From positions 1 to 53,677 of the forward strand of contig WRLL01000005.1 of NCBI GenBank assembly GCA_009777625.1: a stretch of DNA of 53,677 bases, in the 5' to 3' direction. Numbering within the stretch: the first letter of the stretch is position 1; each line of letters starts with the position of its first letter. The notes beneath the pieces were generated by a model. That model did not search any database. It had not been told where the DNA came from and saw only the letters and a program-made list of their open reading frames with translations. Made by a program: the position numbers and the translations under genes. Shown here piece by piece: positions 1 through 53,677 of the stretch. The stretch comes from Candidatus Saccharimonadota bacterium (GTDB taxonomy: Bacteria; Patescibacteriota; Saccharimonadia; Saccharimonadales; Saccharimonadaceae).

Positions 1-39
1 TTTTAAGTCCGCCGCGTATACCAATTCCGCCATTCGCGC
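1..39 (-). tRNA. partial tRNA-Leu (probable TAA anticodon), truncated by the window edge
   Basis: Reverse complement reads GCGCGAATGGCGGAATTGGTATACGCGGCGGACTTAAAA, a typical tRNA-Leu 5' half through the anticodon loop (ACTTAAAA). Confidence 0.8.
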
Positions 40-189
40 TTATGTGATTAATCTGTAAATGAGCGTTTCGCTGCTTTTCACGCCGCGCGGCCACCGCGTA
101 TACAATTATTTACGGGAAGCCTTTGGCTTCCGCCGCCATTCATTCCCATAAAAATTATACCACGATAAAACAAGTGAAATCAAAATTTA

Positions 190-393
190 TTACTTGCCAA
201 ATTGCGACGAGCCATAATAATTCCGCCTGGTCGCGCCATTCACTGTGGCCGAATCGCCGCCAAATGATGTCATAATTCGCATCAGCCCAGTAATTCCAAC
301 CACACCTAACAAAATCACACCTGAGTATTTCAAGAACTCGCGTCGATCCATTTCTTTGTTGGCTAATTTGGCAACCTGGGTTTTCAGTGTCAT
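190..393 (-). CDS. short Tat-signal-peptide-like protein
   Basis: 67 aa; DRREFLKYSGVILLGVVGITGL is a twin-arginine motif plus hydrophobic stretch; Gly/Ser/Tyr-rich C-terminus; no catalytic domain visible. Start may be internal. Confidence 0.6.
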   Translation of the reverse strand: MTLKTQVAKLANKEMDRREFLKYSGVILLGVVGITGLMRIMTSFGGDSATVNGATRRNYYGSSQFGK

Positions 394-533
394 TTGGTTT
401 CCTTTTGCAGTTTATCTTGCTAAACTATGTCGATTATAAATCAAGTCAAAAATAAACGCAAGCTCCTTTACTTAAAAATGTATTTGCTTTATAATTGAGA
501 CGCAAACATAGAGCTACTACAGGGGGAAGAGAT

Positions 534-977
534 ATGGCACGTTTACCAATCGTTGGCGGAGATCCAGATAACTGGGGTACAGTACTAAATGATTTCCTGG
601 GCGTTGCTCATAATACTGATGGGACGTTGAACTCGTCAGCGGTGGCAAGTGCAGCCCCTGTCACATCGGTGGCGGGTCGGACTGGTGCTGTGACTTTGAC
701 GTCGAGTGATGTTGGTTTGGGTAATGTAAATAATACATCCGATTTAAGCAAGCCGATTTCGACCGCTACTCAGGCTGCTTTGAATAACAAACTTGACTTG
801 GCTAATTCATTATTCATCGTTTGGGCTGATAGTGCTACGACTTTCCCAGCTAGGACCTCTAGTATTCCGTCTGGCTACGCTGGTCGTGTGGCGTTTGATT
901 CGGGCGATTTTCCTTCCCACCCCGGGCCGTCCGACATGCAGATCGGTGATCGTTGGCGCCGGAGGGTTTCCGCGTAA
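534..977 (+). CDS. phage tail-fibre-like protein, N-terminal part
   Basis: MARLPIVGGDPDNWGTVLNDFLGVAHNTDGTLN and VTSVAGRTGAVTLTSSDVGLGNVNNTSD are common tail-fibre motifs; purine-rich SD (gggggaagag) upstream of ATG 534; TATAAT upstream. Confidence 0.7.
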   Translation: MARLPIVGGDPDNWGTVLNDFLGVAHNTDGTLNSSAVASAAPVTSVAGRTGAVTLTSSDVGLGNVNNTSDLSKPISTATQAALNNKLDLANSLFIVWADSATTFPARTSSIPSGYAGRVAFDSGDFPSHPGPSDMQIGDRWRRRVSA

Positions 978-1966
978 TGCCAGTCCGCGAATTCGTTTGG
1001 GACGGCATTTCATGGGGCGGCCCAGACTCGTCCTTTATATTAGGGACAACCGAGCCGACCCGCGACAATACCGGGGCAGGTACTGATGGTTTTACTTACC
1101 CGACGACCGTTGTGAATGGCAATGTGACGGTGAATGCTGGTCAGGTTTATGAGAATCAGATTATTAATGGTTACGTGAACCTCAACGTTGGCGGCACGCT
1201 GCGCAACTGTGTGGTTCGTGGTGCTGCTACGCCGACCGATCGTCCTATCGTGAATGTAGTCATCCCGGGTGGCTGGAATGTAACGGATCAGGCGGTAATC
1301 GATCACTGTACGATTCAGCCCACGCCGGCGTCGCGCAGTTTGGGTTATTCATCAGGGGTCGGCATCAAAGGATTTCGATGCACTAGGACAACGATTTTGG
1401 ATTGTATCGACAGCTTCACGGTCAGCGGTGGATCGACTGCGCCGAACGTGACTATTGAAGGTTGTTACGCTTCGGACCTGGTGGCTATCTCCCCTGATCC
1501 ATGGGTTGCTCGGCCTGGGACGCACAACGACGTGCTGCAACACCACGGCTCGACGGCTTCGTATCCAGCGTCGTCAGTCTCGGTGGTTGGCAATAGTTTC
1601 GATGCTTATCCGTCGGCCGGATCGAATGTTACAACGCCCAATATTGTCAACGGCTCATCTGGGGTCACTTTTACGTCAGTCATGTATTCACGCCCAACTG
1701 GCGCGTACAGTGCCATGGTTCTGGATCGTAACTGGATGCGTGGCGGTATTCAGACGTTGCAGTGCGTGGATACTTCGATCGTTGGCACGTTGGTGGCGAC
1801 CGGCAATCGTTGGGAACGTGGTACTGCTAACGGCGGTAGTCCGCCAGAGGGTCTGCCATTTGTTGCAGTATACATAAGCAATACAGCCATGCCTGCAGGA
1901 CAACGAACTTGGACGGATAATGTTTGGCTGACAGGGGGAGATGCGGCGATAGTAACTACAACGTGA
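977..1966 (+). CDS. tail-fibre-like / right-handed beta-helix protein, C-terminal part
   Basis: Continues in another frame; ATG at 977 overlaps the TAA of the preceding ORF (TAATG); contains REFVWDGISW, also seen in the neighbouring fibre ORFs. Confidence 0.6.
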   Translation: MPVREFVWDGISWGGPDSSFILGTTEPTRDNTGAGTDGFTYPTTVVNGNVTVNAGQVYENQIINGYVNLNVGGTLRNCVVRGAATPTDRPIVNVVIPGGWNVTDQAVIDHCTIQPTPASRSLGYSSGVGIKGFRCTRTTILDCIDSFTVSGGSTAPNVTIEGCYASDLVAISPDPWVARPGTHNDVLQHHGSTASYPASSVSVVGNSFDAYPSAGSNVTTPNIVNGSSGVTFTSVMYSRPTGAYSAMVLDRNWMRGGIQTLQCVDTSIVGTLVATGNRWERGTANGGSPPEGLPFVAVYISNTAMPAGQRTWTDNVWLTGGDAAIVTTT

Positions 1967-2002
1967 TAGAGAAAATATTTTGTAAGGAGTTAATGGGGTA
2001 GA

Positions 2003-4159
2003 ATGGCAGTATATCTAAACACATTCGAAGGCGGCACGAACGGAACAGCGATTAGTGTGGCCAACTCTGGTGGTGCCAGCGGGACGGCCTTCGCAGGGAT
2101 CATAGCTAACGGTGTCGGTGTGACTTCCTCGCCGAATATTGTCTTTTCGACGGCCGCCGCGCAGACCGGGACCCTGGGCTGTCGGATGACTCTGGATGCG
2201 ACGACTTCGTATTTGTTGATGAATGCTAGTGCAACGATGACCGACCGGGTTTATATTCGTTTCAAAGCAACTTATCCGGGACCAGCAAATGCCAGTGGCG
2301 TCGTTAATAGTATGGCCGTGTTGCTGGCCAATGCCGGCAGTAACCGAGTGATCTATGTCAATGTTGGCAACGATAACCGGCCTTTCTTGGGCATAACTAA
2401 TTCCAACACCTGGTTAAACGGCGGAGCCGGTCAGGTCGATACTCGGCCGCCGACAGGTATAACACCAGGCGCCAAATATACATTTATCGTCGTAGTTGGC
2501 AAAGCTAGCGCAGCCGATGCGACCGACGGCGAGTTGGGCTTTCGCATTCTAGACAGTAGTGACAGTATCGTTCACAGTTGGACCGGGACTGGCAACACTG
2601 GCGTAGCGGATTTCAGCGGTGCGCGTTACGGTACGGCAACTAATACGCTGGGTTGGACGACATTCGATTTTGATGATGTTGAGCTAGGCGATGTTGCATC
2701 AGGTTGGCCACCCGGATCAGGCGGAACAACGGTAGCTGTGACGACCGGTTCGTATCAGACGGCTGATTTTACAGGTTCGACGTCGGGCGCCGGTAATACG
2801 TTGTCATTTTCAATTGCTTTTACAAGTGGGCAGAACAACAGCAGCGGTATAAAGCAGCCAATGAGCGGGCTGTTTTTGATCCCGCGTGGCACGGCCGATT
2901 CGGTTTATACCGTAACGGTCAACGATGGTGGAACGCTAACGACGCAAGCTGTTAATGTTTCGGCCGAGGGGACTGGCGCGGTGGTTGATAATGGGGTTAT
3001 CGAATATATTTGGGACGGCACTTCATGGAACGGCGGCGGCAATGTCATCACACGTGACGATTTGGTGCCGGGAACTTATGTGCCGGGGCTGGTACCAGAT
3101 ACGGTTGGGACGCCCGTCGGTTGGACGCCGGTCAGAACTGAAGCTGGAACGCCAACGACTACGACGGTAGGGACCTTTAATATATTTCGACCGACAGAGA
3201 CATTATACGAAGACATTCGTTTCACCTGTCCGGTGCAACCAGGGCCAACCGTGCCGGCAGCCGTCACGTTTAATAGATGTCATTTTGTAGGCGGCAACCC
3301 GCAGGTCCAACAGGCCGAGTATGACGCGTTGTCTACGTGGGACAATGGTTTGGCCCTGCAGCGCTCATCACTGATGACGAATTATCGCGCCGGTCACTTG
3401 ACCTTCATTGATTGTACATTTGACCCGGGTTGGTGGTTTGACCAGGGGCTAAGTACACGTGTTGCGACGATCTGGACCCTAGGGCTAAACGGCGGCAACT
3501 TTACTGTCAAAAGGTGTGAAGTCCTGCGATGTGTTGACGGTATCGGCTGGGCGCAAGGGCCTAACGGTCCGACTGCCTATACCGAGGTTTTTCAATCGGC
3601 CATCTGGAAGAATTTCGGGGCAGTAAATATCGTTCGGCCCAGCGGGTCGGTTTGGACAATACCATCGGGCAACTATATTCATTCCGACGGATTCCAGGTC
3701 AATATCGGCAACACGCTGGAAATTGCCTACAATCTATTCGGCGGCCAGCGCAATTCGTGGGCGCAGCGGCAGAACATGCCGTATGTCCCTGGTGGGCCAG
3801 ACGCATCTAGTGGCGACGATGCCTACAATTCCTGTTTCATGATTCAGCAGGAAGGCAATGCTTACGGTGCGGATGGCGATGTGCACAGTTTGTACATTCA
3901 CGACAACTGGATGGGCGGCGGCAGTGGCTCAGTGCAATTAGTTGACAAGAATAGTAATAATTTGTCTGGTCTGACATTTACTAATAATAAGATTTTGACC
4001 CGCCAGACTGGCTGGGGTGACGCCGTGAATAGCCCGGGCTATTACATTGTTAAGTCATCCACCTTGGCGGCGACGATCACTGGCAACGTAACATGGGACG
4101 GCACAAACGCTGGACTAGCCGGCACTGGCATAGCTGCGCCGATTCAGAATTATAGTTAA
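2003..4159 (+). CDS. large fibre-like surface/phage protein with VIEYIWDGTSW linker and beta-helix-like C-terminus
   Basis: 718 aa; MAVYLNTFEGGTNG... paralogous to the next ORF; SD-like aaggag upstream. Confidence 0.7.
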   Translation: MAVYLNTFEGGTNGTAISVANSGGASGTAFAGIIANGVGVTSSPNIVFSTAAAQTGTLGCRMTLDATTSYLLMNASATMTDRVYIRFKATYPGPANASGVVNSMAVLLANAGSNRVIYVNVGNDNRPFLGITNSNTWLNGGAGQVDTRPPTGITPGAKYTFIVVVGKASAADATDGELGFRILDSSDSIVHSWTGTGNTGVADFSGARYGTATNTLGWTTFDFDDVELGDVASGWPPGSGGTTVAVTTGSYQTADFTGSTSGAGNTLSFSIAFTSGQNNSSGIKQPMSGLFLIPRGTADSVYTVTVNDGGTLTTQAVNVSAEGTGAVVDNGVIEYIWDGTSWNGGGNVITRDDLVPGTYVPGLVPDTVGTPVGWTPVRTEAGTPTTTTVGTFNIFRPTETLYEDIRFTCPVQPGPTVPAAVTFNRCHFVGGNPQVQQAEYDALSTWDNGLALQRSSLMTNYRAGHLTFIDCTFDPGWWFDQGLSTRVATIWTLGLNGGNFTVKRCEVLRCVDGIGWAQGPNGPTAYTEVFQSAIWKNFGAVNIVRPSGSVWTIPSGNYIHSDGFQVNIGNTLEIAYNLFGGQRNSWAQRQNMPYVPGGPDASSGDDAYNSCFMIQQEGNAYGADGDVHSLYIHDNWMGGGSGSVQLVDKNSNNLSGLTFTNNKILTRQTGWGDAVNSPGYYIVKSSTLAATITGNVTWDGTNAGLAGTGIAAPIQNYS

Positions 4160-4168
4160 GGAGAGAAA

Positions 4169-5200
4169 ATGGCAGTATACCTGAACACATTCGAAGGCGG
4201 CACCAGCGGCAACGCGATTACTTTGGCTGGTTCCGGTGGCGCTAGTGGGACGGCTTTTGCGGCGATTGTGGCCAATGGCGCTGGCGTGTCTTCTTCGCCG
4301 AATATTATCTATTCGTCAGCCGCGGCGCTAAATGGCAGTTTGGGCTGTCGGATGACTTTGGATGCAGCTCAGTCTTACTTACTTATGAATGCATCGGCTA
4401 CAATGACCAATCGGGTATACGTTCGACTAAAAGTCAGATATCCTGGTCCGGCCGTTGGCGGTGCTGTCGTTAATACATTTACGACTCTGCTGGCAAATGC
4501 TGGTGCTGGACGTCCGGCCGGAATTGCTGTCGGTACCGATGGTCGTCCTTTTCTGTCAGTTTCAAATGCTGGTACTTGGTTTAATGGCGGCGCTGGGCAA
4601 CCTGACAGTCGACCGCCGACGGCCTTAATACCGGGTGCTACTTATACATTTATTTTGGTTGCCGGCAAGGCTAGCGCGGCTGCTCCCACTGCCGATGGCG
4701 AATTGGGTTTTCGTATCCTCGACAGCGGCGGCAACATCGTGCACACCTGGACTGGTACGGGCGCTACCGGCGTAGATGATTTCAATGGCGTGCGGTTTGG
4801 CGGTTCGACCAATGCTAATGGCTGGACGTCGGTCGATATGGACGATGTCGAACTGGGCGATGTAGCGTCGGGCTGGCCGCCTGGATCAGGTGGAACGACA
4901 GTAGTTTGGACATCTAATTCGTATTTGGTGGCCGACTTTACCGGCTCGACGTCGGGGGCCGGCAACACCTTATCGTTCTCGATTGCATTTACCAGTGGTC
5001 AGAACAACAGTTCTGGCATTCAACAACCAATGGCCGGACTGTTTCTAATACCGCGCGGCACGGCTGATTCGGTTTATACTGTGACGATCAATGATGGAGG
5101 AATACTGACGACGCAGACCGTTAACGTGCCGGCCGAAGGATCAGGGTCGGTAATCGATGGGGTTGTCGAATATATTTGGGACGGCGCTAGCTGGCTCTAA
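4169..5200 (+). CDS. fibre-like protein, paralogue of the N-terminal half of 2003..4159
   Basis: 343 aa, colinear with the preceding ORF up to VVEYIWDGASWL*, then stops. Confidence 0.7.
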   Translation: MAVYLNTFEGGTSGNAITLAGSGGASGTAFAAIVANGAGVSSSPNIIYSSAAALNGSLGCRMTLDAAQSYLLMNASATMTNRVYVRLKVRYPGPAVGGAVVNTFTTLLANAGAGRPAGIAVGTDGRPFLSVSNAGTWFNGGAGQPDSRPPTALIPGATYTFILVAGKASAAAPTADGELGFRILDSGGNIVHTWTGTGATGVDDFNGVRFGGSTNANGWTSVDMDDVELGDVASGWPPGSGGTTVVWTSNSYLVADFTGSTSGAGNTLSFSIAFTSGQNNSSGIQQPMAGLFLIPRGTADSVYTVTINDGGILTTQTVNVPAEGSGSVIDGVVEYIWDGASWL

Positions 5201-5209
5201 AAGAATACT

Positions 5210-6355
5210 TCAGGAAGCTTCTGAATTATAGTCGATCATTTGATTTTGGCTGAGCCTAGTTGCAATTTGATTACGTTCGGGTACGATTAATCTAGAGGCA
5301 GACCTAGGTAGGGTGCGCATAGCCGGGCTGGGCTCGGGCGTACTCTGTTTTAGCGTTACTGTCTCAGTCCGTTTTGCTTTGGCTTCGGATTTGGGGATCA
5401 TTCCAGAACCGTTTATTGGGTAGGACGAAATGTCCATGGTATGGCGTATGACTTTGGGCTTGATCGCTTCGGTAGTGTTTGGGACGGTTGCCAGTCTGGG
5501 CTTTATCTGGCTGGCAACCGGTGCAGTTTTGACTTTAATAGGATTAATCGCAGCAGGCTGTTCAATTGGTTTGGTTGGTTTATAAGTAATTGCTAGCGGC
5601 GATTCTTTTGCAGGTTTAGATTTCTTGGATATTGCGTGCCGCACAGCTACTATCAAAATGGACAGATTATATAACAGAATAATTGGCAAGGAAATCAGCA
5701 GACTGACCGACAGGTCCATGGCGAATGGCACCATTAACGCTGCGATCAAACTGCCTAGGATGACCCAGCGTTCGGCCTTGAAAAGCTTCTTCATTGATAG
5801 GCGTTTCATGTGATCGATCAGCGTTATGATCAGCGGCAACTGAAATATTAGGATGAAAATGATCAGGCAGTTAATCACAAAACTAAGGTAACTGTCGCCT
5901 GAAATCAGCGCGCTCAAACCATCGACACTAAACCCGCCAAAGAAATGCAGTGCACCGGGAATAATCACCGAATAACTAAACAGCACACCCAAGGCCGCCA
6001 ATCCCAGCGAGAACAGTGTAATTAACATAATCGCCGGTCGCCCCAAGGGTTTTTTGAAGGCCGGTCGCGCGAACATCAGAACATTGTAGATAATCGCCGG
6101 GATCGCTACCACCATACCACCGACAAGACAGATTCGCATGATAAATGCAAAGCTGCCGACCGGTGTCGTATAATAAAGTTCCTGGTTCAAAGGCGCGCGC
6201 AAAATGTCCAAGATTTGATGATAATAGAAAAAACTCACCACGCCGGCAGCTGTCAACAAAGCAAATACTGCGAGCAACCGCCACTGTAGCTCACGAATAT
6301 GATCGCGCACTACCATGACTTCTTTACTTTTGGGTTTACCTTTTTTCTTTATCAC
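5210..6355 (-). CDS. tatC: Sec-independent protein translocase TatC with long C-terminal extension
   Basis: Multi-TM protein with TatC hallmarks (VVRDHIRELQWRLL..., PVGSFAFIMRI..., IPAIIYNVLMFARPAF). Confidence 0.9.
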   Translation of the reverse strand: MIKKKGKPKSKEVMVVRDHIRELQWRLLAVFALLTAAGVVSFFYYHQILDILRAPLNQELYYTTPVGSFAFIMRICLVGGMVVAIPAIIYNVLMFARPAFKKPLGRPAIMLITLFSLGLAALGVLFSYSVIIPGALHFFGGFSVDGLSALISGDSYLSFVINCLIIFILIFQLPLIITLIDHMKRLSMKKLFKAERWVILGSLIAALMVPFAMDLSVSLLISLPIILLYNLSILIVAVRHAISKKSKPAKESPLAITYKPTKPIEQPAAINPIKVKTAPVASQIKPRLATVPNTTEAIKPKVIRHTMDISSYPINGSGMIPKSEAKAKRTETVTLKQSTPEPSPAMRTLPRSASRLIVPERNQIATRLSQNQMIDYNSEAS

Positions 6356-6401
6356 ATCCTGTGCCGCTCCCTATAAATTAACGAGCCGGAAATTATTTTA
6401 C

Positions 6402-6602
6402 CTAAGAATTGTTTTTGTTGTCGTTTTCTTTTTTGTCAGATTTGTCGTCGCCAATGCCTTCTTTAAAGCCTTTTTTCAATTCGCCGCCGGCCTGGCCGAC
6501 GCCGCGTGCTAGTTCTGGTATCTTCTTTGCACCAAAGAACAGAATCAAAACTACCGCAACAATGATTAAAACTAGCTCTAGTTTTCCAATCCCCACTTGC
6601 AC
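6402..6602 (-). CDS. tatA: Sec-independent protein translocase TatA
   Basis: IGKLELVLIIVAVVLILFFGAKKIPELARGVGQAGGELKKGFKEG is canonical TatA. Confidence 0.93.
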   Translation of the reverse strand: MQVGIGKLELVLIIVAVVLILFFGAKKIPELARGVGQAGGELKKGFKEGIGDDKSDKKENDNKNNS

Positions 6603-6659
6603 TCCTTCCGTTTATGCTTTATAATCCTAGTATATATCTAAAGGGCAGGATCTGCAAGT

Positions 6660-7565
6660 ATGAAAAAAATATTCGGCTCGACAAAGACAAGCGCGCTAAT
6701 TGTCACAGCAGCTGTTTTTGTGGTCGGGCTACTAGCGGGTTTTTCACAAACCGTGTGGGCAGGTGTTTATGGCGCTGGACCATACGGCGCCTGTGATTAC
6801 GGCGGCACCGGAACCTGTGATGTGCCGGGCGGTATTGAGAATCTGACGTTGACGCCGGGGACGAATCAAATCACTGCGACGTGGTCGCCGCCGATTGATG
6901 ACGGCGGCAGCGCTGTCACGGGCTATATCGTGGGGATTTCGGCTGATGGTGGTGGTACATGGCCAACGACAGATACGACAACTAACACGACGTATACTTT
7001 TACAGGGTTGAATCCTGCCGTTACCTATACCATTCGGGTTTATGCTGTCAACGCAGCTGGTGACGGAGTGATTGTTTATGCGACTGGTCGACCAGCTTTT
7101 ATTACTTTGACCATGCCTGGCGTCGATCCGTCAATCTCGGTGACGCCCACTGCATCAGGCAGTTTTTCGTCGGTGTCGTATGCGCCGTCGGTCGAAACCA
7201 ACACTGGCTATCAGATGACGCTGTCGACTAGCTCGGCTGTCACTAATTTGGTAAAAGGCGGCGATGTGGTTGCTGCTTCGACTGGCACTGTCGGCTCACC
7301 GATTACCTTGGCGGCTGACAGCTGGGGTTTTCGAATCGATGGCTTAGGCGGTTTTGGTGCCGGACCAACATTGGGTTCCAGCAATGCGGCCGCTCTGCCT
7401 AATAGCTGGGCTGGCGTGCCGCCTTTGGCTAGCGCTGCAACCATCGCGACTGGCGCTGCCACTAGTGGGCAGGCGGTCAATATTTGGTTTGGCCTTGGTG
7501 CTTCGACTAGCAAGCCATCCGGTTCTTATACGCAAACGCTTGTCATTACAGTGGTTGGGGGATGA
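6660..7565 (+). CDS. secreted fibronectin-III domain protein with shared C-terminal WxL-like domain
   Basis: Signal peptide; FnIII-like NLTLTPGTNQITATWSPPIDDGGSAVTGYIVGI...; C-terminal NTGYQMTLSTS...LAADSWGFRIDGLGGFGAG...SWAGVP. Confidence 0.75.
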   Translation: MKKIFGSTKTSALIVTAAVFVVGLLAGFSQTVWAGVYGAGPYGACDYGGTGTCDVPGGIENLTLTPGTNQITATWSPPIDDGGSAVTGYIVGISADGGGTWPTTDTTTNTTYTFTGLNPAVTYTIRVYAVNAAGDGVIVYATGRPAFITLTMPGVDPSISVTPTASGSFSSVSYAPSVETNTGYQMTLSTSSAVTNLVKGGDVVAASTGTVGSPITLAADSWGFRIDGLGGFGAGPTLGSSNAAALPNSWAGVPPLASAATIATGAATSGQAVNIWFGLGASTSKPSGSYTQTLVITVVGG

Positions 7566-7642
7566 CACATGTAAAAAGACTTGACAAAGCTTAAGCACGT
7601 ATGGTTAAATTAAGTAAATTAATATAACAAGGAGCAAAATCC

Positions 7643-8254
7643 ATGAAAAAAATCGTCAAACTACAATCCGTAGCTGCTGCGACTGGTATTACCGCCATAG
7701 CTGCCTTCGCGGTTGTGCCGGGTGCGTTCGCTGCCACCGACAGCAGTAACACCGTTATCAATGCCAACATCGGTTCGACTATCAGCGTGACTAGCGGTGC
7801 AACCGTTACGTTGAATGTTGCACCAACGGCTGGTGGCTCGATTACTACGGCCTCTGACACAGTCACTGTAACGACAAACGATAGCAATGGCTATACATTA
7901 GCACTATCAACAAGCACCGCATCAACAGCCCTGGCTGGTACGCCAGGCGGTTCGATCCCAGCATCTAGCGGAACTCAAGGCGCGCCAATTTCTTTGGCAG
8001 CAAATACCTGGGGTTATCGTGTTGATGGTCAGGGCGGCTTTGGCGCTGGACCGACTACGGCTGTTAACAACGCCGCCAGTGAATCACACTCTTGGGCCGG
8101 CGTCCCGGCAAGTGGTTCAGCTGATACTATCAATACCACGACTGGGGCAACCAGTGGTGAAGCGACTACCGTCTGGTATGGCCTGAATGCTACGACAGCT
8201 AGCGCTGGCGGTACATACACCAACACTGTAGTTTATACGGCGACGACGAGGTAA
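7643..8254 (+). CDS. small secreted surface protein, shared WxL-like domain
   Basis: Signal peptide ending AFA; SNGYTLALSTS...LAANTWGYRVDGQGGFGAG...YTNTVVYTAT; promoter TTGACA-N17-TTAAAT; SD aaggag. Confidence 0.75.
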   Translation: MKKIVKLQSVAAATGITAIAAFAVVPGAFAATDSSNTVINANIGSTISVTSGATVTLNVAPTAGGSITTASDTVTVTTNDSNGYTLALSTSTASTALAGTPGGSIPASSGTQGAPISLAANTWGYRVDGQGGFGAGPTTAVNNAASESHSWAGVPASGSADTINTTTGATSGEATTVWYGLNATTASAGGTYTNTVVYTATTR

Positions 8255-8258
8255 ATAG

Positions 8259-9215
8259 ATGCGTCGCATCAGGACGACCTTAACTTTCGCGACAGTATTT
8301 GCAATTAGCTTGCTTATCTTTAGCCCGATTACTATGGCCGAGCAGACGGCCGGCCTTAGCCCGAAAAAGCCGGATGGCATCATGGAACTGACTGTCTCAC
8401 CGACTTCGACGCGTCTGGAATTGAAGGCTGGTCAATCAACCAAAGGCGAGTTCATGATTTTTAACTCTGGCGAAGTGTCACTTGACGTCAAAGTCAGTGC
8501 CAACCCATACAGCGTCAAAAACGAGAACTACGACGGCGATTACGAAAACGAAACACCCCGCTCACAGATTGTACGCTGGATCAATTTCGACCAGGCCGAA
8601 TATCACTTGGAACCGCGCCAGCAGGAAACGGTTCACTTCACTGTCAATACGCCACAGTCAATTCCCGATGGTGGTCAATACGCGGTGCTTTTAGCGGAAA
8701 CTGCCTCTGAGGCTACCTCGACCGAAGGCAGTTCATTCAACACCATCAAACGCGTCGGTACGTTACTTTACGCATCAACCGATGGCCAGACCAAGGACTC
8801 TGGTTTTGTCAAAGAAGTTTCGGTTAAAGGTTGGCAAAAAGAACAGCCAGTTGCCTTTACGCAGCGCATCACCAACGACGGCAACACTGACTTTGTAACC
8901 ACTGGGAAAGCCACTCTAACCAGCTTATTTGGCCGCGAAATCGCCACAGTCATAGTTGACGAACAGATCGTTTTGCCAGACACAACACGTGCCACAGATA
9001 AATCTTTTAATGAGAAGGTTGTTCCAGGTTTTTACAAACTTAGCGTCGAAAGCACATTCTTAGGTCAAACACACACATCAGAAAAGTGGGTTTTTGTTGC
9101 GCCAGTTTGGTTGGTCTCTCTGGTGTTGATAATCTTTCTTCTCGTTATTGCGGTAATTATCTGGCTAGCCGGACGGGGCAAGGGCAGTCGTAAAATCAAA
9201 ATTCGTGGCCAATAG
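8259..9215 (+). CDS. DUF916-like membrane-anchored protein (WxL-associated type)
   Basis: MELTVSPTSTRLELKAGQSTKGEFMIFNSGE...QSIPDGGQYAVLLAE, C-terminal TM and basic tail. Confidence 0.65.
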   Translation: MRRIRTTLTFATVFAISLLIFSPITMAEQTAGLSPKKPDGIMELTVSPTSTRLELKAGQSTKGEFMIFNSGEVSLDVKVSANPYSVKNENYDGDYENETPRSQIVRWINFDQAEYHLEPRQQETVHFTVNTPQSIPDGGQYAVLLAETASEATSTEGSSFNTIKRVGTLLYASTDGQTKDSGFVKEVSVKGWQKEQPVAFTQRITNDGNTDFVTTGKATLTSLFGREIATVIVDEQIVLPDTTRATDKSFNEKVVPGFYKLSVESTFLGQTHTSEKWVFVAPVWLVSLVLIIFLLVIAVIIWLAGRGKGSRKIKIRGQ

Positions 9216-9356
9216 TTTTCCACAAATTTCTTAGTGTAGTATTGACGAACGCATTGCGCTTATGTTAGTATTAAAAAGTAATGTAACAATAAGCAATAAT
9301 AAAGAGGGTATAAACTAGGATAAATATATAAAAGTGGTGTAAGAGGCAAAATTAAG

Positions 9357-12300
9357 ATGCAATTTAGAAAAAGAATGGTGTGGCGATCGCGGCGCATTGG
9401 CGTCCGTGCCGGTATTCCCGTCAAAAAGCCATTCATCAAAAAAAGTAGAGCGGTCTTTCTAGGGCTAACTGCTTTTGTGATTGCAATTGGTACACTCTAT
9501 ATACCCAGTTCGCCTAACGCTGACGCCGCTTTGCCCGGCACAGATTGGACTCAGCGCAGCCCGAGCGCGGTTGTTAAATTCTGGACCGATATTGCCTCAT
9601 CGGCCGACGGCACTAAGTTAGCAGTTATTGGCGGTGATGACTTTATTTATACCTCGACCGACAGCGGAGGAACCTGGACCAGGCGGGATCCTTCTGGCAC
9701 CAACACATTCAAGCGCTGGAGTGCTATTGCTTCGTCGTCCGACGGCACCAGACTGGTTGCTGTGGCTCAGAATGACTTCGTCTACACTTCTGACAATAGT
9801 GGCCAGAGCTGGACGATGCGTCAGCCTGATGGTGGCAATGCCAAAATCTGGTATTCGGCTGCTTCGTCGTCCGACGGTATGACGTTGATGGTCGGTGCCG
9901 GAGTGGACTATGTTTACATTTCGACCGATGGCGGCGCGAATTGGACACCAAGCTATCCATTTGGAGCGGCCACGCGAACCTGGAGCGCTATGGCCATGTC
10001 AAGTGACGCTTCCATGATGTTCGTCGGTAACGATGCAGGCTATATCTACAGATCTATCAACGGTGGTACAAGCTGGTCACAGCTGGATCCGGCCGGCGCG
10101 CCACGCTACTGGGCCGCTATTTCAGCCTCAGCCGACGGCACCAGACTGGTTGCTGTGGCCCGGAATGATTACGTCTATACATCGATCAATAGTGGCGCGA
10201 ATTGGACACAAAATGTAGTTGGTGGTTCGACTCAATATTGGGCATCAGCGGGCATTTCAGCTAATGGCAACGTCATGATGGTTGGTTCGGGCAATGGCAA
10301 TGTTTACGTTTCGACTGATGTCGCTACTGGTCCGACCTGGACCATGCGCGATCCGGCTGGTGGCGGCAATAAGAACTGGGCAGGGATCGCTTTATCAGCT
10401 GACGGCACGAAAGCAGCTGTTTCGGCCATCACGGATTATATATACACCTCGACCGACACTGGCACAACCTGGACACAGCGCGACCCGGTCGGTAGCGCCA
10501 GATATTGGACCAGCTTGGCATCGTCGGCCGATGGCATGACGCTGTTCGCTGGCGCCCAAAGTGACTATCTTTACAAATCGACCGATGGTGGCGATACCTG
10601 GTCGGCACCGATCCGACCGGGCGCGAATGTTACCAGGGCCTGGGCTGGCCTTGCTATGTCAACTGATGGCACAAGGATTGTCGGCGTGGAAGGAACGGGC
10701 AGTGGAGGAATGATTTGGACATCAGCTGATGGTGGATCGACTTGGACACAGCGTAATCCGCTTGGGGGTGGCAGTCGAAACTGGTGGTCAGTCGCCTGCT
10801 CGGCCGACTGCAGGAGTATTGTCGCCACTACGACAGGCGACTACGTCTATACATCGACTGATTTTGGTGATAACTGGACCCTGCGTCAACCAGCCGGCCC
10901 AGGCGCCGTTTACAGTTGGTATGGCTCAGCTATGACGGCCGACGGCAGCAAAATAGTTATTGCATCTGGCGGCGGCCCGAACTATTTGTATATTTCGAAT
11001 GATGGCGGCGCGAACTGGACGCAACTGACGAGTTCACCTGGAGCTGGATCATGGAATAAAGTTGTCATGTCAGCCGATGGCCAAAGAATTATGGCTGCCG
11101 CCGGAGGTAACTATATTTGGATATCGGCGGATGGTGGTACAACTTGGACAGAGCGACGGCCAGGCGGCACTGGTGTTACCGGTAACTGGACCGGCATGGC
11201 TACATCAGCCAACGGTATGCGGCTGTTAGTTGCTAACCCTAGCGGCTGGGTTTATACATCAGTCGATGGTGGTTTAACCTGGACGCAGCGTGATCCGGCC
11301 GGTGGAACTCGCAACTGGCGGGCGGCGGCTTCTTCGGCTAATGGCGCCCGGCTAGTGGTGGCGGCTATCAACGATTATATTTACACATCGGGTGGATCGT
11401 TCTTGCCAACGGTTGATCCCCCGGAGATTTCAGTCATGGGTGGCACAGTTAGTTTGATTGGCGAGTGTTCGGTTACGAATGATTATTCCTTTACAGATGT
11501 GGTAAGCAAAGGCGACAGTGCGCATGCGATCTCTTATGATGGAGTAGTTTATTCATGGGGTGATAATACTTACGGGCAGTTCGGCAACGGCACAACGACT
11601 GCCTCTGATGTGCCGATGTCGGTTGATGTAACAGGAGTATTAGCGGGCAAGACCATAACAAAGATTGTACGCACCGAGTCGGCCGTGCTGGCTTTGGGGG
11701 CCGACGGCAGTGTTTACGCCTGGGGCGACAATACGTATGGACAACTGGGTAACGGCAATAACACCTCTTCGACGGTGCCAGTGGCCGTTACAACCAGCGG
11801 TGTCTTGTCAGGTAAGATGGTCCTGCAACTGATTGTAGCGGGTGAAACGGTTTATGTCTTAACATCCGACGGCAGTGTTTACGCCTGGGGTGATAACACT
11901 TACGGTCAACTGGGCAATGGCACGACGACTGCTTCGAATGTGCCAGTGGCGGTTAATACCAGCGGTGTTTTGTCAGGTAAAACTATCAGACAGATTTCTG
12001 CAACTGAGGACACGGCTTATGCATTAGCATCCGACGGATCAGTGTATTCATGGGGCCGTAATGATCGCGGCCAGCTGGGCAACGGCGGTGTTACAATCAG
12101 CCCGACTTGGACACAGCGTGATCCATCTGGTACTGGCACTATCAAGTACTACCACAGCGCCGCCATGTCGGCCGATGGCAACACAATCGCTGTAGTTGCT
12201 CAGTACAGCACCGACTCGGTTTATGTTTCAACTGATGGTGGAGTGACTTGGACAGCGCGCGGCGCATCGGCGGGATTGCCGGCTGCGCTTGCCTACAGTG

Positions 12301-14405
12301 ACATCAAAATGTCAGCTGACGGTCAGACCATGATCCTTACAGTACAAGCTAACTATGTTTATACTTCAACCAATGGTGGTGCAACTTGGACACAGCGTAC
12401 GCCGGCCGGGGCTGGTGCAACTAGGACTTGGCGCGTGGCTGCGATATCACCCGATGGCGCAACGATGGCTGTGGCCGCTGGTAATGATTACGTTTATACT
12501 TCGACCAATGGCGGCGTTTCTTGGACGCCGCGTGATCCCGCTGGCGCTACCAGGGATTGGTATGGCTTGGCTATGTCGGCCGATGGCACCAAGATGTGGG
12601 CCGGCGCTGCTGGTGGCTTGGTTTACTTCTCGATCAATGGCGGCGCGAACTGGACGGCGAATAGCCCACGACCCAGTAACGGCGGTATTGCTTCCTGGGG
12701 CAGGATTGCTATGTCAGCTGATGGCTCTAGGGTAATAACAGGCTCAAGAGACAACTCATTTGAAGGCTGGGTTTACACCACGACTAACGCTGGCACAGCT
12801 TCGCCGGCAACCTGGACACAGCGTGATCCGACCGGAACTGGTTTTAAATCTTGGTTCGGTGTAGCCTCGTCGACCGATGGCACAAGGCTGATGGCTGGCA
12901 TGGATGGAGGCCTCGGTCCGGTATATACTTCTGTGGATGGCGGCGTGAGTTGGACAGGGCAGTCTTCCTTGCCCAACGGTTACTGGCGCGGATTAGCCAT
13001 GTCGTCCAATGGCGAGAAGATGGTTGCGGCAAACTTTGGCCAGGCCACTTCCGGCGACTTTGTTTACACCTACCCGACGATTACTGGCGGCGGCGGTGTC
13101 AACGCTGACTCACCGTTGCCAGTGGCAGTTGACATGACTGGAGTGCTGTCGGGCAAGACTATCTCGTCAATATCGACTGGTTACCAGACGGCTTACGCCA
13201 TCGCAGCTGACGGTTCAGTCTATTCCTGGGGCAATGGCACCGATGGCCAGCTGGGCAATGGTGCGTCGGTTGATTCCAATATACCAGTGGCCGTGACCAT
13301 GTCTGGTGCAATGGGCGGTAAAATTGCTCGACAAATCGTTGGCGACGATGGCTATGTCTTTGCGATCGCATCTGACGGCACAGTCTATGCGTGGGGCAGC
13401 GGGCCGCTTGGCAATGGCAATAGTTCAGATGTACCTGTGGCTGTTACAGGTTCGTTATCTGGAAAGAATATCTCGACTATCATCAGCAACGGGATGTCAG
13501 TTTACGCATTGGCGCGGGATGGCACAATGCATGCCTGGGGTGCTAATGGTTACGGTCAACTGGGTAATAGTAATAATACTCCTCAATCTACACCGGTAGC
13601 GGTCTATATGGCTGGCGTCATGTCCAGCAAATTTGCTGTCGGTATGGCGGCGAGTGATGCACCGGCAGCCTATGGATTAACCTCTGACGGCATGTTGTAT
13701 TCTTGGGGCTATAATGGCTATGGACAACTTGGTAATGGCACAAACAATGATTCTAACGCGCCAACTGCCGTTACCCAATCCAGCCCAATTGCCAGCATTA
13801 CTATTAATGGCAAACCTGTAACCGATATTATTTCCGGCGATGGCTGCACGGTTACCTTTACGGCACCGTCTAATGATCCAGGAACTTACGATGTAGTAGT
13901 TACTTATTCTGATGGCACGGTTATGACGATTCCGCAGTCGCTGACTTATATTGATCTTTATATTATGCTTTTCCTCTACGGCGATAATGTAATCAACGCC
14001 AGTCCATTTACGAATAACGGCGAAGGCACTACGCCGCTGCAGACTACAGTCGTTACCAATGATACGACTGGATACACGGTTAGTTTGAATTCGGTGGGTA
14101 CGACCAATTTGGCCTGTTCTGAATCAGGGCGCGGCGGCGATCTTGTTCCGGCAATGAGCGGTTCTGGATCGAGCATGACTAATGATACCTGGGCGTATGG
14201 GCTGGGCACTAGCGTTGCAACGCCGACCACTTGGAATGGTACCACTACAACACCGGCCGTCTTTGACAGCTATGGCGCGGATACAGCCGGTCGGACGCAT
14301 TTCTTATACTTTGGGGCCAAAGTCACTTTGAATACTACGCCTTGCAGTAGTTACCAAGGCGACGTAATCCTGACAGCAATATCAAACTGGGGGACTGGAC
14401 CATGA
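9357..14405 (+). CDS. giant surface protein: BNR/Ycf48-like repeats plus RCC1 repeats plus C-terminal shared domain
   Basis: 1682 aa; repeats xSADGTKLxxxxxxDYIYTSTDGGxTWTxRDPxG and SDGSVYAWGDNTYGQLGNG; basic N-terminus plus hydrophobic segment. Confidence 0.85.
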   Translation: MQFRKRMVWRSRRIGVRAGIPVKKPFIKKSRAVFLGLTAFVIAIGTLYIPSSPNADAALPGTDWTQRSPSAVVKFWTDIASSADGTKLAVIGGDDFIYTSTDSGGTWTRRDPSGTNTFKRWSAIASSSDGTRLVAVAQNDFVYTSDNSGQSWTMRQPDGGNAKIWYSAASSSDGMTLMVGAGVDYVYISTDGGANWTPSYPFGAATRTWSAMAMSSDASMMFVGNDAGYIYRSINGGTSWSQLDPAGAPRYWAAISASADGTRLVAVARNDYVYTSINSGANWTQNVVGGSTQYWASAGISANGNVMMVGSGNGNVYVSTDVATGPTWTMRDPAGGGNKNWAGIALSADGTKAAVSAITDYIYTSTDTGTTWTQRDPVGSARYWTSLASSADGMTLFAGAQSDYLYKSTDGGDTWSAPIRPGANVTRAWAGLAMSTDGTRIVGVEGTGSGGMIWTSADGGSTWTQRNPLGGGSRNWWSVACSADCRSIVATTTGDYVYTSTDFGDNWTLRQPAGPGAVYSWYGSAMTADGSKIVIASGGGPNYLYISNDGGANWTQLTSSPGAGSWNKVVMSADGQRIMAAAGGNYIWISADGGTTWTERRPGGTGVTGNWTGMATSANGMRLLVANPSGWVYTSVDGGLTWTQRDPAGGTRNWRAAASSANGARLVVAAINDYIYTSGGSFLPTVDPPEISVMGGTVSLIGECSVTNDYSFTDVVSKGDSAHAISYDGVVYSWGDNTYGQFGNGTTTASDVPMSVDVTGVLAGKTITKIVRTESAVLALGADGSVYAWGDNTYGQLGNGNNTSSTVPVAVTTSGVLSGKMVLQLIVAGETVYVLTSDGSVYAWGDNTYGQLGNGTTTASNVPVAVNTSGVLSGKTIRQISATEDTAYALASDGSVYSWGRNDRGQLGNGGVTISPTWTQRDPSGTGTIKYYHSAAMSADGNTIAVVAQYSTDSVYVSTDGGVTWTARGASAGLPAALAYSDIKMSADGQTMILTVQANYVYTSTNGGATWTQRTPAGAGATRTWRVAAISPDGATMAVAAGNDYVYTSTNGGVSWTPRDPAGATRDWYGLAMSADGTKMWAGAAGGLVYFSINGGANWTANSPRPSNGGIASWGRIAMSADGSRVITGSRDNSFEGWVYTTTNAGTASPATWTQRDPTGTGFKSWFGVASSTDGTRLMAGMDGGLGPVYTSVDGGVSWTGQSSLPNGYWRGLAMSSNGEKMVAANFGQATSGDFVYTYPTITGGGGVNADSPLPVAVDMTGVLSGKTISSISTGYQTAYAIAADGSVYSWGNGTDGQLGNGASVDSNIPVAVTMSGAMGGKIARQIVGDDGYVFAIASDGTVYAWGSGPLGNGNSSDVPVAVTGSLSGKNISTIISNGMSVYALARDGTMHAWGANGYGQLGNSNNTPQSTPVAVYMAGVMSSKFAVGMAASDAPAAYGLTSDGMLYSWGYNGYGQLGNGTNNDSNAPTAVTQSSPIASITINGKPVTDIISGDGCTVTFTAPSNDPGTYDVVVTYSDGTVMTIPQSLTYIDLYIMLFLYGDNVINASPFTNNGEGTTPLQTTVVTNDTTGYTVSLNSVGTTNLACSESGRGGDLVPAMSGSGSSMTNDTWAYGLGTSVATPTTWNGTTTTPAVFDSYGADTAGRTHFLYFGAKVTLNTTPCSSYQGDVILTAISNWGTGP

Positions 14406-14504
14406 AATAAAGAAAGAAAGGAGGCATAATGCGTAAGATAGAGGTCTTGCACAAGCAAAAAAACGTGTGTATAATGGTTACGGTAAAATAAATAAACAAA
14501 ATGA

Positions 14505-15107
14505 TTGAAGGAGACAATAATCATGAATAAGTTAAATAAAGTTTTAGCGGTCGCTAGTGTTACTACAATGGCCTTTGTTGGTATGGCTGTAGCCGTACCA
14601 GCCGCCAACGCCGCTACAGATTTCAAGACCGACACAGTTTCATTGACAATCGGCGAAACATTGATGCTGACGTTGACAGGAACGGGTGATTTCGGCACGG
14701 TTAGTGTTGCTTCGGCCAACACGGCTGCTCAGAACGCCAACGTCAAGAGTAACTTCGTGGGTGGCTACGTCTTGATTTTGAACGACCAAGACACCGACAC
14801 CGATTTGGTTGGCACAACTTCTAGCAGCAACACAATTCCGACTTTGGCGTCGGCCAGTACTCTGTTGCCTAACCAGTCTACTTCGGCCTGGGGTGTTTAC
14901 GTTGGCACCGGTACAACTGGTGCGGCCGGCAGCACATTCCAGCCAATGCCATCCAGCGCTGGCACACCTATCCAGATTGCTAGCACATCTGCCATCAGTG
15001 CCGCAGCCGGCGACAACTATCCTGTAACCTACGGTGCACAGATCAGCGGTAGCCAAGCTCCTGACATCTACGAAGACATCGTGGTTTACACGTTAACTTC
15101 TAACTAA
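14505..15107 (+). CDS. small secreted surface protein, shared WxL-like domain
   Basis: Signal peptide ending ANAA; C-terminus DIYEDIVVYTLTSN; promoter TTGCAC-N17-TATAAT upstream. Likely ATG at 14523 after gaaggag. Confidence 0.7.
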   Translation: MKETIIMNKLNKVLAVASVTTMAFVGMAVAVPAANAATDFKTDTVSLTIGETLMLTLTGTGDFGTVSVASANTAAQNANVKSNFVGGYVLILNDQDTDTDLVGTTSSSNTIPTLASASTLLPNQSTSAWGVYVGTGTTGAAGSTFQPMPSSAGTPIQIASTSAISAAAGDNYPVTYGAQISGSQAPDIYEDIVVYTLTSN

Positions 15108-15125
15108 GGAAAGAAAGGTTTGTAA

Positions 15126-16127
15126 ATGGTATCAAGCGCTATAAAGAAACTGTGGAGTCCCGCCAAACTAACTCTGTTGCTGTTGGCAGCAGCGGGGTTG
15201 ATCGGAGCACTCCCAGTTTCCAGCGCATTGGCCGCGGACAATGATTCCGAAAATACGCCCTATCTGGTAGTTGGCGTTACTCCAGCCGTCAAGCAATTCG
15301 AAATGCACGCCGGCGACCGGGAAACCGTCCAGATGACGATAAAGAACAGCACCACCTACACCGAGGTTTTCAAACTATATGCTTCTCCGTATACTATTTT
15401 GAATAGCGACTATTCGCGCCCCAATTTCGAAAAACAGACTAGTTACAGCTATCTGTCAAAATGGATCACATTTGAACAAGCCGAATACATCATTGAGCCC
15501 GAATCCGAAATGACCATCGAATTCCAGATCAATGTACCAGAAAGCGTGCCTGACGGCACTCAATATGCGGCGGTTTTTGCCGAAACTACTGGCTACCAAA
15601 AAGACGGCCAGAAAGTCGGCATTCGCGCCTCTGGTCGCGTCGGCATGATTGTCAAAGCCAAAATGCTCGATGGCAAGAACGTCGAAACGGCTGAAATCAC
15701 CAACCAAAACATCGGTCGGTTTCAGCCCGACGCACCGCTGAAGACTAATTTCTCGATCAAGAACACCGGTAACGTCGAATACAAGACCCAGAGTCGCATC
15801 GTCGTGAAAGATTTCTTTGGCGGCAAAGAAAAGTACAAAAGCACCTGGGTCGATACCAGCGTCTTTCCCGAAAGCCACCGCAGCACCGACTTAAATTGGG
15901 AACACTCACGTCTTGGCGTGTATAAAGTAACCCAAGAGATCAAAATGATGGACGGTAAAACCATTGAACGCGAAACTACGGTGTTGGCCGTACCGATGTG
16001 GGTCATGGTACTGTTTGTCATTGGTTTGATTACTCTGATTGTGAATATTGTCTTGATCATTGTCCGTCGAAAAAGTGGCAAGGGTCGCAAGTTGCGACGC
16101 AGCAAAAAAGGTGGCATGAAGCTATGA
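15126..16127 (+). CDS. DUF916-like membrane protein
   Basis: VGVTPAVKQFEMHAGDRETVQMTIKNSTTYTEVFKLYASPY...VPESVPDGTQYAAVFAETT, C-terminal TM, basic tail. Confidence 0.65.
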   Translation: MVSSAIKKLWSPAKLTLLLLAAAGLIGALPVSSALAADNDSENTPYLVVGVTPAVKQFEMHAGDRETVQMTIKNSTTYTEVFKLYASPYTILNSDYSRPNFEKQTSYSYLSKWITFEQAEYIIEPESEMTIEFQINVPESVPDGTQYAAVFAETTGYQKDGQKVGIRASGRVGMIVKAKMLDGKNVETAEITNQNIGRFQPDAPLKTNFSIKNTGNVEYKTQSRIVVKDFFGGKEKYKSTWVDTSVFPESHRSTDLNWEHSRLGVYKVTQEIKMMDGKTIERETTVLAVPMWVMVLFVIGLITLIVNIVLIIVRRKSGKGRKLRRSKKGGMKL

Positions 16128-16735
16128 AAAAGTGGCTGGCGATTGCACTGTTGGCTGTCGTGCCGTTGCTGGGAACTGTGTCTTCGCAGCCAGCCATGGC
16201 TGCCACGACGACTGACGCTACCCAGATCAATGCTACTGTCAACGGCGAAAACATCTTTAATTTGACGGTCAACGGCGAAACCGGACCCGTCGAAACTTAT
16301 AATTCGCTGATCCACGTTAGTTTCCAGGCTGTGGGTGAAGGCCTAATTGAAATCACCGATCAGGATGGCAATGTTCTTTTCACTCTTGATAAAACTACAC
16401 CCGGTATCGAAACCATTAATACAGATATCAATCTGCCTGCAGTCGGCATTTACACCTTAACGACGACTATCACTGGCCCGACCAACGTGGCCAGCCAAAG
16501 TATCACTGTGGATTATAGGGCACTGCCGATCATTCCGCCCGGCCCGGGTGGACCAGGTGGCCCAGGCGGCGGTCCTGGCTCGCCGAGTACTGGATTTATG
16601 ATCTATGTCAATGGCTATGCGATTCCAGTTATCGGCGTGCTATTTTGGCTGGTGCTGTTGACGATAGTTTCGGGATCGATCTTCTTCCTTGTCAGGAATC
16701 GAAAAACGCGCCACGCCAAATCCATCAAGCTTTAG
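16124..16735 (+). CDS. secreted Ig-like protein with Pro/Gly linker and C-terminal TM anchor
   Basis: ATGA overlap with preceding stop; signal peptide MKKWLAIALLAVVPLLG; PGPGGPGGPGGGPGSP linker then TM and basic tail. Confidence 0.7.
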   Translation: MKKWLAIALLAVVPLLGTVSSQPAMAATTTDATQINATVNGENIFNLTVNGETGPVETYNSLIHVSFQAVGEGLIEITDQDGNVLFTLDKTTPGIETINTDINLPAVGIYTLTTTITGPTNVASQSITVDYRALPIIPPGPGGPGGPGGGPGSPSTGFMIYVNGYAIPVIGVLFWLVLLTIVSGSIFFLVRNRKTRHAKSIKL

Positions 16736-16895
16736 TTGCCCCTCTTCAATCTTTGGGATAAAATCATTATCAATAATGTCAATATTGAAAAGCTTAACCA
16801 AAGGCGATATAATTATTAGCGTACAAGAGGGAAGAAAGAAAACCTTTATTCCCCTAGTGCGCGACAATAGTAGTTAATCCACTTAGGAGGAAAAT

Positions 16896-17462
16896 ATGCC
16901 AGTTTGGGCTTGGATAGTTATCGCAGCTGCCGTTATCTTGGTTATCTGGATAGTTGCAATATACAATGGTTTGGTGCGTTTGCGTGTCCGCGTTGATGAA
17001 GCTTGGAGTGACATCACAGTTCAATTGAAGCGACGAGCTGACCTGATCCCGAATTTGATCGAATCAGTTCGCGGCTACGCCAAACACGAAAAAGAAGTTT
17101 TTGAGAATGTTACCGAGGCTCGTGCGGCCGTCATGAGCGCCACTAAGAAAGGCCCAGAAGCAACCGCCAAAGCCGAAAATCAGTTCGAGGGCGCGTTGAA
17201 ATCCCTGTTCGCCGTAGCAGAAAATTATCCACAACTGCGCGCTAGCGAGAACTTCCAACAACTGAGTGCTGAGATCACCGACACAGAAGACAAAATCCAG
17301 GCCTCGCGGCGCTTCTACAACGGCGGTGTGCGCGATTTGAACACCAAGATTCAGACTTTCCCAGACAATGTTTTTGCCGGCATGTTTGGCTTCAAACAGC
17401 GTGAATTCTTTGAGGTCGAAGATCTAGCCGCTATCGAGAAAGCTCCGGAAGTCAAATTCTAA
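16896..17462 (+). CDS. lemA: LemA family protein
   Basis: IYNGLVRLRVRVDEAWSDITVQLKRRADLIPNLIESVRGYAKHEKEVFENVTEARA. Confidence 0.93.
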   Translation: MPVWAWIVIAAAVILVIWIVAIYNGLVRLRVRVDEAWSDITVQLKRRADLIPNLIESVRGYAKHEKEVFENVTEARAAVMSATKKGPEATAKAENQFEGALKSLFAVAENYPQLRASENFQQLSAEITDTEDKIQASRRFYNGGVRDLNTKIQTFPDNVFAGMFGFKQREFFEVEDLAAIEKAPEVKF

Positions 17463-17495
17463 TCGTTATTAATTCTTAAATGAAAGGATTTCAAA

Positions 17496-17684
17496 ATGAG
17501 TGAAAATGACAAGAAATCAGCCCCGGCCAAATTTCCGACAGCCGTGGTAATCACCAGTGTTATTTGTCTGACAATTATCGTGTTGACAGTTGCCGGAATG
17601 ATCTTCTCGTGGTCGATGGTTGACCACATCGCCGACAAATGGCCAGACGGTCTACCTGAAAATATCACCATCAACGCTAGATAG
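17496..17684 (+). CDS. small single-TM protein
   Basis: 62 aa with one TM between lemA and htpX; SD-like aaagga upstream. Confidence 0.6.
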   Translation: MSENDKKSAPAKFPTAVVITSVICLTIIVLTVAGMIFSWSMVDHIADKWPDGLPENITINAR

Positions 17685-17692
17685 GTAGGTCA

Positions 17693-18568
17693 ATGTATCG
17701 AGCAATTGCCGCCAACAAACGAAACACCGTCATTATTATGGCGTTGTTCGTGCTGATTATCGGTGGGCTAGGCGCTTTGGCGGGCTATATTTACAACGAT
17801 CCGATAATCACAATTTTTGTGGTTGGCTTTGCGGCGGTTTACGCCTTGATCCAATATTTTGCAGCCAGTCGTTTGGCGATCGCTGTTAACGGCGGTCGTG
17901 AAATCCAAAAGAAAGATGCGCCTGAACTATATCGTCTAGTCGAGAACCTGTCAATTGCAACGGGCTTACCGATGCCGCGGGTTTTCATCATTGACGATCC
18001 AGCGCCGAACGCTTTTGCGACCGGGCGAAATCCGCGACATGCTATGGTGGCTGTGACAACTGGCCTGCTAGACATCATGGACAAGCGCGAGCTCGAGGCT
18101 GTGTTAGCCCACGAAATGTCGCATGTCAAAAACTACGACATCTTGGTCAATATGATCGTCTTTGGTCTGGTCAGTGCTATTGGCATGATTGCTGATCTGA
18201 TTTTGCGCATGACGATTTTCGGCGGTTCGAACAACGACAACCGAAATCCCGCCATGATGATTATCGGTTTAGTGGCGATTATCGTAGCGCCTATTGTGGC
18301 CATGTTAGTGCAATTAGCCATCAGTCGTCAGCGTGAATATCTGGCCGATGCTAGTGGTGCATTAACAACGCGCGACCCAGAGGGGCTAGCTATGGCCTTG
18401 GAAAAACTAAAGACTGCTAGTCGGCCGATGAAGCGCCAAAACTCTTCAACGGCGCATTTGTTTTTTGCCAACCCAATGAAGGCTGGTTTTATGTCAAAAA
18501 TCTTTGCTACACACCCACCATTGGACGACCGAATTGCTCGGCTGAAGAAAAACGAAGCAAGGATGTAA
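17693..18568 (+). CDS. htpX: M48 zinc metalloprotease HtpX
   Basis: AVLAHEMSHVKNYDI (HExxH), REYLADASGA, multi-TM, next to lemA. Confidence 0.93.
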   Translation: MYRAIAANKRNTVIIMALFVLIIGGLGALAGYIYNDPIITIFVVGFAAVYALIQYFAASRLAIAVNGGREIQKKDAPELYRLVENLSIATGLPMPRVFIIDDPAPNAFATGRNPRHAMVAVTTGLLDIMDKRELEAVLAHEMSHVKNYDILVNMIVFGLVSAIGMIADLILRMTIFGGSNNDNRNPAMMIIGLVAIIVAPIVAMLVQLAISRQREYLADASGALTTRDPEGLAMALEKLKTASRPMKRQNSSTAHLFFANPMKAGFMSKIFATHPPLDDRIARLKKNEARM

Positions 18569-18574
18569 ATCCTC

Positions 18575-19927
18575 ATGAAAGAATCGCCCAAATCATCGCA
18601 CACTAAGAAACCCGCCAAGAAAACTGTTGCAAAATCGGATGTCTCTGTGTCAAAAAAATCTACACCAAGGCCTATGCCAAAGAGCACCGAAAAATTCCAG
18701 CAAAAGATGGACAAGAAGCGTGCCAGATTAGAATACAAGCTTAAGAATCTTGATAAGAAAGCCCTGTCAAAACAAAATCTCTTCTTAAGAATCCTTACCA
18801 AGATCGGTCGCTTTTTCCGTGACAAGATCTGGCGCAAAATCACTGGCCGTGCCAGAAATTTCCTTTCCCGCCGACCACATCGCAGCCTGTATCTGACACC
18901 GCGCGCCAAAACCAAACGCGGCTGGAAAATGCGGGGTTATTTCGGTTTCATACATGAAGTTTGGACATTGATCTGGCAAAATAAATGGTTATTTACAAAA
19001 TTCCTATTGTTGTATGCGCTATTTTCGATCATTATCGTAGGCATGTTGAATCAGGGTAGTTTTGTAGACTTGCGTGAGGCCCTGAACGAAATACCAGAAG
19101 GGCTCGGAATAGGCAAATGGATGGCGTTATTCTCGGGCGCTATCACTGGCGGCGGCGCGGCTGATAGTAGCCGGCAAATTATCGCAGTGCTTTTGTTCCT
19201 TTACGGTTGGCTAACTCTGATATGGCTACTGCGCCGACGTATCAACGGCGATAAAGTCAAGCTGCGCGATGGCCTGTATAGTGGCGGTTCGCCGGTGTTG
19301 GCTACGTTGATTATTCTGGGTGTAGTTCTATTCCAGCTAATACCGCTCGCGTTGGTTTTGGTAGCTTACTCGTCAGTAACTGCGATAGGCTGGATCAATA
19401 CTGGTATCCAGATTGAAAACATGGCTGCTTGGTGTGTTATGGCAGTCGCGGCGGTGTTGACGCTGTACTGGGTCTGCAGTTCGTTAATAGCACTAATCAT
19501 CGTCACACTACCGGGCATGTATCCATTTGCAGCATTGAAAGCAGCAGGTGATCTGGTGGTAGGCCGTCGGCTGAAGCTGGTCATCCGCCTGATCTTCATG
19601 GCATTGCCTGCAGCGTTGATGTGGATTGTCGTTTTGCTGACAGCAATTCTAATAGACAGTTGGCTGGAGTTAACATGGCAGCCGTTGGTGCCGACCGTGG
19701 TGCTGCTGTTGACAACACTGACAATTGTCTGGTTTGCTGCCTATGTCTACCTGCTGTATCGGCGAATGGTTGACGATCCCGAACCGCCAGTGTCGAGTGC
19801 CTGGCAACAAAAACGGGCTGTCAAAAAAGAAGCCAAGAAATCTACTAAGAAAGCAAAAAATCCCAGCCAGCGTAAAAAAGAATCTGGAAATTTGCTGAAA
19901 AAGGTTAAGAAGACCAATCAAAAGTGA
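18575..19927 (+). CDS. multi-TM membrane protein with Lys-rich termini, unknown function
   Basis: 450 aa; several predicted TM segments; highly basic N- and C-terminal tails. Confidence 0.7.
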   Translation: MKESPKSSHTKKPAKKTVAKSDVSVSKKSTPRPMPKSTEKFQQKMDKKRARLEYKLKNLDKKALSKQNLFLRILTKIGRFFRDKIWRKITGRARNFLSRRPHRSLYLTPRAKTKRGWKMRGYFGFIHEVWTLIWQNKWLFTKFLLLYALFSIIIVGMLNQGSFVDLREALNEIPEGLGIGKWMALFSGAITGGGAADSSRQIIAVLLFLYGWLTLIWLLRRRINGDKVKLRDGLYSGGSPVLATLIILGVVLFQLIPLALVLVAYSSVTAIGWINTGIQIENMAAWCVMAVAAVLTLYWVCSSLIALIIVTLPGMYPFAALKAAGDLVVGRRLKLVIRLIFMALPAALMWIVVLLTAILIDSWLELTWQPLVPTVVLLLTTLTIVWFAAYVYLLYRRMVDDPEPPVSSAWQQKRAVKKEAKKSTKKAKNPSQRKKESGNLLKKVKKTNQK

Positions 19928-19939
19928 TACAATTGAACT

Positions 19940-21967
19940 GTGAAAAAAGATTTTCTCAAGGCCAAAGAGCGCACTGCAAAACTGCGCGATTTGATTAATG
20001 ATTATCGCTATCATTATCATGTTCTGGACGAATCAATCATGAGCGATGCGGCGGCTGACAGCCTGAAACACGAACTGGCGCAAACCGAGGAGAAGTATCC
20101 GGAACTCATCACGGCTGACAGCCCAACCCAAAAAGTTGCCGGTGTAGCATTGGATAAATTCCAAAAAGTCGTTCACCGGGTACCGATGATTTCGCTAAAT
20201 GACGCATTCAACGCTGACGAGATTCGGGCATGGCTGGATCGAGCTCAAAAGCTACTGCCGACGGCCAAGTTCGATTTCCTCTGCGACATCAAAATGGATG
20301 GTCTGGCAATGGCGCTAATATACGAAAATGGCGTTTTTACCCAAGCTGTAACACGCGGCGATAGTCGCATCGGCGAGGACGTCACGATGAACGTGCGTAC
20401 AATTGACAATGGTCCGTTAAAGTTACGAAGTCCAGATGACCCAGTTGCAAAAAAATTCTTAAAAGGCCGCACCGAAATCCGCGGCGAAGTCGTAATTTTC
20501 AAAGAAGACTTTGCCCGGCTAAACCAGCAGCGTCGCGCCAATTGCGAACCAGAATTTGCTAATCCACGAAACCTGGCAGCGGGCACGATTCGTCAGCTTG
20601 ATCCGAAAATTGTTGCCGCACGTCCTTTGCGATTCTTGGGCTATGACATATTGCGTGACGATCCGACTGACATCCCAACTAACCATTTTGCTTATGAAAT
20701 TTTGAAACAAATTGGTATAGCTACCAGCGGTCAAACTAGACATCTAAAAACCATCGATGACGTCATAGAGTACGTCAATGATCTGGAACCACGCAGGAAA
20801 TCGCTGCCATTTAACACTGACGGCGCAGTCATAAAGATCAACAATCGCGTCGAATTCGATGAACTTGGCGTGGTCGGCAAAAGCCCACGGGCGGCCACTG
20901 CCTTCAAATATCCAGCCGAAGAAGCCACCACGATCGTCCGCGACATCGTCATCAGTATCGGCCGCACCGGCGCCGCCACGCCAGTCGCCGTTTTCGATCC
21001 AGTCGTTGTGGCTGGCACGACGGTCCAGCACGCGTCCTTGCACAACGCCGACGAAATCGCCCGGCTGGACGTTCGAATTGGCGACACCGTGATTATCTAT
21101 AAGGCAGGTGAAATCATCCCACAAGTCCAATCAGTCCTGGAAGATCTGCGACCAAAAGGTACGAAAGAATTCGATTTCAAAAAAGCTCTGCACGATCAAT
21201 ATCCCGAACTGGAATTCGAGCGCGGCGATGGGGAAGTGGCCTATAGGTTGAAGAATACTTCGTCCGAGTTAATCTTGACGAAGGCATTACAGCATTTTGC
21301 TTCGCGCGGGGCACTAAACATCGAAAGCTTGGGCGAAAAAAATGTCGAAACCCTAGTAAAAAACAACCTGGTAAACGACCTGGCCGATCTGTATTTGTTA
21401 AAAGTCTCCGACCTGGAAAACCTGGAAGGCTGGGGCAAAGTCTCAGCGCACAATCTGGTTAATGCCGTAGCCGACACCAAGCACCCGTCACTTACCAAAT
21501 TTATATTTGGTTTGGGAATCCGACATGTTGGTTCTAAAACTGCCCAGGATTTAGTCAAGAAGTTTAGCTCGATCGATCGACTGTCTCATGCCAGCCTCGA
21601 ACAGTTATTGGCCGTCGATGGCATCGGCCAGGTCGTGGCCGAATCAATCCTGGCCTGGTTCGCCGACGAAGACAATTTACAATTGCTGGAAAAGTTCACC
21701 GAGCTAGGCGTCCAACCACATATCGAAAGATTAACGGGCAAACTGGTCAATCTGAACTTTGCCATCACCGGCACCCTGAAAACAATGTCGCGTGAAGAAG
21801 CCGCCGACAGAATCCGAAGGCTTGGCGGGGAATTCCACACATCAGTCGGCAAATCGACAACATATCTTGTCGCAGGTGGCAAAATTGGCGAAACCAAACG
21901 CGAACAGGCTGAAAAGTTTAACACAAAAATCATCGACGAAAACGAATTCATAAAGATTCTAAAGTAG
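19940..21967 (+). CDS. ligA: NAD-dependent DNA ligase LigA
   Basis: KMDGLAMALIYENG, RNLAAGTIRQLDP, HhH repeats and C-terminal BRCT; GTG start. Confidence 0.95.
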   Translation: MKKDFLKAKERTAKLRDLINDYRYHYHVLDESIMSDAAADSLKHELAQTEEKYPELITADSPTQKVAGVALDKFQKVVHRVPMISLNDAFNADEIRAWLDRAQKLLPTAKFDFLCDIKMDGLAMALIYENGVFTQAVTRGDSRIGEDVTMNVRTIDNGPLKLRSPDDPVAKKFLKGRTEIRGEVVIFKEDFARLNQQRRANCEPEFANPRNLAAGTIRQLDPKIVAARPLRFLGYDILRDDPTDIPTNHFAYEILKQIGIATSGQTRHLKTIDDVIEYVNDLEPRRKSLPFNTDGAVIKINNRVEFDELGVVGKSPRAATAFKYPAEEATTIVRDIVISIGRTGAATPVAVFDPVVVAGTTVQHASLHNADEIARLDVRIGDTVIIYKAGEIIPQVQSVLEDLRPKGTKEFDFKKALHDQYPELEFERGDGEVAYRLKNTSSELILTKALQHFASRGALNIESLGEKNVETLVKNNLVNDLADLYLLKVSDLENLEGWGKVSAHNLVNAVADTKHPSLTKFIFGLGIRHVGSKTAQDLVKKFSSIDRLSHASLEQLLAVDGIGQVVAESILAWFADEDNLQLLEKFTELGVQPHIERLTGKLVNLNFAITGTLKTMSREEAADRIRRLGGEFHTSVGKSTTYLVAGGKIGETKREQAEKFNTKIIDENEFIKILK

Positions 21968-22000
21968 ATCTAGCAAAGAATTTGTGCTACTATAATCCAT

Positions 22001-22765
22001 ATGAAACTGATACAAATAAACACTTGGCAAGGCCGAATCGCACCAAAACTCCTGCAGTTTATAGAACACGAAAAACCAGATCTAATCTGCACACAAGAAA
22101 TTTTCGATTCCGAACATGACACACCGGCGCCAGACGGACAGTTCAATTTGGGTAAAGAAATCAGAAAGGTTTCAGGCCTAGAGCACACTTGGTTCTCGCC
22201 ACGATTGTCGGTCGACATAGCTGGCGAAGAAATTCCTCAAGGCAACATGATTTTTTCACGCTGGCCGCTTTTAGACCAAAGAACGATTTTGATTCGTGGT
22301 AAACCGATCTGGCATGCCACACGCAAGGATCCTGATCGCAACGTTTCGGTTAATCTGCAAATTGTCAAGCTGAAAATCAACGATCAAGAAATGATTCTGG
22401 CTAATCACCATGGTTACGTCGCACGAAATACTGGCGAACGGTTTGGCGACAAAGTCAGTCTGAGGAGCATGTCAAAAGTCGCCAAAGAACTGCGCAAATT
22501 TGCGGATTACCCGTTAATTTTATCGGGTGATATGAACGTGATTAGCAAAACCTCGACAATGCGCGTTTTTCGTAATTTCCTGCGCGATCTGACGGCCGAA
22601 AATCATATCGAAAATACCCTTTCGCCAATTCATCGATTTAACAAACCGGTGGCCTGCGATCATATTTTGGTCAATGATAAAATTCTTGTGAAGAATTTCG
22701 CTGTGCGTGACCAGGAATTAGTGTCAGATCATTTGCCATTGGTATTGGATTTCGAAATAAAGTAA
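22001..22765 (+). CDS. endonuclease/exonuclease/phosphatase family protein
   Basis: MKLIQINTWQGRI...ICTQEIF...ILSGDMNV...SDHLPLVLDF. Confidence 0.85.
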   Translation: MKLIQINTWQGRIAPKLLQFIEHEKPDLICTQEIFDSEHDTPAPDGQFNLGKEIRKVSGLEHTWFSPRLSVDIAGEEIPQGNMIFSRWPLLDQRTILIRGKPIWHATRKDPDRNVSVNLQIVKLKINDQEMILANHHGYVARNTGERFGDKVSLRSMSKVAKELRKFADYPLILSGDMNVISKTSTMRVFRNFLRDLTAENHIENTLSPIHRFNKPVACDHILVNDKILVKNFAVRDQELVSDHLPLVLDFEIK

Positions 22766-22789
22766 AAACGCCCAAATCAATGGGCGTTT
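22766..22789. terminator. bidirectional intrinsic terminator between convergent genes
   Basis: AAACGCCCA-AATCAA-TGGGCGTTT, perfect 9-bp stem. Confidence 0.85.
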
Positions 22790-22806
22790 CATATCAGGTG
22801 GCAAAA

Positions 22807-23181
22807 TTACCAGCTGCGTGATCGGAACGAACCGCCGCCGTTGTCGCTGCGATTGTTGTTGTACCCGCCACGTGAACCGCCACGGTCGTTGCCGCCGCGG
22901 TAACCGCCGCCGCCGTTTGAGCCGCCTTCGCGGGGACCGCGACTCTGGGCTTCGTTAACGGTGATGGCGCGGCCGTCAAGCTCTTTGCCGTCGGCTTCTG
23001 CGATGGCTTTGTCAGCTGCAGCGTCGTCTTCGAATTCAACGAAGCCGAAACCACGGCTGCGATTGCTGTCGCGTTCGCGGACAACTTCAGCCTTGGTGAC
23101 TGCACCGAATTGCTCGAAAAACTCGCGCAAAGACTGGTCATCTGTCGCCCAGGCCAAGCTACCTACAAATAGTTTCTTCAT
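22807..23181 (-). CDS. RRM-domain RNA-binding protein with Gly/Arg-rich tail
   Basis: KKLFVGSLAWATDDQSLREFFEQFG...SRGFGFVEFED plus RGG-like C-terminus. Confidence 0.93.
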   Translation of the reverse strand: MKKLFVGSLAWATDDQSLREFFEQFGAVTKAEVVRERDSNRSRGFGFVEFEDDAAADKAIAEADGKELDGRAITVNEAQSRGPREGGSNGGGGYRGGNDRGGSRGGYNNNRSDNGGGSFRSRSW

Positions 23182-23302
23182 TCTCTAAACATTTCCTATC
23201 TTACCAGAGAGTCGACCATCTCTGGATAAGGAAAACCGTATCGCGAAATCATCTCTGTAGTGGGTAGTATAGCAGGTTTTTATAATAAGCGCAAGCAAAA
23301 GC

Positions 23303-23331
23303 TTGACTCTGCAAACCCCTTATGCTAAACT
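23303..23331 (+). promoter_or_regulatory. sigma70-like promoter of structured ncRNA
   Basis: TTGACT (23303-23308), 17-nt spacer, TAAACT (23326-23331). Confidence 0.7.
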
Positions 23332-23337
23332 GTTGGT

Positions 23338-23460
23338 GTTGATGCGTAACGGGGTGACCCGTTCGCAAAAAACAAAAACGTGCAAGCCCCGGGTGGGCGC
23401 GCATCAACAAAAGAAACAACCAAAGGCGGCTCGGGCTTCTCCGGAGTCGTTTTTGTTTTT
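23338..23460 (+). ncRNA. candidate structured small RNA, family not assigned
   Basis: Closing stem GTTGATGCG(23338-23346)/CGCATCAAC(23400-23408); hairpins AACGGG-GTGA-CCCGTT and GCCC-CGGGT-GGGC; GC-rich hairpin plus T-tract at the end; predicted +1 falls at the start of the closing stem. Confidence 0.7.
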
Positions 23461-23642
23461 CATAATAATACCTGGTGGACTGAAAGATACAGTTAGTGAA
23501 CCTACAATCCTAGATAAATTATACCAATTACTTAAGGGTTACGCAACGTTTAGGGAGAGCGTGGAGCGGACACGGCTATTGCTAGACAACCTCATTAAGC
23601 CCGAAAGTATGACGACATTAAGTTTCTTGGTATAATAGAAAT

Positions 23643-23789
23643 ATGAGTGAAAATGATACTAATAAAGAGGCGGCGGTAATGTCAGAAGTTCCACCGCAAC
23701 AGTCGGCTAGTGATACTTCTAATCAAGACAACAAGGTTTCTGTTGACCCAAGCGGCAATTCTTACATCAGAACTACCGATGATGAGTAA
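23643..23789 (+). CDS. short acidic, Ser/Asn-rich protein (48 aa)
   Basis: MSENDTNKEAAVMSEVPPQQSASDTSNQDNKVSVDPSGNSYIRTTDDE*; TATAAT 6 nt upstream of ATG. Below the ORF-track cutoff. Confidence 0.5.
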   Translation: MSENDTNKEAAVMSEVPPQQSASDTSNQDNKVSVDPSGNSYIRTTDDE

Positions 23790-23864
23790 AAAATAAGCAC
23801 TAGCATTTTAATGTGAATTATTGTATAACTTGCTATTGCTTTGGTTATCCTGTAAAATTGTAGT

Positions 23865-24410
23865 ATGAGCAAGCAAGAGTTTCTACAGAAAGAAATGCGA
23901 AATTTCATCGTTAATGTGGGTTGGACACATAAAATACATATTGCACAGTCTGATATTTACGAGAGTAAAGCTAACACCATAAAATATGCCAAGATTGTAT
24001 GCGCCGCACTAACGTCAGTTGGATTAGGAAGTTTTGTTTTGCAAGTTCTACCAGAACACCAAACTGTATCTTTAACGATAACTTTTATCTTCTCATTAGC
24101 GGCTACATTTATAAGCTTGCTAGAGAAAGAGAGTGATTATAAAAAGTTGTCCGAGCAAACCAAAATTACGGCGAATAGATTTTGGGAACTCCGAGAGGAT
24201 TGTGCTAGCTTGCTCTACAGATTAAAAAGCGGTGATGACGTGAAAGATATTGCTAAAGAGTTTAATGAACTAAAGAAGTTGCGGAAAGTATGTAACGCCG
24301 AGTTACTTAACCCCTCTAAGAGAGCTGTTGCCCTTGCCTCAAAAAGACTAAAAATAAGTCGTGATAACGACTACACCAACGACTACAAGTATTTTAACCT
24401 AGAGGATTAG
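23865..24410 (+). CDS. SLATT-domain-like two-TM protein (putative CBASS-type membrane effector)
   Basis: 181 aa, two adjacent hydrophobic segments (AKIVCAALTSVGLGSFVLQVL / SLTITFIFSLAATFISLL) flanked by charged helices; overlaps the nucleotidyltransferase start by 1 nt. Confidence 0.7.
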   Translation: MSKQEFLQKEMRNFIVNVGWTHKIHIAQSDIYESKANTIKYAKIVCAALTSVGLGSFVLQVLPEHQTVSLTITFIFSLAATFISLLEKESDYKKLSEQTKITANRFWELREDCASLLYRLKSGDDVKDIAKEFNELKKLRKVCNAELLNPSKRAVALASKRLKISRDNDYTNDYKYFNLED

Positions 24411-25645
24411 TGGTGGTTACGGATTATGCAAAAACTCTAAAGATAGCCGAAGAAGAGCTGGATACGTGGCGAGACCGTATAAGCAAAATCAACAACAAGC
24501 TATCCGAGTATTACTATGAGGAGCGGATAGATAAGACTTTACTGGTCGGCTCTGTTGGGCGTGGCACGGCAATCACAAAAACTAGCGATTATGATGTAAT
24601 CTTTATACTCCCGCAGGAAGTCTATAGTAGATTTGATAGTTATGAAAGTAATGGTCAGTCGGCGTTACTCCAAGAGGTGAAGAACATTATTAGCGAGCTA
24701 TATTCCAGCACTGAAATTAAAGCGGACGGTCAAGTGGTTGATGTGAGTTTCGGTGATGGCACGATTGAGTTAGTCCCAGCATTTGAGCAGTCTGGTGGGA
24801 GTTTTAAGTTTCCTGATAGCCACGATGATGGAAGTTGGAAGATTACTAAACCGATACCAGAGATAAATAAGGCAAGCTCTATGGAAAGCGGCAGCTTAGG
24901 CATTTATGGTTGCTTATGTCGCCTGATGAGACAATGGAAGAACCACGTAGGTTTTTCGTTTAAGGGCTTGCTAGTTGACACTATGGTGTGCAACTACCTA
25001 GAGAGCGACGACGGCTACGCGAGCAAGTCGGAACTAGATTTATTGAAAGGGCTGTATGAATATCTATCGCAAGAGGACAAAGACAAGAGTTATTGGCTTG
25101 CATTAGGCAGTAACCAGCAAATAGACAACGATGACAAAGGAAGATTTGTTTATAAAGCCAGTCAAGCACTAAAAAAGTTTGACGATGATAATAGCGAAGA
25201 GGAAATCTTGAGTGAGTTGTTTGGCTATAACCAATCCAAGTCTAAAGCCCCAGACGAAGAGTTTATTGAAAACAAGTTTGACATAGATATACGCCACAAT
25301 ATCAAACTTGATTGCGAAGTAACACAGGACGGATTTTTGATTAGGAAATTGTCGGAATACTTACAATTAAAGTGGAAGATTAAGAAAGATAAGTCCCTAA
25401 AGTTTGAGATTGTGAATAGTAGTATCCCCCGCGATTTACCCATAAGATATTATTGGAAAGTCAGAAATGTTGGTCGTTATTCTACTGGAAAAGAACGTGG
25501 AAAGATTTTTGAGGGCAAGAAAAAGCACACAGAGCGTAGTGATTTTAATGGAAACCACTATGTTGAGTGCTATGCCGTGTTAAATAATGTTGTTGTGGCG
25601 AGAGACCATATTGACGTGCCGATTGATGTAGAGAGTGGCGTATAG
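24410..25645 (+). CDS. SMODS/CD-NTase (cGAS/DncV-like) nucleotidyltransferase with C-terminal AGS-C-like sensor domain
   Basis: LLVGSVGRGTAITKTSDYDVIF (GS...DxD), TIELVPAFEQ; C-terminal RDLPIRYYWKVRNVG...GNHYVECYAVLNNVVVARD; GTG start. Confidence 0.82.
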   Translation: MVVTDYAKTLKIAEEELDTWRDRISKINNKLSEYYYEERIDKTLLVGSVGRGTAITKTSDYDVIFILPQEVYSRFDSYESNGQSALLQEVKNIISELYSSTEIKADGQVVDVSFGDGTIELVPAFEQSGGSFKFPDSHDDGSWKITKPIPEINKASSMESGSLGIYGCLCRLMRQWKNHVGFSFKGLLVDTMVCNYLESDDGYASKSELDLLKGLYEYLSQEDKDKSYWLALGSNQQIDNDDKGRFVYKASQALKKFDDDNSEEEILSELFGYNQSKSKAPDEEFIENKFDIDIRHNIKLDCEVTQDGFLIRKLSEYLQLKWKIKKDKSLKFEIVNSSIPRDLPIRYYWKVRNVGRYSTGKERGKIFEGKKKHTERSDFNGNHYVECYAVLNNVVVARDHIDVPIDVESGV

Positions 25646-25869
25646 CCCCCCCCTATACCTCTCACCCCTCTTTTCTAGTTTACTGTAAACGCACTTCCTA
25701 CTCAAATTATCGTGAACATTGTGTAGCGAAACCATAACAAGAAAAACTACAACAAAAACACGCCCAACTCCAACAGAAGTGGACGTGCTAATTCTTCTAC
25801 AACAAAAGGCTGTTGTTATTCTTCACCCAACAGATGTGAGGGCGTTTTCACCTAACAACTAGCTATAAC

Positions 25870-26097
25870 TTATTTGCCCTGCTTATTCCGTATATCAGTA
25901 TTAGTGAAGCCACGCTTTGCCATAGCCTCATCAAAGGTCTTGTCCATATAGAACAAATCACCAAACCAACCAAAGAACATATAGTTACAAGTTACACTTC
26001 GCCAAAATGCCCCTTTTGAGTTTCCTAAATACCAACGATTAATCGGTAGTATAAAACTACACGCGGTTAGTATTTTGTATGTTTTGCGGTCTTTCAT
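25870..26097 (-). CDS. TM2-domain-like small membrane protein
   Basis: ILTACSFILPINRWYLGNSKGAFWRSVTCNYMFFGWFGDLFYMDKTFDEAMAKRG; SD AAGGAGTGCATAATG. Confidence 0.65.
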   Translation of the reverse strand: MKDRKTYKILTACSFILPINRWYLGNSKGAFWRSVTCNYMFFGWFGDLFYMDKTFDEAMAKRGFTNTDIRNKQGK

Positions 26098-26140
26098 TAT
26101 GCACTCCTTTCTTATGAGTTAACTTTATAATCGGAGTGCC

Positions 26141-26284
26141 AATAAAAAGGGACACCGCCGACGGTGTCTTAAACTGTCTTTTCCGCAATAGGTGTTACCT
26201 GCTGTTTCGGGCGATGCCCCTTTTTACAGGTAACCTCTCGGAAAATCCGATAAGTTCCTATTGCATTATTTTCAGTTTAAGACA
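26141..26284 (-). ncRNA. candidate riboswitch-like leader or standalone structured RNA ending in an intrinsic terminator
   Basis: Nested perfect stems 26165-26176/26273-26284 (12 bp), 26185-26192/26257-26264 (8 bp), 26194-26201/26227-26234 (8 bp), hairpins 26209-26219 and 26238-26250; terminator stem 26151-26157/26162-26168 followed by a minus-strand U-run. Confidence 0.72.
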
Positions 26285-26289
26285 TTTCT

Positions 26290-26298
26290 ATTATATCA
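26290..26298 (-). promoter_or_regulatory. extended -10 promoter (TGATATAAT) for the structured RNA
   Basis: Minus strand TGATATAATAGAAATGTC; predicted +1 is about 26283, at the edge of the 12-bp closing stem. Confidence 0.65.
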
Positions 26299-26465
26299 CA
26301 ACACCGTTAATCTGACGTTTAGCGGCTATGCTTGTCTATACTGAAAAAATGTTGAACCAATTTATTTATAAGCACCGTAGGTCTAGGCTATGAAGTAGCC
26401 TGGAGGAAGCGCAGCCCAATGGCTCGTAAGAGCCGCAGGGAGAAAGGTTAAGGTATAATAGAGGT

Positions 26466-28262
26466 ATGGCAGAGCGGAAGAAACGAGTAGTGAAGCCACT
26501 AACTGAAGAACAACTGCTCAAAGCGGAGCAGTTAGCGGCTAAAAAACTAAGGGACAACCCTGATTTCTATGATTTGCCAGAGAGTAAATATAGTGTAGAT
26601 AACGTAGCGGACTTCTACACGAAGATTGAAGAGGGGCGCAAACAACGTATCTTACCGCCAGAGAAAAGCCGTTACATAATCTATCTACGCAAGTCAACAG
26701 ACGACGAGGCTAAACAAGTCCGCTCATTAGAAGACCAAAGGGTTGAGTGTCTGATGTTAGCCCGCAGGCTCAAGATTAGGGTGAGAGAAGAAGATATTAT
26801 TGAAGAGAAAGGGTCGGCTAAAACATCAGATAACCGCCCTGCTTTTACTAAGATGTTAGACGAGTTTAAGAGAGGCACTTATCAAGGGTTAATTAGTTGG
26901 TCGCCTGACCGCTTATCTCGTAATATGAAAGAGGCAGGTGAAATTATTGAGATGTTAGACCTCAAGCAAATCCAACACCTACACTTTATCACCCACCACT
27001 TTGACAATACGCCCGACGGTAAGATGATGTTGGGTATCTTATTTGCTACTTCCAAACAATACTCCGACAAACTAGCGGTTGATGTTGTGCGAGGTATTAC
27101 GGGCAATGCGAAAGAGGGCAAGTATGGCGGCAATATCAAGAAAGGTTATTATGGGGACACTAAGACGGGCTACTTTATGCCAGACGGGACACAATGGCAA
27201 TTATTGCGCCAAGCCGTCTTAATGAGACTTAAGGACGGTAAGACGAACCAAGAAATAGCCGACTTCCTCAACGAAGCGCACTTTAGTAGCCGCAGAAACG
27301 AAGAGGACGATTATAAGATAGTTAAAATGACCAAGCAGAGTATCAGTAAGTTATTCACTGACCCGTTTTATTGCGGTGTCTATAAGTATGGAGAGAACGT
27401 AGCCAACCTAAATGATTTGTATGATTTCTTGCCCCTTGTAACGCCTGATGAGTTTATATCGTTGGGACGCAGTATATCTGACAGTTTCAATAAGGAGTTT
27501 AGGGGGCGTTCTACTTCTTCACAACGCCTTGATTTTGGGCTGTTGCGGGAGAAAGTTATTTGTGATTATTGTGGCAAGGTTATGACCTTTCAACGCACCA
27601 TAATCCCCAAAGGTAAGAACAAGGGCAAGTATATGCTTAGTTTCTATTGTCGCAATAAGCAAGAGTGCATACGCCACAACGATAGTGAGGCTATCAAGAA
27701 GTATGGACATAAACTAACTAAGGGCGTGCGGGCTAAATACATCACGGCGGGCATTGAGTGGACGCTAAGACACCTAACTAAAAACACGCTAGAGGCGTAT
27801 AAGCAATATATCGGACGCTTAGAACAGAAATTAGCCGTAGATAAAGAAGTCGCCAAGCGTAAATTAAAGGACGCTCAAGATAACTTGAAGCGAGAGCAAG
27901 AGTTGTATAACAGATACAGAAACTTCCAATCCATTGACCCCATAGAGTATAAGAAGCACCACAAAGGCAGGCTTGAATGCCACAAGAACCTAGTAGATGC
28001 CCATACCGTGAGTGTTGCGAATATGAAGCGAGAGTTGGTGAGGCTAAACGAGGCTTTGCCGACTGAAGAGCAATTTGTTGAACTTGTGAAGTCTTATCTG
28101 AAGACCGTGCTTAAAACCAAAGATTTGGTTGAAGAAGACGCAGTGTATAAAGAAGTGGTGTTGAACCTACGTGTCGGACACAACGCTATCTCTGTTATAA
28201 ACTTAAATCCACCATACGATTTGATGGTGGATTTAGATAAAGTCGCTTTTGGTGGGTTGTGA
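26466..28262 (+). CDS. large serine recombinase
   Basis: YIIYLRKSTDDEAKQVRSLEDQRVE, LISWSPDRLSRNMKEAGEI, Zn-ribbon VICDYCGKVM...CRNKQEC, coiled-coil C-terminus. Confidence 0.93.
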   Translation: MAERKKRVVKPLTEEQLLKAEQLAAKKLRDNPDFYDLPESKYSVDNVADFYTKIEEGRKQRILPPEKSRYIIYLRKSTDDEAKQVRSLEDQRVECLMLARRLKIRVREEDIIEEKGSAKTSDNRPAFTKMLDEFKRGTYQGLISWSPDRLSRNMKEAGEIIEMLDLKQIQHLHFITHHFDNTPDGKMMLGILFATSKQYSDKLAVDVVRGITGNAKEGKYGGNIKKGYYGDTKTGYFMPDGTQWQLLRQAVLMRLKDGKTNQEIADFLNEAHFSSRRNEEDDYKIVKMTKQSISKLFTDPFYCGVYKYGENVANLNDLYDFLPLVTPDEFISLGRSISDSFNKEFRGRSTSSQRLDFGLLREKVICDYCGKVMTFQRTIIPKGKNKGKYMLSFYCRNKQECIRHNDSEAIKKYGHKLTKGVRAKYITAGIEWTLRHLTKNTLEAYKQYIGRLEQKLAVDKEVAKRKLKDAQDNLKREQELYNRYRNFQSIDPIEYKKHHKGRLECHKNLVDAHTVSVANMKRELVRLNEALPTEEQFVELVKSYLKTVLKTKDLVEEDAVYKEVVLNLRVGHNAISVINLNPPYDLMVDLDKVAFGGL

Positions 28263-28326
28263 GGGACTCGAACCCCCGGCCCTCTCGGTGTAAACGAGAT
28301 GCTCTAGCCAACTGAGCTAACAACCC
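28254..28326 (-). tRNA. tRNA-Val (TAC)
   Basis: Reverse complement GGGTTGTTAGCTCAGTTGGCTAGAGCATCTCGTTTACACCGAGAGGGCCGGGGGTTCGAGTCCCTCACAACCC; anticodon loop TTTACAC. Confidence 0.95.
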
Positions 28327-28359
28327 AAAGCCGATACAGACCCATTTTATCACACTTGA

Positions 28360-31300
28360 TTATAAGTTTGCTATCACTGTCCAAACCACCGTTCCCTGAT
28401 AAGTCCCAGGTGATCTTTCTGGCGCAATCTTCACACCATAGAAAACATTGGATTCATCTGGCGTCCCGGCAGAGAGCGGACTAGAGCCAGCACTGGCAGA
28501 TGAAGTAGTTTTCAAAGTCGTAGCCGTTGTTGGCACAGGTGACCAACCCGAATTAGCAGGAGAGGTAATATCAAACTGATAACCCCAAGAATCCGTCGTC
28601 AAACTGCCAGAGCCAGTCGGAGCCAGATAATCTGTAGTGTCAAGGCTGCCAAGAGCAGAGCCGACTCGTTTCAGACGGTTATCGCTTGTACAAGTGCCAG
28701 CGCCTAAATCCCCAGTGGCGTCATACGCACAGCCAGCCTGAAATATCAAAGTGTACCCAGTAGCATTATTCGTCGCCGCCCCGATGATGTCCATCGCCGT
28801 GTCAGATGGCGTACTCGGCGCTAAATTAATCGTCGATTCGTTCGACGCCGTCAGCACCAGGAAAGTCTCATACATCCCATATAGAACGATGCTACCGTGC
28901 TCGGTTGACGTAGCTGGGGTCCATTCGGTCGAACTAGGCAAAATCACCGGATCGCATCCCGGCGCTGGATTAGCCACCGCGCAGCTTTCAGTACGATACC
29001 ATAGATAACCTAGGTATTGACCATTCGGTGCGCTGATCGTTCGCGTTGCCTCGTTGTACGTCGGCACTACTTGCCCAGCGGTTGTTTCATCCAGCACTGG
29101 ATTATCCTCGGGCGTGCCAGACGAACCAATCTTAACCTGATACACACCACTGGTCGAGACGCTGGGAAATGTTTGCGTATTAACAACAGAACCACTAACC
29201 ATAAATGTAGCTGCGCGACGAGCGTAACCACTGAAAGTCGTATTAAACATGTTGGTGAAAACCGTGCCATTCGGCGTGGTTACTGTATAAAACAGGTCAG
29301 ACGGCACCGTACCCACAGTTGAATATTGTCCATAGTTATAGAACGTGCTCTGGAACATCTGTGAGAAATTCTGCCCCAGGGCAGTATTCAACGAATCAAA
29401 CAATCCAGCCGGAATCGTGGCAACCGTCGAATTCCCCGCATAACCCGAAAACGTGCTGTAGAACGTGCTGCCGAAATTCGTACAGTTAGCAGTATTTATG
29501 CCGTCGAACAAACCGGTCGGAATCGTGGCGGTCGTCGATCTGGTGGCAAAATATTGGAAAGTGCTATTAAACATGCCAGACAAATTATTGCCCTTGGTTG
29601 TGTCTACGGCGCTAAAAAGCCCGACTGGGATATTACCGACAGTTGAATATTGCGCATAGTTGGCGAAGGCGCTGCTGAACATACTAGAGAAATTAACGCC
29701 CACACCGTTGCCTGTGCCCGTGCCATAACTGGTATCAATGCTGCTAAACAGACCGGCTGGAATATCACCGACCGTAGAGCTGTTGGCGTAACCATTAAAC
29801 GTCCCTGAGAACATCGACTGAAAAGTCGTTCCGCCGCTGGTGTTGATGGTGCTGAACAATCCGGCCGGGATATCTCCGACTGTGGACACGCGCGCAAATG
29901 AAGAAAATGTCGTTAGAAACATAGAGCTAAATATTGTGCCGCTGCCGGTGTTTATGGAACCGAACAGCCCGGCCGGAATGTTGCCAGTCGTATTGTTATA
30001 GGCATAGTTCGCAAAAGTACTAGAAAACATCGCGTTAAAATTCTGCCCGCTACTGGTGTTCAACTTGGCAAATAGTCCCGCCGGGATCGTGCCAACTGTG
30101 GAATTCCTGGCATAGCTGCTGAACGTGCCGTTAAACATCGAATTAAAATCCAATGCAGTGTCGGTCGCCAGCGAATCGAACAGCCCCGCCGGAATCGTGC
30201 CGCCCGTCGACACATAGGCAAAATTGCTGAACGTGTTGCTAAACATCGACTGGAAAGGCGTAGCTGTCAAGGGCCGAGCCGTCGTAACAATAGAATCGAA
30301 CAATCCCGCTGGGATCGTCGTGCTGGAATTATAGGCATAATAATTAAACGTGCTGTTGAACATAGCCTGGAAACTCGTGCCACGGCTGGTGTCCAAGCTG
30401 CTGAACAAATCGGCTGGAATCGTACCGGCGGTGGAATTACGAGCGTAATATTGGAAAGTATAAGCAAAGGTGCTCGAAAAACTCGTGCCACCGCCGCTAT
30501 CGATGGCGCTGAATAGACCACTCGGAATGGTGCCGTTAGTGGAATTTATCGCATATTCCGCAAAAGTGTAATAGAACAAGCTACCAAAACTGTTCGACTG
30601 TCCCGTCTTGTTGCCGGGCGCGCCGAAGAAATCAAACAAGTCCGCCGGAATGGTGCCGACATTTGAATTATATGCAAATTTGTTAAACGCATAGCCAAAC
30701 ATGTTGCCGAAATTGACTATACCAACGGCGACGTTGCTGCCGATGCTGATGCTATCAAACAGGCCAGCCGGAATCGTCGTGTTGGAATTATACGCATAGG
30801 CCGAAAAAACACTGTTGAACAGAAACGTCAAATTCGTTCCCATAGACGTATCAAGAAAAGTAAACAGGTCGGCCGGAATTGTCGCCACCGTTGATTTGTA
30901 ATAGCTTGTCTCACCACTGGGCGGTGTCATGTTAAAGGCGCCGTTGAACATATATTCAAAAACCGTGCCGCCGCTCGTGTCAAAATTGAACAAGCCAGAC
31001 GGAATGGTGGCAGTAGGGTTGTTAAAGGTGTACAACCTCAGGGCGCTCTGGAACATATACCCAAAATTTGTGACGCTGGATGTGTTGCTGGTCGGCGTGC
31101 TCAGAAAGTCAAACAGGTCGGCCGGGATAGTGGCGGCTGTTGACTTGTAGGCATAACCGTTAAAGGCGTTGGCGAACATGCTGCTGATATTCGTCGCGCT
31201 CGACGTGTTTAAGGAATCGAACAGATTGCCCGGAATAGTCGCTGTTGTCGAATTATAAGCGTAATTATTAAACGTACTATTGAACATGCTGCTAAGGTTT

Positions 31301-33441
31301 GTGGACCCGTCCGTTGTGATATTCACAAACAGATTCTCTGGAATTTCCGCCCCGTTGCGCGCGCCATAGAACACATTGGCGAAGCGATACGTATTGCCCT
31401 TCGTCCGCATCAGGTCGGAAAATGGCGTGTCGATGGATTTGAACAAATCCTTGTTGGCCTGGACATTCGCAGTGCCAGTCGTGCCAGTGTAAAAACCGAA
31501 CGCGTTGAACCAACCAGCTGCCGGCGCGGCGTTGGGCCGAATAATTATCTGATATTGACCCGCCGTCGCATAGGTGTATGCGATGCCGTTGGAGCCAGTG
31601 CCGCTAGTGCCGGTGCAATTATATTCGTTCGGATTGCTGGTGGCCGTGCAGCCCGCTGGCGCTACTCCTGCTCCGCCAAAATTGATGGTCCAGTTATATG
31701 CGTAATTCGACACGCCGTTGACATAGCCGCTGGTCGGAATCGCAAATGTTGCGTTGCTGGTGCTGGTCGCGCCAGTGCTGTCCAATCGTGTATCAACCGT
31801 AAACGCGAAACACTCTGGAGTACCAACGCAATCCGGCACAGACGAATTAAACGCATAGAACGTCACGCTGTCAGTCGTGGTCGGCGTCGTTGGTATCCAT
31901 TCGTTACTATCTGGAAATGTCACTAAACTGCTGGCATTCTGTATACCGCAATCTGGTGTGGGTGTGGCAACGGCACAAGATGTGCCATCGGTGCGATACC
32001 AAGTATAATTGGCATAGGCACCGCCAGGTGCGATGATAGTGCGAATCGTTGCGTCATAAGTCGGCACCACCTGACTGCCGGTCGTAGCATTGACAGTTGG
32101 GTTGACACTTGGTGTACCAGCAGCACCAATTTTGGTAGAGTAGAGACCGTTAGTATCTGTGTCTCCGCTAAAGAATGTCTGGGTATTAACCGTCGAGCCA
32201 CCAACCACAAAACTGGCGGTACGTTGGGCGTAGTACTGAAAAATACCTACGTACATATTGGTAAATATAGTGCCATTGGACGTGTTGATACTTTGAAACA
32301 AATCCGGTGGGATTGTGCCAACAGTCGAACTATTGGCATAATTAGTAAATGTGACGCTAAGCATTTGGGTGAAATCGTTGCCATTAATGGTATTGATAGA
32401 ATCAAATAGCCCTTCAGGAATTGTGCCGACTGTGGAATATTGAGCATAGGAATTAAAGGTACCCCTAAACATGTTATAGAAATTCGTACCGCTGGAAGTA
32501 TTTATGGAATCAAGCAGACCGGCTGGAATAGTAGCCGCAGTAGAATTTTGAGCACATAGTATAAAAGTATTATAGAACATGCCATTGAAATTTAGCCCGC
32601 TGCTGGTATCGAAAGAACTGAATAAACTAGCTGGGATAGCGGCCGTGGTAGAGTTCTGAGCGAAATATCCAAAGGTCGACGAGAACATATAAGTAAAATC
32701 AGTTACGCCAGCAGTAGAGACATTAGCAAACAGATTATCTGGGATTCCAGTGCCATTAACTGCACCTTGGAATACATAGGCAAAACGGTAAGTTGAACTT
32801 TGGGCACGCATCAAATTAGTAAACGGCGTGTCTATAGACCTAAACATATATTTGTTGGCGTCAGCATTAGCACCAGTAGTATTATTAGAAAACCCAAACG
32901 CGTTGAACCACCCGGTGGTTGCAGCGCCATTTGGACGAATAGTGATCTGATACGGTCCAGCTGCCGCATAAGTATGAGAAATACCGTTGACACCAGGCGC
33001 AGTAGTATTGCTGCTGGTGCCGCTGACGTTTTGCGTGTTACCGTCACCCCAGTTGACAATCCAGCTATAGGCGTTGCTGGTATTGCCGACCACGCCCGAT
33101 GTTGGTATCGCAAAGGTTACGCTGCCAGTGTTAGTCAGCCCACCTGTCGCATCTAACCGCGTGTCGATTGAGAAGGCGAAACACTCTGGGTTGCCAGCGC
33201 AGTTAGCGATGGTCAAAGGATCAGCCGCAGTAATAGCTCCTGCAGTTTGCGGTTGCTCTAGCCGGTCCCAGAAGTTCATCACAAACGAAAACAACAGCGC
33301 AACAGCAACCAACAACACGCCGCCATTTCTAACAGCGCGAATTCGAAAACTCGCTCTAGCACGCTGCCGGCTTCGATATCGCCTGCGCCGAAGAAGAGCT
33401 GACCATATCTGGTTAAGCTGGGCTGATAAATTAAACTTCAA
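28360..33441 (-). CDS. giant BspA/DUF285-like repeat surface protein with PKD-like segments and C-terminal shared domain
   Basis: 1693 aa; about two dozen repeats of the form xTIPAGLFDSINTSSGTNFxxMFxxTFxxYAxxSTV; Arg-rich N-terminus plus TM; C-terminus YQGTVVWTVIANL. Confidence 0.85.
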   Translation of the reverse strand: MKFNLSAQLNQIWSALLRRRRYRSRQRARASFRIRAVRNGGVLLVAVALLFSFVMNFWDRLEQPQTAGAITAADPLTIANCAGNPECFAFSIDTRLDATGGLTNTGSVTFAIPTSGVVGNTSNAYSWIVNWGDGNTQNVSGTSSNTTAPGVNGISHTYAAAGPYQITIRPNGAATTGWFNAFGFSNNTTGANADANKYMFRSIDTPFTNLMRAQSSTYRFAYVFQGAVNGTGIPDNLFANVSTAGVTDFTYMFSSTFGYFAQNSTTAAIPASLFSSFDTSSGLNFNGMFYNTFILCAQNSTAATIPAGLLDSINTSSGTNFYNMFRGTFNSYAQYSTVGTIPEGLFDSINTINGNDFTQMLSVTFTNYANSSTVGTIPPDLFQSINTSNGTIFTNMYVGIFQYYAQRTASFVVGGSTVNTQTFFSGDTDTNGLYSTKIGAAGTPSVNPTVNATTGSQVVPTYDATIRTIIAPGGAYANYTWYRTDGTSCAVATPTPDCGIQNASSLVTFPDSNEWIPTTPTTTDSVTFYAFNSSVPDCVGTPECFAFTVDTRLDSTGATSTSNATFAIPTSGYVNGVSNYAYNWTINFGGAGVAPAGCTATSNPNEYNCTGTSGTGSNGIAYTYATAGQYQIIIRPNAAPAAGWFNAFGFYTGTTGTANVQANKDLFKSIDTPFSDLMRTKGNTYRFANVFYGARNGAEIPENLFVNITTDGSTNLSSMFNSTFNNYAYNSTTATIPGNLFDSLNTSSATNISSMFANAFNGYAYKSTAATIPADLFDFLSTPTSNTSSVTNFGYMFQSALRLYTFNNPTATIPSGLFNFDTSGGTVFEYMFNGAFNMTPPSGETSYYKSTVATIPADLFTFLDTSMGTNLTFLFNSVFSAYAYNSNTTIPAGLFDSISIGSNVAVGIVNFGNMFGYAFNKFAYNSNVGTIPADLFDFFGAPGNKTGQSNSFGSLFYYTFAEYAINSTNGTIPSGLFSAIDSGGGTSFSSTFAYTFQYYARNSTAGTIPADLFSSLDTSRGTSFQAMFNSTFNYYAYNSSTTIPAGLFDSIVTTARPLTATPFQSMFSNTFSNFAYVSTGGTIPAGLFDSLATDTALDFNSMFNGTFSSYARNSTVGTIPAGLFAKLNTSSGQNFNAMFSSTFANYAYNNTTGNIPAGLFGSINTGSGTIFSSMFLTTFSSFARVSTVGDIPAGLFSTINTSGGTTFQSMFSGTFNGYANSSTVGDIPAGLFSSIDTSYGTGTGNGVGVNFSSMFSSAFANYAQYSTVGNIPVGLFSAVDTTKGNNLSGMFNSTFQYFATRSTTATIPTGLFDGINTANCTNFGSTFYSTFSGYAGNSTVATIPAGLFDSLNTALGQNFSQMFQSTFYNYGQYSTVGTVPSDLFYTVTTPNGTVFTNMFNTTFSGYARRAATFMVSGSVVNTQTFPSVSTSGVYQVKIGSSGTPEDNPVLDETTAGQVVPTYNEATRTISAPNGQYLGYLWYRTESCAVANPAPGCDPVILPSSTEWTPATSTEHGSIVLYGMYETFLVLTASNESTINLAPSTPSDTAMDIIGAATNNATGYTLIFQAGCAYDATGDLGAGTCTSDNRLKRVGSALGSLDTTDYLAPTGSGSLTTDSWGYQFDITSPANSGWSPVPTTATTLKTTSSASAGSSPLSAGTPDESNVFYGVKIAPERSPGTYQGTVVWTVIANL

Positions 33442-33562
33442 CCAAGTTCCTCTTATTTTTGATTATTTTGACTATATATTTGTCTACCACTTAGACTTGA
33501 ATTATTATAACATAACCGCATCTCTGATTGCAATACTTTTTACGCCTTATTTTGGAAAGACT

Positions 33563-36007
33563 TTATAACTGGACTTTTTTGTAGAAAACCTGCTTGGCAA
33601 TTTCAGCTGCAACCAGGTAAGTCAGTACAATCAAACTGATCGAAATCATAACCGGCATGCTCGGCGTCGTAAAGCCAAAGAACGGCCCCAGCGACGAAAA
33701 GACCACTGCAACCGCGATCGTACAAACTGCCAACACGCTCAGCATCAGCGGCCACGACGGGCGCGAATGGATGAACGGCAGTCGCCGCGTGCGGATGATG
33801 TAGACGACGAATGTCTGCGTTAGCATCGACTCGATGAACCAGCCAGTCTGGAATTCGCTGGCGCCCAGGTGAAAGACCAGGAACAATGTCCCGAATGTGA
33901 TAAAGTCAAATACCGACGACAGCGGCCCAAACACCCACATGAATTTCTTGATTGATTTTAGATCCATGCGGCGCGGCTTGGCAATCATTTCTTTGTCGAC
34001 GGTGTCGGTCGGAATCGCCATTTGTGACGCGTCGTATAACAGATTGTTGAAAAGGATCTGCGGCGCTGTCATCGGCAGGAAAGGCAAGAACAAACTGGCA
34101 CCGGCCATCGAAAACATATTGCCAAAGTTCGAACTGAGGCTCATCATCAGATATTTCAAGGTGTTAGCAAAGGTCCGTCGGCCCTCAATGACGCCGGCGT
34201 TCAGCATGGCCAGGCTCTCGTTCATCAGGATCAGATCGGCTGTGTCCTTGGCGATGTCGACCGCGTTATTTACCGAGATTCCGATGTCGGCGGCGCGCAA
34301 ACTGGGTGCATCGTTTATGCCGTCGCCCAGATAACCCACGACATGGCCACGCGCCCGCAGAGCCTCGATAACCTTTAATTTTTGTTCAGGATTAACGCGC
34401 GCAAAGATCGTTACATCGTCGACCAATTTCTCCAATTTGAGCCGGTTCATTTTGGCAATTTCATCACCGGTCACGATGCTTTTGACCTCCAACTTCAAAT
34501 CATCGGCGACCTTGGCAGCGACTAGCGGATCATCACCGGTGATGATCTTGACCTCGATGCCGTTGTCGCGCAGGGCCAGCAGCGACTTCTCGGCCGAGCC
34601 TTTGGGCGGATCGACGAATGCGATAAAACCGGCGAATACCAAATCGGTTTCGTCGGCCGTCGAATAATCGCCATCTTTGTCGCCCTTGGTCATATTCTTG
34701 GTCGCGATGGCCAATACGCGAAAGCCGTCTCTGGACAAAGTCTCGTAATGTTTGGTAAGTTTGCCCAGCGCTGCGTCGGTCATGACTTTATTCTTGCCAT
34801 TGTCCTCGTACGAGTTGACGATTTTCAGCATTTCGTCAGGTGCGCCTTTAGAGATTAGAACCTCATGGCCGCCGGTTTTGACGACAACCGACTCGCGTTT
34901 GCGCTGAAAGTCAAACGGAATTTCTTGGACTAGTTTGTAGCCCTTCATGCTGAATTTGCGATATTTTAGGATCGCTGCGTCCAACGGATTTTCATACGCT
35001 GTCGAAAATTTGCAGGCCGTGTAAGCATATTGCAGCGCCACCTCGTCGTCAGTGCCAGCGAAATTTTCAGTTCGCGCCACAATAATACGGTTTTCGGTCA
35101 GCGTGCCGGTTTTGTCAGTACACAGCACGTCCATCGAACCGAAATTCTGAATCGCGCTGAGTTTTTTGACAATGACGCCTTTCTTGGCCATGGCCAGCGA
35201 ACCCTTAGTCAGATTAAGGGTGATGATCAAGGGAAGAAGCTCGGGCGTTAAGCCGATGGCCAGCGCAATCGAAAACAGCAACGCGTCGATCAAAGCGTTG
35301 TGACCCAGCAGAACGTTGAGTGCGAAAATCATCAACACCAACCCGAAAGTCAGCCGCGCGATCAACATCGAAAACCGTTTGATTTCGATGTCGAATTCGG
35401 TCGGCGTGGTTTTGCGCAGCGCCGCAGCGATCCGCGCGAACTGAGTTTGTGCGCCGGTCGCCGTCACGCGCATCGTACCAGCGCCAGAGGTCACGCTGCT
35501 GCCCAAATAAATCGTTTCGTCTATGTTTTTTAAGGCCGGAAAAGATTCGCCAGTTAGGGAACTTTCGTCCAATGTCAGATCGGTCGCCGCGATGATTTCG
35601 CCGTCGGCCGGAATCAACGACCCGGCGTCGAGTTCAATGATGTCGCCCGGCACGATGTCGGCCAGAGCTACGTTGCGGATTTTGTGGCTGCGCCAGACTT
35701 GGGCGAAAACGCGAACTTTCTTTTGCAGGCGATCAGCGGCCTTTTCCGACCGATAAGTGTTGACAAAATCCAGCGTCACTGACATCAACACAATGATCAT
35801 GATGATGACCATGCTCGGCACTTCGCCAAAGAAACCCGCCAGCAGAGCTGCCAAGATCAAAATTATTACCAGCGGATTTCGAAATCGCGATAGATAGGCA
35901 CGTATGCCAGTCATCTTTCGTTCCTTAATAACGGTGTTCGGGCCGTATTTGTCCAGACGTTTTGCTGCTTCGGCCAAGGTCAAACCTAAATCGCTAGCGT
36001 TTTCCAT
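33563..36007 (-). CDS. mgtA: magnesium-translocating P-type ATPase (MgtA/B-like)
   Basis: LDESSLTGESFP, DKTGTLTENRI, GDGINDAPSLRAADIGISV; start placed at MENASDLG (36007), with TATAAT six nt upstream. Confidence 0.85.
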   Translation of the reverse strand: MENASDLGLTLAEAAKRLDKYGPNTVIKERKMTGIRAYLSRFRNPLVIILILAALLAGFFGEVPSMVIIMIIVLMSVTLDFVNTYRSEKAADRLQKKVRVFAQVWRSHKIRNVALADIVPGDIIELDAGSLIPADGEIIAATDLTLDESSLTGESFPALKNIDETIYLGSSVTSGAGTMRVTATGAQTQFARIAAALRKTTPTEFDIEIKRFSMLIARLTFGLVLMIFALNVLLGHNALIDALLFSIALAIGLTPELLPLIITLNLTKGSLAMAKKGVIVKKLSAIQNFGSMDVLCTDKTGTLTENRIIVARTENFAGTDDEVALQYAYTACKFSTAYENPLDAAILKYRKFSMKGYKLVQEIPFDFQRKRESVVVKTGGHEVLISKGAPDEMLKIVNSYEDNGKNKVMTDAALGKLTKHYETLSRDGFRVLAIATKNMTKGDKDGDYSTADETDLVFAGFIAFVDPPKGSAEKSLLALRDNGIEVKIITGDDPLVAAKVADDLKLEVKSIVTGDEIAKMNRLKLEKLVDDVTIFARVNPEQKLKVIEALRARGHVVGYLGDGINDAPSLRAADIGISVNNAVDIAKDTADLILMNESLAMLNAGVIEGRRTFANTLKYLMMSLSSNFGNMFSMAGASLFLPFLPMTAPQILFNNLLYDASQMAIPTDTVDKEMIAKPRRMDLKSIKKFMWVFGPLSSVFDFITFGTLFLVFHLGASEFQTGWFIESMLTQTFVVYIIRTRRLPFIHSRPSWPLMLSVLAVCTIAVAVVFSSLGPFFGFTTPSMPVMISISLIVLTYLVAAEIAKQVFYKKVQL

Positions 36008-36047
36008 GATATAATTATAGCACGAAGTTTTTATTAAGGAGGCTGGG

Positions 36048-37418
36048 ATGAGCGATAATTCTGATAATCTGGAACTCAATCCGTTGTACGCTCAGCGCGA
36101 CGAACTGCGCAGCGTGCCACGCGGTAAACTGGGGCAGAAACCGATGCTGGCCGAATCGGCCTATCAGATCATTCACGACGAAGTCATGCTCGACGGCAAT
36201 TCGCGGCTGAATCTGGCGACCTTTGTCGGGACCTGGATGGACGATTACGCGCGGCGGCTCTACAGCGAGTCGTTCGACAAAAATATCATCGACAAGGACG
36301 AATATCCGCAAACCGCCCGTATCGAAGAATATTGTTTGCAAATGTTGGCCGATCTGTGGCACGCGCCAGATGCCAAGAAGCCGACTGGCACGTCGACGAC
36401 CGGTTCGTCTGAAGCCTGCATGCTGGCTGGTTTAGCGTTCAAAAGAAAATGGCAAAATGCTCGCCGCGCTTCTGGTCAAGATGTTTCAAAGCCAAACCTA
36501 GTCATGAGTTCGGCCGTCCAAGTTTGCTGGGAAAAATTCTGCAATTATTTTGATGTCGAACCGCGCTACGTGCCGATCAGCGACGAACATTCCGTGTTCG
36601 ACGGTGTCGATCTGGAAAAGTACGTTGACGAAAACACCATCGGCGTGGTGGCGATCATGGGCGTAACTTACACCGGCCGATACGAACCGGTCGAACAGAT
36701 CGCGGCCGCGCTGGATCAGATTCAAAACGACAAAGGGCTGAACATCCCGATTCACGTCGACGGCGCGTCAGGTGCGATGGTGGCGCCGTTTCTGCAGCCC
36801 GATCTGAATTGGGATTTTCGCCTGTCGCGTGTTAAATCAATCAATACGTCAGGGCACAAGTACGGCCTGGTTTATCCGGGAATCGGCTGGGTTCTTTGGC
36901 GCAACGCCAGCGATCTGCCCGAAGATTTAGTGTTCAAGGTTGATTACCTGGGCGGAGAAATGCCAACTTTCAGTCTGAACTTTTCGCGGCCCGGTGCGCA
37001 GGTGTTATTACAATACTATCTTTTCTTAAGACTAGGTTTTGAAGGATATAAGGAAGTCCAGCAGGCTTCGCAAACTGTGGCGAAAAAATTAGCCAAAGCC
37101 TTAACGGAATTTTCGCAGTTCAAAGTCATTAGCGACGGTTCCGATATCCCAGTCGTTGCTTGGACGAAAACCGACCAGAACAATTGGAGTCTTTACGACT
37201 TATCCGAAGAACTGCGCATCAACGGCTGGCAAGTTCCGGCCTATCAATTGCCGGCTAACCTGACCGAAACAACCGTTCAACGTATCGTCGTCCGAAACGG
37301 CCTGAGCATGGAGATGACCGATGATCTGATCGATGACATCCGCGAGGCCGTGAAAAAACTCGATCAATTGGATTGTCCGTTACCGGCAGAGCCAAAGAAA
37401 AAATCGTTCAAGCATTAA
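36048..37418 (+). CDS. gadB: glutamate decarboxylase (PLP-dependent)
   Basis: GTSTTGSSEACMLAGLAFKRKWQ, VDGASGAMVAPFL, SINTSGHKYGLVYPGIGWVLWR; SD aaggagg. Confidence 0.93.
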   Translation: MSDNSDNLELNPLYAQRDELRSVPRGKLGQKPMLAESAYQIIHDEVMLDGNSRLNLATFVGTWMDDYARRLYSESFDKNIIDKDEYPQTARIEEYCLQMLADLWHAPDAKKPTGTSTTGSSEACMLAGLAFKRKWQNARRASGQDVSKPNLVMSSAVQVCWEKFCNYFDVEPRYVPISDEHSVFDGVDLEKYVDENTIGVVAIMGVTYTGRYEPVEQIAAALDQIQNDKGLNIPIHVDGASGAMVAPFLQPDLNWDFRLSRVKSINTSGHKYGLVYPGIGWVLWRNASDLPEDLVFKVDYLGGEMPTFSLNFSRPGAQVLLQYYLFLRLGFEGYKEVQQASQTVAKKLAKALTEFSQFKVISDGSDIPVVAWTKTDQNNWSLYDLSEELRINGWQVPAYQLPANLTETTVQRIVVRNGLSMEMTDDLIDDIREAVKKLDQLDCPLPAEPKKKSFKH

Positions 37419-37532
37419 GCAATATGTGACCCAATAGTTTCAAAAACTCTAAAACAAACTTTGCCTCAGAAGGAGCCACCGCTTGCTAAACACGACGCAA
37501 TTAAGGGAACAGCCATTGTTTTTTGTTTCCCC

Positions 37533-38387
37533 TTAATCATTTTCATCAATAAATTTCACCACTGCTCTCTCGATCTTCTCCGAATGCCCGACCATTAAAT
37601 GCCCGCCGGTTTCAAAGAAAATAGAGGTTCTATTTGGAAAGCGTTTAACAGCTTGTTCGGTTTGCTCAAAACCCACTAGTTTATCGTCCTTTGCGGCAAG
37701 TATCAGCGTAGGAGCCTGTAAAGATTCGATTTTGTAATCATGGAAATTCCTCGCCATGTCCGGGTTGTTGATCGAAGCGTCTAGCGCCACACCCCTCTTT
37801 CTCTCGCTGATGGGGAGCATGCTGTAAATCGTCGACGGCTCCATCCCCATGATCGGCTCAAATAGGGGGCTGATCAAGAACATGGCGCAATCATTGACCA
37901 AGAACGATGGCGGCCCGGCGTATTCCGCATATTTCTCTGGCTTCTCGGTAAATGGCATCGCGGAGGAGAACAGAATCAGCCCCTTGACGCGTTCAGGATA
38001 ATCCAGCGCGAATCGAATCGCAATAGTGCCGCCGGCCGATTGGCCCAAGACGTAGACTTTGTCGATTCCTAATTTGTCCAATAATTCCACAAAAGCTTTG
38101 GCTTGCTCGGCCGGTGTACCATCTCCTTTGACATCGCTTCCCAGATAACCGAATCTAGAAGGAGCGACAATTCTATATTGCGAGCTGAAACTTTTGACGC
38201 TGTCATACGCCTGGTCGTAACCGCCAAAAATTCCGTGTACCGAAAGAATTGTTTCGCCTTCGCCTTTAACAACATAAGCCATTTCGCCGTAACTTAAATT
38301 TGCGGTCTGCGAGTTATAAGTTGCGAGACGTTCGCGGCTTTCGTTGACTGCGATATGGCATCTGATCCCTTGAACTAATAAATACAA
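37533..38387 (-). CDS. alpha/beta-fold hydrolase, membrane-anchored; 5' end uncertain
   Basis: LSVHGIFGGYDQAYDSV, VLGQSAGGTIAIRFALDYPERV; open frame continues upstream through a TM segment. Confidence 0.8.
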   Translation of the reverse strand: MYLLVQGIRCHIAVNESRERLATYNSQTANLSYGEMAYVVKGEGETILSVHGIFGGYDQAYDSVKSFSSQYRIVAPSRFGYLGSDVKGDGTPAEQAKAFVELLDKLGIDKVYVLGQSAGGTIAIRFALDYPERVKGLILFSSAMPFTEKPEKYAEYAGPPSFLVNDCAMFLISPLFEPIMGMEPSTIYSMLPISERKRGVALDASINNPDMARNFHDYKIESLQAPTLILAAKDDKLVGFEQTEQAVKRFPNRTSIFFETGGHLMVGHSEKIERAVVKFIDEND

Positions 38388-38537
38388 TAAAATGACAGAC
38401 AGAATGAGTCCAATGATAAGTACATAACGACGTTTGTACCAGGCCTTCTTTGTCTTTTTCGCCTGTGGTTTCGCCGTATTGGAAAGCTCTATGATTTTAC
38501 CTTTCGTTAATCCAAGCGGAAAATTTTCTGAAATGGT

Positions 38538-38610
38538 GAGTTTGAAGGGACTCGAACCCCCGACCTCTGCCGTGTGAAGGCAGCGCTCTAGCCAGCTGAG
38601 CTACAAACTC
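38538..38610 (-). tRNA. tRNA-Val (CAC)
   Basis: Reverse complement GAGTTTGTAGCTCAGCTGGCTAGAGCGCTGCCTTCACACGGCAGAGGTCGGGGGTTCGAGTCCCTTCAAACTC; anticodon loop TTCACAC. Confidence 0.95.
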
Positions 38611-38625
38611 ATCGTAAACATTTTA

Positions 38626-39345
38626 TCAATCTTCTATCCTGGTTGCAAATCGCGCCGCGGCAAAATCCCAATCGACGTGCTCCCACCAAGCCTTGACATA
38701 ATCCGCCCGGGCCCATTTGTAATCCAGATAATAAGCATGTTCCCAGACATCCAGCCCAATAACCTCAGCATCCTTTGGCAAATCCTGTCGCGGCGTAGCC
38801 GCAATCGAAAGATCCTCGAGCAGCCAAACCCAGCCTGAACCAAACAAACCAACAGCCGCCTTCTCAAATTCATCGACGAAATTTTGGAAAGTTCCATATT
38901 TCGCATTCAACTTCTCAGCCAATTCACCGACCGGCTGGCCATCCGAATGCGGCGTCAACATCCGCCAAAAACCAGCGTGATTAAAATGTCCGCCGCCCTG
39001 ATTAATCAAAGCATGACGCAAATCCTCTGGAATCTTTTCGTCCAAACGACCTTTTCGAATATCATTAAGAAGCTGCGCCAAGCACGAATATTCCGGATAA
39101 ATTCCCGCGTCGGCAATTGTCGGCAGTCCCTTCATACCCAATTTTTCCAAAGTTTCCTCAGGGGCGAAATCGCCATTCGATCCAAAATACTCCGCTCGCA
39201 CATCAGCCGGCAACTGCTCGACCGCCGCATTCAACTTGTCAACATAAGTCTGATGATGGTGATCGTGATGCGCCTGCATCGTTGCCTCTGACACCCACGG
39301 CGCTAGCGCCGCGTAGCCGTACGTCAATTCCGGTAGTTTGAACAT
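38626..39345 (-). CDS. sodA: Fe/Mn superoxide dismutase
   Basis: MQAHHDHHHQTYVDKLNAAVEQLP, GGGHFNHAGFWRML, GLDVWEHAYYLDYKWARADYVKAWW. Confidence 0.92.
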   Translation of the reverse strand: MFKLPELTYGYAALAPWVSEATMQAHHDHHHQTYVDKLNAAVEQLPADVRAEYFGSNGDFAPEETLEKLGMKGLPTIADAGIYPEYSCLAQLLNDIRKGRLDEKIPEDLRHALINQGGGHFNHAGFWRMLTPHSDGQPVGELAEKLNAKYGTFQNFVDEFEKAAVGLFGSGWVWLLEDLSIAATPRQDLPKDAEVIGLDVWEHAYYLDYKWARADYVKAWWEHVDWDFAAARFATRIED

Positions 39346-39440
39346 TTTGCCCTCCTATTTCATAACCATTTTATCACAAAAAGAAAACCGCTGTCAGAAC
39401 AGGATAACAGCGGCAAGAAAATGTATCTGATAAACAAGAA

Positions 39441-39779
39441 CTACGGTGCGGGTTCAAAGTAAGTGCCAGTTGCCCAGATTTCGTTAAATACGTCATATAG
39501 ACGACCAGATGGATCAGTTAGAATTCCGTGCTCAACTATCCTGGCGTTTCGGCTTAATTCGTCTTCTTCTGCTTGGCTCAACGCACCCGCCTCTTCTTTC
39601 TTTAGTGAAAGGCTTCTAAATGTTTTGGCGGCTTCAAGCCATTGTTTATCAATCTCTCTCGTTGCTGAGTAATTACCGATTCCGTCATTTCGGTCCGATT
39701 GAGCTGATGGGTCGTTATAGCCAGCACTGCTTATTCCTAGCTCCATAAAAATCCTTTCTTGTTCCGAATTTTTCCACAA
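39441..39779 (-). CDS. hypothetical protein
   Basis: 112-aa ORF with plausible composition; no family recognised. Confidence 0.5.
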   Translation of the reverse strand: MWKNSEQERIFMELGISSAGYNDPSAQSDRNDGIGNYSATREIDKQWLEAAKTFRSLSLKKEEAGALSQAEEDELSRNARIVEHGILTDPSGRLYDVFNEIWATGTYFEPAP

Positions 39780-39910
39780 AAATGTATTTCATAAAAACAC
39801 ATCTGAAAATTTTAACTCTGTTATTGTAACATAAGTTGTATAAAGATGCAAGTTTTGGTATAATCCTAGTCAAGGAGCGTCGCTCGTATAATCAGAGGGC
39901 GCAAATTTTT

Positions 39911-41731
39911 ATGCTAGAACCAGATAAAATCCGCAACATAGCGATCATCGCCCACGTTGACCACGGCAAAACCACCTTGGTCGATGGGCTATTGAAGCAA
40001 TCTAATACTTTCCGCGACAATTCGGCCGAAATGGCCCAGCAACTGATCATGGACAGCGGCGACCAGGAAAGGGAACGGGGTATCACGATCACCGCCAAAA
40101 CCACCGCGATTCGGTTTGGCGATTACAAAATCAACATCATCGACACGCCGGGCCACGCCGATTTCAGCGGCGAAGTCGAGCGAACTTTGCAGATGGCAGA
40201 CGGTGTTTTGTTGGTCGTTGACGCCGCCGAAGGTCCAATGCCGCAGACGAAATTCGTTCTGTCCAAGGCGTTGCAGCTGGGCCTGAAACCGATCGTCGTT
40301 ATCAACAAAATCGACAAACCAGCCCGCCGAATCCAGGAAGTCGAAAACGAAGTCAGCGATCTGTTTTTGGAACTTGCGACCGAAGATTCACAACTGGATT
40401 ACCCGATTTATTTCGCCGTGGCACGCGCCGGCAAAAGCTGGAATTCAATGCCCGACAATGTTGACGAGCACGCCGACCTGACGCCGATTTTCGAAGCGAT
40501 TGTTTCTGAAATCCCAGCACCAGATGTCGAAGTTGATGGACCATTCCAAATGTTGATTACTTCTTTGCAATATGACAATTTCCTCGGTAAGTATGCGATC
40601 GGCAAGATCGCGCAGGGTGTGGCTAAAAGCGGTTCGGCGGTGAGTTTGATTAACGGCGAAATCGTCACCGCGGCCAAAATCGACAAACTTTTCACCTACC
40701 AAGGCCTGGCAAAATCAGAGGTTAAAGAAGCTGGCGCCGGCGACATCGTGGCTATTGTCGGCGCGACCACAGCCGGCATCGGCGAAACCTTGGCCGACGC
40801 GAACCAGCCCGAAGCCTTGCCGACCATCCAAATCGAACCACCTACTATCAGCGTCTACTTGGGCCCGAACACTTCGCCGTTCAAGGGCCGTGAAGGCGAA
40901 TTCACCACCTCGCGCCAAATCGGCGAAAGACTGAACAGGGAACTCGAAACCAACGTCGCGCTGAAGGTCGAACCCAGCGGCATCGGCTTCACCATCAGCG
41001 GCCGCGGCGAATTGCACCTGTCGGTCCTGATGGAAAGCCTGCGTCGCGAAGGCTACGAATTCGAAGTCGGCCGCCCGCAAGTCGTCCTGAAAGAAGAAAA
41101 CGGTCAAAAACTTGAGCCAGTCGAAGAAGTCTTCGTCGAGGTCGCGCCCGAATTCGCCGGTGCTGTCGCCCAAGAATTCGGCACCCGTCATGCGGAACTT
41201 CTTGGTCAAGAAACGACGACGCAGGGAACTTTGCGGTCGAATTACCGAATCGCCACGCGCGGGCTGATCGGTATGCGAAACATTTTACTGACAGCGACCA
41301 AAGGTACTTTGATCATGAATTCTTTGCCGGCCGGTTATCAGCAACTCGGCGCGAAACTGACAAACCTGCGAAACGGCACATTGATCGCCAGCGAAACCGG
41401 AACCAGCACGCCGTACGCCCTGGCCAACGCCGAATCGCGCGGCGAATTCTTCATCCCGCCCAGCGTCGAAGTTTACGCCGGTCAAATCGTCGGCCTGAAC
41501 GCGCGCAAAGAAGACTTGGAAATCAACGTTACCAAGGCCAAAAACCTGACCAACATGCGATCGAAATCGTCGGACGGCACAGTGCAACTTACGCCTTATA
41601 CTGACCTCAGTTTGGAGCAATGTTTGGATTTCATTAACGACGACGAACTGTTGGAAATCACGCCGAAAAATCTGCGGCTCAGGAAAAGCGAACTCGACCC
41701 AAACCAGCGCAAACGACAAAGTCGCGCGTGA
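39911..41731 (+). CDS. typA: ribosome-associated translational GTPase TypA/BipA
   Basis: [47 protein letters not shown]; whole-length match to the TypA pattern. Confidence 0.95.
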
Positions 41732-41754
41732 TTACAGCTACGATCTCAAGACGC

Positions 41755-41831
41755 GTCATTCTGGGCTTGTCCCAGAATCTAATTAGTTAACAATCATTAT
41801 TCATTGGATCCTGAAACAAGTTCAGGATGAC
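41755..41831. repeat. palindromic intergenic element
   Basis: GTCATTCTGGGCTTGTCCCAGAATC ... GATCCTGAAACAAGTTCAGGATGAC: imperfect inverted repeat, each arm itself a hairpin. Confidence 0.75.
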
Positions 41832-41855
41832 ACTCGGGAGCTCAGAGATTCAAAC

Positions 41856-41912
41856 TTACTTAACCTTAACTCGAACGTAACTTCCGGCGTAACTAACTTT
41901 AATTTTTGCCAT
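41856..41912 (-). CDS. 18-aa basic microprotein MAKIKVSYAGSYVRVKVK
   Basis: Strong SD AAGGAGGAGAAATG; upstream promoter-like TTGTAT-N17-TAAACT. Confidence 0.5.
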   Translation of the reverse strand: MAKIKVSYAGSYVRVKVK

Positions 41913-42004
41913 TTCTCCTCCTTGTATTTTTGTATCGCCCACCACGAATTATTTTTAGTTTAGCACAAGCATTTTGCAAATACAAGTCAAAAGTACACGA
42001 TACT

Positions 42005-42033
42005 ATTTGCGGGGGGGGGCGATGTGCTACAAT
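42005..42033 (+). promoter_or_regulatory. promoter with a G9 homopolymer in the -35/-10 spacer
   Basis: ATTTGC/TTTGCG, G-tract 42011-42019, then TACAAT at 42028-42033; ATG at 42041. Confidence 0.55.
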
Positions 42034-42040
42034 GTGAGTC

Positions 42041-42979
42041 ATGGAAGTCGACCTAAATATTTTTTATACCAGCTTGCTGACAGTTGGAATAATTATTGCG
42101 GTGGGTTTCTTTGCCGGCAAACGCAAATTTATCGACGAACGCACCAACAAAATGCTGGTCAATTTGCTGTTGAACATTGCCTGGCCAGCGGCGCTGCTGG
42201 GCGCGTTCCCGGGCGAATTCAAACCGGAATTATTGCAAACTTTCTTATACGGTGCCGGCGGCGGAGTTGTAGTGTTGGGCGCGGCTATCATTGTGTCGCG
42301 GCTGCTGTTTCCGAAAAAGAAATTCACGAAGAACTATTTTGAATATCAGTTTGCTTTCATTTTTAACAACGCCAGTTTCCTCGGTTTTCCGCTGGTCAGC
42401 TCGATTTATGGCCAGGCCGGATTGGTGCCGTATGCTGGTTTTATTTTGGTTTTCAGTTTGGCTTTGTTTGGCTACGGCGTCATGCTCTTCCGGGAGAAAT
42501 TCAGTTGGCTCGAGGCTGCCAAGACTTTTCTGAACCCCAACGTCATCGCCGTGCTGGTGGGCTTGACGTTCTTTATCTTTAGTTACAAATTGCCGCTGCC
42601 GGTTGGCAATGCAGTCGGCTATATCGGCGCGATGATGACGCCGATGTCGCTGATCGTCATCGGTTACATGCTAAGTCAGGCTAAACTCGGCGCGATTTTC
42701 CGAAAGAAAGTTCTGGTGCTGACCTGTCTGGCGCAACTGACGTTGGGGCCGTTGATTACCTTTATTGTGCTGAAATTGATCGGTGCCCCGAGCGACGTCG
42801 TGCACATTTTGGTGTTGATTCAGGCTCTGCCGACAGCGACCAGCTTGGGCCTGTTTGCCGCGAAATATCGTGGCGATAATGCGCGCGAGAGCTCGGCATC
42901 GGAACTGGTCACTATCAGCACCATCATGTCGGCCGTAACTTTACCGATCGTTATGTGGGCGATGTTTAGTTTGCTATAA
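42041..42979 (+). CDS. AEC (auxin efflux carrier) family transporter
   Basis: 312-aa multi-TM protein; FYTSLLTVGIIIAVGFFAGKRKFIDERTNKMLVNLLLNIAWPAALL. Confidence 0.88.
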   Translation: MEVDLNIFYTSLLTVGIIIAVGFFAGKRKFIDERTNKMLVNLLLNIAWPAALLGAFPGEFKPELLQTFLYGAGGGVVVLGAAIIVSRLLFPKKKFTKNYFEYQFAFIFNNASFLGFPLVSSIYGQAGLVPYAGFILVFSLALFGYGVMLFREKFSWLEAAKTFLNPNVIAVLVGLTFFIFSYKLPLPVGNAVGYIGAMMTPMSLIVIGYMLSQAKLGAIFRKKVLVLTCLAQLTLGPLITFIVLKLIGAPSDVVHILVLIQALPTATSLGLFAAKYRGDNARESSASELVTISTIMSAVTLPIVMWAMFSLL

Positions 42980-42987
42980 TAATAAGT

Positions 42988-45414
42988 GTGAAAAAGTTTA
43001 AGGGACTAACCTCAGATGAGGTCCGCGATCGAATCAAAAACGATCAAACTAACGACGTGCCTGACCGCTCGTCGCGCAGCGTTCGTCAGATTCTTTATGG
43101 CAACATTTTCACGCGGTTCAACGCACTGCTAGCGATACTGATGCTGGTTGTTATTCTGATCGAACACAGCCCGCGCAATGCCCTGTTTTTCTTTATTGCA
43201 GTTGTTAACAGCGGTATCGGCATCTTCCAGGAATTGCGCGCCAAGCGGGTTCTGGACAAGTTAGCTATTCTGGCTGCGCCGCTTGTTACTGTGATCAGAG
43301 ACGGCCGCAATCACGAAATCGCTGTCAAAGATGTAGTCCAAGACGACTTGATCCGGCTAAGACTTGGCGACCAGATTGTAGCTGACGGTGAAGTCCTTGA
43401 CAGTAGCGAACTAGAAATCGACGAAAGTCTGCTAACCGGCGAATCCGACCCCGTCGTAAAAGCCACCAGCGACCAAGTTCTCAGCGGCTCGATCGTCGTC
43501 GCCGGCAGCGGTGTCATGCGGGCCGACAAAGTTGGCGCCGAATCGTATTCGTCTAAACTGACCCTAGCGGCCAAAAAATTCCAGCGTGCTGCGTCCGAAT
43601 TATTGATCAGCACTAACCGCCTTTTGAAATGGATTTCGTGGATGCTACTGATTGTTGCGCCGATTTTAGTCGTCGGCCAGCTGCGCGTCGATGGCGGCGA
43701 TTGGCGCATGGCGATCATTCATTCGGTGGCGGCCATTGTTGGCATGATCCCAGAGGGGTTGGTGTTGTTGACCAGCGCGGCCTTTTTCTTGGCGGCGATT
43801 TATTTGGCTCGTCGAAAAGTTCTGGTTCAGCAGATGCCGTCCGTTGAAACTTTGGCGCGGGTTGATACATTATTATTGGATAAGACTGGCACACTGACAG
43901 AGGGCAACATTCGCTTTGAAGCAGTGATTTTAGAGGAAGGTTGTGATTCTGAAACTCCCGATTGTCATTCCGAGCTTGTCGAGGAATCTATGAACCACGG
44001 GCAAGATCCCTCGGCTGCGCTCGGGATGACAAATGACAATAGTATGATAAATCAAATCCTTTCCACCATCGCTCGCCGTGCCAAATCGCCAACCAATGAT
44101 GCCATCGCGTCGGCCTTGAAAAAAATAAAACCCACCGAATTCTCGCGGGAAATTCCGTTCAGCTCGGCTCGCAAATGGAGCGCCATCGAAATCGACAACA
44201 CCAAATTCATATTCGGCGCGCCCGAGGTTGTTTTGGCCGATCCGGCTTATCAAAAGTATCTAAAGAAAGTCAAGAAAATCGCCCGCGAAGGCAAGCGCGT
44301 GCTAGTCTTGGTCAAAGCAGACAAATGGCCCGAAGAAAAGAAGGCTTTTCCGAATTTGGCACCACTCGCGACTGTCGTCCTGAGCGAAAAGATCAGAAGC
44401 GACGCTGCCGAAACTTTGCAATTCTTCGCCAAACAAAATGTCGACATCAAAATCATTTCCGGTGATTCACCATTGACCGTCGCCGCTGTCGCAAAAGAAG
44501 TCGGCCTGCAAAATGTCAAAGAATTCGATGCCCGAAATCTGCCTAACGCCAAAAAAGCGCCAAAGAAATTCTCTAAAATCGTCAGAGAGCACAACGTCTT
44601 TGGTCGCGTCCAGCCCGAACAAAAACGCCAAATAGCCGCCGCCCTGCAAAAGCAAAAACACGTTGTCGCCATGACCGGCGATGGCGTCAATGACGCGCTG
44701 GCCCTGAAGAAAGCCGACCTCGGCATTGCCATGAACAGCGGCGCCAGCGCCACCAAGGCCGTCGCCGAGGTTGTATTATTAGACAACAAATTCTCGCACC
44801 TACCCAGCGTCCTGTCTGAAGGGCGCCGCGTCATCGCCAACATCGAACGCGTTGCTAATCTGTTCATTATTAAAAACGTTTACTCGCTAGTGCTGGCGTT
44901 GGGCGTCACAGTGCTGGGGTTGACTTATCCGTATTTGCCGATCCAGATGACGGTCATCAGCGCGCTGAGCATCGGCATCCCGGCCTTCTTTCTGGCGCTG
45001 GCGCCAAACCAGCAGATTTACCGCCCGGGCTTTTTGAAACGGGTTTTGCGATTCGCTATCCCTGTTGGAATCATCGCTGCTGTTGCCATGATGGCTAACT
45101 ACTACCTGATCCATCGCAGTGGTATGAGCAGTGCCGTGGCCGGCACCAGCGTGTCGATTACGTTGATGATGATCGCGTTAACAGTGTTGATTCTGTTTGC
45201 ACGGCCAGTGCGTGGCTGGAAGCTTGGTCTGATTTTGTCTTCGGGGCTGACTTTCGCGGCCTTTATATTAATACCCAGTTTGGCCGTTCAGTTTCGTTAC
45301 GAGCTGGATATTAGTACTTTACCGACGACATTTATCATCGGTGGAATTGGTATGTTGTTGGTGATTTTCGTTAAGCGAATCGATGACTGGCTGGCTTTGC
45401 GCGCGAAATCCTGA
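42988..45414 (+). CDS. cation-transporting P-type ATPase
   Basis: IDESLLTGESDPV, LLLDKTGTLTEGN, MTGDGVNDALALKKADLGIAM; GTG start. Confidence 0.9.
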   Translation: MKKFKGLTSDEVRDRIKNDQTNDVPDRSSRSVRQILYGNIFTRFNALLAILMLVVILIEHSPRNALFFFIAVVNSGIGIFQELRAKRVLDKLAILAAPLVTVIRDGRNHEIAVKDVVQDDLIRLRLGDQIVADGEVLDSSELEIDESLLTGESDPVVKATSDQVLSGSIVVAGSGVMRADKVGAESYSSKLTLAAKKFQRAASELLISTNRLLKWISWMLLIVAPILVVGQLRVDGGDWRMAIIHSVAAIVGMIPEGLVLLTSAAFFLAAIYLARRKVLVQQMPSVETLARVDTLLLDKTGTLTEGNIRFEAVILEEGCDSETPDCHSELVEESMNHGQDPSAALGMTNDNSMINQILSTIARRAKSPTNDAIASALKKIKPTEFSREIPFSSARKWSAIEIDNTKFIFGAPEVVLADPAYQKYLKKVKKIAREGKRVLVLVKADKWPEEKKAFPNLAPLATVVLSEKIRSDAAETLQFFAKQNVDIKIISGDSPLTVAAVAKEVGLQNVKEFDARNLPNAKKAPKKFSKIVREHNVFGRVQPEQKRQIAAALQKQKHVVAMTGDGVNDALALKKADLGIAMNSGASATKAVAEVVLLDNKFSHLPSVLSEGRRVIANIERVANLFIIKNVYSLVLALGVTVLGLTYPYLPIQMTVISALSIGIPAFFLALAPNQQIYRPGFLKRVLRFAIPVGIIAAVAMMANYYLIHRSGMSSAVAGTSVSITLMMIALTVLILFARPVRGWKLGLILSSGLTFAAFILIPSLAVQFRYELDISTLPTTFIIGGIGMLLVIFVKRIDDWLALRAKS
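43963..44031. repeat. 69-bp palindromic element in frame inside the P-type ATPase
   Basis: TGTCATTCCGAG ... CTCGGGATGACA inverted ends; translated CHSELVEESMNHGQDPSAALGMT. Confidence 0.85.
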
Positions 45415-45554
45415 CGTACCTGTGGAAAACTTCTGAAAAAAGTCTTGCATTGCGATTAAGCTTTTGCTATACTAACCCTGACCTCTCCATATAACAGTGG
45501 AGCAGGAATAAATAAATAACGGTGGGAATAAAGTAACCACAGAAAGGAAACAAT

Positions 45555-46187
45555 ATGAAGAAGCTTATCAAAGCGTTTGCCGCAGCCGGTACTGTGGCTA
45601 TGCTTGGTGTAGCGGTCGTACCGCTAACTGCTTTCGCTGCGACTAGCACAACGACGGTTCAGGTTCAACTGACAACCGAATGTGTAGTTGGCGCGGGAGG
45701 AGTGAACGCGGGCGCATCGGTGTTGACGATAAATACCATATCGGCAACGAATCCAGGTGCAGAAATCAGTAGCGCAAGCGGTGACTACATGGGCATCACC
45801 TGCAACAACTCGACTTGGACACTGACTGAGGAAATCAACCCGGGCGGTGGCCGAACGAATAATGACCTGGTTGGTGCATTAGCACCTACAAACACGGATG
45901 TATTCGGGCCGTGGACATCAGGTGCGACCCCGGCTGCCTTTGCAGCCAACACTTGGGGCATGAGATACACCGAGATCACACCTATGACAGGTAACGCTGT
46001 TACTGCAACAGCTTATCACGCAGTTCCATTTGTCGATGGTACTGTGGTGACTACGCCAAATACAATTGCAAATGGCGTAGCGGTGTCTGGCTATAATATC
46101 CAGCAAACATTTGGTGCCAACACAGATGGGTCACTGGCTGCCGATACCTACTCATCGCAGATTCTTTACACCTTGACTGGCGTATAG
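45555..46187 (+). CDS. small secreted surface protein, shared WxL-like domain
   Basis: Signal peptide; FAANTWGMRYTEI; C-terminus YSSQILYTLTGV; promoter TTGCAT-N17-TATACT. Confidence 0.72.
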   Translation: MKKLIKAFAAAGTVAMLGVAVVPLTAFAATSTTTVQVQLTTECVVGAGGVNAGASVLTINTISATNPGAEISSASGDYMGITCNNSTWTLTEEINPGGGRTNNDLVGALAPTNTDVFGPWTSGATPAAFAANTWGMRYTEITPMTGNAVTATAYHAVPFVDGTVVTTPNTIANGVAVSGYNIQQTFGANTDGSLAADTYSSQILYTLTGV

Positions 46188-46306
46188 AGATTGCGTCTCA
46201 ACTCAGCGGCTTTTACCGGGGCCGCCGAGATTGAGCCACAAAAAGGCTTGAAGAAACAATACTGGTTGTGGTAACATATAGGCAGTGTTAATTTATCGGA
46301 GGGGAC

Positions 46307-47317
46307 ATGAAGTATAAAAAATCGTTATTGTTGGTTGGCGTTGCGTTGTTCGGTTGCGTGGCATTGTTCAGCGCGGGGTCAGTTACAGCTAAAATCAACG
46401 AAAAGATAGTTGTAAACAATAGTATTGGCATAGCAGTTTCACCGATGCTGAGTGATCGAATGAACCTGGAGCCAGGTAGCGTAACCGAAGGCAAATTCCG
46501 CGTTCGTTATCCAGCTAGCGAAACTACAGAAGTTTTTGCTGAAATCGCTCCGTACGCAGCCGGCGAGGGTAACAACTACGAGACTGGAGTTTTCAGCAAA
46601 TCGTCAGTCTATACAAAAATGACTGATTGGGTAACGCTAGGGCTAGAAGACTGCACAATCAACAAGAAAGAAGCCGGCCGGATTTACTTCACTATGCGTC
46701 AGCAGGAAGAATGTTATGTTACTTATAAAATCGCCGTACCGAAGGACGCTGTTGGTGGCAGTCAGCACGTAGCGATCTTTGTTCAAACTATACCGAATAA
46801 GGAAGCCAAAGGCGACGGTGCAGTTATAAATGCGTATCGTATTGGTTATCTACTCAAGAACGATATAGATGGCCCAGGCGCCAAAGTCGAAGGCCACGTT
46901 GTCGAGACAAAGATTTCTGGTCCGCTAATGTTTGTGCCGCCGATCACCTCATCAGTCAAAATTGCAAACACCGGGAATCTGGATTTTGAAGCTGAACATA
47001 AAATGACCGTTAAAACTTTCTTTAGAAAAAAAGAAGTTTATAATTCGTCCAAAGATAACAAGGATAGTAACAAAGCGTTAGTCATGGCTGAAACCGAGCG
47101 CGTAATTTCCAATAAATGGAATGGTACGCCAGCTCTGGGCTTATTTAGAGTAACACAAGAAGCAACGGTCCTGGGTGAGACCACTACGCTAACTAAAACT
47201 GTGTTGGTCATCCCCATTGCCTTGATTGTTGCCATTATCGTCGCAATTCTACTATTCGTTCTGTGGATATATGTCAAAGTCAAAAAGAATAATAAAGTTA
47301 GAAAATCGAAAAAATAG
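46307..47317 (+). CDS. DUF916-like membrane protein
   Basis: IAVSPMLSDRMNLEPGSVTEGKFRVRYPASETTEVFAEIAPY...; C-terminal TM plus Lys-rich tail. Confidence 0.62.
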   Translation: MKYKKSLLLVGVALFGCVALFSAGSVTAKINEKIVVNNSIGIAVSPMLSDRMNLEPGSVTEGKFRVRYPASETTEVFAEIAPYAAGEGNNYETGVFSKSSVYTKMTDWVTLGLEDCTINKKEAGRIYFTMRQQEECYVTYKIAVPKDAVGGSQHVAIFVQTIPNKEAKGDGAVINAYRIGYLLKNDIDGPGAKVEGHVVETKISGPLMFVPPITSSVKIANTGNLDFEAEHKMTVKTFFRKKEVYNSSKDNKDSNKALVMAETERVISNKWNGTPALGLFRVTQEATVLGETTTLTKTVLVIPIALIVAIIVAILLFVLWIYVKVKKNNKVRKSKK

Positions 47318-47381
47318 TTGACAAGCCAAATCGCTAATGATAAAATGGGTGCGGAATAGTTAAATAACAAAGATCGATCAC

Positions 47382-48479
47382 ATGAAAAAGCGTAGAATCC
47401 AACTAACAAAGAAAGCTCAGTTCTGGGCAGCAGGCATAGCAGCTGTATTGCTGATAGTTGGTGCGATTGCTATCAAAGTTGGTATGACGCAGCGTGATCT
47501 GGGCGTTCTAGGTACAACAACTGTTAGCGTCACTATAACCTGTGACGGTCCTGTTTGCACCGACCTGGCCGACCAAGTTATTAACAATGGCGCACCAGTT
47601 GCACCCGACGCCAGCGGTGAATACAACGTTAATGATCCGAATGTTACGATAAATACTACCGTTAAAGGCGCCGAACAAATGATCGTAACGCTGACCAATA
47701 GCGCTTATCCGGCGCCGACTGGTTTGGAATTATTCAATCAGATATTTACTGCCAGCGATCCAGCTTTCGGTGCAATAGGAGAGTCATTTGAGATTTTGCC
47801 CCTCAATGGCTTAACCCCGTATCTGCAATTGGGACGCAATGTTTTTGATATTTATATCACCAGTTCAGTTAATCCGTCGCAGAACATCCATCGACAAATC
47901 ATTATCAACTATACCTTGCCCAGCCAGCCCGGACCCGACATTATTGACGCTAACCTGACTAACAAGAATGGCAGCAGTTTGCCTTTTGTGTCTGGTTCGA
48001 CGGACTATGTGGCTAACAGCAACGATTTGCCGCTAAATGTTAATCTGAATGCTAACGACATCAATCGTGTTCAACTGACAGTCACCGATAACGAGGGCAA
48101 CGTCAGCCTGATCTACGACGGGGCGCCATTAACAGCTGGACCATCAGGCTATGCAACCTATGGTATACCTGGGTTGAAAGTTGGTCGAAACGTCATAACT
48201 CTGACAGTAACAGGTCTGAACGGTGCAACTGAAACCATAGAGTGGGTTGTCTATTATTGGCCGACAGGAGTAGAACCGCCGAATACAGGTGTAATTCAAA
48301 TTGGTGATCTGACAATTGCAGTAAGTGATTTGATAATGAGCATAATGATCATCCTAGCATTCTTAATCATCGTGTGCATGGTGTTCTGGAAGAGGCGCCA
48401 TGATCGTAATGGCAAAGGCAAGAATCAAAGGTCTAAGAAAACCAAAAAACAGCGACGGATACAGATTAGATTTATATAA
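47382..48479 (+). CDS. secreted Ig-like protein with C-terminal TM anchor
   Basis: 365 aa; N-terminal hydrophobic segment, beta-rich body, C-terminal TM and basic tail; promoter TTGACA-N17-TAAAAT. Confidence 0.65.
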   Translation: MKKRRIQLTKKAQFWAAGIAAVLLIVGAIAIKVGMTQRDLGVLGTTTVSVTITCDGPVCTDLADQVINNGAPVAPDASGEYNVNDPNVTINTTVKGAEQMIVTLTNSAYPAPTGLELFNQIFTASDPAFGAIGESFEILPLNGLTPYLQLGRNVFDIYITSSVNPSQNIHRQIIINYTLPSQPGPDIIDANLTNKNGSSLPFVSGSTDYVANSNDLPLNVNLNANDINRVQLTVTDNEGNVSLIYDGAPLTAGPSGYATYGIPGLKVGRNVITLTVTGLNGATETIEWVVYYWPTGVEPPNTGVIQIGDLTIAVSDLIMSIMIILAFLIIVCMVFWKRRHDRNGKGKNQRSKKTKKQRRIQIRFI

Positions 48480-48500
48480 GGGCCAGTGGTGGATGAACTT

Positions 48501-48912
48501 ATGCAAGTTAATGAACCCGTGGTCGAATACCGCAAGGGCTCGTACTTCGTGCCTGCAGGACGGATTCTTTGGCCACATGAAAGAAAATCTGCTGAGGCGT
48601 TAGCAGTAGCTGGATATAATTGAATTTATAGACGAAGTTGGCGATATATCGGTTCCAGATGTGATCATACAAGGCAAACGATTTGAGATGAAATCACCGA
48701 ATACTGATAAGACGAAGCAGATCGAAAAGAACCTGCAACGTGCTAGTAAGAAAGTTCCATATGTCATCATTGATTCTTGCCGTATTAAGAAATTACCAGA
48801 TTCAAAAATTCAGAAGTTCCTAATTGAACGGTTTAAAGCACAGAAGTCAATCAAAGAGTTGTGGTATATCAACCGCAAGCGAGAAGTTGTTGACATTTCA
48901 AAGCCGATCTGA
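48501..48912 (+). pseudogene. frameshifted CdiA_C-like (contact-dependent/MuF-type) nuclease domain
   Basis: MQVNEPVVEYRKGSYFVPAGRILWPHERKSAEALAVAGYN* followed in another frame by EFIDEVGDISVPDVIIQGKRFEMKSPNTDKTKQIEKNLQRASKKVPYVIIDSCRIKKLP.... Confidence 0.65.
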
Positions 48913-48992
48913 TATATTAATGGTACCGAAATACTCGCACGAAAGAGATCTTCCTACCGCGAGCGTTTCTTTCTTTATGCAGTAAATTACTA

Positions 48993-51900
48993 TCAAGTAT
49001 TCGCCACCGCAGTATGTATAACATTCTGCACGTACATAGAACAGTTGGGGCTGATCGGCGTTGGCTTGCCATCTCGAACAGCGAAGTTTATCTGAGTGTC
49101 CTCAGCCACAGCTGGCGGTGTTACAAAAGTTGGGCCAGAGCTAGAAGCAATCGCAGTCGGTGTAGTAGGGGTCGGCGCCCATCCATTAGTAGTCGGCGAC
49201 GTGCCAACCTGGAAACCCCAAGTACCATTGTCAATAGCGTTGCCGACTGTCGAAGGAATTACCAACGAAGAGCTGCCAGTGTCCACGCAAACCAGATTGG
49301 CGCCTTCGCTTTCAATGAACAAAGTGTAACCAGTCGCGTTATTAGTTGCAACCGAGACGTCAAAGTAACCTTCGTCAAATGGCGAAGAGGGTGATATATT
49401 CAGAGTTAGCGTATCATCAGAGGCGCTAATCTCTAGATAGAAATCGCTGGAGTAAAGGAACCCACCGGTCGAACGACCGTAACCGTCCAAAGTCGGCATA
49501 CCGTTGCCGCTCGGGCCTGGCACAACCTCCATAGTAAAGGTTTCCACGCTGTTGTTGACTGTAACCGTCACCAACCCAGCTTCATGTGCCGAGGTAGTGC
49601 AAACGATAGTATCATTTGTCACATCTGTTGATACATCTGCGATTATACACGGGGCAGGCGTTCCACCAATATCCAACGTAATCGTATACGACAGAGCTGG
49701 CGGAGTAGTATCATCCACCCAGATAAAGTTGTGACCGGTAATGATTAGTTCTGTGCCACCTTCTTGCGATCCGGTCGGCGGGAACACAGTCTCGACCGTC
49801 ATCGGCGCGCGGTAAGTATAGGCCTGCGTCAGAGTAACCGTGATCCCATTAACGATAACATTAACATCGACCGTACCCTCGGCGTGTGCTGGCGGTACGA
49901 CAACAATAGTGTTCAGATCGACCGCTGTGACGTTTGTTGCCACAGTCCCACCGAAGTTAACGGTCGGTGGCGGAATGCTGGAATTATCACAAGCAAAAGG
50001 CGTTCCCGAGGCCGACGGATAAAACACATTGTGTAAAGTATCAAACATGCCACCAGTTGTACCATCCATCGTACAAACTGGCACCATGTTGCGATCATCA
50101 GCCGCCAGGTCTTTATTTATACTAAAGCTGTAAATTCGACCGACCATGCCAGCAGCAGCACCGGCACCGTTGTTGGCACTGCCCAAGTATATATTGTACG
50201 GCGTGCTGGGCGGAGTGCCAGGGGTAATCGTGTTGGTGTTGGTCGCGCCATTGTTTAGCCTAACCGTGAAATCGGCCGTTGTGCCGTCAGCATCCAGCGT
50301 CGCCAATATTCGGTCGCCGAGATGCATAGCACCACCAGCCGCAGCATTAGAGTTACCGTAAAAGGCTGTCGGGAACATAAACCCATCAGTCGGCAACGTA
50401 ATCGTGTAGTAATGACCGGCCACCAACACACCAGCGGCATACTGACCGCTGTCGCGCGTGGCATCAATTGTCATGCTGGTGTTGCCCAGCTGGTTGACGC
50501 CAGTATTGATATATTGCGATCCGTTAAAGTCCAGCCAACCCAGCTGATAAAACTGTTGTCCCGAAAATGGCTGCCCGGTTGTTGTATCTGCATACTGCGC
50601 CGCGTTAGTAATACCCACACCGGTAATCGTGGCCGTACCGTTAGCATTGTAACTAACACCGAAACCAGTTCCACCTGTCGTCGGACCAATAATCGGCGTG
50701 ATACTGTCGATCTCTGGAATATAAGTATAATACCCCGGGTGGTGATAAACTCTACCGCCGGCATTGACGGTAATATCGACTTCACCAGCTGCGTTTGGCG
50801 GCGGCACAAACTCAATACTGCCGTCGGGATTGATCGTAATGCTGCTCAGGTCAACTTCGATATTACCCATAAATATACTGTCAAAGTTCAAGGTGCTACC
50901 GCCGGTCACCAAACCTGCACCAGTCAGAACGATAACTCCATTAGGATCATGCGAAACACCAAAACCAGTTCCGCCGGTCGTCGGTCCGGTATCAGGCGAA
51001 ACTGTATCAATAATCGGCCGACCGTAAACAGTCACCGGTAACGGCGTTCTGGTCATCGGCCCGGTGTAGCCAGAAATACTCGGCCCCAGAACCACGTTGG
51101 TCAAATCCTCGAACGCATAAGGCGTGTAGGTAAAGGTGCAAGAAGAAGTATTGGTCACAGAATCATAACCAGTAGGATTAGTCGTGCTGTCGTAATCGCT
51201 TATGTTAAAAGTACAAGAAGGAGTGCTAAACGCACCACCCGCCGCAGCCCCGCCATCAGCGTTCAGGAAGTCATTCAGATCAACCGTGCCAATAAACGGA
51301 CCATTCATCGTCAGCGTGAACGTGCCAGTCGCGCCGTACCGCAAATAACTCGGACCAGTAATCGTCATCTGATTGGCCATCACCCAAATGTAATCATTGA
51401 GGTTGAGCGGATCGTAAACTGGCGGCGAAGTGCCCGGAACAGGACCAGTAGAAGTAAAGCTCTGGCCGACCATCGATGGGATGCTGCTAGTATTGACGGT
51501 CGCAGTCAAGACTTGCCGACCAGGTGTCTGCGGCGTGTACGACAAGGTGCCAGTAGTTGCAGCAATCGTCGGCCAAGTCAGCGTTCCCAAGGACCCAGCA
51601 TCGCTAGCCGAAACACTGACCGTGGCCATGAAAGCACCGTTTGGCGTGTATGTGTAATCTTGCAAAACACCGACATAGCCGATCGTGCAGTTCGGACTAG
51701 AGCTGGCACAGCCGATATTTACCCGACTTGCGTCAATAAACAGGTTCGTGAAAGTCTGGGCGTTCGTAACTGGCTCAGTCGCCGTCAGCTGCAAAATGTG
51801 GCTGGGGAAAGTCGGCGGCACTACACCATCGTCCCGCAGTGTATAAGTAAACGTCCGCTCATAAGTTTCGCCGCCGCCAGCCGTAAACGTATAAGTATTG

Positions 51901-53669
51901 CCACCCGAGAACGTCCCAGAAGGATTCCCATCGCCCCCGCCCGACGCATCGGCAAAAACGCCACCACCGGCCGTGCCGTTCATAAATTCGTCATTCAGCA
52001 CAATCGTACCGCTCCAGCCGGTGCCAATCGTCACGGACAATGTATAACTACAGGTCTGCCCGCGAGCAATGAAACTACAGCCGGAACTGGGTATTATAAA
52101 TATCCCCGGGTCCTTGACCGGCGCGATATCATAGTAAGCATTGTTGACCGCCGGATCTGAACTAGTTCCTTGCAAACGGATAAAGACATCCCAAGGCACA
52201 GCAGGCGGACCAGCGTTAGTCGGCGTGGCGGTGGTCTGCGGGATATAGCTGAAACTGGAATCCGTACCATCGCTACCGGCAAAGTGAATCACGCCGGGAT
52301 TACTGGCCACTCCGCCAGCCCAGAATTCGCCGTGTGTACCACTTGGATTATCACTATTGCTCAAATCATCCGTGATCGAAATCGTCCCCTCGTACGGCGC
52401 ACCATATGTCGACACAATGAAATCAACTTCACACTCAATACAATAATAATCATAAGTACCGTCCGGCGCGATAAAGTACGACTGAGCCAGCAAACCAAAC
52501 ACAACGTTATCGTCGGTGGAAGTCAAAAATGTATTCTCAAACACGTCGATCGGAATATCAACATTGATCATCGGCCACCACAGATCGCTTTCGTTGCTGC
52601 GGTCAGGATTCCAGTAACCCATCAGCGTGTTCCAACTCGGCGAGGTCCAAGTGTAGCTCAGCGTCTGGCCGGTTGAAACAGTCGGACCGACCGGATCAAC
52701 AGTATCACCATATTGCACATTAAATGTGTTGGTGCCACTGTCAAAACGCCCGTCAGCAGATGCAAAAGTACCCGACAATCCCGGGCTGATCGTGGTATGC
52801 CAGTCGTCTGACAATTCCACTGGGCCATTCCAACGACCATTCAACACAACTTGACAGGGTACTGTAGTGCCAGGCGGAACATATGGCGTAGTCGTCCAAG
52901 TTATCCCGCCATCCTCTGAACATTCATTGACAAAATCAGTCGCCACATCGAAATAGGTATATTGCACCGGCTCTCTGGGGATCTCCACTGGATTTCCGGG
53001 ATCGGTATTATCTATATCAGGCGGCGGTATAATATTGTTGGCAAACACATTCACCTGACCAGCCGGGTGAGCCGGTGCCGTACAGGTTACGATTGGCTCC
53101 AGAACGCCTTCGGTAATAATGCGCAAGTTAGTACATGGCACACCGCCGACCACAACTGGGTTGGCTGGGTCAGTGGTATCATCAATCACGCCACCAAACG
53201 TTATATACGAAACACCCTGCAGGGCAAAACCGGTAAGCCATACAGTGTTGCCACCAGTCGACGGTCCTTCGGTTGGATCGATAAACCGAATATCCGGATA
53301 CCCATACACCGTTATATCTATAGGCGTGATTGCCATCGGACGGGCAAATTCGGGCGGGAAACTTGGTGCCAGGGTAATGGTCCGTTCTTCTGCCGCAACG
53401 GTCGGCGTATAGACAAAAGTACACGTCGATGTATTAGACACCGGATCGTAATTAGCCAGAGTAAAGGTACATGTACCGCCATTGTCAAACGTACCGCCCT
53501 GAGGAATGCCATTAACCGTGTCATTGTCGGACAAAATAACCGTCCCAATAAACGGACCATTCAACGCCAAAGTATACGTACCACTACCGCCGTTAGGAAT
53601 AGTATCATCACCGGTAAAGAACGTCGTCTGGTTGGCAATCACCCAGATATAACCGCCGTTCGCCGTCAA
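48993..53669 (-). CDS. giant IPT/TIG-repeat surface protein with C-terminal shared domain; 5' end outside the window
   Basis: At least 1558 aa; repeated PxIxxIxPxxGPTTGGTxxxxxG IPT motifs, LamG-like insert, C-terminal NNATGYTLFIESEG...NGTWGFQVG. Confidence 0.83.
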   Translation of the reverse strand: MTANGGYIWVIANQTTFFTGDDTIPNGGSGTYTLALNGPFIGTVILSDNDTVNGIPQGGTFDNGGTCTFTLANYDPVSNTSTCTFVYTPTVAAEERTITLAPSFPPEFARPMAITPIDITVYGYPDIRFIDPTEGPSTGGNTVWLTGFALQGVSYITFGGVIDDTTDPANPVVVGGVPCTNLRIITEGVLEPIVTCTAPAHPAGQVNVFANNIIPPPDIDNTDPGNPVEIPREPVQYTYFDVATDFVNECSEDGGITWTTTPYVPPGTTVPCQVVLNGRWNGPVELSDDWHTTISPGLSGTFASADGRFDSGTNTFNVQYGDTVDPVGPTVSTGQTLSYTWTSPSWNTLMGYWNPDRSNESDLWWPMINVDIPIDVFENTFLTSTDDNVVFGLLAQSYFIAPDGTYDYYCIECEVDFIVSTYGAPYEGTISITDDLSNSDNPSGTHGEFWAGGVASNPGVIHFAGSDGTDSSFSYIPQTTATPTNAGPPAVPWDVFIRLQGTSSDPAVNNAYYDIAPVKDPGIFIIPSSGCSFIARGQTCSYTLSVTIGTGWSGTIVLNDEFMNGTAGGGVFADASGGGDGNPSGTFSGGNTYTFTAGGGETYERTFTYTLRDDGVVPPTFPSHILQLTATEPVTNAQTFTNLFIDASRVNIGCASSSPNCTIGYVGVLQDYTYTPNGAFMATVSVSASDAGSLGTLTWPTIAATTGTLSYTPQTPGRQVLTATVNTSSIPSMVGQSFTSTGPVPGTSPPVYDPLNLNDYIWVMANQMTITGPSYLRYGATGTFTLTMNGPFIGTVDLNDFLNADGGAAAGGAFSTPSCTFNISDYDSTTNPTGYDSVTNTSSCTFTYTPYAFEDLTNVVLGPSISGYTGPMTRTPLPVTVYGRPIIDTVSPDTGPTTGGTGFGVSHDPNGVIVLTGAGLVTGGSTLNFDSIFMGNIEVDLSSITINPDGSIEFVPPPNAAGEVDITVNAGGRVYHHPGYYTYIPEIDSITPIIGPTTGGTGFGVSYNANGTATITGVGITNAAQYADTTTGQPFSGQQFYQLGWLDFNGSQYINTGVNQLGNTSMTIDATRDSGQYAAGVLVAGHYYTITLPTDGFMFPTAFYGNSNAAAGGAMHLGDRILATLDADGTTADFTVRLNNGATNTNTITPGTPPSTPYNIYLGSANNGAGAAAGMVGRIYSFSINKDLAADDRNMVPVCTMDGTTGGMFDTLHNVFYPSASGTPFACDNSSIPPPTVNFGGTVATNVTAVDLNTIVVVPPAHAEGTVDVNVIVNGITVTLTQAYTYRAPMTVETVFPPTGSQEGGTELIITGHNFIWVDDTTPPALSYTITLDIGGTPAPCIIADVSTDVTNDTIVCTTSAHEAGLVTVTVNNSVETFTMEVVPGPSGNGMPTLDGYGRSTGGFLYSSDFYLEISASDDTLTLNISPSSPFDEGYFDVSVATNNATGYTLFIESEGANLVCVDTGSSSLVIPSTVGNAIDNGTWGFQVGTSPTTNGWAPTPTTPTAIASSSGPTFVTPPAVAEDTQINFAVRDGKPTPISPNCSMYVQNVIHTAVANT

Positions 53670-53677
53670 CCCACCCG

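Follow-up and report, generated by a model that had tools for sequence, protein, structure and literature searches.

A structured leader RNA preceding a TM2-like gene in a Saccharimonadota genome is likely a transcription attenuator of an undescribed RNA family

The stretch of DNA analysed here (hereafter the window; 53,677 nucleotides of contig WRLL01000005.1, Candidatus Saccharimonadota bacterium) carries on its minus strand an RNA of P1-P2-(P3,P4) architecture, followed by a terminator and then by a gene for a TM2-like membrane protein. The RNA is likely a cis-acting transcription attenuator, that is, a self-contained promoter-switch-terminator leader belonging to an undescribed RNA family, although no expression data are available and the literature search turned up no RNA-seq paper. 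Its constituent parts, their conservation and covariation, the fixed promoter spacing and the position just before a same-strand ORF are shown by the comparisons described below. The RNA begins 5 nt past the -10 box, and its elements, with the basis of each assignment, are as follows.

26290..26298, minus strand: extended -10 promoter TGATATAAT, with TG at 26298-26297 and TATAAT at 26295-26290 (read from sequence)
26273..26284, minus strand: P1 5' strand UGUCUUAAACUG, 12 bp, expected transcript start (sequence)
26257..26264, minus strand: P2 5' strand GCAAUAGG, 8 bp (fold and family pairing)
26235..26256, minus strand: P3 hairpin region (predicted fold), whose 3' side is an alternative partner of the antiterminator arm in many relatives
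26227..26234, minus strand: P4 5' strand GUUACCUG, 8 bp (fold and family pairing)
26210..26226, minus strand: antiterminator arm in the P4 apical loop, UAAAAAGGGGCAUCGCC, complementary to 26143-26159 (covariation)
26194..26201, minus strand: P4 3' strand CAGGUAAC (fold and family pairing)
26185..26192, minus strand: P2 3' strand CCUAUUGC (fold and family pairing)
26165..26176, minus strand: P1 3' strand CAGUUUAAGACA (sequence and family pairing)
26151..26168, minus strand: intrinsic terminator hairpin GACACCG-UCGG-CGGUGUC, then CCTTTTTATT
26143..26159, minus strand: terminator 3' arm (T-arm) plus U-tract, GGCGGUGUCCCUUUUUA, with the terminator 5' arm or the P4 loop as alternative partners
26101..26140, minus strand: possible second hairpin GCACUCC/GGAGUGC over the SD, weak (seen in the sequence)
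25870..26097, minus strand: TM2-like membrane protein gene, 75 aa (Pfam TM2 E 0.13, below cut-off; homologues)

The predicted fold of 26090-26320 (minus strand) reaches -76.3 kcal/mol; dinucleotide shuffles average -47.3 +/- 4.2 (z = -6.9), and none of 200 folds as stably. GACA at the 3' end of P1 is also the start of the terminator, downstream of which lie the SD and the ATG at 26097. The P4 loop includes GGGGCAUCGCC, and a 17-nt complementarity (inverted repeat I3) connects the loop (26226-26210) with the terminator 3' arm and U-tract (26159-26143); a small GGGC/GCCC hairpin is present as well. All elements listed by the original prediction, which placed a possible new riboswitch or attenuator on the minus strand of 26141-26298, were found there, including the GACA common to P1 and the terminator. 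The competition it had proposed between P1 and the terminator also held but was too narrow, the main antiterminator strand being the P4 apical loop, and the complementarity between this loop and the T-arm, which is the most informative feature of the family, had been missed. The label "TM2-like" is weakly supported by Pfam; the protein has clear homologues.

The distribution of the RNA was determined with two covariance models. The first (R1), built from eight TM2 leaders and run against 393 genomes of the order, finds the RNA in 50 of them, mostly without a TM2 gene. The second (R2), built from 47 RNAs, gives matches in 63/216 genomes and 44/129 genera of the order Saccharimonadales, corresponding to about 30% of sampled genomes. 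The source genome itself (G000) has a second copy on contig 31 (919-1049; R2 E 1.8e-13). When applied to a sample of the phylum, R2 matched 19 of 290 genomes, seven of them outside the order and five of these convincing, meaning that the family also reaches other classes of the same phylum. One match (L141, E 0.009) was discarded as a family member given its coding-like sequence, and two others (L146 and L140) are doubtful. No Rfam 15 match above the gathering cut-off was obtained for the window and 20 homologue loci, apart from tRNAs; STnc430, which surfaced in a permissive Rfam scan of the window element, lies on the opposite strand, reaches only 19.9 bits where the cut-off is 47, and is regarded as a chance match. 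The plasmids and phages searched showed no DNA similarity to the window element, and a prophage context was dismissed, as the neighbourhoods of five other matches and of the second copy in the source genome look chromosomal. Neither this RNA nor any regulatory RNA was found described for Saccharibacteria in the full-text literature searched, from which subscription papers and preprints were excluded. The RNA family is, in summary, widespread in Saccharibacteria and, as far as these searches reach, undescribed.

The structure is strongly supported by covariation. An alignment of 60 rows (57 RNAs plus three opposite-strand matches) had 94.7% of its cells paired and 561 double changes, with 0/500 shuffles performing as well. 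The opposite-strand model matches at TM2 loci stem from near-palindromy and were excluded from a later alignment of 75 RNAs, in which, with the pseudoknot between P4 loop and T-arm included, 93.0% of cells were paired and 831 double changes were counted (0/500 shuffles), the covariation score being 0.70 versus about 0.1 for slid structures. Within these 75 RNAs, pairing amounted to 95.9% of cells in P1 (double changes at 10/12 pairs), 92-94% in P2 (at all pairs) and 93.5% in P4 (at all 9 pairs). Two qualifications apply. Paired-cell counts refer to sequences and not to independent events, and because P1, P2, P4 and the inner terminator guided the fitting of the alignments, these helices are biased towards the model; the pseudoknot is a cleaner test because it is absent from both R1 and R2. 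P1 starts with GU and ends with AC in 75/75 RNAs, the AC being common to P1 and the terminator and nearly always part of GAC or AAC. The unpaired bases are poorly conserved, with almost none exceeding 90% identity outside the pairs, promoter and terminator and only a few positions above 85%, and loop and junction lengths differ widely across the family. The conserved loop bases 3' of the antiterminator arm include A149 (93%) and A155 (85%). The original prediction had named missing covariation in homologues and an Rfam match as outcomes that would refute it; neither occurred, and its possible new attenuator is well supported, whereas its "riboswitch" label remains without proof of ligand binding.

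The evidence for an antiterminator comes mainly from the P4 apical loop, which is complementary to the terminator 3' arm and U-tract in 60/60 RNAs, with 1/3000 shuffles as good. One column pair of the pseudoknot (128-260) appears as G-C in 38 RNAs, C-G in 25 and U-A in 1, and is never broken, while column 260 shows no covariation with its opposite base in the terminator. Since this column covaries with the P4 loop and not with its terminator partner, the loop and the terminator 5' arm compete for one strand. Swapping T-arms between RNAs lowered pairing from 89.7% to 79.4% (maximum 81.4 in 200 tries), the swapped arms still pairing at 79% because loop and T-arm match over a partly conserved core (CACC/GGUG). 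The predicted energies average -21 kcal/mol for the antiterminator duplex versus -8 for the terminator hairpin, and in 78/79 cases the antiterminator fold comes out ahead of the nested one when no pseudoknot penalty is charged, with a margin above 8 kcal/mol in 82%. The nested fold of many relatives (for example L032, L041, L132 and L134) hides the antiterminator arm in a hairpin formed with the P3/P4 side, which would function as an anti-antiterminator. This is only a tendency across the family (mean 17.2 versus 13.3 for shuffles) and was not detectable by the anti-antiterminator test in the subgroup of the window, where the arm can fold on itself (GGGC/GCCC).

Two further sequence features were considered as parts of the switch and set aside. 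An extra antiterminator motif, complementary to the T-arm, occurs in the first 32 nt past the terminator, just after the U-tract (for example in L119, L111 and L073); its enrichment over shuffles (p about 1e-7) is modest, and it follows the termination decision. A hairpin sequestering the SD is found in a subset only (p = 0.06) and was not retained as a family trait.

The RNA is regularly found as part of a promoter-leader-gene module. A -10 box with at most one mismatch precedes 74/77 members, 58 of them with TGN, and the gap between this box and P1 is 5 nt in 60 and 6 nt in 13 of the 77. With the distance fixed in this way, transcription is expected to begin where P1 begins, at its base. A same-strand ORF starts within 60 nt downstream in 63/76 members and within 120 nt in 69/76, and one criterion for an attenuator, an intrinsic terminator between promoter and gene, is met. 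Annotation of the downstream proteins with Pfam, PADLOC and PHROGs, together with their grouping by sequence, revealed dozens of families. The second copy in the source genome precedes an Ltp-type superinfection-exclusion lipoprotein (phrog_4980 at 2e-47), and other copies precede a DUF4352 protein with Sie-like similarity, DUF805, YgjV and DUF4190-like proteins, DNA methyltransferases of five kinds (EcoRI, Eco57I, MmeI/IIG, N6/N4 and C5), surface proteins and many small membrane proteins. The genes served are accessory ones with a surface and phage-resistance flavour and form no single metabolic pathway. Nine matches at E <= 0.001 come from a single genome (G233), and most of those examined precede members of a paralogous surface-protein family; these copies (L175-L183) could conceivably provide separate ON/OFF control of the surface repertoire.

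Relatives of the TM2-like gene occur in 14/393 genomes of the same order, the named records being Saccharibacteria and other Patescibacteria MAGs, and also in Oenococcus phages and three IMG/VR contigs, beside which the RNA was not found. An RNA of the same layout lies directly upstream of the full-length TM2-like genes, with one exception (G017). At that locus (L034) the gene and terminator are kept, and the 5' half of the RNA and the promoter are replaced by other sequence, as in a broken copy. Two loci (L023 and L024) have C-terminal fragments of TM2-like genes (DKTFDEAMAKRGF...) that adjoin tRNA-Gly and tRNA-Leu and begin near the same residue, and they are perhaps scars of past integrations. 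Within the window, the RNA-TM2 unit adjoins a CBASS-type two-gene locus (23865-25645, plus strand) composed of a SLATT_4 2TM effector and a SMODS/CD-NTase with an AGS_C domain (Pfam; PADLOC cyclase E 9e-126). On its other side, a large serine recombinase gene (26466-28262, plus strand) runs with its 3' end into a tRNA-Val gene (28250-28326, minus strand), which suggests an integrated element ending in the tRNA. A conserved box, GGTTCAACnnTTTT, mostly followed by GTATA(T), lies at 26334-26358 between the divergent recombinase and the RNA promoter and is also found at L031, L032, L036, L038, L042 and L043. It resembles a tRNA T-loop and might be an att or operator site.

In the proposed model, transcription would start at the first base of P1, and the RNA would fold into P1, P2 and a three-way junction (P3, P4) presenting the P4 loop, so that the emerging terminator 3' arm would meet two possible partners. 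Pairing of this arm with the P4 loop would form the antiterminator pseudoknot, of 11-17 bp and extending into the U-tract, leaving P1 intact and allowing read-through into the gene. With the P4 loop occupied, the 3' arm would instead pair with the terminator 5' arm, P1 would lose its GAC(A) end and transcription would stop after about 144 nt. The occupier of the loop would be the alternative P3/P4-side hairpin in many relatives and possibly the loop's own GGGC/GCCC hairpin in the subgroup of the window. The alternation of two folds in the cell, the identity of the ON fold, regulation of the gene and conditional read-through are all inferred. A further criterion for an attenuator, a covarying and mutually exclusive antiterminator, is met and makes this reading likely in the absence of expression data; against it stand the failure of the downstream genes to form one pathway and the undetected anti-antiterminator in the window's own subgroup. 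The signal may be a metabolite, a protein, an antisense RNA or folding kinetics, none of which has been identified.

Two of the other explanations considered concern what would set the switch. A true riboswitch, with the antiterminator or the terminator fold stabilised by a small molecule or ion bound at the P2/P3/P4 junction or in the P4 loop, would be a sub-case of the attenuator and is possible, no binding data being available. The architecture resembles that of ON-switches whose terminator is opposed by a pseudoknot, conservation is seen at some loop bases (A149 and A155) on the 3' side of the antiterminator arm, and the RNA precedes many different genes, as riboswitches for signal molecules do. 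However, metabolite aptamers usually keep a strongly conserved pocket, and the poorly conserved unpaired positions and variable loop and junction lengths are mild evidence against one; moreover, the downstream genes point to no metabolite. A protein, an antisense RNA or folding kinetics can hardly be ranked below a metabolite, or above it. An attenuator set specifically by a macromolecule, be it an RNA-binding protein or an antisense RNA, or merely by the speed of transcription and the folding that accompanies it, is likewise possible. It would be consistent with a conserved fold of variable sequence, with the alternative hairpin that occupies the antiterminator arm in many relatives, and with the recurrence of one sequence, three to four times within each leader and in mutually complementary form, that classical attenuators also show. 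Nevertheless, no candidate protein was found, and no antisense promoter at a constant position could be recognised on the other strand, where the count of 44/77 members with some -10-like hexamer is unspecific.

The remaining two explanations deny a leader function. A free-standing small RNA acting in trans, with the gene transcribed separately, would account for a promoter of its own at fixed spacing and for stems sealing both ends. It is unlikely, given that in 63/76 members an ORF with a ribosome-binding site starts on the same strand no more than 60 nt away, that these ORFs belong to dozens of families, as expected for a leader, and that the antiterminator complementarity lies in cis and covaries. 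A DNA-level element, either an att site or a palindromic mobile sequence of the adjacent serine recombinase, finds some support in the related large serine recombinase located divergently upstream in 9/15 loci of the TM2 subgroup, 7 of those 9 with the conserved GGTTCAACnnTTTT box between recombinase and RNA. Yet this box is not part of the RNA, most family members lack a TM2 gene, the neighbourhoods examined are made of ordinary chromosomal genes, and covariation including G-U pairs together with the fixed promoter points to an RNA, which makes the explanation very unlikely.

The attenuator reading, which remains the preferred one, can be placed among known systems. Like the fluoride/crcB and ZTP/pfl ON riboswitches (for example the ZMP switch, PMC7337938), the leader has a junction and a pseudoknot opposing an immediately downstream terminator, with transcription as the output. 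It differs from them in forming its pseudoknot through a long apical loop, whose partner is the 3' arm and U-tract of the terminator, and in lacking a strongly conserved pocket, a known ligand or an Rfam match. Repeated complementary segments that pair exclusively and a terminator just before the gene are shared with classical attenuators (trp type; plasmid rep leaders pIP501/pT181). Unlike these, the leader has no leader peptide that could be seen and no antisense RNA shown, its promoter stands at a fixed distance from the first stem, and the partner of its antiterminator is the final segment (the terminator 3' arm), not the preceding one. T-box leaders (RF00230) are likewise structured and have an antiterminator/terminator pair at their 3' end, but the genes downstream here are not amino-acid genes, cmscan gave no T-box match in the window and 20 loci, and no specifier loop or UGGN bulge was seen. 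Type III toxin-antitoxin loci (ToxIN) present the same succession of promoter, structured RNA, terminator and small gene; in contrast, the genes following the leader belong to dozens of families, no ToxN-family RNase was found among their products (Pfam, PADLOC, PHROGs) and there is no repeat array.

A bolder reading, which is no more than possible, would see in these leaders a phylum-wide, portable class of Patescibacteria switches that keep genes for the cell surface, superinfection exclusion and DNA methylation silent; a single common signal would then flip the antiterminator, and phage attack, host contact or a nucleotide messenger are examples of what it might be. As an expression platform, an antiterminator in which an apical loop opposes the 3' arm and U-tract of the terminator is itself unusual. 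The lack of inducible expression systems is recognised among those who study Saccharibacteria (PMC11665869), and the leader, which makes the signal searchable, could become a genetic tool. If the attenuator reading is true, this compact and portable leader, which brings its own promoter and a clear ON/OFF fold, would provide about 30% of the sampled genomes with a basic means of regulating accessory and surface genes.
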